A DNA stretch of 37,234 nucleotides from an uncultured Pelagibacteraceae bacterium (lineage in GTDB: Bacteria > Pseudomonadota > Alphaproteobacteria > Pelagibacterales > Pelagibacteraceae): positions 1-37,234 of the forward strand of contig CACGKR010000007.1 in assembly GCA_902573705.1 (NCBI GenBank), in the 5' to 3' direction. Each line of letters starts with the position of its first letter. The stretch's first letter is position 1. The notes under the pieces are model-generated. The model was not told where the DNA came from. It was given only the letters and a program-made list of their open reading frames with translations, and did no database searches. Positions 1-37,234 of the stretch are shown piece by piece. Both the position numbers and the translations under genes were made by a program.

Positions 1-836
1 TCATAAAGTCTTGCTCTTAAAATTTTCATTCCTTTTGATTTGTTTTTATGTTGAGACTTTTCATCTTGTTGGGAAACTGAAAGGCCAGTTGGAGTATGAG
101 TTATCCTAACGGCACTATCAGTCGTGTTAACAGACTGACCTCCAGGCCCTCCAGCCCTAAATACATCTATTCGTAAGTCAGACTCATTAATTTTTAAATC
201 AACTTCTTCTGCCTCTGGTAAAACTGCAACTGTAGCTGCAGAAGTATGGACTCTACCTTGTGTCTCAGTATCTGGAACTCTTTGTACTCTATGAACTCCA
301 CTTTCATATTTCAAAGTAGAATAAATATTTTTTCCTTTTATTAAAGCTATTACTTCTTTCAAACCTCCTGCATCGCTACTTGAGATTGAAATGAGTTCTA
401 ATGACCATTTTTTTTTGTTACTTACTTTTTCATACATTTTGAATAAATCCGCTGCAAATAAACTTGCCTCCAATCCTCCTGTTCCAGCTCTTATCTCTAT
501 AATTGCATTTTTTTTATCTGCCTCATCTTTTGGTAATAAGAAGAGTTTTAATTTTTTTTCATTTTCTTTATGTTGTAATTTTAAATCATTCAATTCATTT
601 TCTGCCATTTTAATAAGTTCTTTGTCAGTTTTTTTATCTTCTAAAATTTTTTTCAACTCAGTTCTATCTTTTTCAAAAGATATATATTTTTTTGCATTTT
701 CAATAATTTCATTTAAATCAGAGTACTCCTTCGATTTTTCTGCAAATATATCTTTGTCAACATTTCCAGATGATAAATCCTTCTCTATAGATGAATGTTT
801 TTTTATTAATTCTTCAACTGTTTTTTGGGGTATCAT
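1..836 (-). CDS. prfA: Peptide chain release factor 1 (3' end cut by window edge)
   Basis: Class I release factor that reads UAA/UAG in the ribosomal A site and triggers peptidyl-tRNA hydrolysis. The visible 278 residues run from an ATG at 836 into the window edge. The N-terminal third is a charged coiled-coil-like helical domain. A codon-recognition segment follows, reading [13 protein letters not shown]; the PxT tripeptide is PDT where E. coli RF1 has PAT. The catalytic GGQ lies at residues 232-234 in [16 protein letters not shown], as expected for RF1. The C-terminal domain is truncated by the window, not by mutation. It follows ispG with a 3-nt gap, so it is probably the last visible gene of a lysC-ispG-prfA transcript. 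The PxT motif argues for RF1 over RF2. Confidence 0.97.
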
Positions 837-839
837 TAT

Positions 840-1937
840 TTAATTATTGTCTAATTCAGTGGCTTTTTTTTCAACTTCACTTACAACTCTTGATATCATT
901 TCTTCAGTCAAAACTTTTTCTTTCTGAATGCCAGATAAGTAAAGCATATTATTCCCTTTTCTTCCTCCAGTTATTCCGATATCAGTTAGTGCAGCCTCTC
1001 CAGGGCCGTTTACAACACACCCAATAATTGACAATGTGATAGGTGTTTTAATATGAGAAAGTTTTTTTTCTAATATCTTAACTGTATCTATTACATCAAA
1101 ACCTTGCCTTGCACATGATGGGCAAGAAATGATTCTAACTCCCCTATTTCTTAAATTAAGAGATTTAAGGATTTCATTTCCAATTTTAACTTCTTTGACT
1201 GGATCGTCTGATAATGAAATTCTAATCGTATCTCCAATACCACTTAAAAGCAATGACCCAATTCCAATTGATGATTTTATACTTCCTGCTACAAAACTTC
1301 CAGCCTCTGTTATGCCAAGATGGAGAGGATAGTCTGTCGCTTTTGAAAGTTGTCTATAAGCCTCGATTGATAAAAAAACATCTGAAGATTTAACGCTTAT
1401 TTTTAAATTAAAAAAATCTTCATCTTCAAGAATTTTTATATTTCTCAAAGCACTCTCTACCAATGCCTCTGGACATGGCTCCTTAAATTTCTCAAGTATA
1501 TCTTTTTCCAAAGAGCCAGCATTAACTCCTACTCTTATAGAGCAGTTATTGTTCTTTGCAGCTCTTATGATCTCTTTTATTTTTTTTTTATCTCCAATAT
1601 TTCCTGGGTTAATTCTTAAACAGCTCGCGCCACTTTCAGCAGCTTCGATTGCTCGTTTGTAATGAAAATGAATGTCAGCAATAACAGGTATGTCGACATG
1701 TTTTATGATTTCTTTTAGAGCTTTTGTGGAGGACTCATCTGGACATGAAACTCTAACTAAGTCTGCACCTTCACCTTGAATTTCATTAATTTGTTCAATA
1801 GTAGCTTTAATATTAGTTGTTAAAGTATTAGTCATGGACTGCACTGTTATTGGATTTTCACCTCCAATTTTTATGTTACCAACATTAATGACTTTTGTTT
1901 TTCTTCTGTTTATATCTCTGAATGGTCTTATGCTCAT
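840..1937 (-). CDS. ispG: 4-hydroxy-3-methylbut-2-enyl diphosphate synthase (flavodoxin/ferredoxin), IspG/GcpE
   Basis: Cytosolic [4Fe-4S] enzyme of the MEP isoprenoid pathway. It reductively opens methylerythritol cyclodiphosphate to HMBPP. At 365 residues it is the short, two-domain bacterial form: a TIM barrel (about 1-255), then the Fe-S domain. Cluster ligands are visible as C272 and C275 ([10 protein letters not shown]) and C307, with the fourth ligand/catalytic glutamate E314 in [10 protein letters not shown]. The N-terminal [13 protein letters not shown] segment is the usual barrel start. The ATG at 1937 lies 3 nt after the lysC stop, so the two are co-transcribed. Nothing in the protein is missing. 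Confidence 0.97.
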
Positions 1938-1940
1938 TTT

Positions 1941-3155
1941 TTATTTATCTAGTTTAAATTCCTTATGTAATGCCATTAAAGCTTTTTTAGTATTTTTTTT
2001 ATTGATTAATACTGAAATTTTAATTTCTGATGTTGATATCACCATTATATTTATATTCCTGTTTGCTAAAGCTTGAAACATTCTAAAAGTTACACCTGGC
2101 GTTGAAATCATTCCTACCCCAATAACAGAAATTTTACAAACATCTTTTTCAAATAATAATTTTCTAAAATTAATATTTTGATTATTTCTTATAATCTTTT
2201 TTGTCTTCAATAAATCATCAGTTTTAATTGTAAATGTTAAATCTGTTTCCTTTCCATTAGCAGAGATATTTTGAACAACCATATCAACATTTACTAAATT
2301 TTTAGATAATGGCTTGAAAATTGATGCTGCTACACCTGGCTTATCCTTAACGCCAACTAAAGTCACTTTGGAATCATTATGAGTGAAAGAAATTCCAGTG
2401 ATAATTTTATTATTTGTAATATTTGATTTTTTTGTAATTAACGTTCCTGATTTTTTAATAAATGAGGATTTCACTTCAATATCGACTCTATTTAATCGAG
2501 CATCTTGAATTGAAACTGGTTGCATAACTTTAGCTCCTAAGGATGCCATCTCCAACATTTCTTCATATGAGATAACTTTAATTTTTTTAGCTTTATTTAA
2601 TTTATTTGGATCTGTTGTGTACACTCCTTCAACATCAGTATAAATTACACATCGTTCAGCTTTAAAAAATTTTGCAAGCATTATCGCGCTCGCATCTGAT
2701 CCACCTCTTCCAATTGTGGTAATTCTTTCTTCATTATTTATTCCCTGAAAACCAGTTATAATTGGTATGCCACCAATTTTGAGATATCTTAAAACTTTAT
2801 TTTTATTGATATGACTAATTCTTGAGTTTTTATTTAAACCCTTTGTAATTATTGGTATTTGCCAAGCTAGCCAAGATCTTGATTCATAACCTTCGTGTAT
2901 TAATCTTCCTGCAATTAGTGAACAAGCTATTTGCTCTCCAGTTGAGACTAATACATCATACTCTGTGTCTGCAAAATTTTCACTCAACTCTTTAGATTTT
3001 TTAATCAACTCATTTGTCACACCGCTCATTGCAGATGAGACAACAATTACTCTGTAATTTTTTTTTCTATAATCACCTATTATCTTGACTATTTTTTTAA
3101 TTTTTTTAATTGTTCCGACTGATGTTCCACCAAATTTTAAAACTACAATTTTCAT
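1941..3155 (-). CDS. lysC: Aspartate kinase
   Basis: Phosphorylates aspartate to aspartyl phosphate, the entry step to lysine/diaminopimelate, threonine and methionine. At 404 residues it is a monofunctional aspartokinase without a homoserine dehydrogenase fusion. The kinase domain opens with KFGGTSVG (residues 7-14), and the GRGGSDASA nucleotide/substrate loop follows at roughly residue 150. Two C-terminal ACT domains are visible, one beginning VTLVGVKDKPGVA and the other CKISVIGVGMISTPGV, which implies feedback control by an amino acid. It is first in the minus-strand run lysC-ispG-prfA and divergent from ubiG across 66 AT-rich bases. Confidence 0.96.
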   Translation of the reverse strand: MKIVVLKFGGTSVGTIKKIKKIVKIIGDYRKKNYRVIVVSSAMSGVTNELIKKSKELSENFADTEYDVLVSTGEQIACSLIAGRLIHEGYESRSWLAWQIPIITKGLNKNSRISHINKNKVLRYLKIGGIPIITGFQGINNEERITTIGRGGSDASAIMLAKFFKAERCVIYTDVEGVYTTDPNKLNKAKKIKVISYEEMLEMASLGAKVMQPVSIQDARLNRVDIEVKSSFIKKSGTLITKKSNITNNKIITGISFTHNDSKVTLVGVKDKPGVAASIFKPLSKNLVNVDMVVQNISANGKETDLTFTIKTDDLLKTKKIIRNNQNINFRKLLFEKDVCKISVIGVGMISTPGVTFRMFQALANRNINIMVISTSEIKISVLINKKNTKKALMALHKEFKLDK

Positions 3156-3221
3156 GCTAAATTAATCTCTAAATTAAAATATATTGATAAAATTCATGTT
3201 GAATATAAAATCAACTAATTA

Positions 3222-3953
3222 ATGAAAACTAACACAATAAATAAAAAAGAAATAGAAAAATTTTCTAAAATGGCTGAAGAATGGTGGGATCCTACAGGAA
3301 AATTCAAGCCACTTCATAAATTTAACCCAATTAGAATTTCCTATATCAAAAATAATATAATTAGCTCATTTAAACTTGATACATCAGGTAATAAACCACT
3401 AAAAAAAGTAAAAATCTTGGATATTGGTTGCGGTGGTGGACTTTTGTCAGAACCGATGAGTAGATTGGGTGCCGAAGTTATTGGAATAGACGCATCAAAT
3501 AAAAACATTAATGTTGCAAAATTACACGCCAAAAAAAATAATTTAGATATTAAGTATATTTGTTCCTCTCCAGAAAATCTAAATACTAAAATTAAATTTG
3601 ATGTAATACTTAATATGGAAATCATTGAACATGTTGAAGATGTAAAAATTTTTTTAGAGTCTTGTTCAAAACTTTTAAAGAAAAACGGCATAATGTTTGT
3701 TGCCACTTTAAATAAAACTTTAAAATCATATTTATTTGCAATTATAGGTGCTGAGTATGTTTTACGTTGGCTTCCTATTGGCACTCACGAGTGGGAAAAA
3801 TTTGTAAAACCTGAAGATCTAATTAAATTATTAAAAAAATATAATTTTAGTTTAGATTCTTTGGATGGTATGAAGTTTAATATTATTAAAGATGAGTGGA
3901 AATTAAGTTCAGATAAATCAATTAATTACATAGGAAAATTTATAAAAAACTAA
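3222..3953 (+). CDS. ubiG: Ubiquinone biosynthesis O-methyltransferase UbiG
   Basis: SAM-dependent methyltransferase that performs both O-methylations of ubiquinone synthesis. The 243 residues are the usual length. The N-terminal segment MAEEWWDPTGKFKPLHKFNPIR is diagnostic of UbiG. SAM motif I is LDIGCGGGLLSEPMSRLGA, with the acidic ribose-binding residue in VIGIDAS. A further family signature is the region around NMEIIEHVEDV. The start is close to a candidate -10 (TATAAA at 3204-3209), which implies a very short leader. Its last 4 nt overlap the stop of the convergent DUF1178 gene. Confidence 0.95.
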   Translation: MKTNTINKKEIEKFSKMAEEWWDPTGKFKPLHKFNPIRISYIKNNIISSFKLDTSGNKPLKKVKILDIGCGGGLLSEPMSRLGAEVIGIDASNKNINVAKLHAKKNNLDIKYICSSPENLNTKIKFDVILNMEIIEHVEDVKIFLESCSKLLKKNGIMFVATLNKTLKSYLFAIIGAEYVLRWLPIGTHEWEKFVKPEDLIKLLKKYNFSLDSLDGMKFNIIKDEWKLSSDKSINYIGKFIKN

Positions 3954-4378
3954 TTATTTTTATCTTCTATCCAAGGAATAGTTTCTGCATTTATACCTTC
4001 ATCCTTTAGTTCTTTAATCTCATCATTTGTTGCTGTACCAAAAATTCCTTTATCTTTTTTCTTATTGCTGTAATGAATAGATCTTGCTTCATAAGCAAAA
4101 TTTTTACCTACATATTCAAAATTTTTTTTTATGAATTTTTGATACTCTTTAATTTTTTTGTTAATTTCTTCTACTTTAATATCTTTTTTCTCAAAATTTT
4201 CCTCATTTACATTACTAATTAGCTTTGGTGCCATTAATGTTTTTTCAATTTTTTTAGAATTGCATAAGTGACAGTTCAAAAAATTTTTTTTCTTTAATCT
4301 TTCAAATTCTTTTGATGAAGCAAACCAGCTATCAAATTTTGAGCTACAATCTTTACAAATTAATCTATACTTTATCAT
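3950..4378 (-). CDS. DUF1178 family zinc-ribbon-like protein
   Basis: Small 142-residue protein of unknown function matching the DUF1178 family. It opens MIKYRLICKDCSSKFDSWF, and a second Cys pair lies in NCHLCNSKKIEKTLMAPKL; the CxxC...CxxC pairs suggest a zinc ribbon. The rest is a Lys/Glu-rich helical stretch, then a conserved C-terminus rich in acidic residues (GTATNDEIKELKDEGI). The family is common in alphaproteobacteria, but I know of no established biochemical role. It lies 40 nt downstream of argJ on the same strand and converges with ubiG with a 4-nt overlap. Confidence 0.85.
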   Translation of the reverse strand: MIKYRLICKDCSSKFDSWFASSKEFERLKKKNFLNCHLCNSKKIEKTLMAPKLISNVNEENFEKKDIKVEEINKKIKEYQKFIKKNFEYVGKNFAYEARSIHYSNKKKDKGIFGTATNDEIKELKDEGINAETIPWIEDKNN

Positions 4379-4418
4379 GCTGAATATTTAATAATTATTT
4401 CTTAAAATTCAATATTTG

Positions 4419-5720
4419 TTAGCTCCTATAGTCTGCATTTATTTCTACATATTTTTTTGTAAGATCCATTGTATAAGCAGTAAAATTTTTTGAACCTTTT
4501 GAAATATTCACTGTTATATCTATATTATCCCTTTTCATATAATTTGAAGTAACTTCTTCATCATAATTAATACTTAGTTTTCCATTTTGAATAATAGTTA
4601 TTTCTCCAAATTTAATTGATAATTTTTCTATATTAATTGGAACATTGGCTTTACCTATTGCCATTATTATTCTTCCCCAATTCGGATCTTCCCCAGCAAT
4701 AGCAGTTTTAATTAATGGAGAGTTTGCTATTGAAAAAGCAATTTTTTTTGCGTCATTTTCATTTTTGCAATTATGTAAGTTAATTGTAATAAATTTAGAT
4801 GCACCTTCGCCATCAGCTACAACTCTTTTTGCTAAATTAAGTAATACTTTATTCAATGCACTATCAAAATCTCTAATTTTTACATCATTAATATTATTAA
4901 TTTTTGAGTGTTTGGCTTTACCAGTGGAAAATATTGAGACCATATCATTTGTACTTGTATCGCTATCACAACTAATCGCATTAAATGTTGATGCTATATT
5001 CTTTTTTAGCAATTTTTTCAAAATAATATTTGTAATATCGGCGTCAGTAAATAGATAGCAAAGGGTAGTGGCCATATTAGGCTGAATCATACCCGACCCT
5101 TTAGCAACACCAAATATTTTAATTTTACTATTGCCAATTGAGCATTCTTCCATTGCCATTTTGGGCTGAGTATCTGTGGTCATAATTCCAAGCGCTGCCT
5201 TCATCCAAATATATTTATTCTGTGTATACTTAATTTTACCTATTAAATCTGGAATTTTTATCTTGATTTTTTCTTCAGGAAAAGTTTCACCTATCGTGCC
5301 TGTACATCCAAAAATAATTTCTTTTGATTTAATTTTTTTAGGTTTATCCTCATCTTGTTTTTGTTTGGTTGAGAGTTGATCAGAGATTAATTCTGCAATT
5401 TTCTCTAAACTTTTCAATCCTTGCTTTCCTGTAAAACAATTTGCATTTCTCGTATTTACCAAGAGTGAAAATACTTTTTTTACTTTAGTACTTAGATTCC
5501 ATTTAATATTTTCGGAAATAATTTTTGACTGTGTATATACTGAGGCATAATTAGCACCCTCTCTAAAATAAAACATAACCAAATCGTCTCTTGGATCTTT
5601 ATATAAATTTGCACTAACAGTTGAAATCGACACTCCATTTATATGATCTAAATCTTGAAATTCCTTCATTCTCTTATTTTTTGATTTAGAAGATAAAAAA
5701 TTGCTTAAATTAATACCCAT
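4419..5720 (-). CDS. argJ: Bifunctional glutamate N-acetyltransferase / amino-acid acetyltransferase ArgJ
   Basis: Transfers acetyl from N-acetylornithine to glutamate, recycling the acetyl group in arginine synthesis; many members also use acetyl-CoA. The precursor self-cleaves at an Ala-Thr bond. Here that is A217-T218 in KGSGMIQPNMATTLCYLFTD, with T218 the expected nucleophile. Other family landmarks are NTRNANCFTG (about 89-98), CTGTIGE (139-145) and GEDPNWGRI. The length of 433 residues is slightly above the usual ~405-410 because of a Lys-rich insertion around 118-133. ArgJ explains why argD and argF sit elsewhere in the window: it implies the cyclic acetyl-recycling route. It is divergent from secA across 65 bases. 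Confidence 0.95.
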   Translation of the reverse strand: MGINLSNFLSSKSKNKRMKEFQDLDHINGVSISTVSANLYKDPRDDLVMFYFREGANYASVYTQSKIISENIKWNLSTKVKKVFSLLVNTRNANCFTGKQGLKSLEKIAELISDQLSTKQKQDEDKPKKIKSKEIIFGCTGTIGETFPEEKIKIKIPDLIGKIKYTQNKYIWMKAALGIMTTDTQPKMAMEECSIGNSKIKIFGVAKGSGMIQPNMATTLCYLFTDADITNIILKKLLKKNIASTFNAISCDSDTSTNDMVSIFSTGKAKHSKINNINDVKIRDFDSALNKVLLNLAKRVVADGEGASKFITINLHNCKNENDAKKIAFSIANSPLIKTAIAGEDPNWGRIIMAIGKANVPINIEKLSIKFGEITIIQNGKLSINYDEEVTSNYMKRDNIDITVNISKGSKNFTAYTMDLTKKYVEINADYRS

Positions 5721-5785
5721 AGTATTTAAAATATTTATTTAATAATTATATTAAAGGATATAAGTAAATAATAAATTAAAAATTA

Positions 5786-8350
5786 ATGCTAAATCCTTTA
5801 AGCTTTTTCTCAAAAATCATAAAATCTAGTAATCAAAGAGAACTTGATAAAATATCTAAAATTGTTACAAAAATTAACTCTTTAGAAGAGACTGTTAAAG
5901 ATTTAAAAGACGAAGATTTTCCAGAAAAGACGGACCAATTTAAAAAAAGAATTAAAAATGGAGAAACTTTAGATGAAATACTGCCTGAAGCCTTTGCACT
6001 TGTCAGGGAAGCTTCTAGAAGAAAGCGAAATGAAAGACACTTTGATGTGCAAATAATTGGGGGGATAGTTCTTCATCAGGCGAAAATTGCTGAAATGAAA
6101 ACAGGTGAGGGAAAAACATTAACGATTACACTTGCAGCTTATCTTAATGCACTCAACGAAAAAGGAGTTCATATTGTAACAGTCAACGACTATTTAGCAA
6201 AAAGGGATTCTCAAGAAATGGGAGAAATTTATAATTTTTTGGGTCTTAGTTCGGGTTTCATTAATAATGAACAAAATGATATTGAAAGAAGGAATAACTA
6301 TAATTGTGATGTTACATACGCAACAAATAGTGAACTTGGATTTGATTATCTAAGAGATAATATGAAATTTTCTCAAAATGAAATGGTTCAAAGAGAACAT
6401 TTTTTTTCAATCGTTGATGAAATAGATTCATGTTTAATAGATGAAGCAAGAACACCTTTAGTAATATCAGGTGCTGCTGAAGACAAAACAAATCAATATT
6501 TATCTATCGATAAATTAGTCAAAAAATTAGATAAAAAAGATTATGAGATTGACGAAAAAGATAAAAATATTCTCTTAACAAATGAAGGTATAAATAACAT
6601 TGAAAGAATTTTTTCTACTGCAGGGATTTTAAAAAATAACAATTTTTATGATCCAGAAAATTTAAATTTAGTTCATCATGTAAATCAAGCTTTGCGAGCC
6701 AATCATTTATTTGTAAAAGGTAAGGATTACATTGTTCAAAATAATTCTTTAAAAATAATTGACGAATTAACAGGTAGAATTCTTGAAGGCAGACGGTTCG
6801 GTGATGGATTACATCAAGCGCTGGAAGCTAAAGAAAAAATTGACATTCAAGCTGAAAATCAGACATTAGCATCAATTACTTATCAAAATTATTTTAAATT
6901 ATACAAAAAAATCTCTGGATGTACTGGTACTGCAATTACAGAAGCAGCAGAATTTTTTGAAATTTATAATTTACCAGTAATTGTAATCCCAACTAATAAA
7001 AAAATGATAAGAAAAGATTTAAATGATCAGATATTTCGAACTGAAAAAGAAAAAAATGATGCCATTATAAAAAAAATAAGTGAAAGCCATAAAACTGGAC
7101 AGCCTCTTTTAATTTTTACTTCTAGTATTAACAAATCAGAAGTCTATTCTGCTCTATTAAAAAAAGAGAATATTAAACATGTTGTCTTAAACGCCAAAAA
7201 TCATAAAAATGAGGCCGAAATTATTGCCAATGCTGGAACAGAGGGATCTGTAATAATCACTACTAGTATTTCTGGAAGAGGTGTTGATATACAGCTTGGT
7301 GGTAAAAAAGGTTCTATAGAAGATGACAAACTTAGAGAAAATAAAGAAAAAATTAAGACTATTGGTGGATTATTTGTCATTGGAACAGAAAGAATGGAGT
7401 CAAGAAGAGTCGATAATCAAGCAAGAGGAAGATCTGGTCGTCAAGGTGATGAAGGTCATTCGGTTTTTTATGTAAGTCTTGAAGATGATTTAATGAGAAT
7501 TTTTGGATCAGAGTCGATGAATAACATATTAGAAAAATTAGGTCTAAAAGATGGAGAAAGTATTGACCACCCATGGATTAATAAAGCTTTAGAGAGAGCT
7601 CAACAAAAAGTTGAAGCAAGAAACTTCGATATTAGAAAAACTTTGATTAAATTTGACAATGTTCTTAATGATCAAAGACATGTGATTTTTTCACAGAGAA
7701 AAGATGCAATGAATAGTAATCAAATTTTTGAGTATTCTGAACAATTTTTAGAAGAGATTTTACAAAATTTAATTCATCTTAAAACTCAGAAGCTATCAAG
7801 TCCAAAGAGTAGTGAATTTGACAATAAACTAAGATCTATCTTGGGAAAAAATTTTAATGAAGACGAATTTAAGAATTTTATTTCAGCTAATGATCATGAT
7901 TTTAAAGAAAATATAACAAAAAAATTCAAAGAGTCTCGCGAGGAAAGAATTAAATTTATAGGAGAAGAGCAGTCCAAAGAAATTGAAAAAAGAGTGTTTT
8001 TACAATCAATTGATATTAATTGGAAATCACATATTCAATATTTAGAACAACTAAGACAAGTTATAGGTTTAAGATCATATGGACAAAGAGACCCTTTAAT
8101 TGAATATAAGAAGGAAGCTTTTAATTTATTTGAAAATTTATTAGATAAATTGAAACTTGATTTTATAACGATTCTAATGAATCTTAAAGTTATTGAAAAA
8201 ATTCAAGATGAAAGTTTTAAAGAAAAAAATTCAAAAATTATGAATAACCCTAAATGTCTTTTATTATTAAAAAAAGATCAGAAGATTTCTCGAAACGATA
8301 GATGTGAGGCGACTGGAAAGAAATTTAAAAATTGTTGCGGTGCGTTATAA
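5786..8350 (+). CDS. secA: Preprotein translocase ATPase SecA
   Basis: Motor ATPase that pushes unfolded preproteins through SecYEG. The 854 residues compare with 901 in E. coli. Walker A is MKTGEGKTL (GEGKT at 107-111). The DEAD-type Walker B is in SIVDEIDSCLIDEARTPL. The second motor domain carries ISGRGVDIQLGG and the QARGRSGRQGD arginine-finger region. The scaffold and C-terminal helical domains follow. The C-terminal SEC-C zinc motif is altered: RNDRCEATGKKFKNCCG has one Cys and one residue fewer than the usual CxCGSGKKYKxCH. It is divergent from argJ, and its last 6 nt overlap the convergent accA. Confidence 0.97.
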   Translation: MLNPLSFFSKIIKSSNQRELDKISKIVTKINSLEETVKDLKDEDFPEKTDQFKKRIKNGETLDEILPEAFALVREASRRKRNERHFDVQIIGGIVLHQAKIAEMKTGEGKTLTITLAAYLNALNEKGVHIVTVNDYLAKRDSQEMGEIYNFLGLSSGFINNEQNDIERRNNYNCDVTYATNSELGFDYLRDNMKFSQNEMVQREHFFSIVDEIDSCLIDEARTPLVISGAAEDKTNQYLSIDKLVKKLDKKDYEIDEKDKNILLTNEGINNIERIFSTAGILKNNNFYDPENLNLVHHVNQALRANHLFVKGKDYIVQNNSLKIIDELTGRILEGRRFGDGLHQALEAKEKIDIQAENQTLASITYQNYFKLYKKISGCTGTAITEAAEFFEIYNLPVIVIPTNKKMIRKDLNDQIFRTEKEKNDAIIKKISESHKTGQPLLIFTSSINKSEVYSALLKKENIKHVVLNAKNHKNEAEIIANAGTEGSVIITTSISGRGVDIQLGGKKGSIEDDKLRENKEKIKTIGGLFVIGTERMESRRVDNQARGRSGRQGDEGHSVFYVSLEDDLMRIFGSESMNNILEKLGLKDGESIDHPWINKALERAQQKVEARNFDIRKTLIKFDNVLNDQRHVIFSQRKDAMNSNQIFEYSEQFLEEILQNLIHLKTQKLSSPKSSEFDNKLRSILGKNFNEDEFKNFISANDHDFKENITKKFKESREERIKFIGEEQSKEIEKRVFLQSIDINWKSHIQYLEQLRQVIGLRSYGQRDPLIEYKKEAFNLFENLLDKLKLDFITILMNLKVIEKIQDESFKEKNSKIMNNPKCLLLLKKDQKISRNDRCEATGKKFKNCCGAL

Positions 8351-9442
8351 AAAAATAAATAAAGATATCAAAATAACTGTTATAAAAGATATGCCAAAAA
8401 TTAATATTTTTTTAGATTTTGGAATTTGATTAAAATTATTTGTTTGAGGTTGTAATGAACTTATTTGATCTAAATTACTTATAAAGCCTTTATTTCGTCC
8501 AATTCTTAAAAATTTATTCTTTCTATTTTCAAAAACTTCTTGAGGTGTCATTTGATTATAGATGTCCAAATTTTTAGATATGGAAGCCCTAACATTCTGA
8601 AGCATTAATTCTTTATCTCTGTGAGCCCCACCGGCTGGTTCCGAAATTATTTCATCAATTATTTCAAGTTCTAACAAATCTTTTGAAGTAAGTTTCATAG
8701 CTTTAGCAGCATCAAGCATTTTTTTTGGATCCCTCCATAAAATAGTTGCACACCCCTCTGGTGATATCACTGAATAAATTGCATTTTCCAACATAACAAC
8801 TTTGTTTGATGAGGCTAGAGCAATCGCTCCTCCTGATCCGCCCTCACCTATAATAATTGATATTGTAGGAACTTTTAATTTCATACAACATTCAATAGAT
8901 TTTGCAATCGCCTCTGCTTGACCTCTTTCTTCGGCACCAACACCCGGGTAGGCTCCAGGTGTGTCTATAAAAGATATAACTGGTATTTTAAATTTATCAG
9001 CTAACTTCATAAGGCGTATTGTTTTTCTATATCCTTCTGGTCTCATCATTCCAAAATTTCTTTCAATCCGCGAATCCAGATCTTCACCCTTTTCCTGGCC
9101 AATTATTAAAACTGATTGTCCTTTAAATTTGCCAAACCCAGTTAAAACTGACTTATCTTCTCCATAATTTCTGTCTCCTGAGAGTAAAATAAAATCCTCA
9201 AATAAATTATCTATAAAAAACTTTGATTTAGGTCTGTCCTCATGTCTAGCAACCATAGTTGTTTGCCAAGGATCTAGATTTAAGTAAATTGAATTTAATT
9301 TTTCATCTAGCTCCTTTTGTGCTTTAGAAATTCTTTGTGTATCTACTTCTGAAAGTCCACTTTGATTATATGGATCTTTTAACTTTTCAATTTCATTTTC
9401 TAAATCTTTGATATCTGTTTCAAAATTAAGATAGTTTTTCAT
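8345..9442 (-). CDS. accA: Acetyl-CoA carboxylase carboxyltransferase subunit alpha, with C-terminal membrane tail
   Basis: Alpha half of the carboxyltransferase that moves CO2 from carboxybiotin to acetyl-CoA, giving malonyl-CoA for fatty acids. Clear AccA landmarks are the N-terminal coiled coil, DPWQTTMVARHEDRP, FIDTPGAYPGVGAEERGQ, GEGGSGGAIA and SPEGCATILWRD. The core ends near residue 325 (FLRIGRNKGFISNL), which is the usual family length. About 40 extra residues follow: a polar linker (QTNNFNQIPKSKK) and a final ~20-residue hydrophobic segment reaching the last codon (ILIFGISFITVILISLFIFL). That looks like a tail anchor and is unusual for this soluble enzyme. Its partner accD is at 30166-31095. 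The ATG at 9442 lies about 20 nt from a strong candidate promoter. Confidence 0.95.
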   Translation of the reverse strand: MKNYLNFETDIKDLENEIEKLKDPYNQSGLSEVDTQRISKAQKELDEKLNSIYLNLDPWQTTMVARHEDRPKSKFFIDNLFEDFILLSGDRNYGEDKSVLTGFGKFKGQSVLIIGQEKGEDLDSRIERNFGMMRPEGYRKTIRLMKLADKFKIPVISFIDTPGAYPGVGAEERGQAEAIAKSIECCMKLKVPTISIIIGEGGSGGAIALASSNKVVMLENAIYSVISPEGCATILWRDPKKMLDAAKAMKLTSKDLLELEIIDEIISEPAGGAHRDKELMLQNVRASISKNLDIYNQMTPQEVFENRKNKFLRIGRNKGFISNLDQISSLQPQTNNFNQIPKSKKILIFGISFITVILISLFIFL

Positions 9443-9461
9443 ATTAGATCTAATTATTACA

Positions 9462-9491
9462 TATGTATGAAAAATGACAACAAAATGTCAA
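9462..9491 (-). promoter_or_regulatory. Candidate accA promoter, overlapping an inverted repeat
   Basis: On the minus strand a perfect TTGACA -35 lies at 9486-9491. TACATA at 9462-9467 could serve as -10 with an 18-base spacer, giving a leader of about 12 nt. The -35 is one arm of the inverted repeat TGACA-N6-TGTCA (9475-9490), so a regulator bound there would block it. The -10 is a weak match, and a perfect 10-base palindrome (TACATATGTA, 9458-9467) covers it. Confidence 0.45.
9475..9490. promoter_or_regulatory. Inverted repeat in the accA/glcB divergent region
   Basis: TGACA (9475-9479) and TGTCA (9486-9490) form 5-base arms around ACAAAA. Close by are two more perfect palindromes, TACATATGTA (9458-9467) and ATGTTTACAT (9491-9500). 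Three palindromes in 43 bases between accA and glcB suggest an operator serving one or both genes. AT-rich DNA makes short palindromes common, so this is tentative. A TTGACT box at 9508-9513 is a possible glcB -35. Confidence 0.35.
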
Positions 9492-9543
9492 TGTTTACAT
9501 AAATTATTTGACTTAATTTTATTAGGGTTTTAAAAATATACTA

Positions 9544-11703
9544 ATGCCAACTAATTATCAAAGCGTTAATAACTTAAAAGTTTCTGAAGAATTATTATTA
9601 TTTGTAAATAATGAATTACTAAAAGATATTGAGATAGAATCCAAAGAATTCTGGATTAAATTTGATAAAATAGTTCACGAATTAGCACCCATTAATAAAA
9701 ATTTAATTAAAGTGAGAGAAAGTTTACAAAAAAAGATTGATGATTGGCATATTACAAATAAGGGGAATGAAATTAATTTAAAAGATTATAAAAAATTTTT
9801 AAAAGAAATTGGTTATTTAAAGGATGAAGGTTCAGACTTTAAAATAGAAACTAATAATGTAGACGATGAAATTAGTCAAATTGCTGGACCACAATTAGTT
9901 GTCCCGATAATGAACGCAAGATATACTCTAAATGCCGCCAATGCAAGATGGGTAAGCTTGTATGACAGTTTATACGGAACTAATATAATTGAGTCAGATG
10001 AAGGTGGTAGTGAAAGATATGATCCTCTTAGGGGACAAGAAGTAATAAAATTTGTAAGAGAATTTTTTGATAAATTTATTCCCATTGACGGAACCAGTTG
10101 GAAGAATATTGCTGGTTTAAAAATTGAGAATAAAGATTTAATTATTCTTAAAGATGACTACCAATATAACTTAAAATATAAAGATAAGTTTATAGGTTAC
10201 CGTGGAGATGCAAGTAAACCTAATGCTATAATTCTTAAGAATAATAATCTTCATTTCGAAATTATTATTAACCCCAGAGCTTTTAGTGCTGCTCATGATA
10301 TTGCAGGGATAAGCGACGTAATAGCTGAATCTGCTGTATCAACTATTTGTGATAATGAGGATAGTGTTGCTGCGGTTGATGCTGAAGATAAAGTCGTATG
10401 CTATAGAAACTGGCTTGGATTAATGAAGGGTAATTTAAAAGTTCAGTTTGAAAAAAATGGTAAAAACTTAGAAAGAAAATTGAACCCTGATAGAAGTTAC
10501 ATTTCAAGAGAGGGAGAAAAATTGAAACTTCATGGTAGAAGTTTGCTCCTTATTAGAAATGTAGGTCATCTAATGACAAATCCCTCTATAATTTTAAAAG
10601 ATGGTAGTGAAATTCCTGAGGGTATAATGGATGCATTCATAACAACAACTGCTGCAATGCATGACTTAAAAAAAAATAGAAATTCTAGAAAAGGTTCAAT
10701 TTATATCGTTAAGCCAAAAATGCATGGACCTGAGGAGACAGATTTTACAAATTTGATTTTTTCTAAAGTTGAGGATTCGTTGGGATTAAAAAGATTTACT
10801 TGTAAAATTGGAATTATGGATGAAGAAAGAAGAACTTCAGCAAACCTCAAAGAATGTATAAGGACATTAAAGAATAGAGTTTTTTTTATTAATACAGGTT
10901 TTTTAGACAGAACCGGCGATGAAATGCATACATCGATGGAAGCAGGGCCTATGATTAAAAAAGGAGACATGAAATCATCAAAATGGATTACTGCATATGA
11001 GAATAATAATGTGGATATAGGATTAAGATGTGGTTTTTCTGGTAAAGCGCAAATAGGAAAAGGGATGTGGGCCATGCCAGATAAAATGAAAGAAATGATG
11101 GAAGAAAAAGTTAATCATTTAAAAGCTGGAGCTAATTGTGCTTGGGTACCATCTCCTACAGCAGCTTCATTACATGCTTTACACTATCATCAAATAAATA
11201 TTTTTGATGAACAAAAAAGTATTTTAAAACGTGATAAAGCTAAACTCGATAATCTTTTAACTATACCAATAGCAAATAGACCTAATTGGTCAGTCGATGA
11301 AATAAACTCCGAAATATCAAACTCTGCTCAAACACTTTTAGGATATGTAGTTAGATGGATTGATCAAGGGGTCGGGTGTTCAAAAGTTCCTGATATTAAT
11401 AATGTTGGCCTAATGGAAGATAGAGCAACACTAAGAATTTCCTCTCAACATATCGCCAATTGGATACATCATGGAATAACAACAAAATTACAAGTAATCG
11501 AAATTATGAAACAAATGGCAAAAGTTGTGGATCAACAAAATGAAGGTGATAAGAACTATGTTAAAATGAGTGATGACTTTGAAAGATCACAAGCATTTAA
11601 AACAGCATGTGATTTGATTTTTAAGGGGAAAGACCAACCGTCTGGGTACACTGAACCTCTTTTACATTATAATAGATTAAAAAAAAAAATTAATCAGAAT
11701 TAG
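9544..11703 (+). CDS. glcB: Malate synthase G
   Basis: Condenses glyoxylate with acetyl-CoA to malate, closing the glyoxylate bypass or glycolate assimilation. The 719 residues match the long G isoform (723 in E. coli), not the ~530-residue A form. Landmarks are PIMNARYTLNAANARWVSLYDSLYG, the EGIMDAFITT segment, MHGPEE followed by GIMDEERRTSANLKECI, and GKGMWAMPDKM with WVPSPTAASLHALHYH near the catalytic C-terminal half. In Pelagibacter, glcB is known to follow a glycine riboswitch. The 101 bases upstream here contain no such element. A poly-A tract (11 A) lies just before the stop, and its last 14 nt overlap recR. Confidence 0.97.
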   Translation: MPTNYQSVNNLKVSEELLLFVNNELLKDIEIESKEFWIKFDKIVHELAPINKNLIKVRESLQKKIDDWHITNKGNEINLKDYKKFLKEIGYLKDEGSDFKIETNNVDDEISQIAGPQLVVPIMNARYTLNAANARWVSLYDSLYGTNIIESDEGGSERYDPLRGQEVIKFVREFFDKFIPIDGTSWKNIAGLKIENKDLIILKDDYQYNLKYKDKFIGYRGDASKPNAIILKNNNLHFEIIINPRAFSAAHDIAGISDVIAESAVSTICDNEDSVAAVDAEDKVVCYRNWLGLMKGNLKVQFEKNGKNLERKLNPDRSYISREGEKLKLHGRSLLLIRNVGHLMTNPSIILKDGSEIPEGIMDAFITTTAAMHDLKKNRNSRKGSIYIVKPKMHGPEETDFTNLIFSKVEDSLGLKRFTCKIGIMDEERRTSANLKECIRTLKNRVFFINTGFLDRTGDEMHTSMEAGPMIKKGDMKSSKWITAYENNNVDIGLRCGFSGKAQIGKGMWAMPDKMKEMMEEKVNHLKAGANCAWVPSPTAASLHALHYHQINIFDEQKSILKRDKAKLDNLLTIPIANRPNWSVDEINSEISNSAQTLLGYVVRWIDQGVGCSKVPDINNVGLMEDRATLRISSQHIANWIHHGITTKLQVIEIMKQMAKVVDQQNEGDKNYVKMSDDFERSQAFKTACDLIFKGKDQPSGYTEPLLHYNRLKKKINQN

Positions 11704-12307
11704 AATTTAATTTTGATCTATTTTTGAAAGCAGAAAACAAAGTGCCATCATCTAAATTTTCAATCTCGCCTCCAACTGGAAGACCTTGAGCTAACTTTGT
11801 AACTTTTACATCAAAATTTTTTAAACTATCTTTAATGTAGTAGGCTGTTGTTTGACCCTCAACAGTTGCACTTGTCGCTAAAATCACTTCTTCAATTTTT
11901 TTTTTTCTTACTCTTTCAATTAGAGAGTTTATCAATAAATCTTCTTTTTTTTGTCCATGAGATGAGATTGTTCCTCCTAATATATGAAAATATCCATTAT
12001 ATATACTTGAACTTTCAATACTCCATTGATCAGACAGATTCTCAACTACACAAATTTTATCATATTTTTTTTCAACTATTTTACAATTATCAAAATTACA
12101 CTCAATATAAGATGGCTTTAGCGTTCCACAAATTTTACATCTTGAAATATTTTTGTACACCTCTGCCAGAGCTTTAGTTAAAGGTTTAACAATTTCTTCT
12201 CTGTTATTGATTAATTTTAATACAATTCTTTTAGCTGATTTTGGACCTAATCCAGGTAATTTTGAAATAAGTTTAATTAAATCATCTATCTCAGTAATAT
12301 TGTTCAT
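11690..12307 (-). CDS. recR: Recombination mediator RecR
   Basis: Ring-forming partner of RecF/RecO that helps load RecA at single-stranded gaps. The 205 residues are the normal length. The N-terminal helix-hairpin-helix is ELIKLISKLPGLGPKSAKRIV-like (residues ~9-28). A four-Cys zinc finger follows (CKICGTLKPSYIECNFDNC), then a Toprim domain beginning ICVVEN and containing GGTISSHGQKKED. It is the last gene of the conserved dnaX-ybaB-recR group, 3 nt after ybaB. Its 3' end overlaps glcB by 14 nt, so the two convergent genes share no terminator. Confidence 0.96.
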   Translation of the reverse strand: MNNITEIDDLIKLISKLPGLGPKSAKRIVLKLINNREEIVKPLTKALAEVYKNISRCKICGTLKPSYIECNFDNCKIVEKKYDKICVVENLSDQWSIESSSIYNGYFHILGGTISSHGQKKEDLLINSLIERVRKKKIEEVILATSATVEGQTTAYYIKDSLKNFDVKVTKLAQGLPVGGEIENLDDGTLFSAFKNRSKLNSNSD

Positions 12308-12310
12308 TTT

Positions 12311-12628
12311 TTAAAGTGGCCACTTAAATCCTGGAATTCCAAATCCACCTGTTGTTTTAGAAATTTCTTCTGAGGTTTTACTCTTAAGTTGGGCTTTTGC
12401 ATTATTGTGAGCAGCAATTATTAAATCTTCAACGATTGATTTATTTTCTTTCAAAATTTCTTCCGAAATTTCAATTTTTTGCATTTCTCCTTCCCCATCT
12501 AGAATAATCTTTATTGAATTCGAGCCAGAAATGCCCTCGGCTCTAATCCTTTTAATATTTTCTTGGCTTTCTTTCATTTTTTTTTCAAGTTCTTTTGCTT
12601 TATCTAATATTTTTTTAAAGTCTGTCAT
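12311..12628 (-). CDS. ybaB: Nucleoid-associated protein, YbaB/EbfC family
   Basis: Small 105-residue dimeric DNA-binding protein. The family has a central beta-sheet flanked by long helices, and its members bind DNA with modest specificity. The N-terminal helix (ILDKAKELEKKMKESQENI) and the sheet region (GSNSIKIILDGEGEMQKIEIS) fit, as does the Gly/Phe-rich end TTGGFGIPGFKWPL. Position decides the assignment: it lies directly between dnaX (0-nt gap) and recR (3-nt gap), the order seen across bacteria. Its role in replication-coupled repair is suggested by this linkage but not proven. Confidence 0.93.
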   Translation of the reverse strand: MTDFKKILDKAKELEKKMKESQENIKRIRAEGISGSNSIKIILDGEGEMQKIEISEEILKENKSIVEDLIIAAHNNAKAQLKSKTSEEISKTTGGFGIPGFKWPL

Positions 12629-14272
12629 TTAATCCTCAGTTTTTTCTTTTGAGATCACATCTATTAAATTTGCATCTGGAAATTTTTCTAAAACACTTTT
12701 ATATAGTTTTGTATTTTTGGCTTTTTCAATTGATGAAATTTTTTTATTCATTTCTTTTTCCTTAATTGATATTTCACCTTTTGTTTTACTAAAAGTAATT
12801 ATCCATCTTTGATCTGTCCATTCAAAAAGTTTTAAAGATAAATCTTTAACAAAATTTTTATCTAAATTGTCATTAAATGAAATTTCAATTCTATTTCTTT
12901 CAAAACTTACAAGATTTACATTTTTTTCCAGTTCATATTTTAGTTTCATTTCTTTTTTTTTTGAACAAATAAGTAAGAGATCGTCAAATGAATTAATTAC
13001 GATTTCTTTTTGGGCTTTAACATCATCTTGAATTTCTGACTTAACTTTTTTTTCTTGAGATACATTTTTAATTTGATTAATTGGCTCAATTTTCAGATCA
13101 TTAATCAAATCATTCTGATGTGACTTTGGTAGATCTTTTTTTTTTAAATTTTCTTTATTAGATTTTGACGAACTTAAATACATTAGCCTCAGTAAAAACA
13201 TTTCAATCGATAGGTTTTGATTGGAAACAATTTCTAATTCCTCAATGGTTCTTAAAGTAAACTGCCAAAATAATATCAAAACCTTACTATCTATTTTATC
13301 TGAAATTTCTTTTATTTTATTAAATTCTTCATCATTCAAAGAAAAGTTGGTGCTTTCCAAAGTTAATGAATTAATATTTTTAAAATAATAAACCATTTCT
13401 AAAAAATCATTTATAAAAACTTTTGGCTCCACTCCTTGATCATAAATCTTTCTATAAATTTTAATAACTTCATTTTCTTTACCTTCTAAAATTAATTCAA
13501 AAAGATTAATCAATTGTGATTTATCAAAATATCCAAAAATTTTTAGAGCCTCAATTAAATTAAGTTCTTTATCTTTTTCTAAAGTCAACAAACCTCTATC
13601 TAACAATGATAATGCATCTCTTACTGAACCTTCTGATATTTTTACAATTAACTTTAAAGCATCATCTGAAACATTTCCTTTTTCTTGATCTTTAATATTC
13701 TTTATAAAAGTAAATAATTCAGATGATTTTATTCTTGATAAATCAAACCTCTGACATCTAGAAACAACTGTGATTGGAATTTTTTTTATTTCAGTGGTTG
13801 CAAATATAAATTTAAGATACTCTGGTGGCTCTTCTAATGTTTTTAATAATGCATTAAATGCTTGTTTACTCAACATATGAACTTCATCAATTATAAAAAT
13901 TTTATATTTTGATGAGGTCGGCCCGTACCTTGAAAATTCAATCAAATCTCTAACGTCATCTACTCCTGTTTTACTTGCTGCATCCATCTCCAGAACATCA
14001 ATATGACTAGAGTTAGTGATGGCATCACAGTTATCACATTTTTTTTTACATTCATTCTCAATTCCATTCTGGCAATTAAGTAACTTTGCTACAATTCTGG
14101 CAATTGTCGTTTTTCCAACTCCACGAATTCCGGTAAATAAATAAGCATTGGGAACTTTGTTAGCTTTGATAGAATTTACTATTGTTTCAGCCACAACCTC
14201 TTGACCAATAAGATCGGTAAATGTCTGAGGTCTATATTTTAATGCTAATACTTTGGTATTTTTATTTGTCAT
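12629..14272 (-). CDS. dnaX: DNA polymerase III subunit gamma/tau
   Basis: AAA+ motor subunit of the replicative clamp loader; the tau C-terminus also binds the polymerase. The 547 residues contain Walker A GIRGVGKTT (48-56), a Cys cluster of the zinc module (LNCQNGIENECKKKCDNC), Walker B FIIDEVHML, and sensor 1/arginine-finger ITVVSRCQRF. Domain III ends near residue 372 (LLRLMYLSSS). An A10 tract encoding K377-K379 follows directly, and both shifted frames meet a stop within 9 codons. Slippage there would therefore make a gamma-length protein of about 387 residues. The ATG is only 8 nt from the end of the SRP RNA. Confidence 0.97.
   Translation of the reverse strand: MTNKNTKVLALKYRPQTFTDLIGQEVVAETIVNSIKANKVPNAYLFTGIRGVGKTTIARIVAKLLNCQNGIENECKKKCDNCDAITNSSHIDVLEMDAASKTGVDDVRDLIEFSRYGPTSSKYKIFIIDEVHMLSKQAFNALLKTLEEPPEYLKFIFATTEIKKIPITVVSRCQRFDLSRIKSSELFTFIKNIKDQEKGNVSDDALKLIVKISEGSVRDALSLLDRGLLTLEKDKELNLIEALKIFGYFDKSQLINLFELILEGKENEVIKIYRKIYDQGVEPKVFINDFLEMVYYFKNINSLTLESTNFSLNDEEFNKIKEISDKIDSKVLILFWQFTLRTIEELEIVSNQNLSIEMFLLRLMYLSSSKSNKENLKKKDLPKSHQNDLINDLKIEPINQIKNVSQEKKVKSEIQDDVKAQKEIVINSFDDLLLICSKKKEMKLKYELEKNVNLVSFERNRIEISFNDNLDKNFVKDLSLKLFEWTDQRWIITFSKTKGEISIKEKEMNKKISSIEKAKNTKLYKSVLEKFPDANLIDVISKEKTED
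13136..13145 (-). other. A10 homopolymer in dnaX: candidate gamma/tau slippage site
   Basis: Ten consecutive A residues on the coding strand cover the end of a Leu codon and three Lys codons (K377-K379), just after the clamp-loader core. One added A gives KKK-RSTKVTSE-stop; one lost A gives KKK-IYQSHIRMI-stop. Products of 387-388 residues would lack the tau domains. T. thermophilus dnaX is known to make gamma by transcriptional slippage on an A9 tract at a similar place. Poly-A runs are common in this genome, so function is inferred. Confidence 0.45.
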
Positions 14273-14280
14273 AATTTTTA

Positions 14281-14364
14281 GGAGACTAGAACCTGAATAA
14301 CTGTCTTTACGACTGCTTCCGTTAAGATCTGGTCGGGTTCAAGCAGCACCCACCTCTAGCCTCC
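14281..14364 (-). ncRNA. ffs: Signal recognition particle RNA (4.5S type)
   Basis: About 84 nt. The termini pair perfectly over 10 bases (GGAGGCUAGA with UCUAGUCUCC, one G-U). The conserved domain IV hairpin is present: GACCAGAUC, then UUAAC, then GGAAGCAGUC. The AGCA of the Ffh-binding symmetric loop and the GAC/GUC flanking stem are intact. The tetraloop is UAAC (URRC type) instead of the GGAA of E. coli. A helix CUGCUU/AAGACAG lies below it. A TATAAT -10 sits 6 nt before the predicted 5' end. Location directly upstream of dnaX is common for this RNA in bacteria. The 3' end is only 8 nt from the dnaX ATG, and no terminator lies between. Confidence 0.93.
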
Positions 14365-14370
14365 ATTACT

Positions 14371-14400
14371 ATTATAGCAGTAATAATTTCTAATCTACAA
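14371..14400 (-). promoter_or_regulatory. Promoter of the SRP RNA gene
   Basis: A perfect TATAAT -10 lies at 14371-14376 on the minus strand, and TTGTAG at 14395-14400 is a partial -35 with an 18-base spacer. The RNA's first paired base (G at 14364) is 7 nt downstream of the -10, the expected start distance. No other promoter fits between this point and dnaX, so it may drive dnaX-ybaB-recR too. Confidence 0.7.
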
Positions 14401-14414
14401 GAAAAGATTAAAAA

Positions 14415-15245
14415 TTATTTTTCTCTTATTTTGTCGGCTTCGAAAACACCTAGAACGTGAAAATCTTGACAATGTAATCCCAATTCTTCTAAAGATTTTT
14501 GAACTCTTGTATCCTCTATGTGTCCATCCAGATCACATAAAAAAAAGTAAGAATCAAATGTATTTTTTTCTGGGTAACTTTGTAATTTTGTTAAATTTAC
14601 ACCATTGATCGCAAATCCACCTAATGATTGATATAGAGCAGCTGGTTTACTTTTCAATTTGAATAAGAAAGAAGTGATATAATTTTTTTTACCAAAATCT
14701 GGTTGAGAAATATTTTTTCCCATAACTAAAAACCTAGTGAGATTTCCCTTTTCATTTTCAATATTTTTTTTTAAAATTTCAAGACCGTAAGTTTTTGCGC
14801 TTAAAGATGAGGCAATGGCTGCTTTTTGTTTATCATTATTTTTTGAAATCATTTCTGCAGATCCAGCTGTATCAGCTCTAACATGTTCAATTAAATTATG
14901 AGACTTTATAAATTTAGAGCATTGAGATAATGCTTGACCATGTGAATAAACATCTTTTATTTCCGATATATCAGTGCCTGGAATTCCAAGTAAGTTATGC
15001 TCAATTTTTTGAAAATACTCAGAATAAATATTTAACCTATATTCGAAAATAAGATACTCAATACCTATATTACCTGTAATTCTATTTGACTCAGGAATAA
15101 TCATTTTTGAACTAGGATCCTTTGTTGCTTTCAAAAAACATTCATCAAAGGTTTTACATGGTATAATTTTAGCTTTTGGCTCAATTGATAAAGCTGCAAG
15201 ATGAGAATATGCCCCAAAGGTTCCTTGAAAATAAATTTTTTTCAT
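14415..15245 (-). CDS. pheA: Prephenate dehydratase
   Basis: Converts prephenate to phenylpyruvate in phenylalanine synthesis. The 276 residues form the monofunctional type without a chorismate mutase domain. The N-terminus KIYFQGTFGAYSHLAA is the family signature. The catalytic TRF motif appears as NLTRFLVMG at about residues 167-175. A C-terminal ACT domain (SKPAALYQSLGGFAINGVNL, then SYPEKNTFDSYFFLCDLDGH) implies feedback by phenylalanine. It overlaps kdsB by 4 nt, so the two are translationally coupled. The group with kdsB and a divergent cycM-type cytochrome is an alphaproteobacterial arrangement. Confidence 0.96.
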   Translation of the reverse strand: MKKIYFQGTFGAYSHLAALSIEPKAKIIPCKTFDECFLKATKDPSSKMIIPESNRITGNIGIEYLIFEYRLNIYSEYFQKIEHNLLGIPGTDISEIKDVYSHGQALSQCSKFIKSHNLIEHVRADTAGSAEMISKNNDKQKAAIASSLSAKTYGLEILKKNIENEKGNLTRFLVMGKNISQPDFGKKNYITSFLFKLKSKPAALYQSLGGFAINGVNLTKLQSYPEKNTFDSYFFLCDLDGHIEDTRVQKSLEELGLHCQDFHVLGVFEADKIREK

Positions 15246-15979
15246 TCGGACTTATATTCCATTATTTTTTTTAAAGCCATAAAATCCTCTTCAGTATCTA
15301 CTCCTATAGGTGAAGATTTTGCAAGAGCCACATTTATCTTTATACCATTGTCTAGGGCTCTAATTTGCTCAAGACTTCTTTCTTTCTCATTATATGATTG
15401 TTTAAAAGAAACAAATTTTTTAAGTATCTGAGTTTGATAACAATAAATTCCTAAATGATGATAAATATTGCTAGCTTTTTCATTAGTATCTCTCGTAAAA
15501 TCTAAAGCCTCTGGAAATGACGTATCAAATAGTTTTTGTTTAGTTTTTACCTTTACTACGCTTTTATTTGTATGAAAATTTTTATCAGTGATAATTGATC
15601 CCAGTGTACCAAATTCAGATTTATTTTTTATCATCTGATTATTCAAATTTTTAATATCATCAATATTCATCAACGGTTCATCTCCTTGTAAATTCATAAC
15701 TAAATCTATGTCTTTTAATTTTAATTTCTCAAAAGCCTCATAAATTCTATCTGTACCAGTTTTATGTTCATCGCTGGTTAAAATCGCTTTACCACCATTA
15801 TTTTGAACATCATCAAAAATTTCTTGATCTTCTGCTGCAACAATCACTTCTCCAATATCAGCTTCTTTTGCTTTACGAACAACGTGCGATATAATTGATA
15901 AACCATTGATTTTAAGCAAAGGCTTTCCAGGGAGCCTAGTCGCCGAGAGCCTTGATGGAATTAAAATTAATGTTTTCAT
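15242..15979 (-). CDS. kdsB: 3-deoxy-manno-octulosonate cytidylyltransferase (CMP-KDO synthetase)
   Basis: Activates KDO with CTP for lipopolysaccharide inner-core assembly. The 245 residues are the normal length. The N-terminal nucleotide-binding loop is IPSRLSATRLPGKPL. Family landmarks are TSDEHKTGTDRIYEA, VMNLQGDEPL (metal-binding Asp) and HLGIYCYQTQILKKF. kdsD, which makes the KDO precursor, is at 21001-21966, and lptB/lptC follow it, so the window covers LPS core supply and export. kdsB precedes pheA with a 4-nt overlap. A near-palindromic ATTATATAAT at 15990-15999 gives a possible -10 only about 10 nt from its ATG. Confidence 0.95.
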   Translation of the reverse strand: MKTLILIPSRLSATRLPGKPLLKINGLSIISHVVRKAKEADIGEVIVAAEDQEIFDDVQNNGGKAILTSDEHKTGTDRIYEAFEKLKLKDIDLVMNLQGDEPLMNIDDIKNLNNQMIKNKSEFGTLGSIITDKNFHTNKSVVKVKTKQKLFDTSFPEALDFTRDTNEKASNIYHHLGIYCYQTQILKKFVSFKQSYNEKERSLEQIRALDNGIKINVALAKSSPIGVDTEEDFMALKKIMEYKSE

Positions 15980-16050
15980 TGTTTTCTAAATTATATAATG
16001 AATACAAATAGAGGCAAAATTGTACATTTAAATATAAGCAATTTTATATT

Positions 16051-16056
16051 TATAAT
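16051..16056 (+). promoter_or_regulatory. Candidate -10 for the cytochrome c gene
   Basis: A perfect TATAAT at 16051-16056 lies 29 nt before the ATG at 16086, giving a leader of about 23 nt. No convincing -35 sits at the standard distance. Upstream, a 7-base inverted repeat (AAAATTG 16016-16022, CAATTTT 16039-16045) occupies the -35 zone and could bind a regulator. Confidence 0.5.
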
Positions 16057-16085
16057 GTTATACGTGCAAATTAAGTTTTTATAAA

Positions 16086-16625
16086 ATGGATTCTTTTGAA
16101 ATAAATAAAATAGTTGCTGCAATTTTGATGGTAGCTTTATTGATTATAGGAATAGGTAAGATTTCTGATATTGTTTTTCATGTAGAGAAACCAGAAACAC
16201 CAGGATATAAGGTTGAGTTAGATCAAGTTATTAGCACCTCAACTCTAACTGCTGAGGTGGTTGAAGCAAAAGTTGATATTGCTGCACTCATGAGCATGGG
16301 TGATGTGGCCAGCGGTGAAAAAATTTTTAAAAAATGTGCTGCATGTCATTCGATAAAAAAAGATGGTAAAAATAATATTGGTCCTGCGCTGTATAATGTA
16401 GTTGGAAGAAAAGTTGGAGCAATTAGTGATTACAAATATTCGAAAGCTTTTTTAAATTATGACAAGTCATGGACCTTTGAGGAGCTAAATGGTTACTTAT
16501 TAAAACCATCTAAATGGATTAAAGGAACTAAAATGGCATTTGCCGGACTTAGAAAAGAAAAAGATAGAGCATCAGTAATTAAATACTTAAATCAAAATTC
16601 AGATAGTCCAAAACAACTACCGTAA
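16086..16625 (+). CDS. Membrane-anchored c-type cytochrome (CycM / c552 type)
   Basis: Electron carrier probably linking the bc1 complex to a terminal oxidase at the periplasmic face. The 179 residues begin with an uncleaved anchor-like helix (VAAILMVALLIIGIGKI, about 10-26) and a short linker. A class I cytochrome c domain follows, with heme motif CAACH at 84-88. The sixth ligand is probably M150 in KWIKGTKMAFAGL, and NIGPALYNVVGRKVG is the standard class I segment. The position divergent from kdsB-pheA matches alphaproteobacterial cycM, which supports that assignment. Its last 9 nt overlap the argF 3' end. Confidence 0.92.
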   Translation: MDSFEINKIVAAILMVALLIIGIGKISDIVFHVEKPETPGYKVELDQVISTSTLTAEVVEAKVDIAALMSMGDVASGEKIFKKCAACHSIKKDGKNNIGPALYNVVGRKVGAISDYKYSKAFLNYDKSWTFEELNGYLLKPSKWIKGTKMAFAGLRKEKDRASVIKYLNQNSDSPKQLP

Positions 16626-17546
16626 CTTTCCAAAACAGTACAGCAAGATACTTTTTTGTACATGAATTCTATTAAGTGCCTGCTGCCAGACTTTAGATTT
16701 TTTGCTAAAAAAAACCATTTCATCCACTTCATTTCCTCTTGGTAAACAATGTAGAAACGAGCAGTCTTTCTTAGCATAGCTTAAAAGTTTTTGAGTAATT
16801 CTAAATTTTTTAAAATCACTCAATTTCTTTTTTTTATTAACTTTATCATTTAAAGAAATTACCTTATCTGAAAATATTACATCAGCATTAAAAACAGCTT
16901 TTTTAGTATCATGATATACATAAATCTTTTTATTAGTTTTTTCTGCCCAAGCTAATAAAGATTTATTAGGTTGGTAGTTTTTTGGACATCCAATACTTAA
17001 TTTAAAATTAAATTTTACTGATGCAGAAATCAAACTATTTAAAACATTATTTGAGTCACCAATCCAAGCTATATTAAGTTTTGAGATAGGCTTCTTCTTA
17101 ATTTCCTCTACTGTATATATATCTGATAAAATTTGAGTTGGGTGTGATAATGGACTTAATCCATTTATTATTGGTATTGTCATATATTTTTTAAAATTCT
17201 CGATTTTCAGATCACTATCAGTTCTTAACATAAATCCATCTCCGTATGTTGAAAGTATCTTAGCTGTATCTGCAATAGACTCTCCACCCTCACCAAGATG
17301 TAGCTCATTAGATCTTAATGTTAATGTCCCCCCACCGAGTTGTTTGATTGCTAGATAAAAACTCAATCTAGTTCTTAAACTAGATTTTTCAAACATTTGG
17401 ATTAATAATTTTCCTTTTAAAGGTGCTCCTTTGTCAGTTTGCAAATGATTTAAATTTTGTCTGTCGGCTTTTCTTTTTTTTGCATCGACTAAAATTTTTC
17501 TTAGATCTTTGACTGCAATATCTTTTAAATTTATAAAGTGTTTCAT
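16617..17546 (-). CDS. argF: Ornithine carbamoyltransferase (substrate loops unusual)
   Basis: Carbamoylates ornithine to citrulline in arginine synthesis. I chose the ATG at 17546 (309 residues, MKHFINLKDI), which matches the family N-terminus and lies 4 nt after the argD stop. A GTG at 17564 would add six residues inside argD. The carbamoyl-phosphate loop is EKSSLRTRLSF where most OTCases have STRTR. HPTQ and GDSNNV are intact. The ornithine loop reads SDKVISLND where SMG is typical, and the Cys loop is HCLPRGNEVDE. The substrate is taken as ornithine because argJ is present, but these loops justify a check against acetyl- or succinylornithine enzymes. Confidence 0.9.
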   Translation of the reverse strand: MKHFINLKDIAVKDLRKILVDAKKRKADRQNLNHLQTDKGAPLKGKLLIQMFEKSSLRTRLSFYLAIKQLGGGTLTLRSNELHLGEGGESIADTAKILSTYGDGFMLRTDSDLKIENFKKYMTIPIINGLSPLSHPTQILSDIYTVEEIKKKPISKLNIAWIGDSNNVLNSLISASVKFNFKLSIGCPKNYQPNKSLLAWAEKTNKKIYVYHDTKKAVFNADVIFSDKVISLNDKVNKKKKLSDFKKFRITQKLLSYAKKDCSFLHCLPRGNEVDEMVFFSKKSKVWQQALNRIHVQKSILLYCFGKLR

Positions 17547-17550
17547 ATTA

Positions 17551-18714
17551 TTAATGCTCTGCACAAACTTTATTTATGATCTTTAAAGCTTGATCTAACT
17601 CATTTTTTTTAACATTTAAAGGGGGTAAAAGCCGAACAACATTTTCGGCTGCACGTATAGTCAGAAATTTATTTTCCGTTAATTTTTTTATAAACTTTGA
17701 TTGATCATTATGTAATTGTAATCCTATTAATAAACCTCTTCCTCTTACTTCCTTGATGATATTTGGATATCTATTTTTAAGATTATTCAAATTTGAAAGA
17801 AAATATTTTGATAGTTTTTTTACATTATTCAAAAATTTTTTACTTGAAACTATATCCATAACTTTATTACCAACTGCCATAGCTAGAGGATTTCCTCCAA
17901 AAGTAGAGCCGTGGGTTCCAGGTATCATGCTTTTGGCAACCTTTTTGTTCATTAAAACTGCGCCAATTGGAAATCCACCACCTATTCCTTTAGCTATTGG
18001 TACAATATCAGGTTTTACTTTTGCTTTTTCATAAGCAAAAAAATCACCAGATCGAGAAATCCCACACTGTACTTCATCTAAAATTAATAAAATCTTTTTT
18101 TTATCACATAATTTTCTTAGTTCTCTTAAACACCAATCTGGTATTACTTTTATACCACCCTCACCCATTATAGGTTCTACCATAATTGCAGCAGTATTTT
18201 TACCTATTTTCTTTTTTAATGAATAGTGATCTCCGAATTTAAAATGATCGAACCCATTTATTTTTGGGCCAAACCCCTCTGTCATTTTTTTTGATCCACT
18301 CGCAAAAATTGCTGCTATCGTTCTTCCATGAAAAGAGTTTTTTATACATAAGATTCTGTTCTTTTTAGGTTTTCCAATAGAATAAAAATATCTTCTTGCA
18401 ACTTTAATTGCTGCTTCTGTTGCTTCAGCTCCACTATTTTGAAACATAACATAGTCAGCAAATGTCTTTTTAGCTAGTTTTTTTGCTAATAATTCTCCCT
18501 CAGGTATAACAAATGAATTTGAAACGTGCCAAAGTTTTTTAGTTTGATTATTAATAACCTTGATTAATTTTGGATGAGCATGACCTAATGAATTTACTGC
18601 TATCCCTTGAACAAAATCCAAATACTTTTTTCCTTTTGATGAATAGAGATAACTTCCCTTACCTTTAGTGAAAGAAATATTTCTTCTATTATAATTTTTT
18701 GCTAAAAAACTCAT
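17551..18714 (-). CDS. argD: Acetylornithine aminotransferase
   Basis: PLP enzyme that makes N-acetylornithine from N-acetylglutamate semialdehyde; such enzymes may also serve lysine (succinyl-DAP) synthesis. From the ATG at 18714 it has 387 residues. In-frame ATG 18726 and TTG 18732 are possible longer starts. Class III aminotransferase landmarks are QGIAVNSLGHAHP, QNSGAEATEAAIKVARRY, the PLP Asp in LLILDEVQCGISRSG, and the Schiff-base Lys in VPIAKGIGGGFPIGAVL. GTHGSTFGGNPLA is also present. argF follows after 4 nt, so argD-argF form an operon. Products of argJ (4419-5720) feed the same pathway. Confidence 0.95.
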   Translation of the reverse strand: MSFLAKNYNRRNISFTKGKGSYLYSSKGKKYLDFVQGIAVNSLGHAHPKLIKVINNQTKKLWHVSNSFVIPEGELLAKKLAKKTFADYVMFQNSGAEATEAAIKVARRYFYSIGKPKKNRILCIKNSFHGRTIAAIFASGSKKMTEGFGPKINGFDHFKFGDHYSLKKKIGKNTAAIMVEPIMGEGGIKVIPDWCLRELRKLCDKKKILLILDEVQCGISRSGDFFAYEKAKVKPDIVPIAKGIGGGFPIGAVLMNKKVAKSMIPGTHGSTFGGNPLAMAVGNKVMDIVSSKKFLNNVKKLSKYFLSNLNNLKNRYPNIIKEVRGRGLLIGLQLHNDQSKFIKKLTENKFLTIRAAENVVRLLPPLNVKKNELDQALKIINKVCAEH

Positions 18715-18848
18715 TTTTTTAATCATCTTCAAAATCTTCTATAAATTAAAATAGATAGATACAAGTGGCGATTGAATGTAAAGTTTATAAAATAGATCAA
18801 ATTATTGTTAATAAACCTCAAATTTTCCTTGTTTATTTTTATTTAATA

Positions 18849-18888
18849 ACATTATATTGTGTATAGTAAATATTTAAACACATTATAT
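18849..18888 (+). promoter_or_regulatory. Direct repeat ACATTATAT x2 upstream of gcrA
   Basis: ACATTATAT occurs at 18849-18857 and again at 18880-18888, 31 bases apart (three helical turns). The second copy covers the likely gcrA -10 (TTATAT/TATATA at 18883-18889), and a TATAGT at 18862-18867 is another -10 candidate. The same-face spacing may reflect a regulator site or two staggered promoters. I found no clear CtrA box (TTAA-N7-TTAA) or DnaA box. The rest of the ~180-base argD-gcrA gap shows only AT-rich sequence to my eye. Confidence 0.3.
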
Positions 18889-18895
18889 AGAACTT

Positions 18896-19390
18896 ATGAG
18901 TTGGACTGATGAAAAAGTTAACAAACTTAAAGAGCTTTGGGGAAAAGGCAATACAGCTAGCCAAATTGCCGAAATAATAGGCGGTATAAGCAGGAATGCA
19001 GTTATAGGTAAAGCCCATAGACTTAATTTATCCGCAAAAATTAAAACAAGAACGGCAACATCCAATCAAAGTTTTGAAAATACATTTGAGAATAAGAATA
19101 AAAAATTAAAAAGAGGAAGAAGAAGCCGGTTCAAATCCTTGATCATTGAAAAAGACTTTGAACCAGAAAATCCTAAACAACTGGAAGAATTAACAGAGGA
19201 ATCGTGTAAATGGCCTATAGGTCATCCAGATGAAAAGTCATTTTATTTTTGTGGAAGATCATCATTGAAAGATTTTTCTTATTGTAAATTACATCTACTT
19301 TATGCTTATCAACCAAAAAATAAGAAAGAAGATGTTTCAAATAAAGAAGAAATTCCAGAATTTATTGAAAAGAAAACTCAAACTGCTTAA
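18896..19390 (+). CDS. gcrA: GcrA family cell-cycle regulator
   Basis: Alphaproteobacterial transcription factor that works with sigma-70 and, in Caulobacter, at CcrM-methylated GANTC promoters to time S-phase genes. The 164 residues start with the diagnostic helix-turn-helix (MSWTDEKVNKLKELWGKG, then SQIAEIIGGISRNAVIGKAHR, residues 1-44). A basic linker (KKLKRGRRSR) follows, then the conserved C-terminal module with CKWPIGHP, FYFCGR and YCKLH. The gene is strong evidence for an alphaproteobacterium. It ends 5 nt from the convergent NDUFA9-like gene. Confidence 0.94.
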   Translation: MSWTDEKVNKLKELWGKGNTASQIAEIIGGISRNAVIGKAHRLNLSAKIKTRTATSNQSFENTFENKNKKLKRGRRSRFKSLIIEKDFEPENPKQLEELTEESCKWPIGHPDEKSFYFCGRSSLKDFSYCKLHLLYAYQPKNKKEDVSNKEEIPEFIEKKTQTA

Positions 19391-19395
19391 CAGAG

Positions 19396-20370
19396 CTAGT
19401 TTTTACTATCTTCATCTAATTTATATTTTTCTGTAGAAAATTGGCCACCCTCTTTCCACATATAGCAATATTTTTTTACTTCATCTTCAAAATTTCTAAG
19501 GCTAGGGATACCTAAATCTGAATTAGTTTTATATTTTCCAGATATGATATTATCATATTTAAGTAGCCTTAATTGATCTTGAGTAAGTAAGGGTTTTGGA
19601 AATAATTGAAAAAATTTTGCTGACAAATTTGCGATTGAGAAGGGCAACGGTAAAAGAATTCTTTTTTTATTTATTAATATCAATAAAATTTCAATAATCT
19701 CCTTAAAAGTAATTATTTTTGGACCAACACATTCCACGATTTTAGAAGAAATGTTTTTAGAAATCACATCATAAATTATGTCAGTCAAATCAGAACAATG
19801 GATGGGCATAAATTTTGTTTTACCTGAGTAATAAATCGGAAATAATGGAAGTCTGCTTAGTAGTGTCATAAAAGTAGTCGTAAAATTATCATCAACAGAA
19901 TATACCACTGATGGTCTTAATATTGTCGATAAAGGAAAATTTTTAATGATATTTACTTCACCTTTTATTTTGCTTTTCGCATAGTCAGAGTCAATTGCTT
20001 CATTAATTCCTAAAGCTGATAAATGTATAAAATGTTTTATTTTATATTCTTTACAAAGTTTAGCTAAAATAGATGGGAATAAAGCATGAATATTCTCAAA
20101 AGAACTACCTTTTTTTTCATATAAAATTCCTATTAAATTTATACAAATATCTGAATTTTCAAAAAGTTTTCTTATTTTTTTCTCATCAAAAATATTCGCC
20201 TCAACTATGTCTATATAACCAGGATTTGCTTGAGTTTTAATCATATAACTTTTTTGGTGAATATTCCTTGTTACGACAGTGACTTTGTAGTTATTTTTGG
20301 TAAGCTTTCTAATAAGATTTCTACCAATTTGACCACTCCCACCAAAAATTAGACAATTTTTTGCTTTCAT
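19396..20370 (-). CDS. NAD(P)-binding protein, complex I NDUFA9-like family
   Basis: Atypical short-chain dehydrogenase of the NDUFA9-like group. In mitochondria NDUFA9 is an accessory subunit of respiratory complex I, and alphaproteobacterial relatives are annotated as NADH dehydrogenase-associated. I take the ATG at 20370 (324 residues), because KNCLIFGGSGQIGRNLIRKL then forms the N-terminal Rossmann GxxGxxG and because rnd starts at 20387. Also visible are NLIGILYEKKGSSFENIH, HLSALGINEAIDSDYAKSK with the Y-x3-K pair, and LRPSVVY. It stands alone, 16 nt from the divergent rnd. Confidence 0.82.
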   Translation of the reverse strand: MKAKNCLIFGGSGQIGRNLIRKLTKNNYKVTVVTRNIHQKSYMIKTQANPGYIDIVEANIFDEKKIRKLFENSDICINLIGILYEKKGSSFENIHALFPSILAKLCKEYKIKHFIHLSALGINEAIDSDYAKSKIKGEVNIIKNFPLSTILRPSVVYSVDDNFTTTFMTLLSRLPLFPIYYSGKTKFMPIHCSDLTDIIYDVISKNISSKIVECVGPKIITFKEIIEILLILINKKRILLPLPFSIANLSAKFFQLFPKPLLTQDQLRLLKYDNIISGKYKTNSDLGIPSLRNFEDEVKKYCYMWKEGGQFSTEKYKLDEDSKN

Positions 20371-20386
20371 ATATATATAATTAAAA

Positions 20387-20998
20387 ATGAATATTGATAT
20401 TAAACTCCACAAGAATGATCTACCAGAAGATTTGAACTTAGGCAATATATGTAGTTTTGATGGAGAATTTCTTGGTTTAAATGTTCGTAGAGATCCACTT
20501 TGTCTTATTCAAGTTTCTAGTGGAAATAATGATGCTCATATAGTTCAGCTTAATAGAAATACTTATGATGCTCCTAATTTAAAAAAATTACTCGGTGACA
20601 AAAGTATTAAAAAAATTTTTCATTACGCAAGAGCTGACATGGCCCATATCAGACATTATCTAAAAATAGATATTGAAAATGTTTTGGATACTAAAATTGC
20701 CTCGAAACTGGCAAGATCATATTCAGACAATCATTCTTTAAAAACACTTATAAAAGAATTTGTTAATATTGATATAAGCAAACAATCTCAAAGTTCTGAT
20801 TTTGGTGGTGACTTGACACAAGCACAACTGAAGTATTGTGCAAATGATGTTATTTTCCTTCACAAAATCCATGAGGAGCTTCACAAAATTCTCATAAGAG
20901 AAAATAGAATAAATTTATATAATGATTGTTTAAAGTTTTTAAGAACTAGGGTTGATCTTGATTTAGCTCTGTTCAGAGATGATATTTGGTCACATTAA
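20387..20998 (+). CDS. rnd: Ribonuclease D-like 3'-5' exonuclease (short form)
   Basis: DEDDy-type exonuclease acting on tRNA and other structured RNA 3' ends. The 203 residues hold only the catalytic domain; the C-terminal HRDC domains of E. coli RNase D (375 residues) are absent, as is usual for short alphaproteobacterial versions. Exo I is SFDGEFLGL (D-x-E), Exo II lies around FHYARADMAHI, and Exo III is LKYCANDVIFLH with the Y-x3-D signature. It is the first gene of the rnd-kdsD-lptC-lptB-aroA run, with a 2-nt gap to kdsD. The 16 bases before its ATG are shared with the divergent gene, so its promoter must lie largely inside that gene. Confidence 0.9.
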   Translation: MNIDIKLHKNDLPEDLNLGNICSFDGEFLGLNVRRDPLCLIQVSSGNNDAHIVQLNRNTYDAPNLKKLLGDKSIKKIFHYARADMAHIRHYLKIDIENVLDTKIASKLARSYSDNHSLKTLIKEFVNIDISKQSQSSDFGGDLTQAQLKYCANDVIFLHKIHEELHKILIRENRINLYNDCLKFLRTRVDLDLALFRDDIWSH

Positions 20999-21000
20999 AA

Positions 21001-21966
21001 ATGAAAAATAAAATAAATGAAATTGGAAAAGAAGTAGTAGATTTGCAGATTAGGGCTTTAAAAAAACTTAAAAGTTCTATAAACAAGTCTTTTGATGATG
21101 CCGTCAATGCAATCTTAAAATGTAAATCTAAAGTCATTATATGTGGGGTAGGAAAAAGTGGAATAATAGCTTCGAAAATTTCAGCTACATTGTCCTCTGT
21201 GGGTACTCCTTCTTTTCCAATTTCTGCATCTGATTGTTCTCATGGAGACCTGGGAAGAATTACAAATAAAGATATACTTATATTAATAAGTTATTCTGGA
21301 AATACTGTAGAATTAAAAAATATCATCAGATATGCAAAATCAAATAAAATTCTTTTGATTGGTATTGTATCAAATAAAGACTCTAATTTATATAAGTCCT
21401 CAAATATTAAACTATTTATACCTGAAGTATTAGAGTCTGGAGATGGTATAGTTCCTACATCAAGCACTACTACTCAATTATCTTTTGGTGATGCTCTTTC
21501 AATTGCTTTAATGAAGAAAAAGAAATTTGGTAAACTAGATTTTAAAAAATTTCATCCATCAGGAAATTTAAGTGTAAAATTAAAAACTGCTGGAGATTTA
21601 ATGTTGGTTAAAAAAAAAGTACCGTTTGTTTATGAAAGTCAAGTTATGAAAGAAGTGTTAAAGACCCTCAATTCAAAAGGTCTGGGTTTTATTGTTGCTA
21701 TAAACAACCAGGGCCTTACAACTGGAGTCTTTACAGATGGAGATCTAAAAAGATTAATTCAAAAAAAACGTAAAATTGATAATTTAAAAATTAAATCTTT
21801 CATAACAAAAAACCCATTTTGTGTAGAAGAAAATATTCTTGCTACAGATGTTTTGAAGCAAATGAATAAGAAACAAATTACAAATGTTTGTGTCTTTAAA
21901 AAAGGAAATAAAAGAAAAACCGTTGGTGTAATACATATTCATGATCTTATTAAAAATTTAAAATAA
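21001..21966 (+). CDS. kdsD: Arabinose-5-phosphate isomerase (KpsF/GutQ family)
   Basis: Interconverts ribulose-5-phosphate and arabinose-5-phosphate, the first step to KDO for LPS. I take the ATG at 21001 (321 residues); a TTG at 20986 lies inside rnd. An N-terminal SIS sugar-isomerase domain is clear (VIICGVGKSGIIASKISATLSSVGTP, then SYSGNTVELKN and PTSSTTTQLSFGDALSIAL). Two CBS domains follow from about residue 200 (TAGDLMLVKKKVPFV; SFITKNPFCVEENI). It is followed directly by lptC. The kdsC phosphatase often found next to it is not in this cluster. Confidence 0.94.
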   Translation: MKNKINEIGKEVVDLQIRALKKLKSSINKSFDDAVNAILKCKSKVIICGVGKSGIIASKISATLSSVGTPSFPISASDCSHGDLGRITNKDILILISYSGNTVELKNIIRYAKSNKILLIGIVSNKDSNLYKSSNIKLFIPEVLESGDGIVPTSSTTTQLSFGDALSIALMKKKKFGKLDFKKFHPSGNLSVKLKTAGDLMLVKKKVPFVYESQVMKEVLKTLNSKGLGFIVAINNQGLTTGVFTDGDLKRLIQKKRKIDNLKIKSFITKNPFCVEENILATDVLKQMNKKQITNVCVFKKGNKRKTVGVIHIHDLIKNLK

Positions 21967-21969
21967 TTG

Positions 21970-22548
21970 ATGAAAAGGTTTATTCAATTATTCATTTTTC
22001 TTATATTAATTTTAATATCTATTTTATTTTACTTTAATTTCTTAAAAACAAAAAAAACTTCAGACTTAGAAAACATCGAGTTAAAAGAGAGTTCCACTAC
22101 ATTAGAGAGTGATAACAACTTAATCAAAAATCTTGAATATGGTGTCACTTTTGATAACAACACTAAATATACTATTAATGCTGAATTAAGTGAGTTGAGA
22201 TACGAAGACGATATTGAAATTGTCGAAATGCAATTTGTAACAGCTATATTTAATGATAAAGAGGGTATTCCACTTATTATTACTTCAAAAAATGCTATTT
22301 ATAACAATTCAAATTATAACACTGAATTTTTCAATAGTGTTAAAGTAATTTATCTTAGTAATGTACTCTTGTCAGAAAAATTAGATATAAATTTTAATGA
22401 AAATATTATTAAAATATATAAAAATGTTGTATACGAAGGATTACAAGGCACGATCAATGCTGATAATGTCAAAATAAACTTAATTACAAAAAATATGGAA
22501 ATTTTCATGCAAGATAGTGATAAAAAAATTGAAGTTTTATCTAAATAA
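21970..22548 (+). CDS. lptC: LPS export protein LptC (OstA-like periplasmic domain)
   Basis: Inner-membrane component of the Lpt bridge that passes LPS from LptB2FG to LptA. The ATG at 21970 gives 192 residues, matching E. coli LptC (191). An N-terminal membrane helix (LFIFLILILISILFYFNFL) anchors a periplasmic beta-rich domain with the repeating pattern of the LptA/LptC fold (YTINAELSELRYEDD, IITSKNAIYNNSNYNTEFF, GTINADNVKINL). Assignment rests on this and on position between kdsD and lptB. There is no separate lptA reading frame before lptB, which starts 8 nt later. Confidence 0.85.
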   Translation: MKRFIQLFIFLILILISILFYFNFLKTKKTSDLENIELKESSTTLESDNNLIKNLEYGVTFDNNTKYTINAELSELRYEDDIEIVEMQFVTAIFNDKEGIPLIITSKNAIYNNSNYNTEFFNSVKVIYLSNVLLSEKLDINFNENIIKIYKNVVYEGLQGTINADNVKINLITKNMEIFMQDSDKKIEVLSK

Positions 22549-22556
22549 AAAAAAAT

Positions 22557-23333
22557 ATGTCGAATATTAAAAAATTTAGGATTAAATCATTTAAAGAAAA
22601 TAGATCAATTTTAAAACTTGATAAGATTTCTCTTAAATTTGGAAGAAAAACAATTTTAGATAATTTAAATTTAAGATTAAATAATGGACAAATATTAGGA
22701 TTGTTAGGACCTAATGGAGTAGGTAAATCAACTATATTTAATCTGATTACCGGTTTGCTTTCACCTGATTTTGGTAAAATTTTAATTAACACTGAAATTG
22801 TGAATGATTATCCAATTTATCAAAGAACACTAAAATTCAAGATAGGTTTTGTACCACAGCATGGAGGTTTTTTTCATGACTTAACAGTCTATGAAAATTT
22901 AAAAGCTATAGCAGAAATAACTATAGAAAATCAAAGTTATAGGGGAGAAAAAATTGACTCATTAATCTCAAAATTTGAACTTGATCCTGTAAGAGATATT
23001 AAGGCAGATTTTCTATCAGGAGGCCAGAAAAAAAAATTAGTTATTGCAATTGCATTAATATCTGATCCAAAGATTCTTTTACTTGATGAACCTTTTGCTG
23101 CTCTAGATGTAATGACAATAAAAACTCTTCAAGAAATAATAGTTAATCTTCAAAGTATTAATAATATATCTGTTATTTTATGTGATCACCAGGCCAGAGA
23201 TTTATTGGCATGTGTTGATACAGCTGCAATAATTCATAATGGAAAAGTTATTGCTGATGGAACTCCAACTAATTTAATTAAAAATATAGACGCCCAAAAC
23301 GTTTATTTTGGTGAGTCTTTTAAAATTAGTTAA
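22557..23333 (+). CDS. lptB: LPS export ABC transporter ATP-binding protein LptB
   Basis: Cytoplasmic ATPase that with LptF/LptG extracts LPS from the inner membrane. The 258 residues contain Walker A GPNGVGKST, Q-loop FVPQHGGFFHDLTVYENL, ABC signature LSGGQKKKL, Walker B ILLLDEPFAALD and the switch His in LCDHQ. The QHGGFFHDLTVYENL segment and the HNGKVIADGTP ending resemble LptB/LivG-type ATPases. Its place after lptC identifies it. In many proteobacteria rpoN follows lptB; here aroA does, after 13 nt. Confidence 0.93.
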   Translation: MSNIKKFRIKSFKENRSILKLDKISLKFGRKTILDNLNLRLNNGQILGLLGPNGVGKSTIFNLITGLLSPDFGKILINTEIVNDYPIYQRTLKFKIGFVPQHGGFFHDLTVYENLKAIAEITIENQSYRGEKIDSLISKFELDPVRDIKADFLSGGQKKKLVIAIALISDPKILLLDEPFAALDVMTIKTLQEIIVNLQSINNISVILCDHQARDLLACVDTAAIIHNGKVIADGTPTNLIKNIDAQNVYFGESFKIS

Positions 23334-23346
23334 TTAAAAAAAAGTA

Positions 23347-24672
23347 ATGAAAAATTTTGTAAGAATTTCTAAAACTATTCAGCCTTTTAATAAAAGCTTA
23401 ATAATAGAAGGAGATAAAAGTTTATCAATTCGTTGGGCCTTATTAGCGTCCCAAGCGTCTGGAAAATCAAAATCTTTAAATCTTTTAAAATCTGAAGATG
23501 TGATCCATACTTTACAATGCCTCAAGAGACTAGGTATAAAAGTGAGACAATTTAAAAATTTTTGTGAAATCACAGGAAATGGTCTAAATAACTTTAAATA
23601 TAAAAAAAATTTAGTTTTGAATGCTGGAAACTCAGGAACACTTGGAAGACTTTTAATTGGACTTTTAGTTCACTCAGGTAAAAGAATAAAAATTATAGGA
23701 GACAAAAGTTTGTCTAGAAGAGATTTTCAAAGAGTCACTAAACCTTTGTCTGACTTCGGAGCAACATTTAAAACTAATTCGGGAAAACTTCCAATTTATA
23801 TCAATGGCACAAATAAACCAAGACCAATATCTTTTTACGAAAATAGAGGCTCAGCTCAATGTAAAAGTAGCATAATGCTAGCAGCATTAAATACTAAAGG
23901 CATCACAAGGATTAAGGCAAAAAAATCCCGAGATCATACTGAACTATTATTTAAACATCTAAATTTACCAATAAAAATTATAAAAAAAAAAAAACTTGAC
24001 TATATCAAAATCAGTGGAGGCAAGAAAATTAAACCAATTAATTACAAAATTCCTTCAGACATAAGTTCTAGTGCATTTTTTATTATTTTAACAGCTCTAT
24101 CCAAAAATTCAAAAATAAATATTAAAAATGTAAATATTAATCCTACTAGAACAGGTGTATTAAAAATTTTAAAATTAATGGGTATCAAAATTAAAATCAA
24201 TAATGAAAGGATTTATAAAGGAGAAAAAATAGCAGACTTACATGTTAAAAGTACAAAAAAATTTAAACCAATTAATTGTCCAATTAAATTAAATAGTGAA
24301 GCAATCGATGAGTTTTTATTGATCTTCTTGGTTGCTGCAAAAGCAAGAGGAGTTTCATATTTCAAAAGATTGTCTGAACTTAACCAAAAAGAGAGTCCTA
24401 GGCTTTTGTGGGGATCAAAAATTTTGGATAAGATAGGAATTAAAAATAAAGTAACAAAAGACAGTATTAAAATTTATGGGAATCCTAAATTAGAAATAAA
24501 AAAAAAAATTATAATAAAAAATTTTTTAAAAGATCATAGAGTTTTTATGACAAGTGTTGTAGCCGCTTTAACTTTTGGGGGTAATTGGCAAATATTCGAT
24601 AAAATATCAATAAATACATCTTTTCCCTCATTTCTAAACAAAATTAGGCAACTAGGTGCTCAGATATACTAA
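23347..24672 (+). CDS. aroA: 3-phosphoshikimate 1-carboxyvinyltransferase (EPSP synthase)
   Basis: Joins PEP and shikimate-3-phosphate in the shikimate pathway, supplying the pheA and trp genes in this window. The 441 residues include GDKSLSIRW (usually GDKS[IV]S[HN]R), LNAGNSGTLGRLLIG, ENRGSAQCKSSIMLAAL, the catalytic Asp in SEAIDEF, and the C-terminal KDHRVFMTSVVAAL and TSFPSFLNKIRQLGA. Overall it is a diverged but complete enzyme. A 13-A run (23982-23994) encodes KKKK at 213-216; one extra A would bring a stop two codons later. In many proteobacteria cmk lies between aroA and rpsA; it is absent here. Confidence 0.93.
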   Translation: MKNFVRISKTIQPFNKSLIIEGDKSLSIRWALLASQASGKSKSLNLLKSEDVIHTLQCLKRLGIKVRQFKNFCEITGNGLNNFKYKKNLVLNAGNSGTLGRLLIGLLVHSGKRIKIIGDKSLSRRDFQRVTKPLSDFGATFKTNSGKLPIYINGTNKPRPISFYENRGSAQCKSSIMLAALNTKGITRIKAKKSRDHTELLFKHLNLPIKIIKKKKLDYIKISGGKKIKPINYKIPSDISSSAFFIILTALSKNSKINIKNVNINPTRTGVLKILKLMGIKIKINNERIYKGEKIADLHVKSTKKFKPINCPIKLNSEAIDEFLLIFLVAAKARGVSYFKRLSELNQKESPRLLWGSKILDKIGIKNKVTKDSIKIYGNPKLEIKKKIIIKNFLKDHRVFMTSVVAALTFGGNWQIFDKISINTSFPSFLNKIRQLGAQIY

Positions 24673-24693
24673 AAATCCAGAAAGACACACTTT

Positions 24694-24724
24694 TTGTCAA
24701 TAAAAACGCTCAAAATTATATAAT
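24694..24724 (+). promoter_or_regulatory. Candidate rpsA promoter
   Basis: TTGTCA at 24694-24699 (5 of 6 to TTGACA) and TATAAT at 24719-24724 are separated by 19 bases; the overlapping TATATA at 24717-24722 gives a 17-base spacer. A second -10-like TATAAA lies at 24739-24744, followed by a GANTC site (GATTC, 24751-24755). Transcription from the first box leaves a leader of about 100 nt, the longest in this window. Confidence 0.55.
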
Positions 24725-24772
24725 GTTTATAAATATGTTATAAAATTTGAGATTCGATGTTGATTAAAAGGC

Positions 24773-24808
24773 TAAATTTAATTAAAAGTTCCAAGTTTTA
24801 CTAATTTA
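24773..24808 (+). promoter_or_regulatory. Possible stem-loop in the rpsA leader
   Basis: TAAATT (24773-24778) and AATTTA (24803-24808) can pair, with an inner TAAAA/TTTTA stem (24783-24787 with 24796-24800) and loop GTTCCAAG. It ends 8 nt before an AAGGA ribosome-binding site at 24816-24820. S1 is autoregulated on its own leader in E. coli, so a leader structure would make sense. The helix is all A-U and could arise by chance. Confidence 0.25.
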
Positions 24809-24833
24809 AAACAAAAAGGATTTAACTTTATTA

Positions 24834-26561
24834 ATGGAAATATTTAAAAGTCTTTCTACACCTGCCTCTAAAGAGTTCGAAAAACTATTGAACAGTCAAC
24901 TTTCTAAAATTAACATTGAAGAGGGAAAGATTATTGAGGGAAAAATAAATAAAATAACAGAAAAGTTTGTTTTTTTATTTGTAGAAGGTCTAAAAAGCGA
25001 ACCTGTTTTGGACATAAATGAATTAAAAAGTATGGGTCTGTCCGATAAAATAAAAGTCGGGGAAACAATATCGGTATTACTTGAAAAAATTGAAGATAAA
25101 AACGGAGAAGTATTAGTCTCTGCTAGCAAAGCTATGAAAATTAAAGGTTGGGATAAGCTTGTTGAGGCATACGAGAAAAATGAACCTATCATGGGAAAGA
25201 TTACATCAAAATGTAAAGGAGGATGTATTGTGGAACATATAGATACAGGCTCATTGATGTTTCTTCCTGGATCTCAAATTGATTCTAAGCCTTTAAAAGA
25301 TATCAGTCATTTAATGAATGAGCCTCAAAAATTTGCATTAATTAAATTAGATAAAGTGAGAGGAAATGCATGCGTATCTAGAAGAGAAATAATTTCATCT
25401 TATAAAAAAGAGGATAAAGCAAAAATTATCGAAAAATACAAAGTAGGAGATATTATTAAAGGTGCTGAAGTAAAAGGTTATAGCACTTTTGGATGTTTTT
25501 TTAATGTTAATGGTGAACTTGATGTATTAGTTCATTTACAAGAAATTTCATACTCAAGAGTTCATCATCCAGATGAAGTTTTTAATATTGGTGAGAAACA
25601 TGATCTTAAAGTTATCTCAGTTGATAAAGAAAAATTACAAGTTGGCTGTTCTGTAAAACAATTATCCCCAGATCCTTTTGAACATATTGAAAATTACGAA
25701 CTAAAAAAAATTTATAAAGCAAAAGTAGTTAAGATTATGGACTTTGGAGCTTTTTGTGAATTAGAGCCAGGCTTAACTACTTTACTTCACTCCAGTGAAC
25801 TTAGCTGGCTAAAGAAAAACGTTTCTGCAAAAAAAATGTTTAAGGTTGGACAGGAAATAGATTGCGTTATTACAGAAATTGATAAAGAAAAGCGAAGAGT
25901 AGCTATTTCCCACAAATTAACTCAAGAAAATCCTTTTGAAACATTTGAAAAAAAATATCCTGTAGGAAGTATAGTTGAAGGCGAGGTAGTAAACAAAAAT
26001 GAATACTCTCTTTTTTTAAGAGTTGATGATATGGATGTTGATGCATTTTTACATTGTAACGATCTGACCTATTTAAATAATGGCGAGGAAGAATTAACGA
26101 AATATAAGAAAGGAGATAAAATTAAAGTAAAAATTTTAGAGATTAAAGTTTCTGATCAAAAAGTTAGAGTAGGTTTGAGACAAACTCTAAAAGATCCTTT
26201 CGATTGGTTTAAAGATAAAAAAATAAATCAAACCATAACTGTCAAAATTATATCAACAGATAATAAAGGGTTGATAGTAAGACCAGAGGGTTGCGAGATG
26301 GATTTCAATATTAAAAAAACTCAAATTGCAATTAATGCAGCAGATGCAAGGCCAACTAGATTTACTGGGGGTGAAAGAATTGATTGTGCGATTGCAGAGC
26401 TTGATATGAATAAGAGAAAAGTTATTTTGAGTATTAAACTTTTAGAAGAAATAGAAAAAAAAGAGGCCTTAGAGAAATATGGAGCAGAGGGATCAGGCAA
26501 AAATTTACCATTCTCATCTTTATCTGAGGATTTAAAAAAGAAAGATAAAGAAAAAGATTAA
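24834..26561 (+). CDS. rpsA: 30S ribosomal protein S1
   Basis: mRNA-binding ribosomal protein that unfolds leaders during initiation, which matters where few genes have strong Shine-Dalgarno sites. The 575 residues hold six S1 repeats. Typical strands are visible at GKINKITEKFVFLFVEG, GKITSKCKGGCIVEH, GAEVKGYSTFGCFFNVNGELDVLVH, AKVVKIMDFGAFCELEPGLTTLLHSSE, GEVVNKNEYSLFLRVDD and VKIISTDNKGLIVRPEG. Start chosen at the ATG 13 nt after AAGGA. The C-terminus is Lys/Glu-rich. ihfB follows after 4 nt, the same rpsA-ihfB pairing as in E. coli. Confidence 0.96.
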   Translation: MEIFKSLSTPASKEFEKLLNSQLSKINIEEGKIIEGKINKITEKFVFLFVEGLKSEPVLDINELKSMGLSDKIKVGETISVLLEKIEDKNGEVLVSASKAMKIKGWDKLVEAYEKNEPIMGKITSKCKGGCIVEHIDTGSLMFLPGSQIDSKPLKDISHLMNEPQKFALIKLDKVRGNACVSRREIISSYKKEDKAKIIEKYKVGDIIKGAEVKGYSTFGCFFNVNGELDVLVHLQEISYSRVHHPDEVFNIGEKHDLKVISVDKEKLQVGCSVKQLSPDPFEHIENYELKKIYKAKVVKIMDFGAFCELEPGLTTLLHSSELSWLKKNVSAKKMFKVGQEIDCVITEIDKEKRRVAISHKLTQENPFETFEKKYPVGSIVEGEVVNKNEYSLFLRVDDMDVDAFLHCNDLTYLNNGEEELTKYKKGDKIKVKILEIKVSDQKVRVGLRQTLKDPFDWFKDKKINQTITVKIISTDNKGLIVRPEGCEMDFNIKKTQIAINAADARPTRFTGGERIDCAIAELDMNKRKVILSIKLLEEIEKKEALEKYGAEGSGKNLPFSSLSEDLKKKDKEKD

Positions 26562-26565
26562 TAAA

Positions 26566-26853
26566 TTGGCTATTGTAAAATCAAAGCTTTTAAAACAACT
26601 TTCAAAAAATTATCCCAATTTTCTTAAAAAAGACTTAGACAAATTCATCAACATTATTCTTAAAGAAATTAAGCAATCCATTAAAAGGAACGAAAGAGTT
26701 GAACTAAGAGGCTTTGGGGTTTTTTCTTCTAATACCCAAAAAGCGAGAATTTCAAGAAACCCAAAAACAGGAGAAAAAGTAAATACCCCTGAAAAAAAAA
26801 CAATTCACTTCAAAATGGCTAAAGATTTGTTTAAAAAATTAAATAATGAATAA
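26566..26853 (+). CDS. ihfB: Integration host factor subunit beta
   Basis: DNA-bending HU/IHF family protein of 95 residues. The arm motif is SRNPKTGEKVNTPEKKTIHFKMAK, including the intercalating proline in RNPKTG, and GFGVFSSNTQKARISRNP is standard. Placement after rpsA argues for the IHF beta subunit rather than HU. It must start at TTG (26566): the first in-frame ATG encodes the Met of HFKMAKD near the C-terminus, and the TTG-initiated protein aligns with family N-termini. The stop overlaps pyrF by 8 nt. The rare start may keep synthesis below that of S1. Confidence 0.9.
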   Translation: MAIVKSKLLKQLSKNYPNFLKKDLDKFINIILKEIKQSIKRNERVELRGFGVFSSNTQKARISRNPKTGEKVNTPEKKTIHFKMAKDLFKKLNNE

Positions 26854-27523
26854 AAAAAGGATTTTTGTTGCTTGTGATGTATCAAGTCAAAAAGAAATAT
26901 TAAATTTACTTTCCAAAATTCACAAGGAAATTTCAGGTATTAAAATTGGGCTTCAATATATTACTAAACATTCATCAAAAGATATTAGAGAACTAGCTAA
27001 GTTTAAAAAACCAATTTTTTATGATGGAAAGTTTTTTGACATTAAAAATACTTTAATTGAGTCTATAAGATCTTTAAAAGACCTTAAAGTAAATTTTGCG
27101 ACTGTTCATTTGTTAAATGGCTTAGAGTCTTTAAAATTAGCGAATTCAGTAGCTAAAAAAATTGGAGTAAAGCTTTTAGGTGTTTCTGTCTTAACAAGTT
27201 TTGATGATAAAGATTTGAGAGATCTGGGTTTTAAAAGTCAAGTAAAGGATCAAGTAAAAAGATTAATTAAAATTGCGATTAGAGCAAAATTATATGGAAT
27301 AATTTGTAGTCCAAATGAAATAAAAATGATTAAAAAGATAGCTCCTCAGCTTAAGTGCTTTACCCCAGGAATTAGACAAAATAAAAAAAAAAATGATCAA
27401 AAAAGAACGATGAATGCTAAAGAGGCTTTAAAAGCTGGGAGTGACTTTTTGATAATTGGACGACCAATAACAAAAGGTAATCCTAAAAAAAACATAAAAA
27501 AAATTTTATCCACTTTAAATTAA
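26846..27523 (+). CDS. pyrF: Orotidine 5'-phosphate decarboxylase
   Basis: Decarboxylates OMP to UMP, the last step of de novo pyrimidine synthesis. The 225 residues form a TIM barrel. The catalytic D-x-K-x-x-D-I is present as YDGKFFDIKNT. The first Asp (VACDVSS) and the C-terminal phosphate-binding region (TPGIRQ; FLIIGRPITKGNP) also match. The ATG lies inside the ihfB 3' end (8-nt overlap) and the stop abuts the trpF start codon with no gap, so it is embedded in the rpsA-to-folC run. Confidence 0.94.
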   Translation: MNKKRIFVACDVSSQKEILNLLSKIHKEISGIKIGLQYITKHSSKDIRELAKFKKPIFYDGKFFDIKNTLIESIRSLKDLKVNFATVHLLNGLESLKLANSVAKKIGVKLLGVSVLTSFDDKDLRDLGFKSQVKDQVKRLIKIAIRAKLYGIICSPNEIKMIKKIAPQLKCFTPGIRQNKKKNDQKRTMNAKEALKAGSDFLIIGRPITKGNPKKNIKKILSTLN

Positions 27524-28147
27524 ATGAAATCTAAAATTTGTGGAATATCTGACATCAAAACTTTAAAATATATTACCAGTCACTCATTTCCACCAAAATT
27601 TATTGGATTTATAGTAAATTATATAAAATCAAAACGATATGTAAGTCAAAAAAATTTAAATGAATTACTCAAAATTGATAAAAAAAATTCCTTTTATGTA
27701 GCAGTCCTAGTAAAGCCAGATAAAGATGATTTAGAAAAAATAAAAGATTTACCTTTTGATTATTATCAACTTTACGACTGTAATCCCTCAGAGGCCTTAT
27801 CTATTAAAAAATTATACAAGAAAAAAATAATAATAGCACTATCTATAGAAAAAGCTGATGATGTTAAAAAATATAAGCTATTTGAGAATATTGCAGATAT
27901 CTATTTATTTGATAGCAAAGGTTACGAAAAAAGTATGTCTTTCAAGCATACTTTGTTAAAAAATATTAAATTTGATAAAGAGGTAATGCTTGCTGGAGAT
28001 ATTAAAATAAATGATAATTTTGAAAATTTTAAAAAGATAGCTAATATTATTGATATCTCTGGGGGTCTAGAAACTGCTGGACTGAAAGATATTTCCAAAA
28101 TAGAACATTTCTTAAAAAAAATAAAAATTTTAAATAATGAAACTTAA
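27524..28147 (+). CDS. trpF: Phosphoribosylanthranilate isomerase
   Basis: Amadori isomerase of tryptophan synthesis. The 207 residues begin KSKICGISDIKTL; the Cys in KICGI is the catalytic base, and the Asp in IYLFDSKG the catalytic acid. The C-terminal phosphate-binding part is degenerate but recognisable (LAGDIKINDN; DISGGLETAGLKD). The ATG follows the pyrF stop immediately and the last 11 nt overlap trpB, so translation is probably coupled. trpF-trpB-trpA-accD-folC is the usual alphaproteobacterial order. Confidence 0.92.
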   Translation: MKSKICGISDIKTLKYITSHSFPPKFIGFIVNYIKSKRYVSQKNLNELLKIDKKNSFYVAVLVKPDKDDLEKIKDLPFDYYQLYDCNPSEALSIKKLYKKKIIIALSIEKADDVKKYKLFENIADIYLFDSKGYEKSMSFKHTLLKNIKFDKEVMLAGDIKINDNFENFKKIANIIDISGGLETAGLKDISKIEHFLKKIKILNNET

Positions 28148-29366
28148 AAAAAATATTCCTTTAATAGATCAACATGATAAGCATGGTTTTTGGGGTAAAA
28201 AATTTGGTGGAAGTTTTATTCCTGAAACATTAAAAAAACCAGTAGAAGACTTAACAAGAGAATTTAAAAAATTAAGAAAAAATAAAAAATTTATCAAAAA
28301 AAGAGATTATTATTTCAAAAATTATATAGGCTCACCTACATCCTTTATCAAACTAGAGCAGTTAACTAATGAATTAGGTGGAGCACAAATCTGGGCAAAA
28401 GTAGTTTCAGAAGCTAATGGAGGTGCCCATAAGATTTATAATGCAACAGTTCATGCATTAATTTGCAAGTCTATGGGGAAAAAATATATTGTTGGTGACA
28501 CGGGTGCAGGTTATGCAGGAAAAATGTTGAGCATGGCAGCTAAAAAATTTGGCCTTAAGTGTAAAATATTTATGGGAGCTAAAGATATAAAAAGGCAAAA
28601 ACCAAATTGCGATGCGATGAGAAGAAATGGTGCTGAAATTGTACCCGTATATTCTGGAAGTCAAACTTTAGTGGATGCAGTGAGTGAATGTATGCGATAT
28701 TGGGTTTCAAATTGTGATAATACACACATGTGTGTGGGCTCCACAGTAGGACCAAATATATTTGTAAAAATTTGTGGTTGGAGTACTGCTCAAATTTCAA
28801 GAGAATTAAAATTACAATTAAAAAAAGAATTTAAAAAGATTCCTAATAAGATAAAATTAATTAATTGCGTTGGTGGTGGAAGTTCTGCATATGGTTTTTG
28901 GAGTGAATTTATAGACTTTAATAAAAAACAAATTGAACTAATTGGCGTTGAAGCTGGTGGTCCTAAAAATTCCAAATTACATGCAGCACCTTTAAGCAGA
29001 AATGCTAAGATTGGAATTTTACATGGTGCAGCTTCTTATGTTTGTCAAAATAATGAAGGGCAAATCAAAAAAACAGAATCGATTAGTGCAGGATTAGATT
29101 ATCCAGGGGTGAGTCCAATTCATTGTTATTTAAAAGATACTAAAAGAGCGAGGTATACCTATGCAACTGATGAAAGTGCACTAGAAGCTTACAAAATAGT
29201 TACGCGGCTTGAAAAAATCAATCCAAGTTTAGAACCAAGTCATGCATTCGCAGAAGCAATTAGGATCGCACCAAGATTGAGTAAAGATACAATAATAATT
29301 GTCAACTCATGTGGAGATGCAAAAAAAGATAGGGATATTTTAAAAGAAAGATTGGAGAAAAATTAA
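28137..29366 (+). CDS. trpB: Tryptophan synthase beta subunit, divergent active site
   Basis: PLP enzyme that joins indole and serine. Of its 409 residues, the PLP Lys is K99 in GGAHKIYN, the PLP phosphate loop is CVGGGSSAYGF (244-254), and GILHGAASY and SISAGLDYPGVSPIH are typical. Several otherwise strongly conserved positions differ. The ETGAGQHG loop holding catalytic E109 of E. coli is DTGAGYAGK here (D121). GPHP is GPNI, and the C-terminal SGRGDKD motif is SCGDAKKDRD. Length, neighbours (trpF, trpA) and a normal TrpA argue that it is the working beta subunit of an odd lineage rather than a decaying copy. Confidence 0.9.
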   Translation: MKLKKNIPLIDQHDKHGFWGKKFGGSFIPETLKKPVEDLTREFKKLRKNKKFIKKRDYYFKNYIGSPTSFIKLEQLTNELGGAQIWAKVVSEANGGAHKIYNATVHALICKSMGKKYIVGDTGAGYAGKMLSMAAKKFGLKCKIFMGAKDIKRQKPNCDAMRRNGAEIVPVYSGSQTLVDAVSECMRYWVSNCDNTHMCVGSTVGPNIFVKICGWSTAQISRELKLQLKKEFKKIPNKIKLINCVGGGSSAYGFWSEFIDFNKKQIELIGVEAGGPKNSKLHAAPLSRNAKIGILHGAASYVCQNNEGQIKKTESISAGLDYPGVSPIHCYLKDTKRARYTYATDESALEAYKIVTRLEKINPSLEPSHAFAEAIRIAPRLSKDTIIIVNSCGDAKKDRDILKERLEKN

Positions 29367-30169
29367 TGGGAAATTCTTTAATTGATCAATCTTTTAAAAA
29401 TGCAAAGAAAGAGAATAGACCTGCTTTACTCACATACACTGTAGCTGGAGATAACTCAATAAAAAAATCTTTTGAAATTTTAAAATCTATTTCAGAGTAT
29501 GCAGATATATGCGAATTAGGATTTCCTCATAACACCCCGATTGCTGATGGTGGCCAAATTCAAACTAGTGCTTATCGGGCTATCAAGAACGGTATCAAAA
29601 TAAATGATGTTTTTTCAATAGTTAAAAAATTTAAAATAATTAAGAAGAATAAAGCAATTATTTTAATGGGATATTATAATATGATCTATCAATATAATGA
29701 GAATAAATTTATTAAAAAATGCAAACAATCAAAAGTTGATGGATTAATTGTTGTAGATTTACCTTATCCTGAAAATAAAAATTTTGCATTAAAATGTAAA
29801 AAATATAAAATAAATTTTATTCAACTTTTATCACCCACCACTTCTAAAAAAAGACAAAAAAAGATCATTAAAGACTCTCATGATATGATTTATTATATTA
29901 GTATGCTCTCTACCACTGGTGGAGAATTGAAAGTTTCACCAAGAAAAATAATGCGAGAATACCAAAAAATAAAAAAACAAAATAAATCAAAAAATGTTGT
30001 GATTGGTTTTGGTATTACAGAAAAGACTATCAGTTTACTAAAAAAAGCTGACGGATTAGTTGTTGGAAGTGCAATTTGCAAAGAAATAAATAATTCTATA
30101 AAAAGAGGACAAAATGCTGTCACAAATGTTACTAATGTTGTTAGGAAATTAAAAAATAAAATAAAATGA
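29366..30169 (+). CDS. trpA: Tryptophan synthase alpha subunit
   Basis: Cleaves indole-3-glycerol phosphate to indole, which is channelled to TrpB. The 267 residues are the normal length. The catalytic pair is E50 (CELGFPHNTP) and D61 (IADGGQIQ). LMGYYNMIYQY, DGLIVVDLPYPE, YYISMLSTTGG and the phosphate-binding VIGFGITE and LVVGSAICKEI all match. The ATG shares one base with the trpB stop, and the last 4 nt overlap accD. The complete catalytic set supports a functional synthase despite the odd TrpB. Confidence 0.95.
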   Translation: MGNSLIDQSFKNAKKENRPALLTYTVAGDNSIKKSFEILKSISEYADICELGFPHNTPIADGGQIQTSAYRAIKNGIKINDVFSIVKKFKIIKKNKAIILMGYYNMIYQYNENKFIKKCKQSKVDGLIVVDLPYPENKNFALKCKKYKINFIQLLSPTTSKKRQKKIIKDSHDMIYYISMLSTTGGELKVSPRKIMREYQKIKKQNKSKNVVIGFGITEKTISLLKKADGLVVGSAICKEINNSIKRGQNAVTNVTNVVRKLKNKIK

Positions 30170-31095
30170 ACTGGATTACAAAAATAATCAAAGCCGGAGA
30201 AAAAATTAAATCTGCTATCCACAAAAGAGCAACTAAAGAAGATATAGCTAATAGTGATTGGACTTCATGCTGTAGAGGTCCAATTTTAAAAAAAAACTTA
30301 GAAGAAAATCTCTGGGTCTGTCCTGATTGTAATAAACATCATCGTATAAACCCAAGGCAAAGATTTGATACATTATTTGGAAAAAATAATTATGAAGTAT
30401 TTAAAACTCCAATTCCAAAGGATGACCCACTAAATTGGACAGACTCTAAATCATATAAAGATAGATTAAAGAGTGCTAGAAAAAAAACTGATATGGATTG
30501 TGGAATGATGGTTGTATCTGGATTAATAGATAATATTAAAATCACTGCGGTGGCATCTGATTTTGATTTTTTAGGCGCTTCAATGGCAGCAGCAGAAGGT
30601 GAAGCTTTTTTATATGGTATTCAATACGCAATAGAAAATAAGACGCCATTCTTGTGTGTAAGTGCAGGGGGAGGTATGAGAATGATGGAAAGTTTGATTT
30701 CTTTATCTCAAATGACAAGAACAACATTGGCTATAAATGAACTTAAAAATAATAATCTTCCCTATTTGGTTTGTATTACTGATCCAACTGCTGGAGGAAT
30801 AACTGCATCGTATGCAATGCTGGGGGATATTCATATAGCAGAACCGGGTGCTTTAATTGCATTTGCTGGAGCTAGAGTAATCCAAGGAACAGTTAAAGAA
30901 GAATTACCAGAGGGTTTTCAAAAAAGTGAATATGTTGAAAAAACAGGTTTCGTAGATTTAATAGTTGAAAGAAAAGAGCTTTCTAAGAAAATTGGAACCT
31001 TATTATCAATTATGTTGAAGAAAAATTCTGTTATAAGCACTGAAGAAAATGAAACTACAGAAAATACTCAGTCGCTTTCAAAAGTTGCATCCTAA
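30166..31095 (+). CDS. accD: Acetyl-CoA carboxylase carboxyltransferase subunit beta, altered zinc knuckle
   Basis: Beta half of the carboxyltransferase, partner of AccA (8345-9442). The 309 residues include the crotonase-like core SGLIDNIKITAVASDFDFLGAS, SAGGGMRMMESL, DPTAGGITASYAMLGD and GARVIQGTVKEELPEGFQ. The N-terminal zinc ribbon usually reads CxxC-x15-CxxC. Here it reads C35-C36-x15-C52-x2-C55 (DWTSCCRGP...VCPDC), two residues shorter, so geometry or metal binding may differ. It overlaps trpA by 4 nt, and folC starts 47 nt before the accD stop. Confidence 0.95.
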   Translation: MNWITKIIKAGEKIKSAIHKRATKEDIANSDWTSCCRGPILKKNLEENLWVCPDCNKHHRINPRQRFDTLFGKNNYEVFKTPIPKDDPLNWTDSKSYKDRLKSARKKTDMDCGMMVVSGLIDNIKITAVASDFDFLGASMAAAEGEAFLYGIQYAIENKTPFLCVSAGGGMRMMESLISLSQMTRTTLAINELKNNNLPYLVCITDPTAGGITASYAMLGDIHIAEPGALIAFAGARVIQGTVKEELPEGFQKSEYVEKTGFVDLIVERKELSKKIGTLLSIMLKKNSVISTEENETTENTQSLSKVAS

Positions 31096-32314
31096 GGAAA
31101 TAGATTTAAGTTTAGATCGAATTAAAGATCTTTGTAAAAAATTAGGTAATCCACAGGATAATATAAAAGTTATATCAGTTGTTGGAACTAATGGAAAAAA
31201 CTCAACAATCCAAGCTTGTTTTTCGATTATGAAAGAGGCAGATATTAAATGCAATGTTTATACAAGCCCTCATATTCAAAAAATAAATGAAAGATTTGTT
31301 TTTAATAACAAACAATTAGAGGATGATGAATTAGCATCACTATTTGAAGAGGTTGAAAGAGTCAATGAGAGTCGGCCAATTACCTATTTTGAAATATTAA
31401 CTGCCTGCTACTTTTATAAAGCTGCTCAATACCCAGACAATATTAACCTTGTGGAAGCTGGATTATTTCACCGGTTTGATGCAACAAACATTTTTAAAAA
31501 AAACTTAGCAAGTATTACGTGCTCAATATCTATAGATCATCTTGATTGGCTCAAGAAAGGTGAACAGACAATTGAAAAAATTATTTTTGAAAAAACATCT
31601 ACACTTTTAGAATCAAATATTATTGTTGCTAAACAAAGTACAAAAGAGACAATGGACTGTATTAAAAAAACTATTTCTCAAAATCCATCAAATAAATTAT
31701 TTTTTGATGACGACTTTAGTTTCTCAGTTAATGAGAATGACTTCTTTTTTTATGAAGATAAATTTGGTGGATTGAAGCTTCCAATGCCTAATGTTCTTGG
31801 TCAATTTCAATTAGAAAATATATCAACTGCAATAGCAACCTTAAGAACATTAAATATTGGTATTAAAGATGAACATATTCAAAGAGGAATTACAAAAATA
31901 TCTAGCTTTGTAAGACTTCAAGAAATTAAATCTGGCAAATTAAAAGAACTAGTTAAAAACAACAAATTAATAATTGATGGGAGCCATAATGAAGATGGTG
32001 CTAGGGCATTAAATGAATATCTTCAAAGCTTGAATTGTAACAAGCATGTTATTATTTCAATGATGGCAAACAAGCAGCATGAAAAGTATATTGGTCACTT
32101 TAAAAATGTTTCATCAATAACTACCATAGATCTAAAAACTCAACCAAATTCTATTAGTGGTAAAGATTTAAAAGAAAAATTTAAAAATATGCCTAATGTT
32201 CAATATCAACCAAGTATCGAACAGGCTATCAAATCAATAAATTTAAAAGAAGGTGATCTTTTGTTAATTACAGGATCTTTATATGGGGCCGCTGAAGTAT
32301 TAAGTTTAAATTAA
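31049..32314 (+). CDS. folC: Folylpolyglutamate synthase / dihydrofolate synthase
   Basis: Mur-ligase-family enzyme that adds glutamate to folates. The 421 residues begin ILSRFQKLHPKEIDLSLDRI, the standard FolC N-terminus. This supports the ATG at 31049 even though it lies 47 nt inside accD. The P-loop reads VVGTNGKNSTIQA, where GTNGKGS is usual. YTSPHIQKINERF, SISIDHLDWLK, the FQLENISTAIATL segment and IIDGSHNEDGARAL of the C-terminal domain are clear. It ends the long plus-strand run, and its last 4 nt overlap convergent trxA. Confidence 0.94.
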   Translation: MKLQKILSRFQKLHPKEIDLSLDRIKDLCKKLGNPQDNIKVISVVGTNGKNSTIQACFSIMKEADIKCNVYTSPHIQKINERFVFNNKQLEDDELASLFEEVERVNESRPITYFEILTACYFYKAAQYPDNINLVEAGLFHRFDATNIFKKNLASITCSISIDHLDWLKKGEQTIEKIIFEKTSTLLESNIIVAKQSTKETMDCIKKTISQNPSNKLFFDDDFSFSVNENDFFFYEDKFGGLKLPMPNVLGQFQLENISTAIATLRTLNIGIKDEHIQRGITKISSFVRLQEIKSGKLKELVKNNKLIIDGSHNEDGARALNEYLQSLNCNKHVIISMMANKQHEKYIGHFKNVSSITTIDLKTQPNSISGKDLKEKFKNMPNVQYQPSIEQAIKSINLKEGDLLLITGSLYGAAEVLSLN

Positions 32315-32628
32315 ATATTTTTTTCTAAAAACTCTTTCATATTGCTCTCTGGAACTCCGCCAACTTTTCTATCTACCTCGACACCTTTTTTATATATAAT
32401 TACAGTTGGTACTCCTCTGATTCCTGCAGCACTACCAGTGTTAATCCCGCCATCTTCAATATCTGCATAATAAAAACAAGCTTTATCTTTATATTCTCCA
32501 GCTAACTTATCCATGACAGGCTTAAGTGCTTTGCAAGGTCCACACCATGCAGCACTGAATTGTATAACTGATACATTTTCATTTTTAATTTTATTTTCAA
32601 AATCTTCGTCTTTAAAATCTATAAGCAT
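32311..32628 (-). CDS. trxA: Thioredoxin
   Basis: Small cytoplasmic dithiol reductant of 105 residues. The active site is AAWCGPCKALKP, the conserved cis-proline is in IRGVPTVIIY, and the C-terminal GGVPESNMKEFL fits. There is no signal peptide. In many alphaproteobacteria trxA lies between folC and addAB; here the next genes on its strand are rmuC, a PD-(D/E)XK nuclease and sbcB. An inverted repeat sits in its leader region. Confidence 0.95.
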   Translation of the reverse strand: MLIDFKDEDFENKIKNENVSVIQFSAAWCGPCKALKPVMDKLAGEYKDKACFYYADIEDGGINTGSAAGIRGVPTVIIYKKGVEVDRKVGGVPESNMKEFLEKNI

Positions 32629-32644
32629 ATTGCTGATATAATTG

Positions 32645-32663
32645 ATTGAAATTTTTTTTCAAT
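32645..32663. repeat. Inverted repeat upstream of trxA
   Basis: ATTGAAA (32645-32651) and TTTCAAT (32657-32663) form 7-base arms around TTTTT. On the minus strand a TTGACC -35-like box (32664-32669) lies just before it and ATTATA (32637-32642) just after, so the repeat fills the spacer of a possible trxA promoter, 21 bases long. A repressor or spacer-bending activator could act here. A7-C-T7 nearby (32668-32682) may instead be terminator-like for sbcB. Confidence 0.3.
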
Positions 32664-32694
32664 GGTCAAAAAAACTTTTTTTAGTTTTATAAAT

Positions 32695-34143
32695 TTATGC
32701 GTCTGAATATTTTTGCTCTAAATTCATGACATAATCGTTGATTCCATCTAAAAATTTAAGTTTTTCATCAACTGTTTTAAATGAAAACATTTTGTCATCA
32801 TTTTCTCTAATTTCATCACATTCTGAATAAAAAGCTGAAACCGTCCACCATTTTTCTTTATTGGTACTTAAAATTCTAGATGCTATTCTTCTTTTAATTT
32901 TCTTGTGAATTTCTTTTGGTAAAATTTCTGGAGCTTCATTGTATATGAGGCTATGACCAAAGGTGACTAGTCTATCATCTTTAAACTTATCTAATAAAGA
33001 TAATCTTTCTTTCCAATCTGAAGAATGAAATTTTTCAAATAATGGAACATCTTTATTGAATGTATCAAAACCTCCAGAATAGATTGTCTCCTCAGGTTCA
33101 GCATCTTCTTGCGATGCTGTTTCCATTTTATCCTCTGCTGCTTCTTTCAATATATTACATATATCTTGAGAAAATTTTTCATTAGATTTCATCAATTCCG
33201 CTCTTTTATTTAATAAATTAATTCCAATTTTTTTATAAGGATCTATTTTTAAGCCTAAACTTTTATCTAAAATTATTGGAGCTTTGTTGGATTTTATTGT
33301 TTTATAAAAACGAGGTGATTTTCTCATTTCTTTTTTTAAATCTTGGTAATTCAATTTTTGTAATTCTTCAATATTTGCCGATAAATTTACTACTTGCCCC
33401 CATTTATAAACTGGATGCATACATGAGTTTGGGTGTAATGGAGCAACTAAAAATAAATAATTTTTACCAAAAAAATTTTCATTAATAGTAAACATTTTTT
33501 CTTGTTTTATTAAATTTTCAACGACAACTTTACTTTTAGTCTTTAAATATTCGTGCCACAAATCAGGTTGTTTGTTTTTTAATAGACCTAAGACTTTAAC
33601 AGTTAATTCAGTGTCAAAAAGAGCTCCATGGGCTCCTGAAGAGTCAAAGCCATTAAGTCTTGCTAATGACTCTAATTTCATAGATTTATTTCCTTTAAGG
33701 TTGAGCTCAGTTTTTAAAACATTTTCATCAATAGCAAATGCTGCTTTAATCATGTTTAACGCATCATGTCTTGCATTGCCCTCTGTATTAATAAGATATG
33801 GTTTTCTTAATGATTTAAAAAACTCTCTCCTAAGAATTTCATCATCGAAACCGACCGAGCTGAATCCCATAAAAGTTGCGGGAGACCATTCGCGAAATTT
33901 TTTTTCTACTTGAGCAATCATTTGGTAATGACTTAAGTTGCCTTTAGTAATCAAATCAACGTTTGACTTGTTGATACATAAAGCAGTAGCAGATGGAACT
34001 CGATCTTGTGGAATTCTACATCTTGCATTAAATCTTTCTTTTTCATTAAAATTTTCATCTAATAAGATTGCTCCAATCTCAATCATAGTGGCCCAATCAA
34101 GTTGGGCCGAATCTGTCTCAATATCCCAAACTACATAATTCAA
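32695..34143 (-). CDS. sbcB: Exodeoxyribonuclease I
   Basis: DEDDh 3'-5' exonuclease that degrades single-stranded DNA. The 482 residues match E. coli ExoI (475). Exo I is VVWDIETDSAQLDWATMIEIGA, Exo II lies in FMGFSSVGFDDEILRREFF, and Exo III is SGAHGALFDTELTVKVL with the H-x4-D pair. The SH3-like and C-terminal helical regions follow (RMuC-independent, e.g. LDKSLGLKIDPYKKIGINLLNKRAEL). Its ATG overlaps the stop of the upstream nuclease gene by 4 nt (ATGA-type coupling). That makes rmuC, the PD-(D/E)XK gene and sbcB a single DNA-end-processing operon. Confidence 0.94.
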   Translation of the reverse strand: MNYVVWDIETDSAQLDWATMIEIGAILLDENFNEKERFNARCRIPQDRVPSATALCINKSNVDLITKGNLSHYQMIAQVEKKFREWSPATFMGFSSVGFDDEILRREFFKSLRKPYLINTEGNARHDALNMIKAAFAIDENVLKTELNLKGNKSMKLESLARLNGFDSSGAHGALFDTELTVKVLGLLKNKQPDLWHEYLKTKSKVVVENLIKQEKMFTINENFFGKNYLFLVAPLHPNSCMHPVYKWGQVVNLSANIEELQKLNYQDLKKEMRKSPRFYKTIKSNKAPIILDKSLGLKIDPYKKIGINLLNKRAELMKSNEKFSQDICNILKEAAEDKMETASQEDAEPEETIYSGGFDTFNKDVPLFEKFHSSDWKERLSLLDKFKDDRLVTFGHSLIYNEAPEILPKEIHKKIKRRIASRILSTNKEKWWTVSAFYSECDEIRENDDKMFSFKTVDEKLKFLDGINDYVMNLEQKYSDA

Positions 34144-34826
34144 TTTGCCATCCTTTGTGAGTAAAATTGTTCAACTTTTTCTAAAAATTGGTTTTGATAA
34201 TTTATTAATCTTTCACCTCTAACCATAAATCTTTGAAAAATATTATCCTTAGTACATAAAAGGATTGCCACTTGAGTAATATTCGATCCATGAACTTTAT
34301 TGTGGGCTAATGAATATGCTGCGCACTGTAGATAATAATCCTCAATCCACTCATCTTTTTTTGGTTTGTTGCTTTGTTTAAAGTCTATGATCGTTTCTTT
34401 ATTTTCGTAAATACCAATACAATCTGCAGCACCTGCATATTTTCCCGGGTAATATAAAGTTGCTTCACATCCCCAGATTTCACTTAATTTATCTCTTAAT
34501 CCGTTTTCTATAATTTGATCTGCCATCATTTTTTCACGAGTGTTGTCTCCAAGTAAATCCATATTTAATTTTCCAAGCAAAAATTTTTCTAAATAATCAT
34601 GCATAGAACTTCCACGACTTGTTGCTTCTCTTGAAATAATTTCAGCTTGTTTATGACCAACTCTGTTTTTCCATTCAAGTAGTTTTGCTTTTTTTTCTTC
34701 AGACTCGGTTGCTTTTAAAATTGTTGTAACTGATGGAAGATTTTCCTCATTAACTGAATAATGTCTTGAACCGTGTACAATTGATCTTGTAGATTTCGGA
34801 TAAATAAATTTATTATTCCACTGCAT
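34140..34826 (-). CDS. PD-(D/E)XK exonuclease, MGME1-like
   Basis: Probable single-strand-acting DNA exonuclease. From the ATG at 34826 it has 228 residues; a TTG at 34895 would overlap rmuC. The nuclease core is plain: GSSMHDYLEKFL (motif I region, 72-83), E121, D135 in YAGAADCIGIY, then D148 and K150 in IIDFKQSNKPKK, and Q167 in YYLQCAAY. N-terminal LPSVTTIL (30-37) with a later LLEWKNR also matters. From memory, human mitochondrial MGME1 has the same series (PSVT, LLERWK, YIGLLDCVAEY, VIDWKTSEKPK, QVVAY). Similar proteins also occur in phages. The overlap with sbcB and proximity to rmuC suggest DNA repair or degradation of linear ends. Confidence 0.82.
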   Translation of the reverse strand: MQWNNKFIYPKSTRSIVHGSRHYSVNEENLPSVTTILKATESEEKKAKLLEWKNRVGHKQAEIISREATSRGSSMHDYLEKFLLGKLNMDLLGDNTREKMMADQIIENGLRDKLSEIWGCEATLYYPGKYAGAADCIGIYENKETIIDFKQSNKPKKDEWIEDYYLQCAAYSLAHNKVHGSNITQVAILLCTKDNIFQRFMVRGERLINYQNQFLEKVEQFYSQRMAN

Positions 34827-34863
34827 GTGATTTCTTATAATCGGTATTTTTTGAAAAAAGAAA

Positions 34864-35955
34864 TTAATTTTTGAACTGTTTATTTCTTTCAACAAATTTT
34901 TCTACATTTTCTGTTTTAACAGCTTTCTCAACCTGTTCGGGATCTTTTATATTTTCTAAAGTTCTGTTAATTGATCTTGCATCAGTACCAAACTTATCTA
35001 CCACACTCATAGCTTCCTCTAATTTTTTTCTAAGTGTAATAATATTATCAAAATGTTTTCCAAATCTGGTAGTGATAGTTTTGAGATGATTATATATTTC
35101 TGTAGCTCCTTTTTGAACTTTAAGAGATTGAAAACCCATATGTAAGGATTGCAAATAAGCTGAAAGAGTATTTGGGCCACAAATTACTATTTTGTATTTT
35201 TTCATTAATTCTTGGGTTAATAATTCTTTAGTGCTTGGATCCTGATATTCAGTTAATTCTTTATAAAGACTTTCTGTGGGCGCATATACTATTGCAAAAT
35301 CAGTCGTCTTGGGTGGAACAATATATTTTTCCTTAACACTTTTTGCTTTAGCCTTAAATGCACTTGCTAATTTTGTTCTAGCATCATCAACAGCTTTTTT
35401 ATCATCTGCATCGTAAGCATCTGTGATTGCTTTAAATTTTTCTACTGGAAAATGAGAGTCTACTGGAACCAAAATATCTCCTTGTAGCTTGATTGCAAAT
35501 TCAACATTTTCACTAGTATCTTCTTTCATCTTTACATTTGTTATAAATTGAGATGCTGGCAATAAATCTTTGATTAGTGCATCTAAAGAATACTCAGCAA
35601 GAGTTCCATATTTTTTAACACCTGCTAGAATTTTAGTAATTCCTTCTTGGCTTTGATTCAGTAATTGTACTTGCTGATTAAAATTCCCTACTTTTTCATC
35701 CACCTTAGTTAAAGCTTCTGTCATGTCTTTAGTAACTCCAGTTGAAAGAGCATTGAATGAAGTAGACATTGAGCCTAGAGATGTATTGATTGTGGTATTT
35801 AGACTATCTTTTAGTCGAACTATTTCGCTATTTAAATTTGCTATTTCTTCAACCTCTTTGCTATCACTCCTTGGTTTTGATTTTATATTTAAATATAAAG
35901 TTGCTAGAGTTGCTACTAGCAGTAAAATTAAGATAGTTAATAAAATTGTGTCCAT
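34864..35955 (-). CDS. rmuC: DNA recombination protein RmuC
   Basis: Membrane-anchored protein with a nuclease-fold core that limits DNA inversions and recombination in E. coli. The 363 residues start with a transmembrane helix (ILLTILILLLVATLATLYL). A coiled-coil region follows (about 35-115), then the conserved core: KYGTLAEYSLDALIKDLLP, GDILVPVDSHFPVEKF, DFAIVYAPTESLYKEL and VICGPNTLSAYLQSLHMGFQ. A short C-terminal helix bundle ends it. It heads the three-gene nuclease run. A 43-codon membrane ORF begins 30 nt away on the other strand. Confidence 0.94.
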   Translation of the reverse strand: MDTILLTILILLLVATLATLYLNIKSKPRSDSKEVEEIANLNSEIVRLKDSLNTTINTSLGSMSTSFNALSTGVTKDMTEALTKVDEKVGNFNQQVQLLNQSQEGITKILAGVKKYGTLAEYSLDALIKDLLPASQFITNVKMKEDTSENVEFAIKLQGDILVPVDSHFPVEKFKAITDAYDADDKKAVDDARTKLASAFKAKAKSVKEKYIVPPKTTDFAIVYAPTESLYKELTEYQDPSTKELLTQELMKKYKIVICGPNTLSAYLQSLHMGFQSLKVQKGATEIYNHLKTITTRFGKHFDNIITLRKKLEEAMSVVDKFGTDARSINRTLENIKDPEQVEKAVKTENVEKFVERNKQFKN

Positions 35956-35985
35956 GATTCGTAAGTTGTATTATAAGGTTTTTTT

Positions 35986-36117
35986 ATGGAATTATATCTA
36001 ATTTTAAAAATTATATTTGTAATAGGAGTTTTTGTAGCTTTTTATGCAATATTAAAAAATTTAGATATTATCAAAATAATCCTCGTTTATTTTAAGGATA
36101 AATTATTTGGAAAGTAA
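35986..36117 (+). CDS. Putative 43-residue membrane protein
   Basis: I found this ORF by hand: ATG at 35986, stop at 36115-36117. The protein begins MELYLILKIIFVIGVFVAFY and continues through one long hydrophobic helix (about 4-23). It ends with amphipathic and basic residues (VYFKDKLFGK). An AAGG sequence 8-10 nt upstream is a reasonable ribosome-binding site, better than most in this window. It is divergent from rmuC, and its last 15 nt overlap the 3' end of hisG. I recognise no family. Chance ORFs of this size are common in AT-rich DNA, but most of it fills an otherwise gene-free gap, and the RBS and membrane-protein composition favour a real gene. Confidence 0.5.
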   Translation: MELYLILKIIFVIGVFVAFYAILKNLDIIKIILVYFKDKLFGK

Positions 36118-36789
36118 TTGAATTAATTTCTTTAATCCTTTTTTTTTTGAATTTTTCTTTGATGTAAAAATACATGCCTGAGATTTAAGAATTTCACCAT
36201 CTTTTAAAACTCTCAAATTATTAGCTTTTAAAGTTTCACCTGTAGAACTGATATCAGTGATTAATTCTGCTGATCCTGTAAAAGGATAAGCTTCCGTAGC
36301 CCCAAGACTTTCAACCAATCTAAATTGAGTGACACCTTTTGAAAATAAGAACTCTTTTGTTAAATTTGGATATTTAGTTGCAACTCTTAATCTTTTTTTC
36401 TTTTTATCTCTAAGTTCAAATGCAATTTCCTCAAGATCAGCTATTGTTTGGACGTCAATCCAAGGGTCAGGTATAGCGACAACTAAATCAGCTTTTCCAA
36501 AACTTAACTTTTTATTTACATTAATTTTCTTTTGAATATTAATTTCACTTTCTTTGAACAGATCAAACCCTGAAAAGCCAATATCCAAAGAATTGTCACC
36601 GAGTCTTTCTATTATTTCTCTGGCATGTAGATATAATATTTTTATATTTTTTTTACTTTTGATTGAACCAATTAAATCTCTCTCTCCTCTTTCTGAAATA
36701 AGATTTAATTTTTTCTTTTTAAAAATCTTTAAAACATCTTTTTTTAATCTACCTTTACTTGGAATTCCTATGTTTATTATATTTTCCAT
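36103..36789 (-). CDS. hisG: ATP phosphoribosyltransferase catalytic subunit (short form)
   Basis: First enzyme of histidine synthesis, joining ATP and PRPP. The 228 residues are the HisG-S type, which lacks the C-terminal regulatory domain and needs HisZ, encoded just upstream. Landmarks are NIGIPSKGRLKKDVLKIF, the SLDIGFSGFDLF segment, ADLVVAIPDPWIDV, RVATKYPNLTKEFL, and the PRPP loop at SAELITDISSTGETLKAN. The gap to hisZ is 2 nt, so the two subunits are made together in a hisZ-hisG operon. The 3' end overlaps the small ORF by 15 nt. Confidence 0.95.
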   Translation of the reverse strand: MENIINIGIPSKGRLKKDVLKIFKKKKLNLISERGERDLIGSIKSKKNIKILYLHAREIIERLGDNSLDIGFSGFDLFKESEINIQKKINVNKKLSFGKADLVVAIPDPWIDVQTIADLEEIAFELRDKKKKRLRVATKYPNLTKEFLFSKGVTQFRLVESLGATEAYPFTGSAELITDISSTGETLKANNLRVLKDGEILKSQACIFTSKKNSKKKGLKKLIQLLSK

Positions 36790-36791
36790 GA

Positions 36792-37234
36792 TTAGTAATT
36801 TAAGTTTAAAGCAGCTCCTACAGCTGGGACTTGAGTTTTAGAACCTAGATCAGAGATTAATAGATCGTACCTGCCACCATTAATAATATTCTTAATCTTA
36901 TTGTTAGATTTAATATCAATTTTAAAAACCATTCCTGTATAATATTCAAGTTGCCTTCCAAAGGAAGTTGAAAAAATTACGTTTAGTTTTGATAGTTTGT
37001 TGTTTGAAATTGGAAAATATTTTTGATCTACCAACAAATTAATTTGGTATTTTTTAAAAAATTTATTTAATTCTTTTGCAGCTTTATTTATTGGACATTT
37101 AATTTTTAAAAACTCTTTAATAATTTTAGATACATTTTTCCCCTTACTTGCACGTCTTGGGTCTTTAATTTTATTATCAAACCTGCTTAAAATTTCTTCG
37201 ATAGATCTACCAGCTATGATTGATGATTTATCCT
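36792..37234 (-). CDS. hisZ: ATP phosphoribosyltransferase regulatory subunit HisZ (5' end cut by window edge)
   Basis: HisRS-like paralogue that activates and feedback-controls short HisG. The reading frame continues to the window edge, giving 147 visible C-terminal residues. They begin DKSSIIAGRSIEEILSRFDNK, and the class II synthetase-like core follows: STSFGRQLEYYTGMVFKI, NGGRYDLLISDLGSK and VPAVGAALNLNY. The pairing with HisG-S and the LEYYTGMVF version of the HisRS motif 3 region argue for HisZ over histidyl-tRNA synthetase. A TTG at 37037 is internal, not the start. Confidence 0.9.
   Translation of the reverse strand, partial: DKSSIIAGRSIEEILSRFDNKIKDPRRASKGKNVSKIIKEFLKIKCPINKAAKELNKFFKKYQINLLVDQKYFPISNNKLSKLNVIFSTSFGRQLEYYTGMVFKIDIKSNNKIKNIINGGRYDLLISDLGSKTQVPAVGAALNLNY

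Follow-up and report, generated by a model that had tools for sequence, protein, structure and literature searches.

A riboswitch-less glcB with a predicted leaderless mRNA in a lineage of Pelagibacteraceae

Is the glycine riboswitch truly missing from the malate synthase gene glcB of this Pelagibacteraceae bacterium, and how is the gene controlled without it? Glycine-controlled malate synthase is a cited hallmark of SAR11 regulation, linked to glycine/serine auxotrophy. The SAR11 glcB switch reportedly works in the glycine-ON sense, a statement that goes back to Tripp 2009 and is taken here from papers citing it. The window analysed here is a stretch of 37,234 nt from one contig of an uncultured member of the family. 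A preliminary description of it had claimed a gap of 101 bases between glcB and accA that holds three short palindromes and a shared promoter region but none of the riboswitch core, and had proposed that control of glyoxylate assimilation may differ in this lineage. The glcB switch itself is known already, our literature search having found it described in SAR11; in Ca. P. ubique HTCC1062 it sits in the accA-glcB gap (249 nt; PMC2704228). The locus consists of:

8345..9442, minus strand: accA, acetyl-CoA carboxylase carboxyltransferase alpha; divergently paired with glcB in almost every relative whose flanks are intact
9443..9543: accA-glcB intergenic region, 101 b, without glycine riboswitch; the homologous gap has 213-293 b and a tandem RF00504 in 57 relatives
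9544..11703, plus strand: glcB, malate synthase G, 719 aa; the ATG start is kept in all 40 relatives of clades W and M (see below)

GlcB scores above the cut-off of two NCBIfam equivalogs, TIGR01345 (1066.8 bits, cut-off 989.15) and NF002825 (1168.6 bits, cut-off 565). Within the window, all Rfam families stay below their gathering scores. A scan of 9300-9700, including the stretch 9300-9560 singled out in the preliminary description, did not find the glycine riboswitch RF00504 even at E<=10, giving unrelated chance matches only. The same model recovers the riboswitch in relatives. It has no match in the window's whole assembly (G000; 759 kb, 62.6% complete), in which glcB is a single copy. 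Thus, neither of the two observations named beforehand as speaking against the claim, a match in this region or a second glcB, was made. There would be no room for even one aptamer, which takes a transcribed leader of at least about 75 nt, in a gap of 101 b with a predicted leader of 0-5 nt, and the gap folds no better than its shuffles (z 0.63). The absence of the riboswitch at this glcB is therefore confirmed. Elsewhere in the window, a small SRP RNA lies at 14275-14367 on the minus strand, between pheA and dnaX as in HTCC1062. With 34.6 bits (E 7.1e-6) it stays below the Rfam gathering score of 40 and is missed by a default scan.

The upstream regions of glcB were compared across 177 accA-glcB loci, drawn from g1, the genus group of the window, and from further genera of the same family, using a tandem-aptamer profile for the calls. 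Three loci have no upstream sequence, so 174 were judged. Fifty-seven carry the tandem switch (gap 213-293 b) and 115 lack it (gap mostly 60-150 b), while L124 has one aptamer and L056 is cut by a contig end; Infernal, applied to 15 sampled loci, agrees with the profile calls. The window falls together with G204 (98% GlcB identity, gap also 101 b) into clade W, which is uniformly switch-less, all 22 members of its core included. Its basal members L040, L042, L045, L079, L082 and L075 have gaps of 179-183 b with no detectable riboswitch relic. Among 80 loci of glcB relatives from named records, the three nearest to the window (AH-326-D09, AG-422-E14 and AG-447-K07) are switch-less, several other Pelagibacteraceae, including single-cell genomes, carry the switch, and relatives outside the family show neither switch nor accA neighbour. 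The proposal that control differs in the lineage thus holds as far as the sequence goes, given the clade-wide absence of the switch, a promoter block abutting the ATG and the loss of gcvTHP with its riboswitch (both below), but most of the Pelagibacter-genus loci examined are switch-less too. Two further observations concern the survey as a whole. The divergent accA-glcB pair is kept far beyond the switch-bearing lineages, as seen in basal loci such as L104-L111 and L205 and also in further genera of the family, and one stop codon each is reported within the matched glcB stretch of G355, G404 and G273.

Promoter-like sites were found on both strands of the gap, in agreement with the shared promoter region described before. 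Together with the three palindromes, they are placed as follows:

9508..9536, plus strand: predicted glcB promoter, TTGACT (9508-9513), 17 nt, TAAAAA (9531-9536); predicted transcription start about 9539-9544, leader 0-5 nt
9453..9480, minus strand: predicted accA promoter, TTGTCA (9480-9475), 16 nt, AATAAT (9458-9453), with TG before the second hexamer; 10/12 consensus matches
9443-9454: palindrome ATTAGATCTAAT, broken in the 98%-identical sister G204
9458-9467: palindrome TACATATGTA, broken in the sister G204
9475..9490: TGACAACAAAATGTCA (TGACA-N6-TGTCA), a conserved block overlapping the accA -35 box

The distances around the glcB promoter are strongly kept. From TTGAC to the ATG there are 35 or 36 nt in 22/22 core loci of clade W and 34-36 nt in 18/18 loci of clade M. 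In switch-bearing loci, TTGAC stands 36-39 nt from the riboswitch helix P1 (46 of 56), and P1 mostly 153-160 nt from the ATG. When the window's gap was shuffled 2000 times by mononucleotides, a TTGAC fell on the matching place once. A point against the promoter prediction is the weak -10 hexamer, TAAAAA. Since the distances from TTGAC are equal, the ATG stands where P1 stands in relatives; the leader therefore appears to be absent and the promoter retained, which predicts a leaderless mRNA. In HTCC7211, glcB transcription starts 162 nt before the ATG, at the start of P1 or up to 15 nt upstream (PMC5069720). For the window, this start and the -10 spacing (hexamer at 9531-9536) predict a leader of about 0-5 nt, within the leaderless definition of 0-9 nt, the TTGAC-ATG spacing being kept in 40/40 genomes. 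Shine-Dalgarno-like motifs (GGAG, GAGG or AGGA) are missing from the last 20 nt in 39 of 40 W and M loci. Because this is also the case in 55 of 56 switch-bearing loci, it lends the leaderless reading weak support.

Compared with the glcB glycine riboswitch of HTCC1062 and HTCC7211 (RF00504; PMC2704228; PMC5069720; PMC2211319), the window shares the accA-glcB pair, the kind of promoter spacing and the bacterial group, but it has no aptamer, the leader of about 157 nt is absent and the ATG lies at the predicted transcription start. Leaderless mRNAs are known in alphaproteobacteria, e.g. 7% in Methylorubrum (PMC9320726). The window resembles these in its predicted leader and in having no Shine-Dalgarno-like motif, and differs in that its glcB start site is predicted from sequence.

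We consider it likely that the window's lineage carries a riboswitch-less control allele of glcB, with the promoter kept, the leader absent, a leaderless mRNA and glycine-independent expression, the gcv switch being gone and the allele being mobile by recombination. In such an allele, the promoter TTGACT-N17-TAAAAA would stay at its old distance, as seen in the geometry, and the relatives' leader with its tandem riboswitch, absent from the gap, would be lost. The start codon would lie at or a few nucleotides from the transcription start, the exact position of which is a prediction. We infer that glcB expression is independent of glycine: the gene would be expressed without a glycine check, and glyoxylate from isocitrate lyase could be turned into malate whatever the glycine level. 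The one further site known for a glycine switch is gone as well, the riboswitch-gcvTHP unit being missing from the window's own genome. The allele can move between lineages via homologous recombination of a few hundred bases, as observed for one relative, and the window's own clade may have come by it through a deletion or such a swap.

The reading that a faulty assembly or a misplaced glcB start only mimics the absence has next to no probability. The assembly is 63% complete, but the gap lies inside a contig of 37 kb, is also 101 b in the independent G204 and has a similar length in more than 20 genomes, and M1 of GlcB is conserved. Incompleteness is not the cause, because the closed genomes G012 and G103 also lack the switch at glcB; independent genomes thus already refute this reading. 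It is improbable, though less extremely so, that a protein regulator replaced the riboswitch by binding TGACAA-N4-TGTC between both promoters and co-regulating accA and glcB. Clades W and M both keep this block, most switch-bearing loci having AAAAAAGGCAATAAAATG in its place, and by our own count the perfect dyad TGACA-N6-TGTCA occurs in 17/22 of the window's core clade. However, it occurs in 1/18 of clade M, broken in the other 17 though the sequence stays, and the left half of TGACAACAAAATGTCA coincides, on the other strand, with the accA -35 box TTGTCA, a side of the promoter kept among relatives as TTGTCA or TTGCCT. No regulon is visible, because the dyad occurs once in the 759-kb assembly; on this ground, the reading of the dyad as operator of a regulon was rejected. 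All three palindromes of the preliminary description do exist, but they are poor candidates for a replacement regulator site: the first two are broken in G204 (there ATGAAATCTAAT and ACATAAGT) and the third overlaps the accA -35 box. ATTAGATCTAAT and TACATATGTA are read as chance in AT-rich DNA.

The window's lineage may instead never have had a glcB riboswitch, the switch having been gained elsewhere from the gcvT riboswitch. This is unlikely but deserves some weight. The basal g1 loci (L104, L106-L111) and most of g7 are switch-less, and the glcB aptamers L113 and L296 fall among the gcvT ones in the aptamer tree. On the other hand, all other glcB riboswitches, including L201, L290 and L294 on the outgroup side, lie outside the gcvT group, although the deep branches are weak. 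On the accA+GlcB tree, the clade of the window lies nested, with switch-bearing groups on either side, and a hybrid single-aptamer locus (L124) and a decayed one (L046) indicate loss in progress. The glcB and gcvT aptamers separate with two changes on this short-sequence tree with its weak deep branches. Therefore, apart from L113 and L296, most glcB switches may go back to a single old origin, at least one having been copied later from gcvT, deep support for this being weak.

The switch state requires at least eight changes on the GlcB+AccA tree. A single loss common to W and M was rejected (W, M, L077 and L119 as one clade on accA+GlcB, p-AU 1.5e-8). The switch-less promoter blocks of W and M look homologous; since the two are not one clade on their flanking proteins, recombination, re-gain or parallel change is needed, and the shared block fits allele exchange, re-gain of the switch or parallel change alike. 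Three forms give hints on how the switch disappears. L124 (G174, 99% complete) has a single full-length glcB aptamer of 55.5 bits, its 5' part taken from aptamer 1 and its 3' part from aptamer 2, joined across the shared core GGAGCAA...AACTCTCAGGC. It is apparently a natural single aptamer formed by fusion of the tandem aptamers, as a slip between copies would give. L046 keeps a tandem switch with core changes (36.9 bits). L127 (G236) is placed among switch-bearing relatives, yet its gap is 91/95 identical to that of the switch-less L070 of clade W, with 96-99% identity between about -95 and +300, counted from the ATG; its flanks are 90-97% (accA side) and 82-90% (glcB side) identical to the switch-bearing sisters L139 and L161. 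Judged by these identities, a recombination tract of about 450 b put the switch-less allele into a switch-bearing lineage in G236, barring an assembly chimera.

As to the second switch site, 46 of 57 genomes chosen as lacking the tandem switch at glcB (the single-aptamer G174 included) have a glycine riboswitch above the cut-off, which, where checked, lies before gcvT. In the sister G204 (97% complete) no RF00504 was found, as in G000, and in both genomes searches found neither gcvP nor a gcvT ortholog, only paralogs of about 28%. On contig C8 of G000 (L360), EamA (8330-9214) directly adjoins an FAD amine-oxidase-like gene (7095-8330). These are the neighbours of the riboswitch-controlled SAR11 gcvTHP operon (RF00504) at the expected place, but unlike in that operon no riboswitch, gcvT, gcvH or gcvP lies between them: a clean absence. 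The same joint is present in G204 and, as an independent case, in G264 and G004 of clade T; L361, L362 and L363 are the loci concerned. Because both known riboswitch loci are present and empty in G000, the absence is shown for the species despite a completeness of about 63%. The window's genome thus has no riboswitch-bearing SAR11 glycine cleavage system, lacking the gcvT ortholog, gcvP and RF00504 at the locus. No gcv-less genome has the switch at glcB, and gcvP is kept in 20/20 genomes that do have it, the single-aptamer G174 included. A statistical link between both losses was set aside, as it rests on about four events. At this second site, G200, G169, G208 and other clade-D genomes have one RF00504 match versus two elsewhere, the second aptamer being degenerate or lost.

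Two metabolic reasons for the loss of the switch were considered and rejected. A loss of isocitrate lyase does not fit, as aceA matches are present in 71/80 genomes including G000, where glyoxylate can therefore be made from isocitrate. Nor does regained serine synthesis: a match to serC_2 (TIGR01365, phosphoserine aminotransferase) was found in 0/80 genomes tested, with or without the glcB switch, so that this auxotrophy marker does not separate switch-bearing from switch-less lineages.

A broader proposal is offered tentatively, with roughly balanced prospects that lean slightly against it. glcB control may be a recombining two-state locus, riboswitch versus leaderless allele, swapped as a tract of a few hundred bases, in which the switch-less state would precede and permit repeated excision of riboswitch-gcvTHP, leaving species without any glycine riboswitch. 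A literature search, with most subscription journals out of reach, found no SAR11 report of glcB switch absence or recombinational exchange. If the proposal is true, metabolite control of the malate-synthase branch point would be gained and lost horizontally.

The glcB switch is absent from most Pelagibacter loci sampled, and the glycine cleavage system, too, has been lost in some species, including that of the window. In the window's bacterium, glycine levels probably no longer govern central carbon flow. SAR11 glycine physiology as known from HTCC1062 or HTCC7211 is thus not simply transferable to switch-less lineages, and close relatives with and without the switch provide natural comparison pairs.

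Follow-up and report, generated by a model that had tools for sequence, protein, structure and literature searches.

Gene Order and Conservation of the Locus

The window, i.e., the whole 37,234-nucleotide stretch of Pelagibacteraceae DNA analyzed here, codes on its minus strand for an MGME1-type PD-(D/E)XK nuclease. The gene follows rmuC and directly precedes exoI, after which comes trx:

34140..34826, minus strand: exonuclease gene of the MGME1/PHROG_298 family of PD-(D/E)XK nucleases (ATG at 34826, stop TGA at 34142-34140, 228 aa), identified from the ORF, the PHROG_298 and MGME1 matches, the fold, and dN/dS
34140..34143, minus strand: TTGA overlap, the nuclease stop TGA overlapping the TTG start of exoI
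32695..34143, minus strand: exonuclease I (exoI/sbcB), the next gene of the operon (Pfam Exonuc_X-T_C, 6.8e-11; RNase_T, 2e-8)
34864..35955, minus strand: rmuC, the preceding gene (Pfam RmuC, 2e-49), with about 37 nt between it and the nuclease

The TTGA overlap is kept in all seven close relatives inspected and suggests translational coupling between the nuclease and ExoI. It is absent in the other Pelagibacter subclade, where some 130-160 nt separate the two genes. The conserved nuclease operon announced in a preliminary description of this DNA is real: exoI accompanies the nuclease in all 80 of the loci retrieved from named Pelagibacter genomes, and in 77 of them rmuC, nuclease, and exoI are consecutive on one strand, with 37-91 nt between the first two.

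Some loci have been rearranged. In G119, G140, and G214 (L286, L287, L292), a divergent copy of the nuclease has a divergent exoI as its neighbor on the opposite strand, i.e., the linkage of these two genes outlives the rearrangement. In several lineages rmuC is swapped for very different RmuC-like proteins (19-30% identity) and the adjacency to exoI is kept, examples being L262 (G012) at 6944-7711, L265 (G101) at about 5792-6580, and L274 (G121).

Family Membership and Fold

By sequence, the best family match of the nuclease is PHROG_298, a family of phage exonucleases (3e-49), which is beyond what the preliminary description could see. That description had likened the protein to human MGME1 (Ddk1/C20orf72), the mitochondrial genome maintenance exonuclease 1, from the motifs LPSVTTIL, LLEWKNR, YAGAADCIGIY, IIDFKQSNKPK, and QCAAY. 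All five are present in the claimed order, and the likeness goes far beyond chance. A phmmer search with the window protein alone against 177,635 PDB sequences returns human MGME1 (1e-8) and nothing else, and a profile built from 21 sequences of the family finds MGME1 at 1e-27, the next PDB entry being at 0.27. Conversely, the human MGME1 domain matches PHROG_298 at 2.8e-23 (next family, 2e-4) and elsewhere only generic or very weak models, and MGME1 alone retrieves cyanophage, pelagiphage, and Agrobacterium-phage exonucleases from phage genomes at 1e-10 to 1e-11. Because both proteins match PHROG_298, and MGME1 on its own finds phage exonucleases, sequence comparison places both in a single family that consists mainly of phage proteins. 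No closer kinship to MGME1 is seen for the window protein than for the phage members: MGME1 reaches 58 bits with the host profile, and the profiles from marine viral contigs and from diverse named phages give it 69 and 99 bits, an order to which profile diversity adds and which shows only the absence of a special host kinship.

Members of PHROG_298 include proteins of pelagiphages HTVC023P and HTVC027P, T4-like GC 325 of cyanophage S-PM2, and gp128 of Escherichia phage CBA120. The window protein shares with the family full-length homology, active site, and size, and is 43-45% identical to the cultured pelagiphage proteins. In contrast to the phage copies, which belong to phage replication modules, the window gene is chromosomal, lies between rmuC and exoI, and falls in a clade of its own.

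The AlphaFold model of the window protein (pLDDT 93.9, pTM 0.90) retrieves MGME1 in the first nine places of a Foldseek search against solved structures (E 1e-12, TM 0.67-0.86), and its superposition on MGME1 gives Z 19.8-22.1 over 187-196 residues. The nuclease core starts about 30 residues after the protein start, M1 being nearly invariant in the alignment. The helical arch of MGME1 is present in the model, with predicted helices 43-56 and 58-83 corresponding to MGME1 143-160 and 162-187. The following positions align with MGME1 (residues numbered as in PMC6237815), all on the minus strand:

34314..34601, minus strand: active-site stretch, residues aligned with MGME1 and invariant in 141/141 host copies
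34601-34599, minus strand: H76, equivalent to MGME1 H180, the motif Ia histidine
34466-34464, minus strand: E121, equivalent to MGME1 E223
34424-34422, minus strand: D135, equivalent to MGME1 D238
34385-34383, minus strand: D148, equivalent to MGME1 D251
34379-34377, minus strand: K150, equivalent to MGME1 K253
34328-34326, minus strand: Q167, equivalent to MGME1 Q271, motif IV (QhXXY)
34316-34314, minus strand: Y171, equivalent to MGME1 Y275, motif IV (QhXXY)
34671..34673, minus strand: W52, equivalent to the pin Trp152 of MGME1, invariant in hosts and phages

Motifs I, II, and III, together with Ia and IV (E121, D135, D148-x-K150, H76, and Q167xxxY171), are thus complete in all 141 host copies and in 89-91 of the 91 viral rows; the catalytic pair D148 and K150 had been correctly named in the protein's own numbering. 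Fold, motifs Ia and I to IV, helical arch, and pin Trp152 (W52, in 141/141 host copies) are common to the window protein and MGME1, which nevertheless share only 22-24% identity. Compared with MGME1, the window protein has no mitochondrial N-terminal targeting extension and no equivalent of the C-terminal Glu344, and of the two-aromatic pin Trp152 + Phe173 it keeps the Trp and has T/S in place of Phe173 (T/S/L among hosts, mostly A among phages).

The likeness to MGME1 might reflect the superfamily fold alone, the protein being a nuclease of Cas4, RecB/AddA, or lambda/RecE type. The Pfam match is indeed the generic PDDEXK_1 (6.5e-4, below the Pfam cut-off), and there are weak matches to Cas4 (NCBIfam cas4, 13 bits for a cut-off of 65; PADLOC, 4e-5). 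Such an assignment is hardly credible, since the profile search finds MGME1 only, and RecE, Cas4, the AddA/RecB nuclease domain, and lambda exonuclease, which have the PD-(D/E)XK superfamily fold in common with it, differ in architecture, give no PDB sequence match at E<10, and superpose with Z of only 9-14 (RecE 13.8, an E. rectale exonuclease 12.6, Cas4 12.0, AddA 11.1, lambda exonuclease 9.3). The alignment has no cysteine among its invariant columns, so that the four conserved Fe-S cysteines of Cas4 are missing, and this stand-alone protein of 228 aa has no UvrD-type helicase fusion of the RecB/AddA kind. Hence, the placement in another PD-(D/E)XK clade, to which MGME1 would be no nearer than the remaining families and which the preliminary description named as refuting its view, is not what the structures give (MGME1 Z 22), and its assignment to PD-(D/E)XK nucleases of the MGME1 kind holds. 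In the literature searched, MGME1 is set against RecE, RecB, and Cas4 and described as having very little similarity with the other nucleases of the superfamily (PMC6237815).

Distribution among Bacteria and Phages

The family is widespread in phages, with matches in 953 phage records and at least 556 confirmed viral-contig stretches carrying it. There the gene is found in replication/recombination modules, near gp32 SSB, a UvsY-like mediator, DNA helicase, clamp, and primase; none of the 91 viral loci contains exoI.

Among bacteria, 197 genomes of the order were sampled, and the nuclease is present in 108 of the 117 Pelagibacter genomes and in none of those from the other five genera of Pelagibacteraceae. 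A class-wide sample (385 genomes, 276 genera) and a phylum sample (398 genomes, 213 genera, nearly all shown belonging to the same class) contain no ortholog outside Pelagibacter. Their weak matches sit inside ORFs of about 960-1220 aa, the size of AddA/RecB, and correspond to the nuclease domains of such proteins. Alphaproteobacteria are thereby well sampled, with about 780 genomes outside Pelagibacter, and other bacterial phyla to a lesser depth.

A few apparent exceptions do not change this distribution. The f2-family genome G145 (L289) seems to carry the gene, on contig C25, which is probably mis-binned because its folC and trx are Pelagibacter-like (72% and 92% to the window). The match in G069, also f2 (4e-4), is a 231-aa RecB/Cas4-like protein with a terminal cysteine pair and is no ortholog. 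The apparent absence from G205 is uninformative, as the contig stops inside exoI.

A distant copy (about 38% identity) is found in a Pelagibacter bin, on contig C67 of G057 (L285, 5865-6605), with no operon genes alongside. The weak grouping of this copy with jumbo phage PA5oct and the epimerase and dioxygenase-like genes next to it make C67 look like a phage contig. Relatives of the nuclease are also carried by two cyanobacterial plasmids, CP101713.1 (H161) and AP018199.1 (H162), of Synechocystis and Scytonema, and capture by cellular replicons may have taken place more than once.

Origin of the Pelagibacter Gene

The protein tree unites all Pelagibacter copies in a single clade (100/98), which is nested in a marine-phage clade (100/99); jumbo phages, cyanomyoviruses, and Ackermannviridae branch outside the latter. 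Resolution is poor at the base of the clade that joins host and marine-phage copies. The sister genera g8 and g9, which a three-gene tree (accD, folC, trpA) puts next to Pelagibacter, have an empty site: in G133, G118, and G148 the rmuC stop and the exoI start are some 10-15 nt apart, and no gene stands between them. Because the gene is restricted to Pelagibacter, nests in phages, and has an empty rmuC-exoI site as counterpart in sister genera, distribution, site, and tree are probably all accounted for if the Pelagibacter ancestor captured the gene once from a marine phage. The same three observations are what the direction of transfer is read from. The phage gene would have been captured once, on the Pelagibacter stem, into the short rmuC-exoI gap, and then retained under purifying selection. 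The median dN/dS of the nuclease is 0.079, and because of this value the protein is seen to work for its host.

It is thus highly probable that a phage-derived ssDNA nuclease of the MGME1 family has become fixed in the rmuC-exoI operon. The whole is best explained by a single phage capture of an MGME1-like ssDNA exonuclease that would work with ExoI and may stand in for exonuclease VII, a reading to which we assign a probability of about 0.75. Of the two origins that the preliminary description had considered, phage-to-host transfer is therefore the one that fits best, and an ancestral role linked to mitochondria is not supported for a gene confined to one genus and nested in phages.

One could reverse the transfer and have the gene arise in Pelagibacter before spreading to marine phages. 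Phages do take up host genes, and the open forks at the base of the clade would allow for this. Yet the family is also carried by the jumbo phages, cyanomyoviruses, and Ackermannviridae lying outside that clade, and the gene is missing from close sister genera whose empty site is intact, which makes host-to-phage transfer quite unlikely. Following the proposed capture, loss of the nuclease is ongoing in Pelagibacter. In G036 (contig C12, L288, 3810-4474) a frameshift has split the gene into two pieces that overlap (56% and 52% identity), in a locus where rmuC (83%) and exoI are present, and in its relative G121 the nuclease is absent.

MGME1 and Mitochondrial Ancestry

True homology links MGME1 with the SAR11 protein, and SAR11 was formerly proposed as a mitochondrial relative. 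One could then imagine an ancestral alphaproteobacterial gene that reached eukaryotes with the mitochondrial endosymbiont as MGME1 and whose bacterial original was kept by Pelagibacter. The sampled alphaproteobacterial genomes outside Pelagibacter provide no ortholog and only the weak matches in large ORFs. Even if SAR11 were the sister of mitochondria, the distribution would exclude vertical descent from the endosymbiont, unless the gene had been lost in every other sampled alphaproteobacterial lineage. The rmuC-exoI junction of sister genera is uninterrupted, the host clade is nested in phages, and the bit scores of MGME1 rise from the host profile to that of diverse phages. Moreover, later analyses reject SAR11 as the mitochondrial sister (PMC3264578, PMC3173451). 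We thus reject the mitochondrial reading on distribution, empty site, and tree, and consider a common alphaproteobacterial ancestor of the two genes very improbable. MGME1 matches phage homologs as well as it does the host protein. A specific sister relation between the SAR11 copy and MGME1 is not supported either, the host copies nesting in phages; MGME1 is the one eukaryotic sequence included, and its branch (5.65 changes per column) is too long for placement.

The Twinkle helicase and the mitochondrial RNA polymerase are of phage type. That phage-type proteins take part in mitochondrial replication and transcription is established (cited, e.g., in PMC5702650), and MGME1 looks like another candidate. 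It is conceivable, if somewhat doubtful, that MGME1 is of phage origin and that the family was domesticated twice independently, once for mitochondrial DNA maintenance and once in the Pelagibacter chromosome with ExoI, as a stand-in for exonuclease VII. Of most interest here, MGME1 could represent a further capture, independent of the first, out of the phage family that gave the Pelagibacter nuclease, and its sequence link to PHROG_298 makes a phage origin a testable question. The literature searched contains no link of MGME1 to PHROG_298-type phage proteins or to SAR11, although an earlier report may exist. The Pelagibacter and phage proteins also offer experimentally easy counterparts of MGME1, a disease gene.

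Likely Role in Pelagibacter

Few marine organisms are as abundant as Pelagibacter, whose set of DNA-repair genes is very reduced. A phage exonuclease fixed beside ExoI, in a lineage without ExoVII and AddAB, would partly explain how it handles ssDNA ends. The substrate and polarity of the enzyme, its coupling to ExoI, and its replacement of ExoVII we infer as follows. ExoI removes ssDNA from 3′ ends only. Exonuclease VII (XseA/XseB) is ssDNA-specific and attacks both ends. MGME1 trims ssDNA from both ends (PMC11551736), and the strand runs under its helical arch (PMC6237815). Because of its homology to MGME1, the Pelagibacter enzyme is most likely an ssDNA end-trimmer of the same kind. It is predicted to be a metal-dependent exonuclease in which a free ssDNA end threads under the arch to reach a two-metal PD-(D/E)XK site (H76, E121, D135, D148, K150) that cuts it. 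Nuclease and ExoI would be made together, if coupled as the overlap suggests, and since ExoI is limited to 3′ ends the two enzymes could between them remove ssDNA tails and flaps of either polarity in repair, recombination, and replication.

The nuclease may also replace ExoVII, an unrelated protein that would be its functional counterpart. ExoVII (xseA) is present in 52 genomes of the order and in no Pelagibacter of the order sample, and it is missing wherever the nuclease gene is native. Yet it is also absent from the nuclease-less sister genera g8 and g9; because these lack both, the loss of ExoVII did not force the gain of the nuclease. The complementarity of the two carries little statistical weight, since a single event may lie behind each gain and each loss, and we propose the stand-in role only tentatively.

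A different use of a phage-derived, DNA end-degrading enzyme would be defense, the host keeping it against phage DNA as an anti-phage or superinfection-exclusion nuclease. Its origin and predicted activity would suit this role, for which PADLOC gives only the weak Cas4-type similarity. Nevertheless, the gene is fixed nearly genus-wide in a housekeeping-type operon under strong purifying selection, instead of being patchy in a defense island, and phages themselves encode the same family, so that a defensive function is unlikely.

No AddA exceeds the cut-off in the order sample, where weak matches lie almost all in UvrD-like ORFs of 676-755 aa. RecJ is absent from the closed Pelagibacter genomes G102, G108, and G110, which have the nuclease. 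Together with the missing ExoVII, these absences agree with a stand-in role. A swap between nuclease and RecJ was considered and rejected: RecJ occurs patchily and not in alternation with the nuclease, and nuclease-less Pelagibacter genomes are often without RecJ as well.

Finally, three of the nuclease-less Pelagibacter genomes (G112, G160, and G022; L278, L279, L280) have a very divergent exoI (28-32% identity) outside the trx-folC locus. It is less like the exoI of the window than is the exoI of the sister genera (about 40%), and a nonorthologous replacement is possible.
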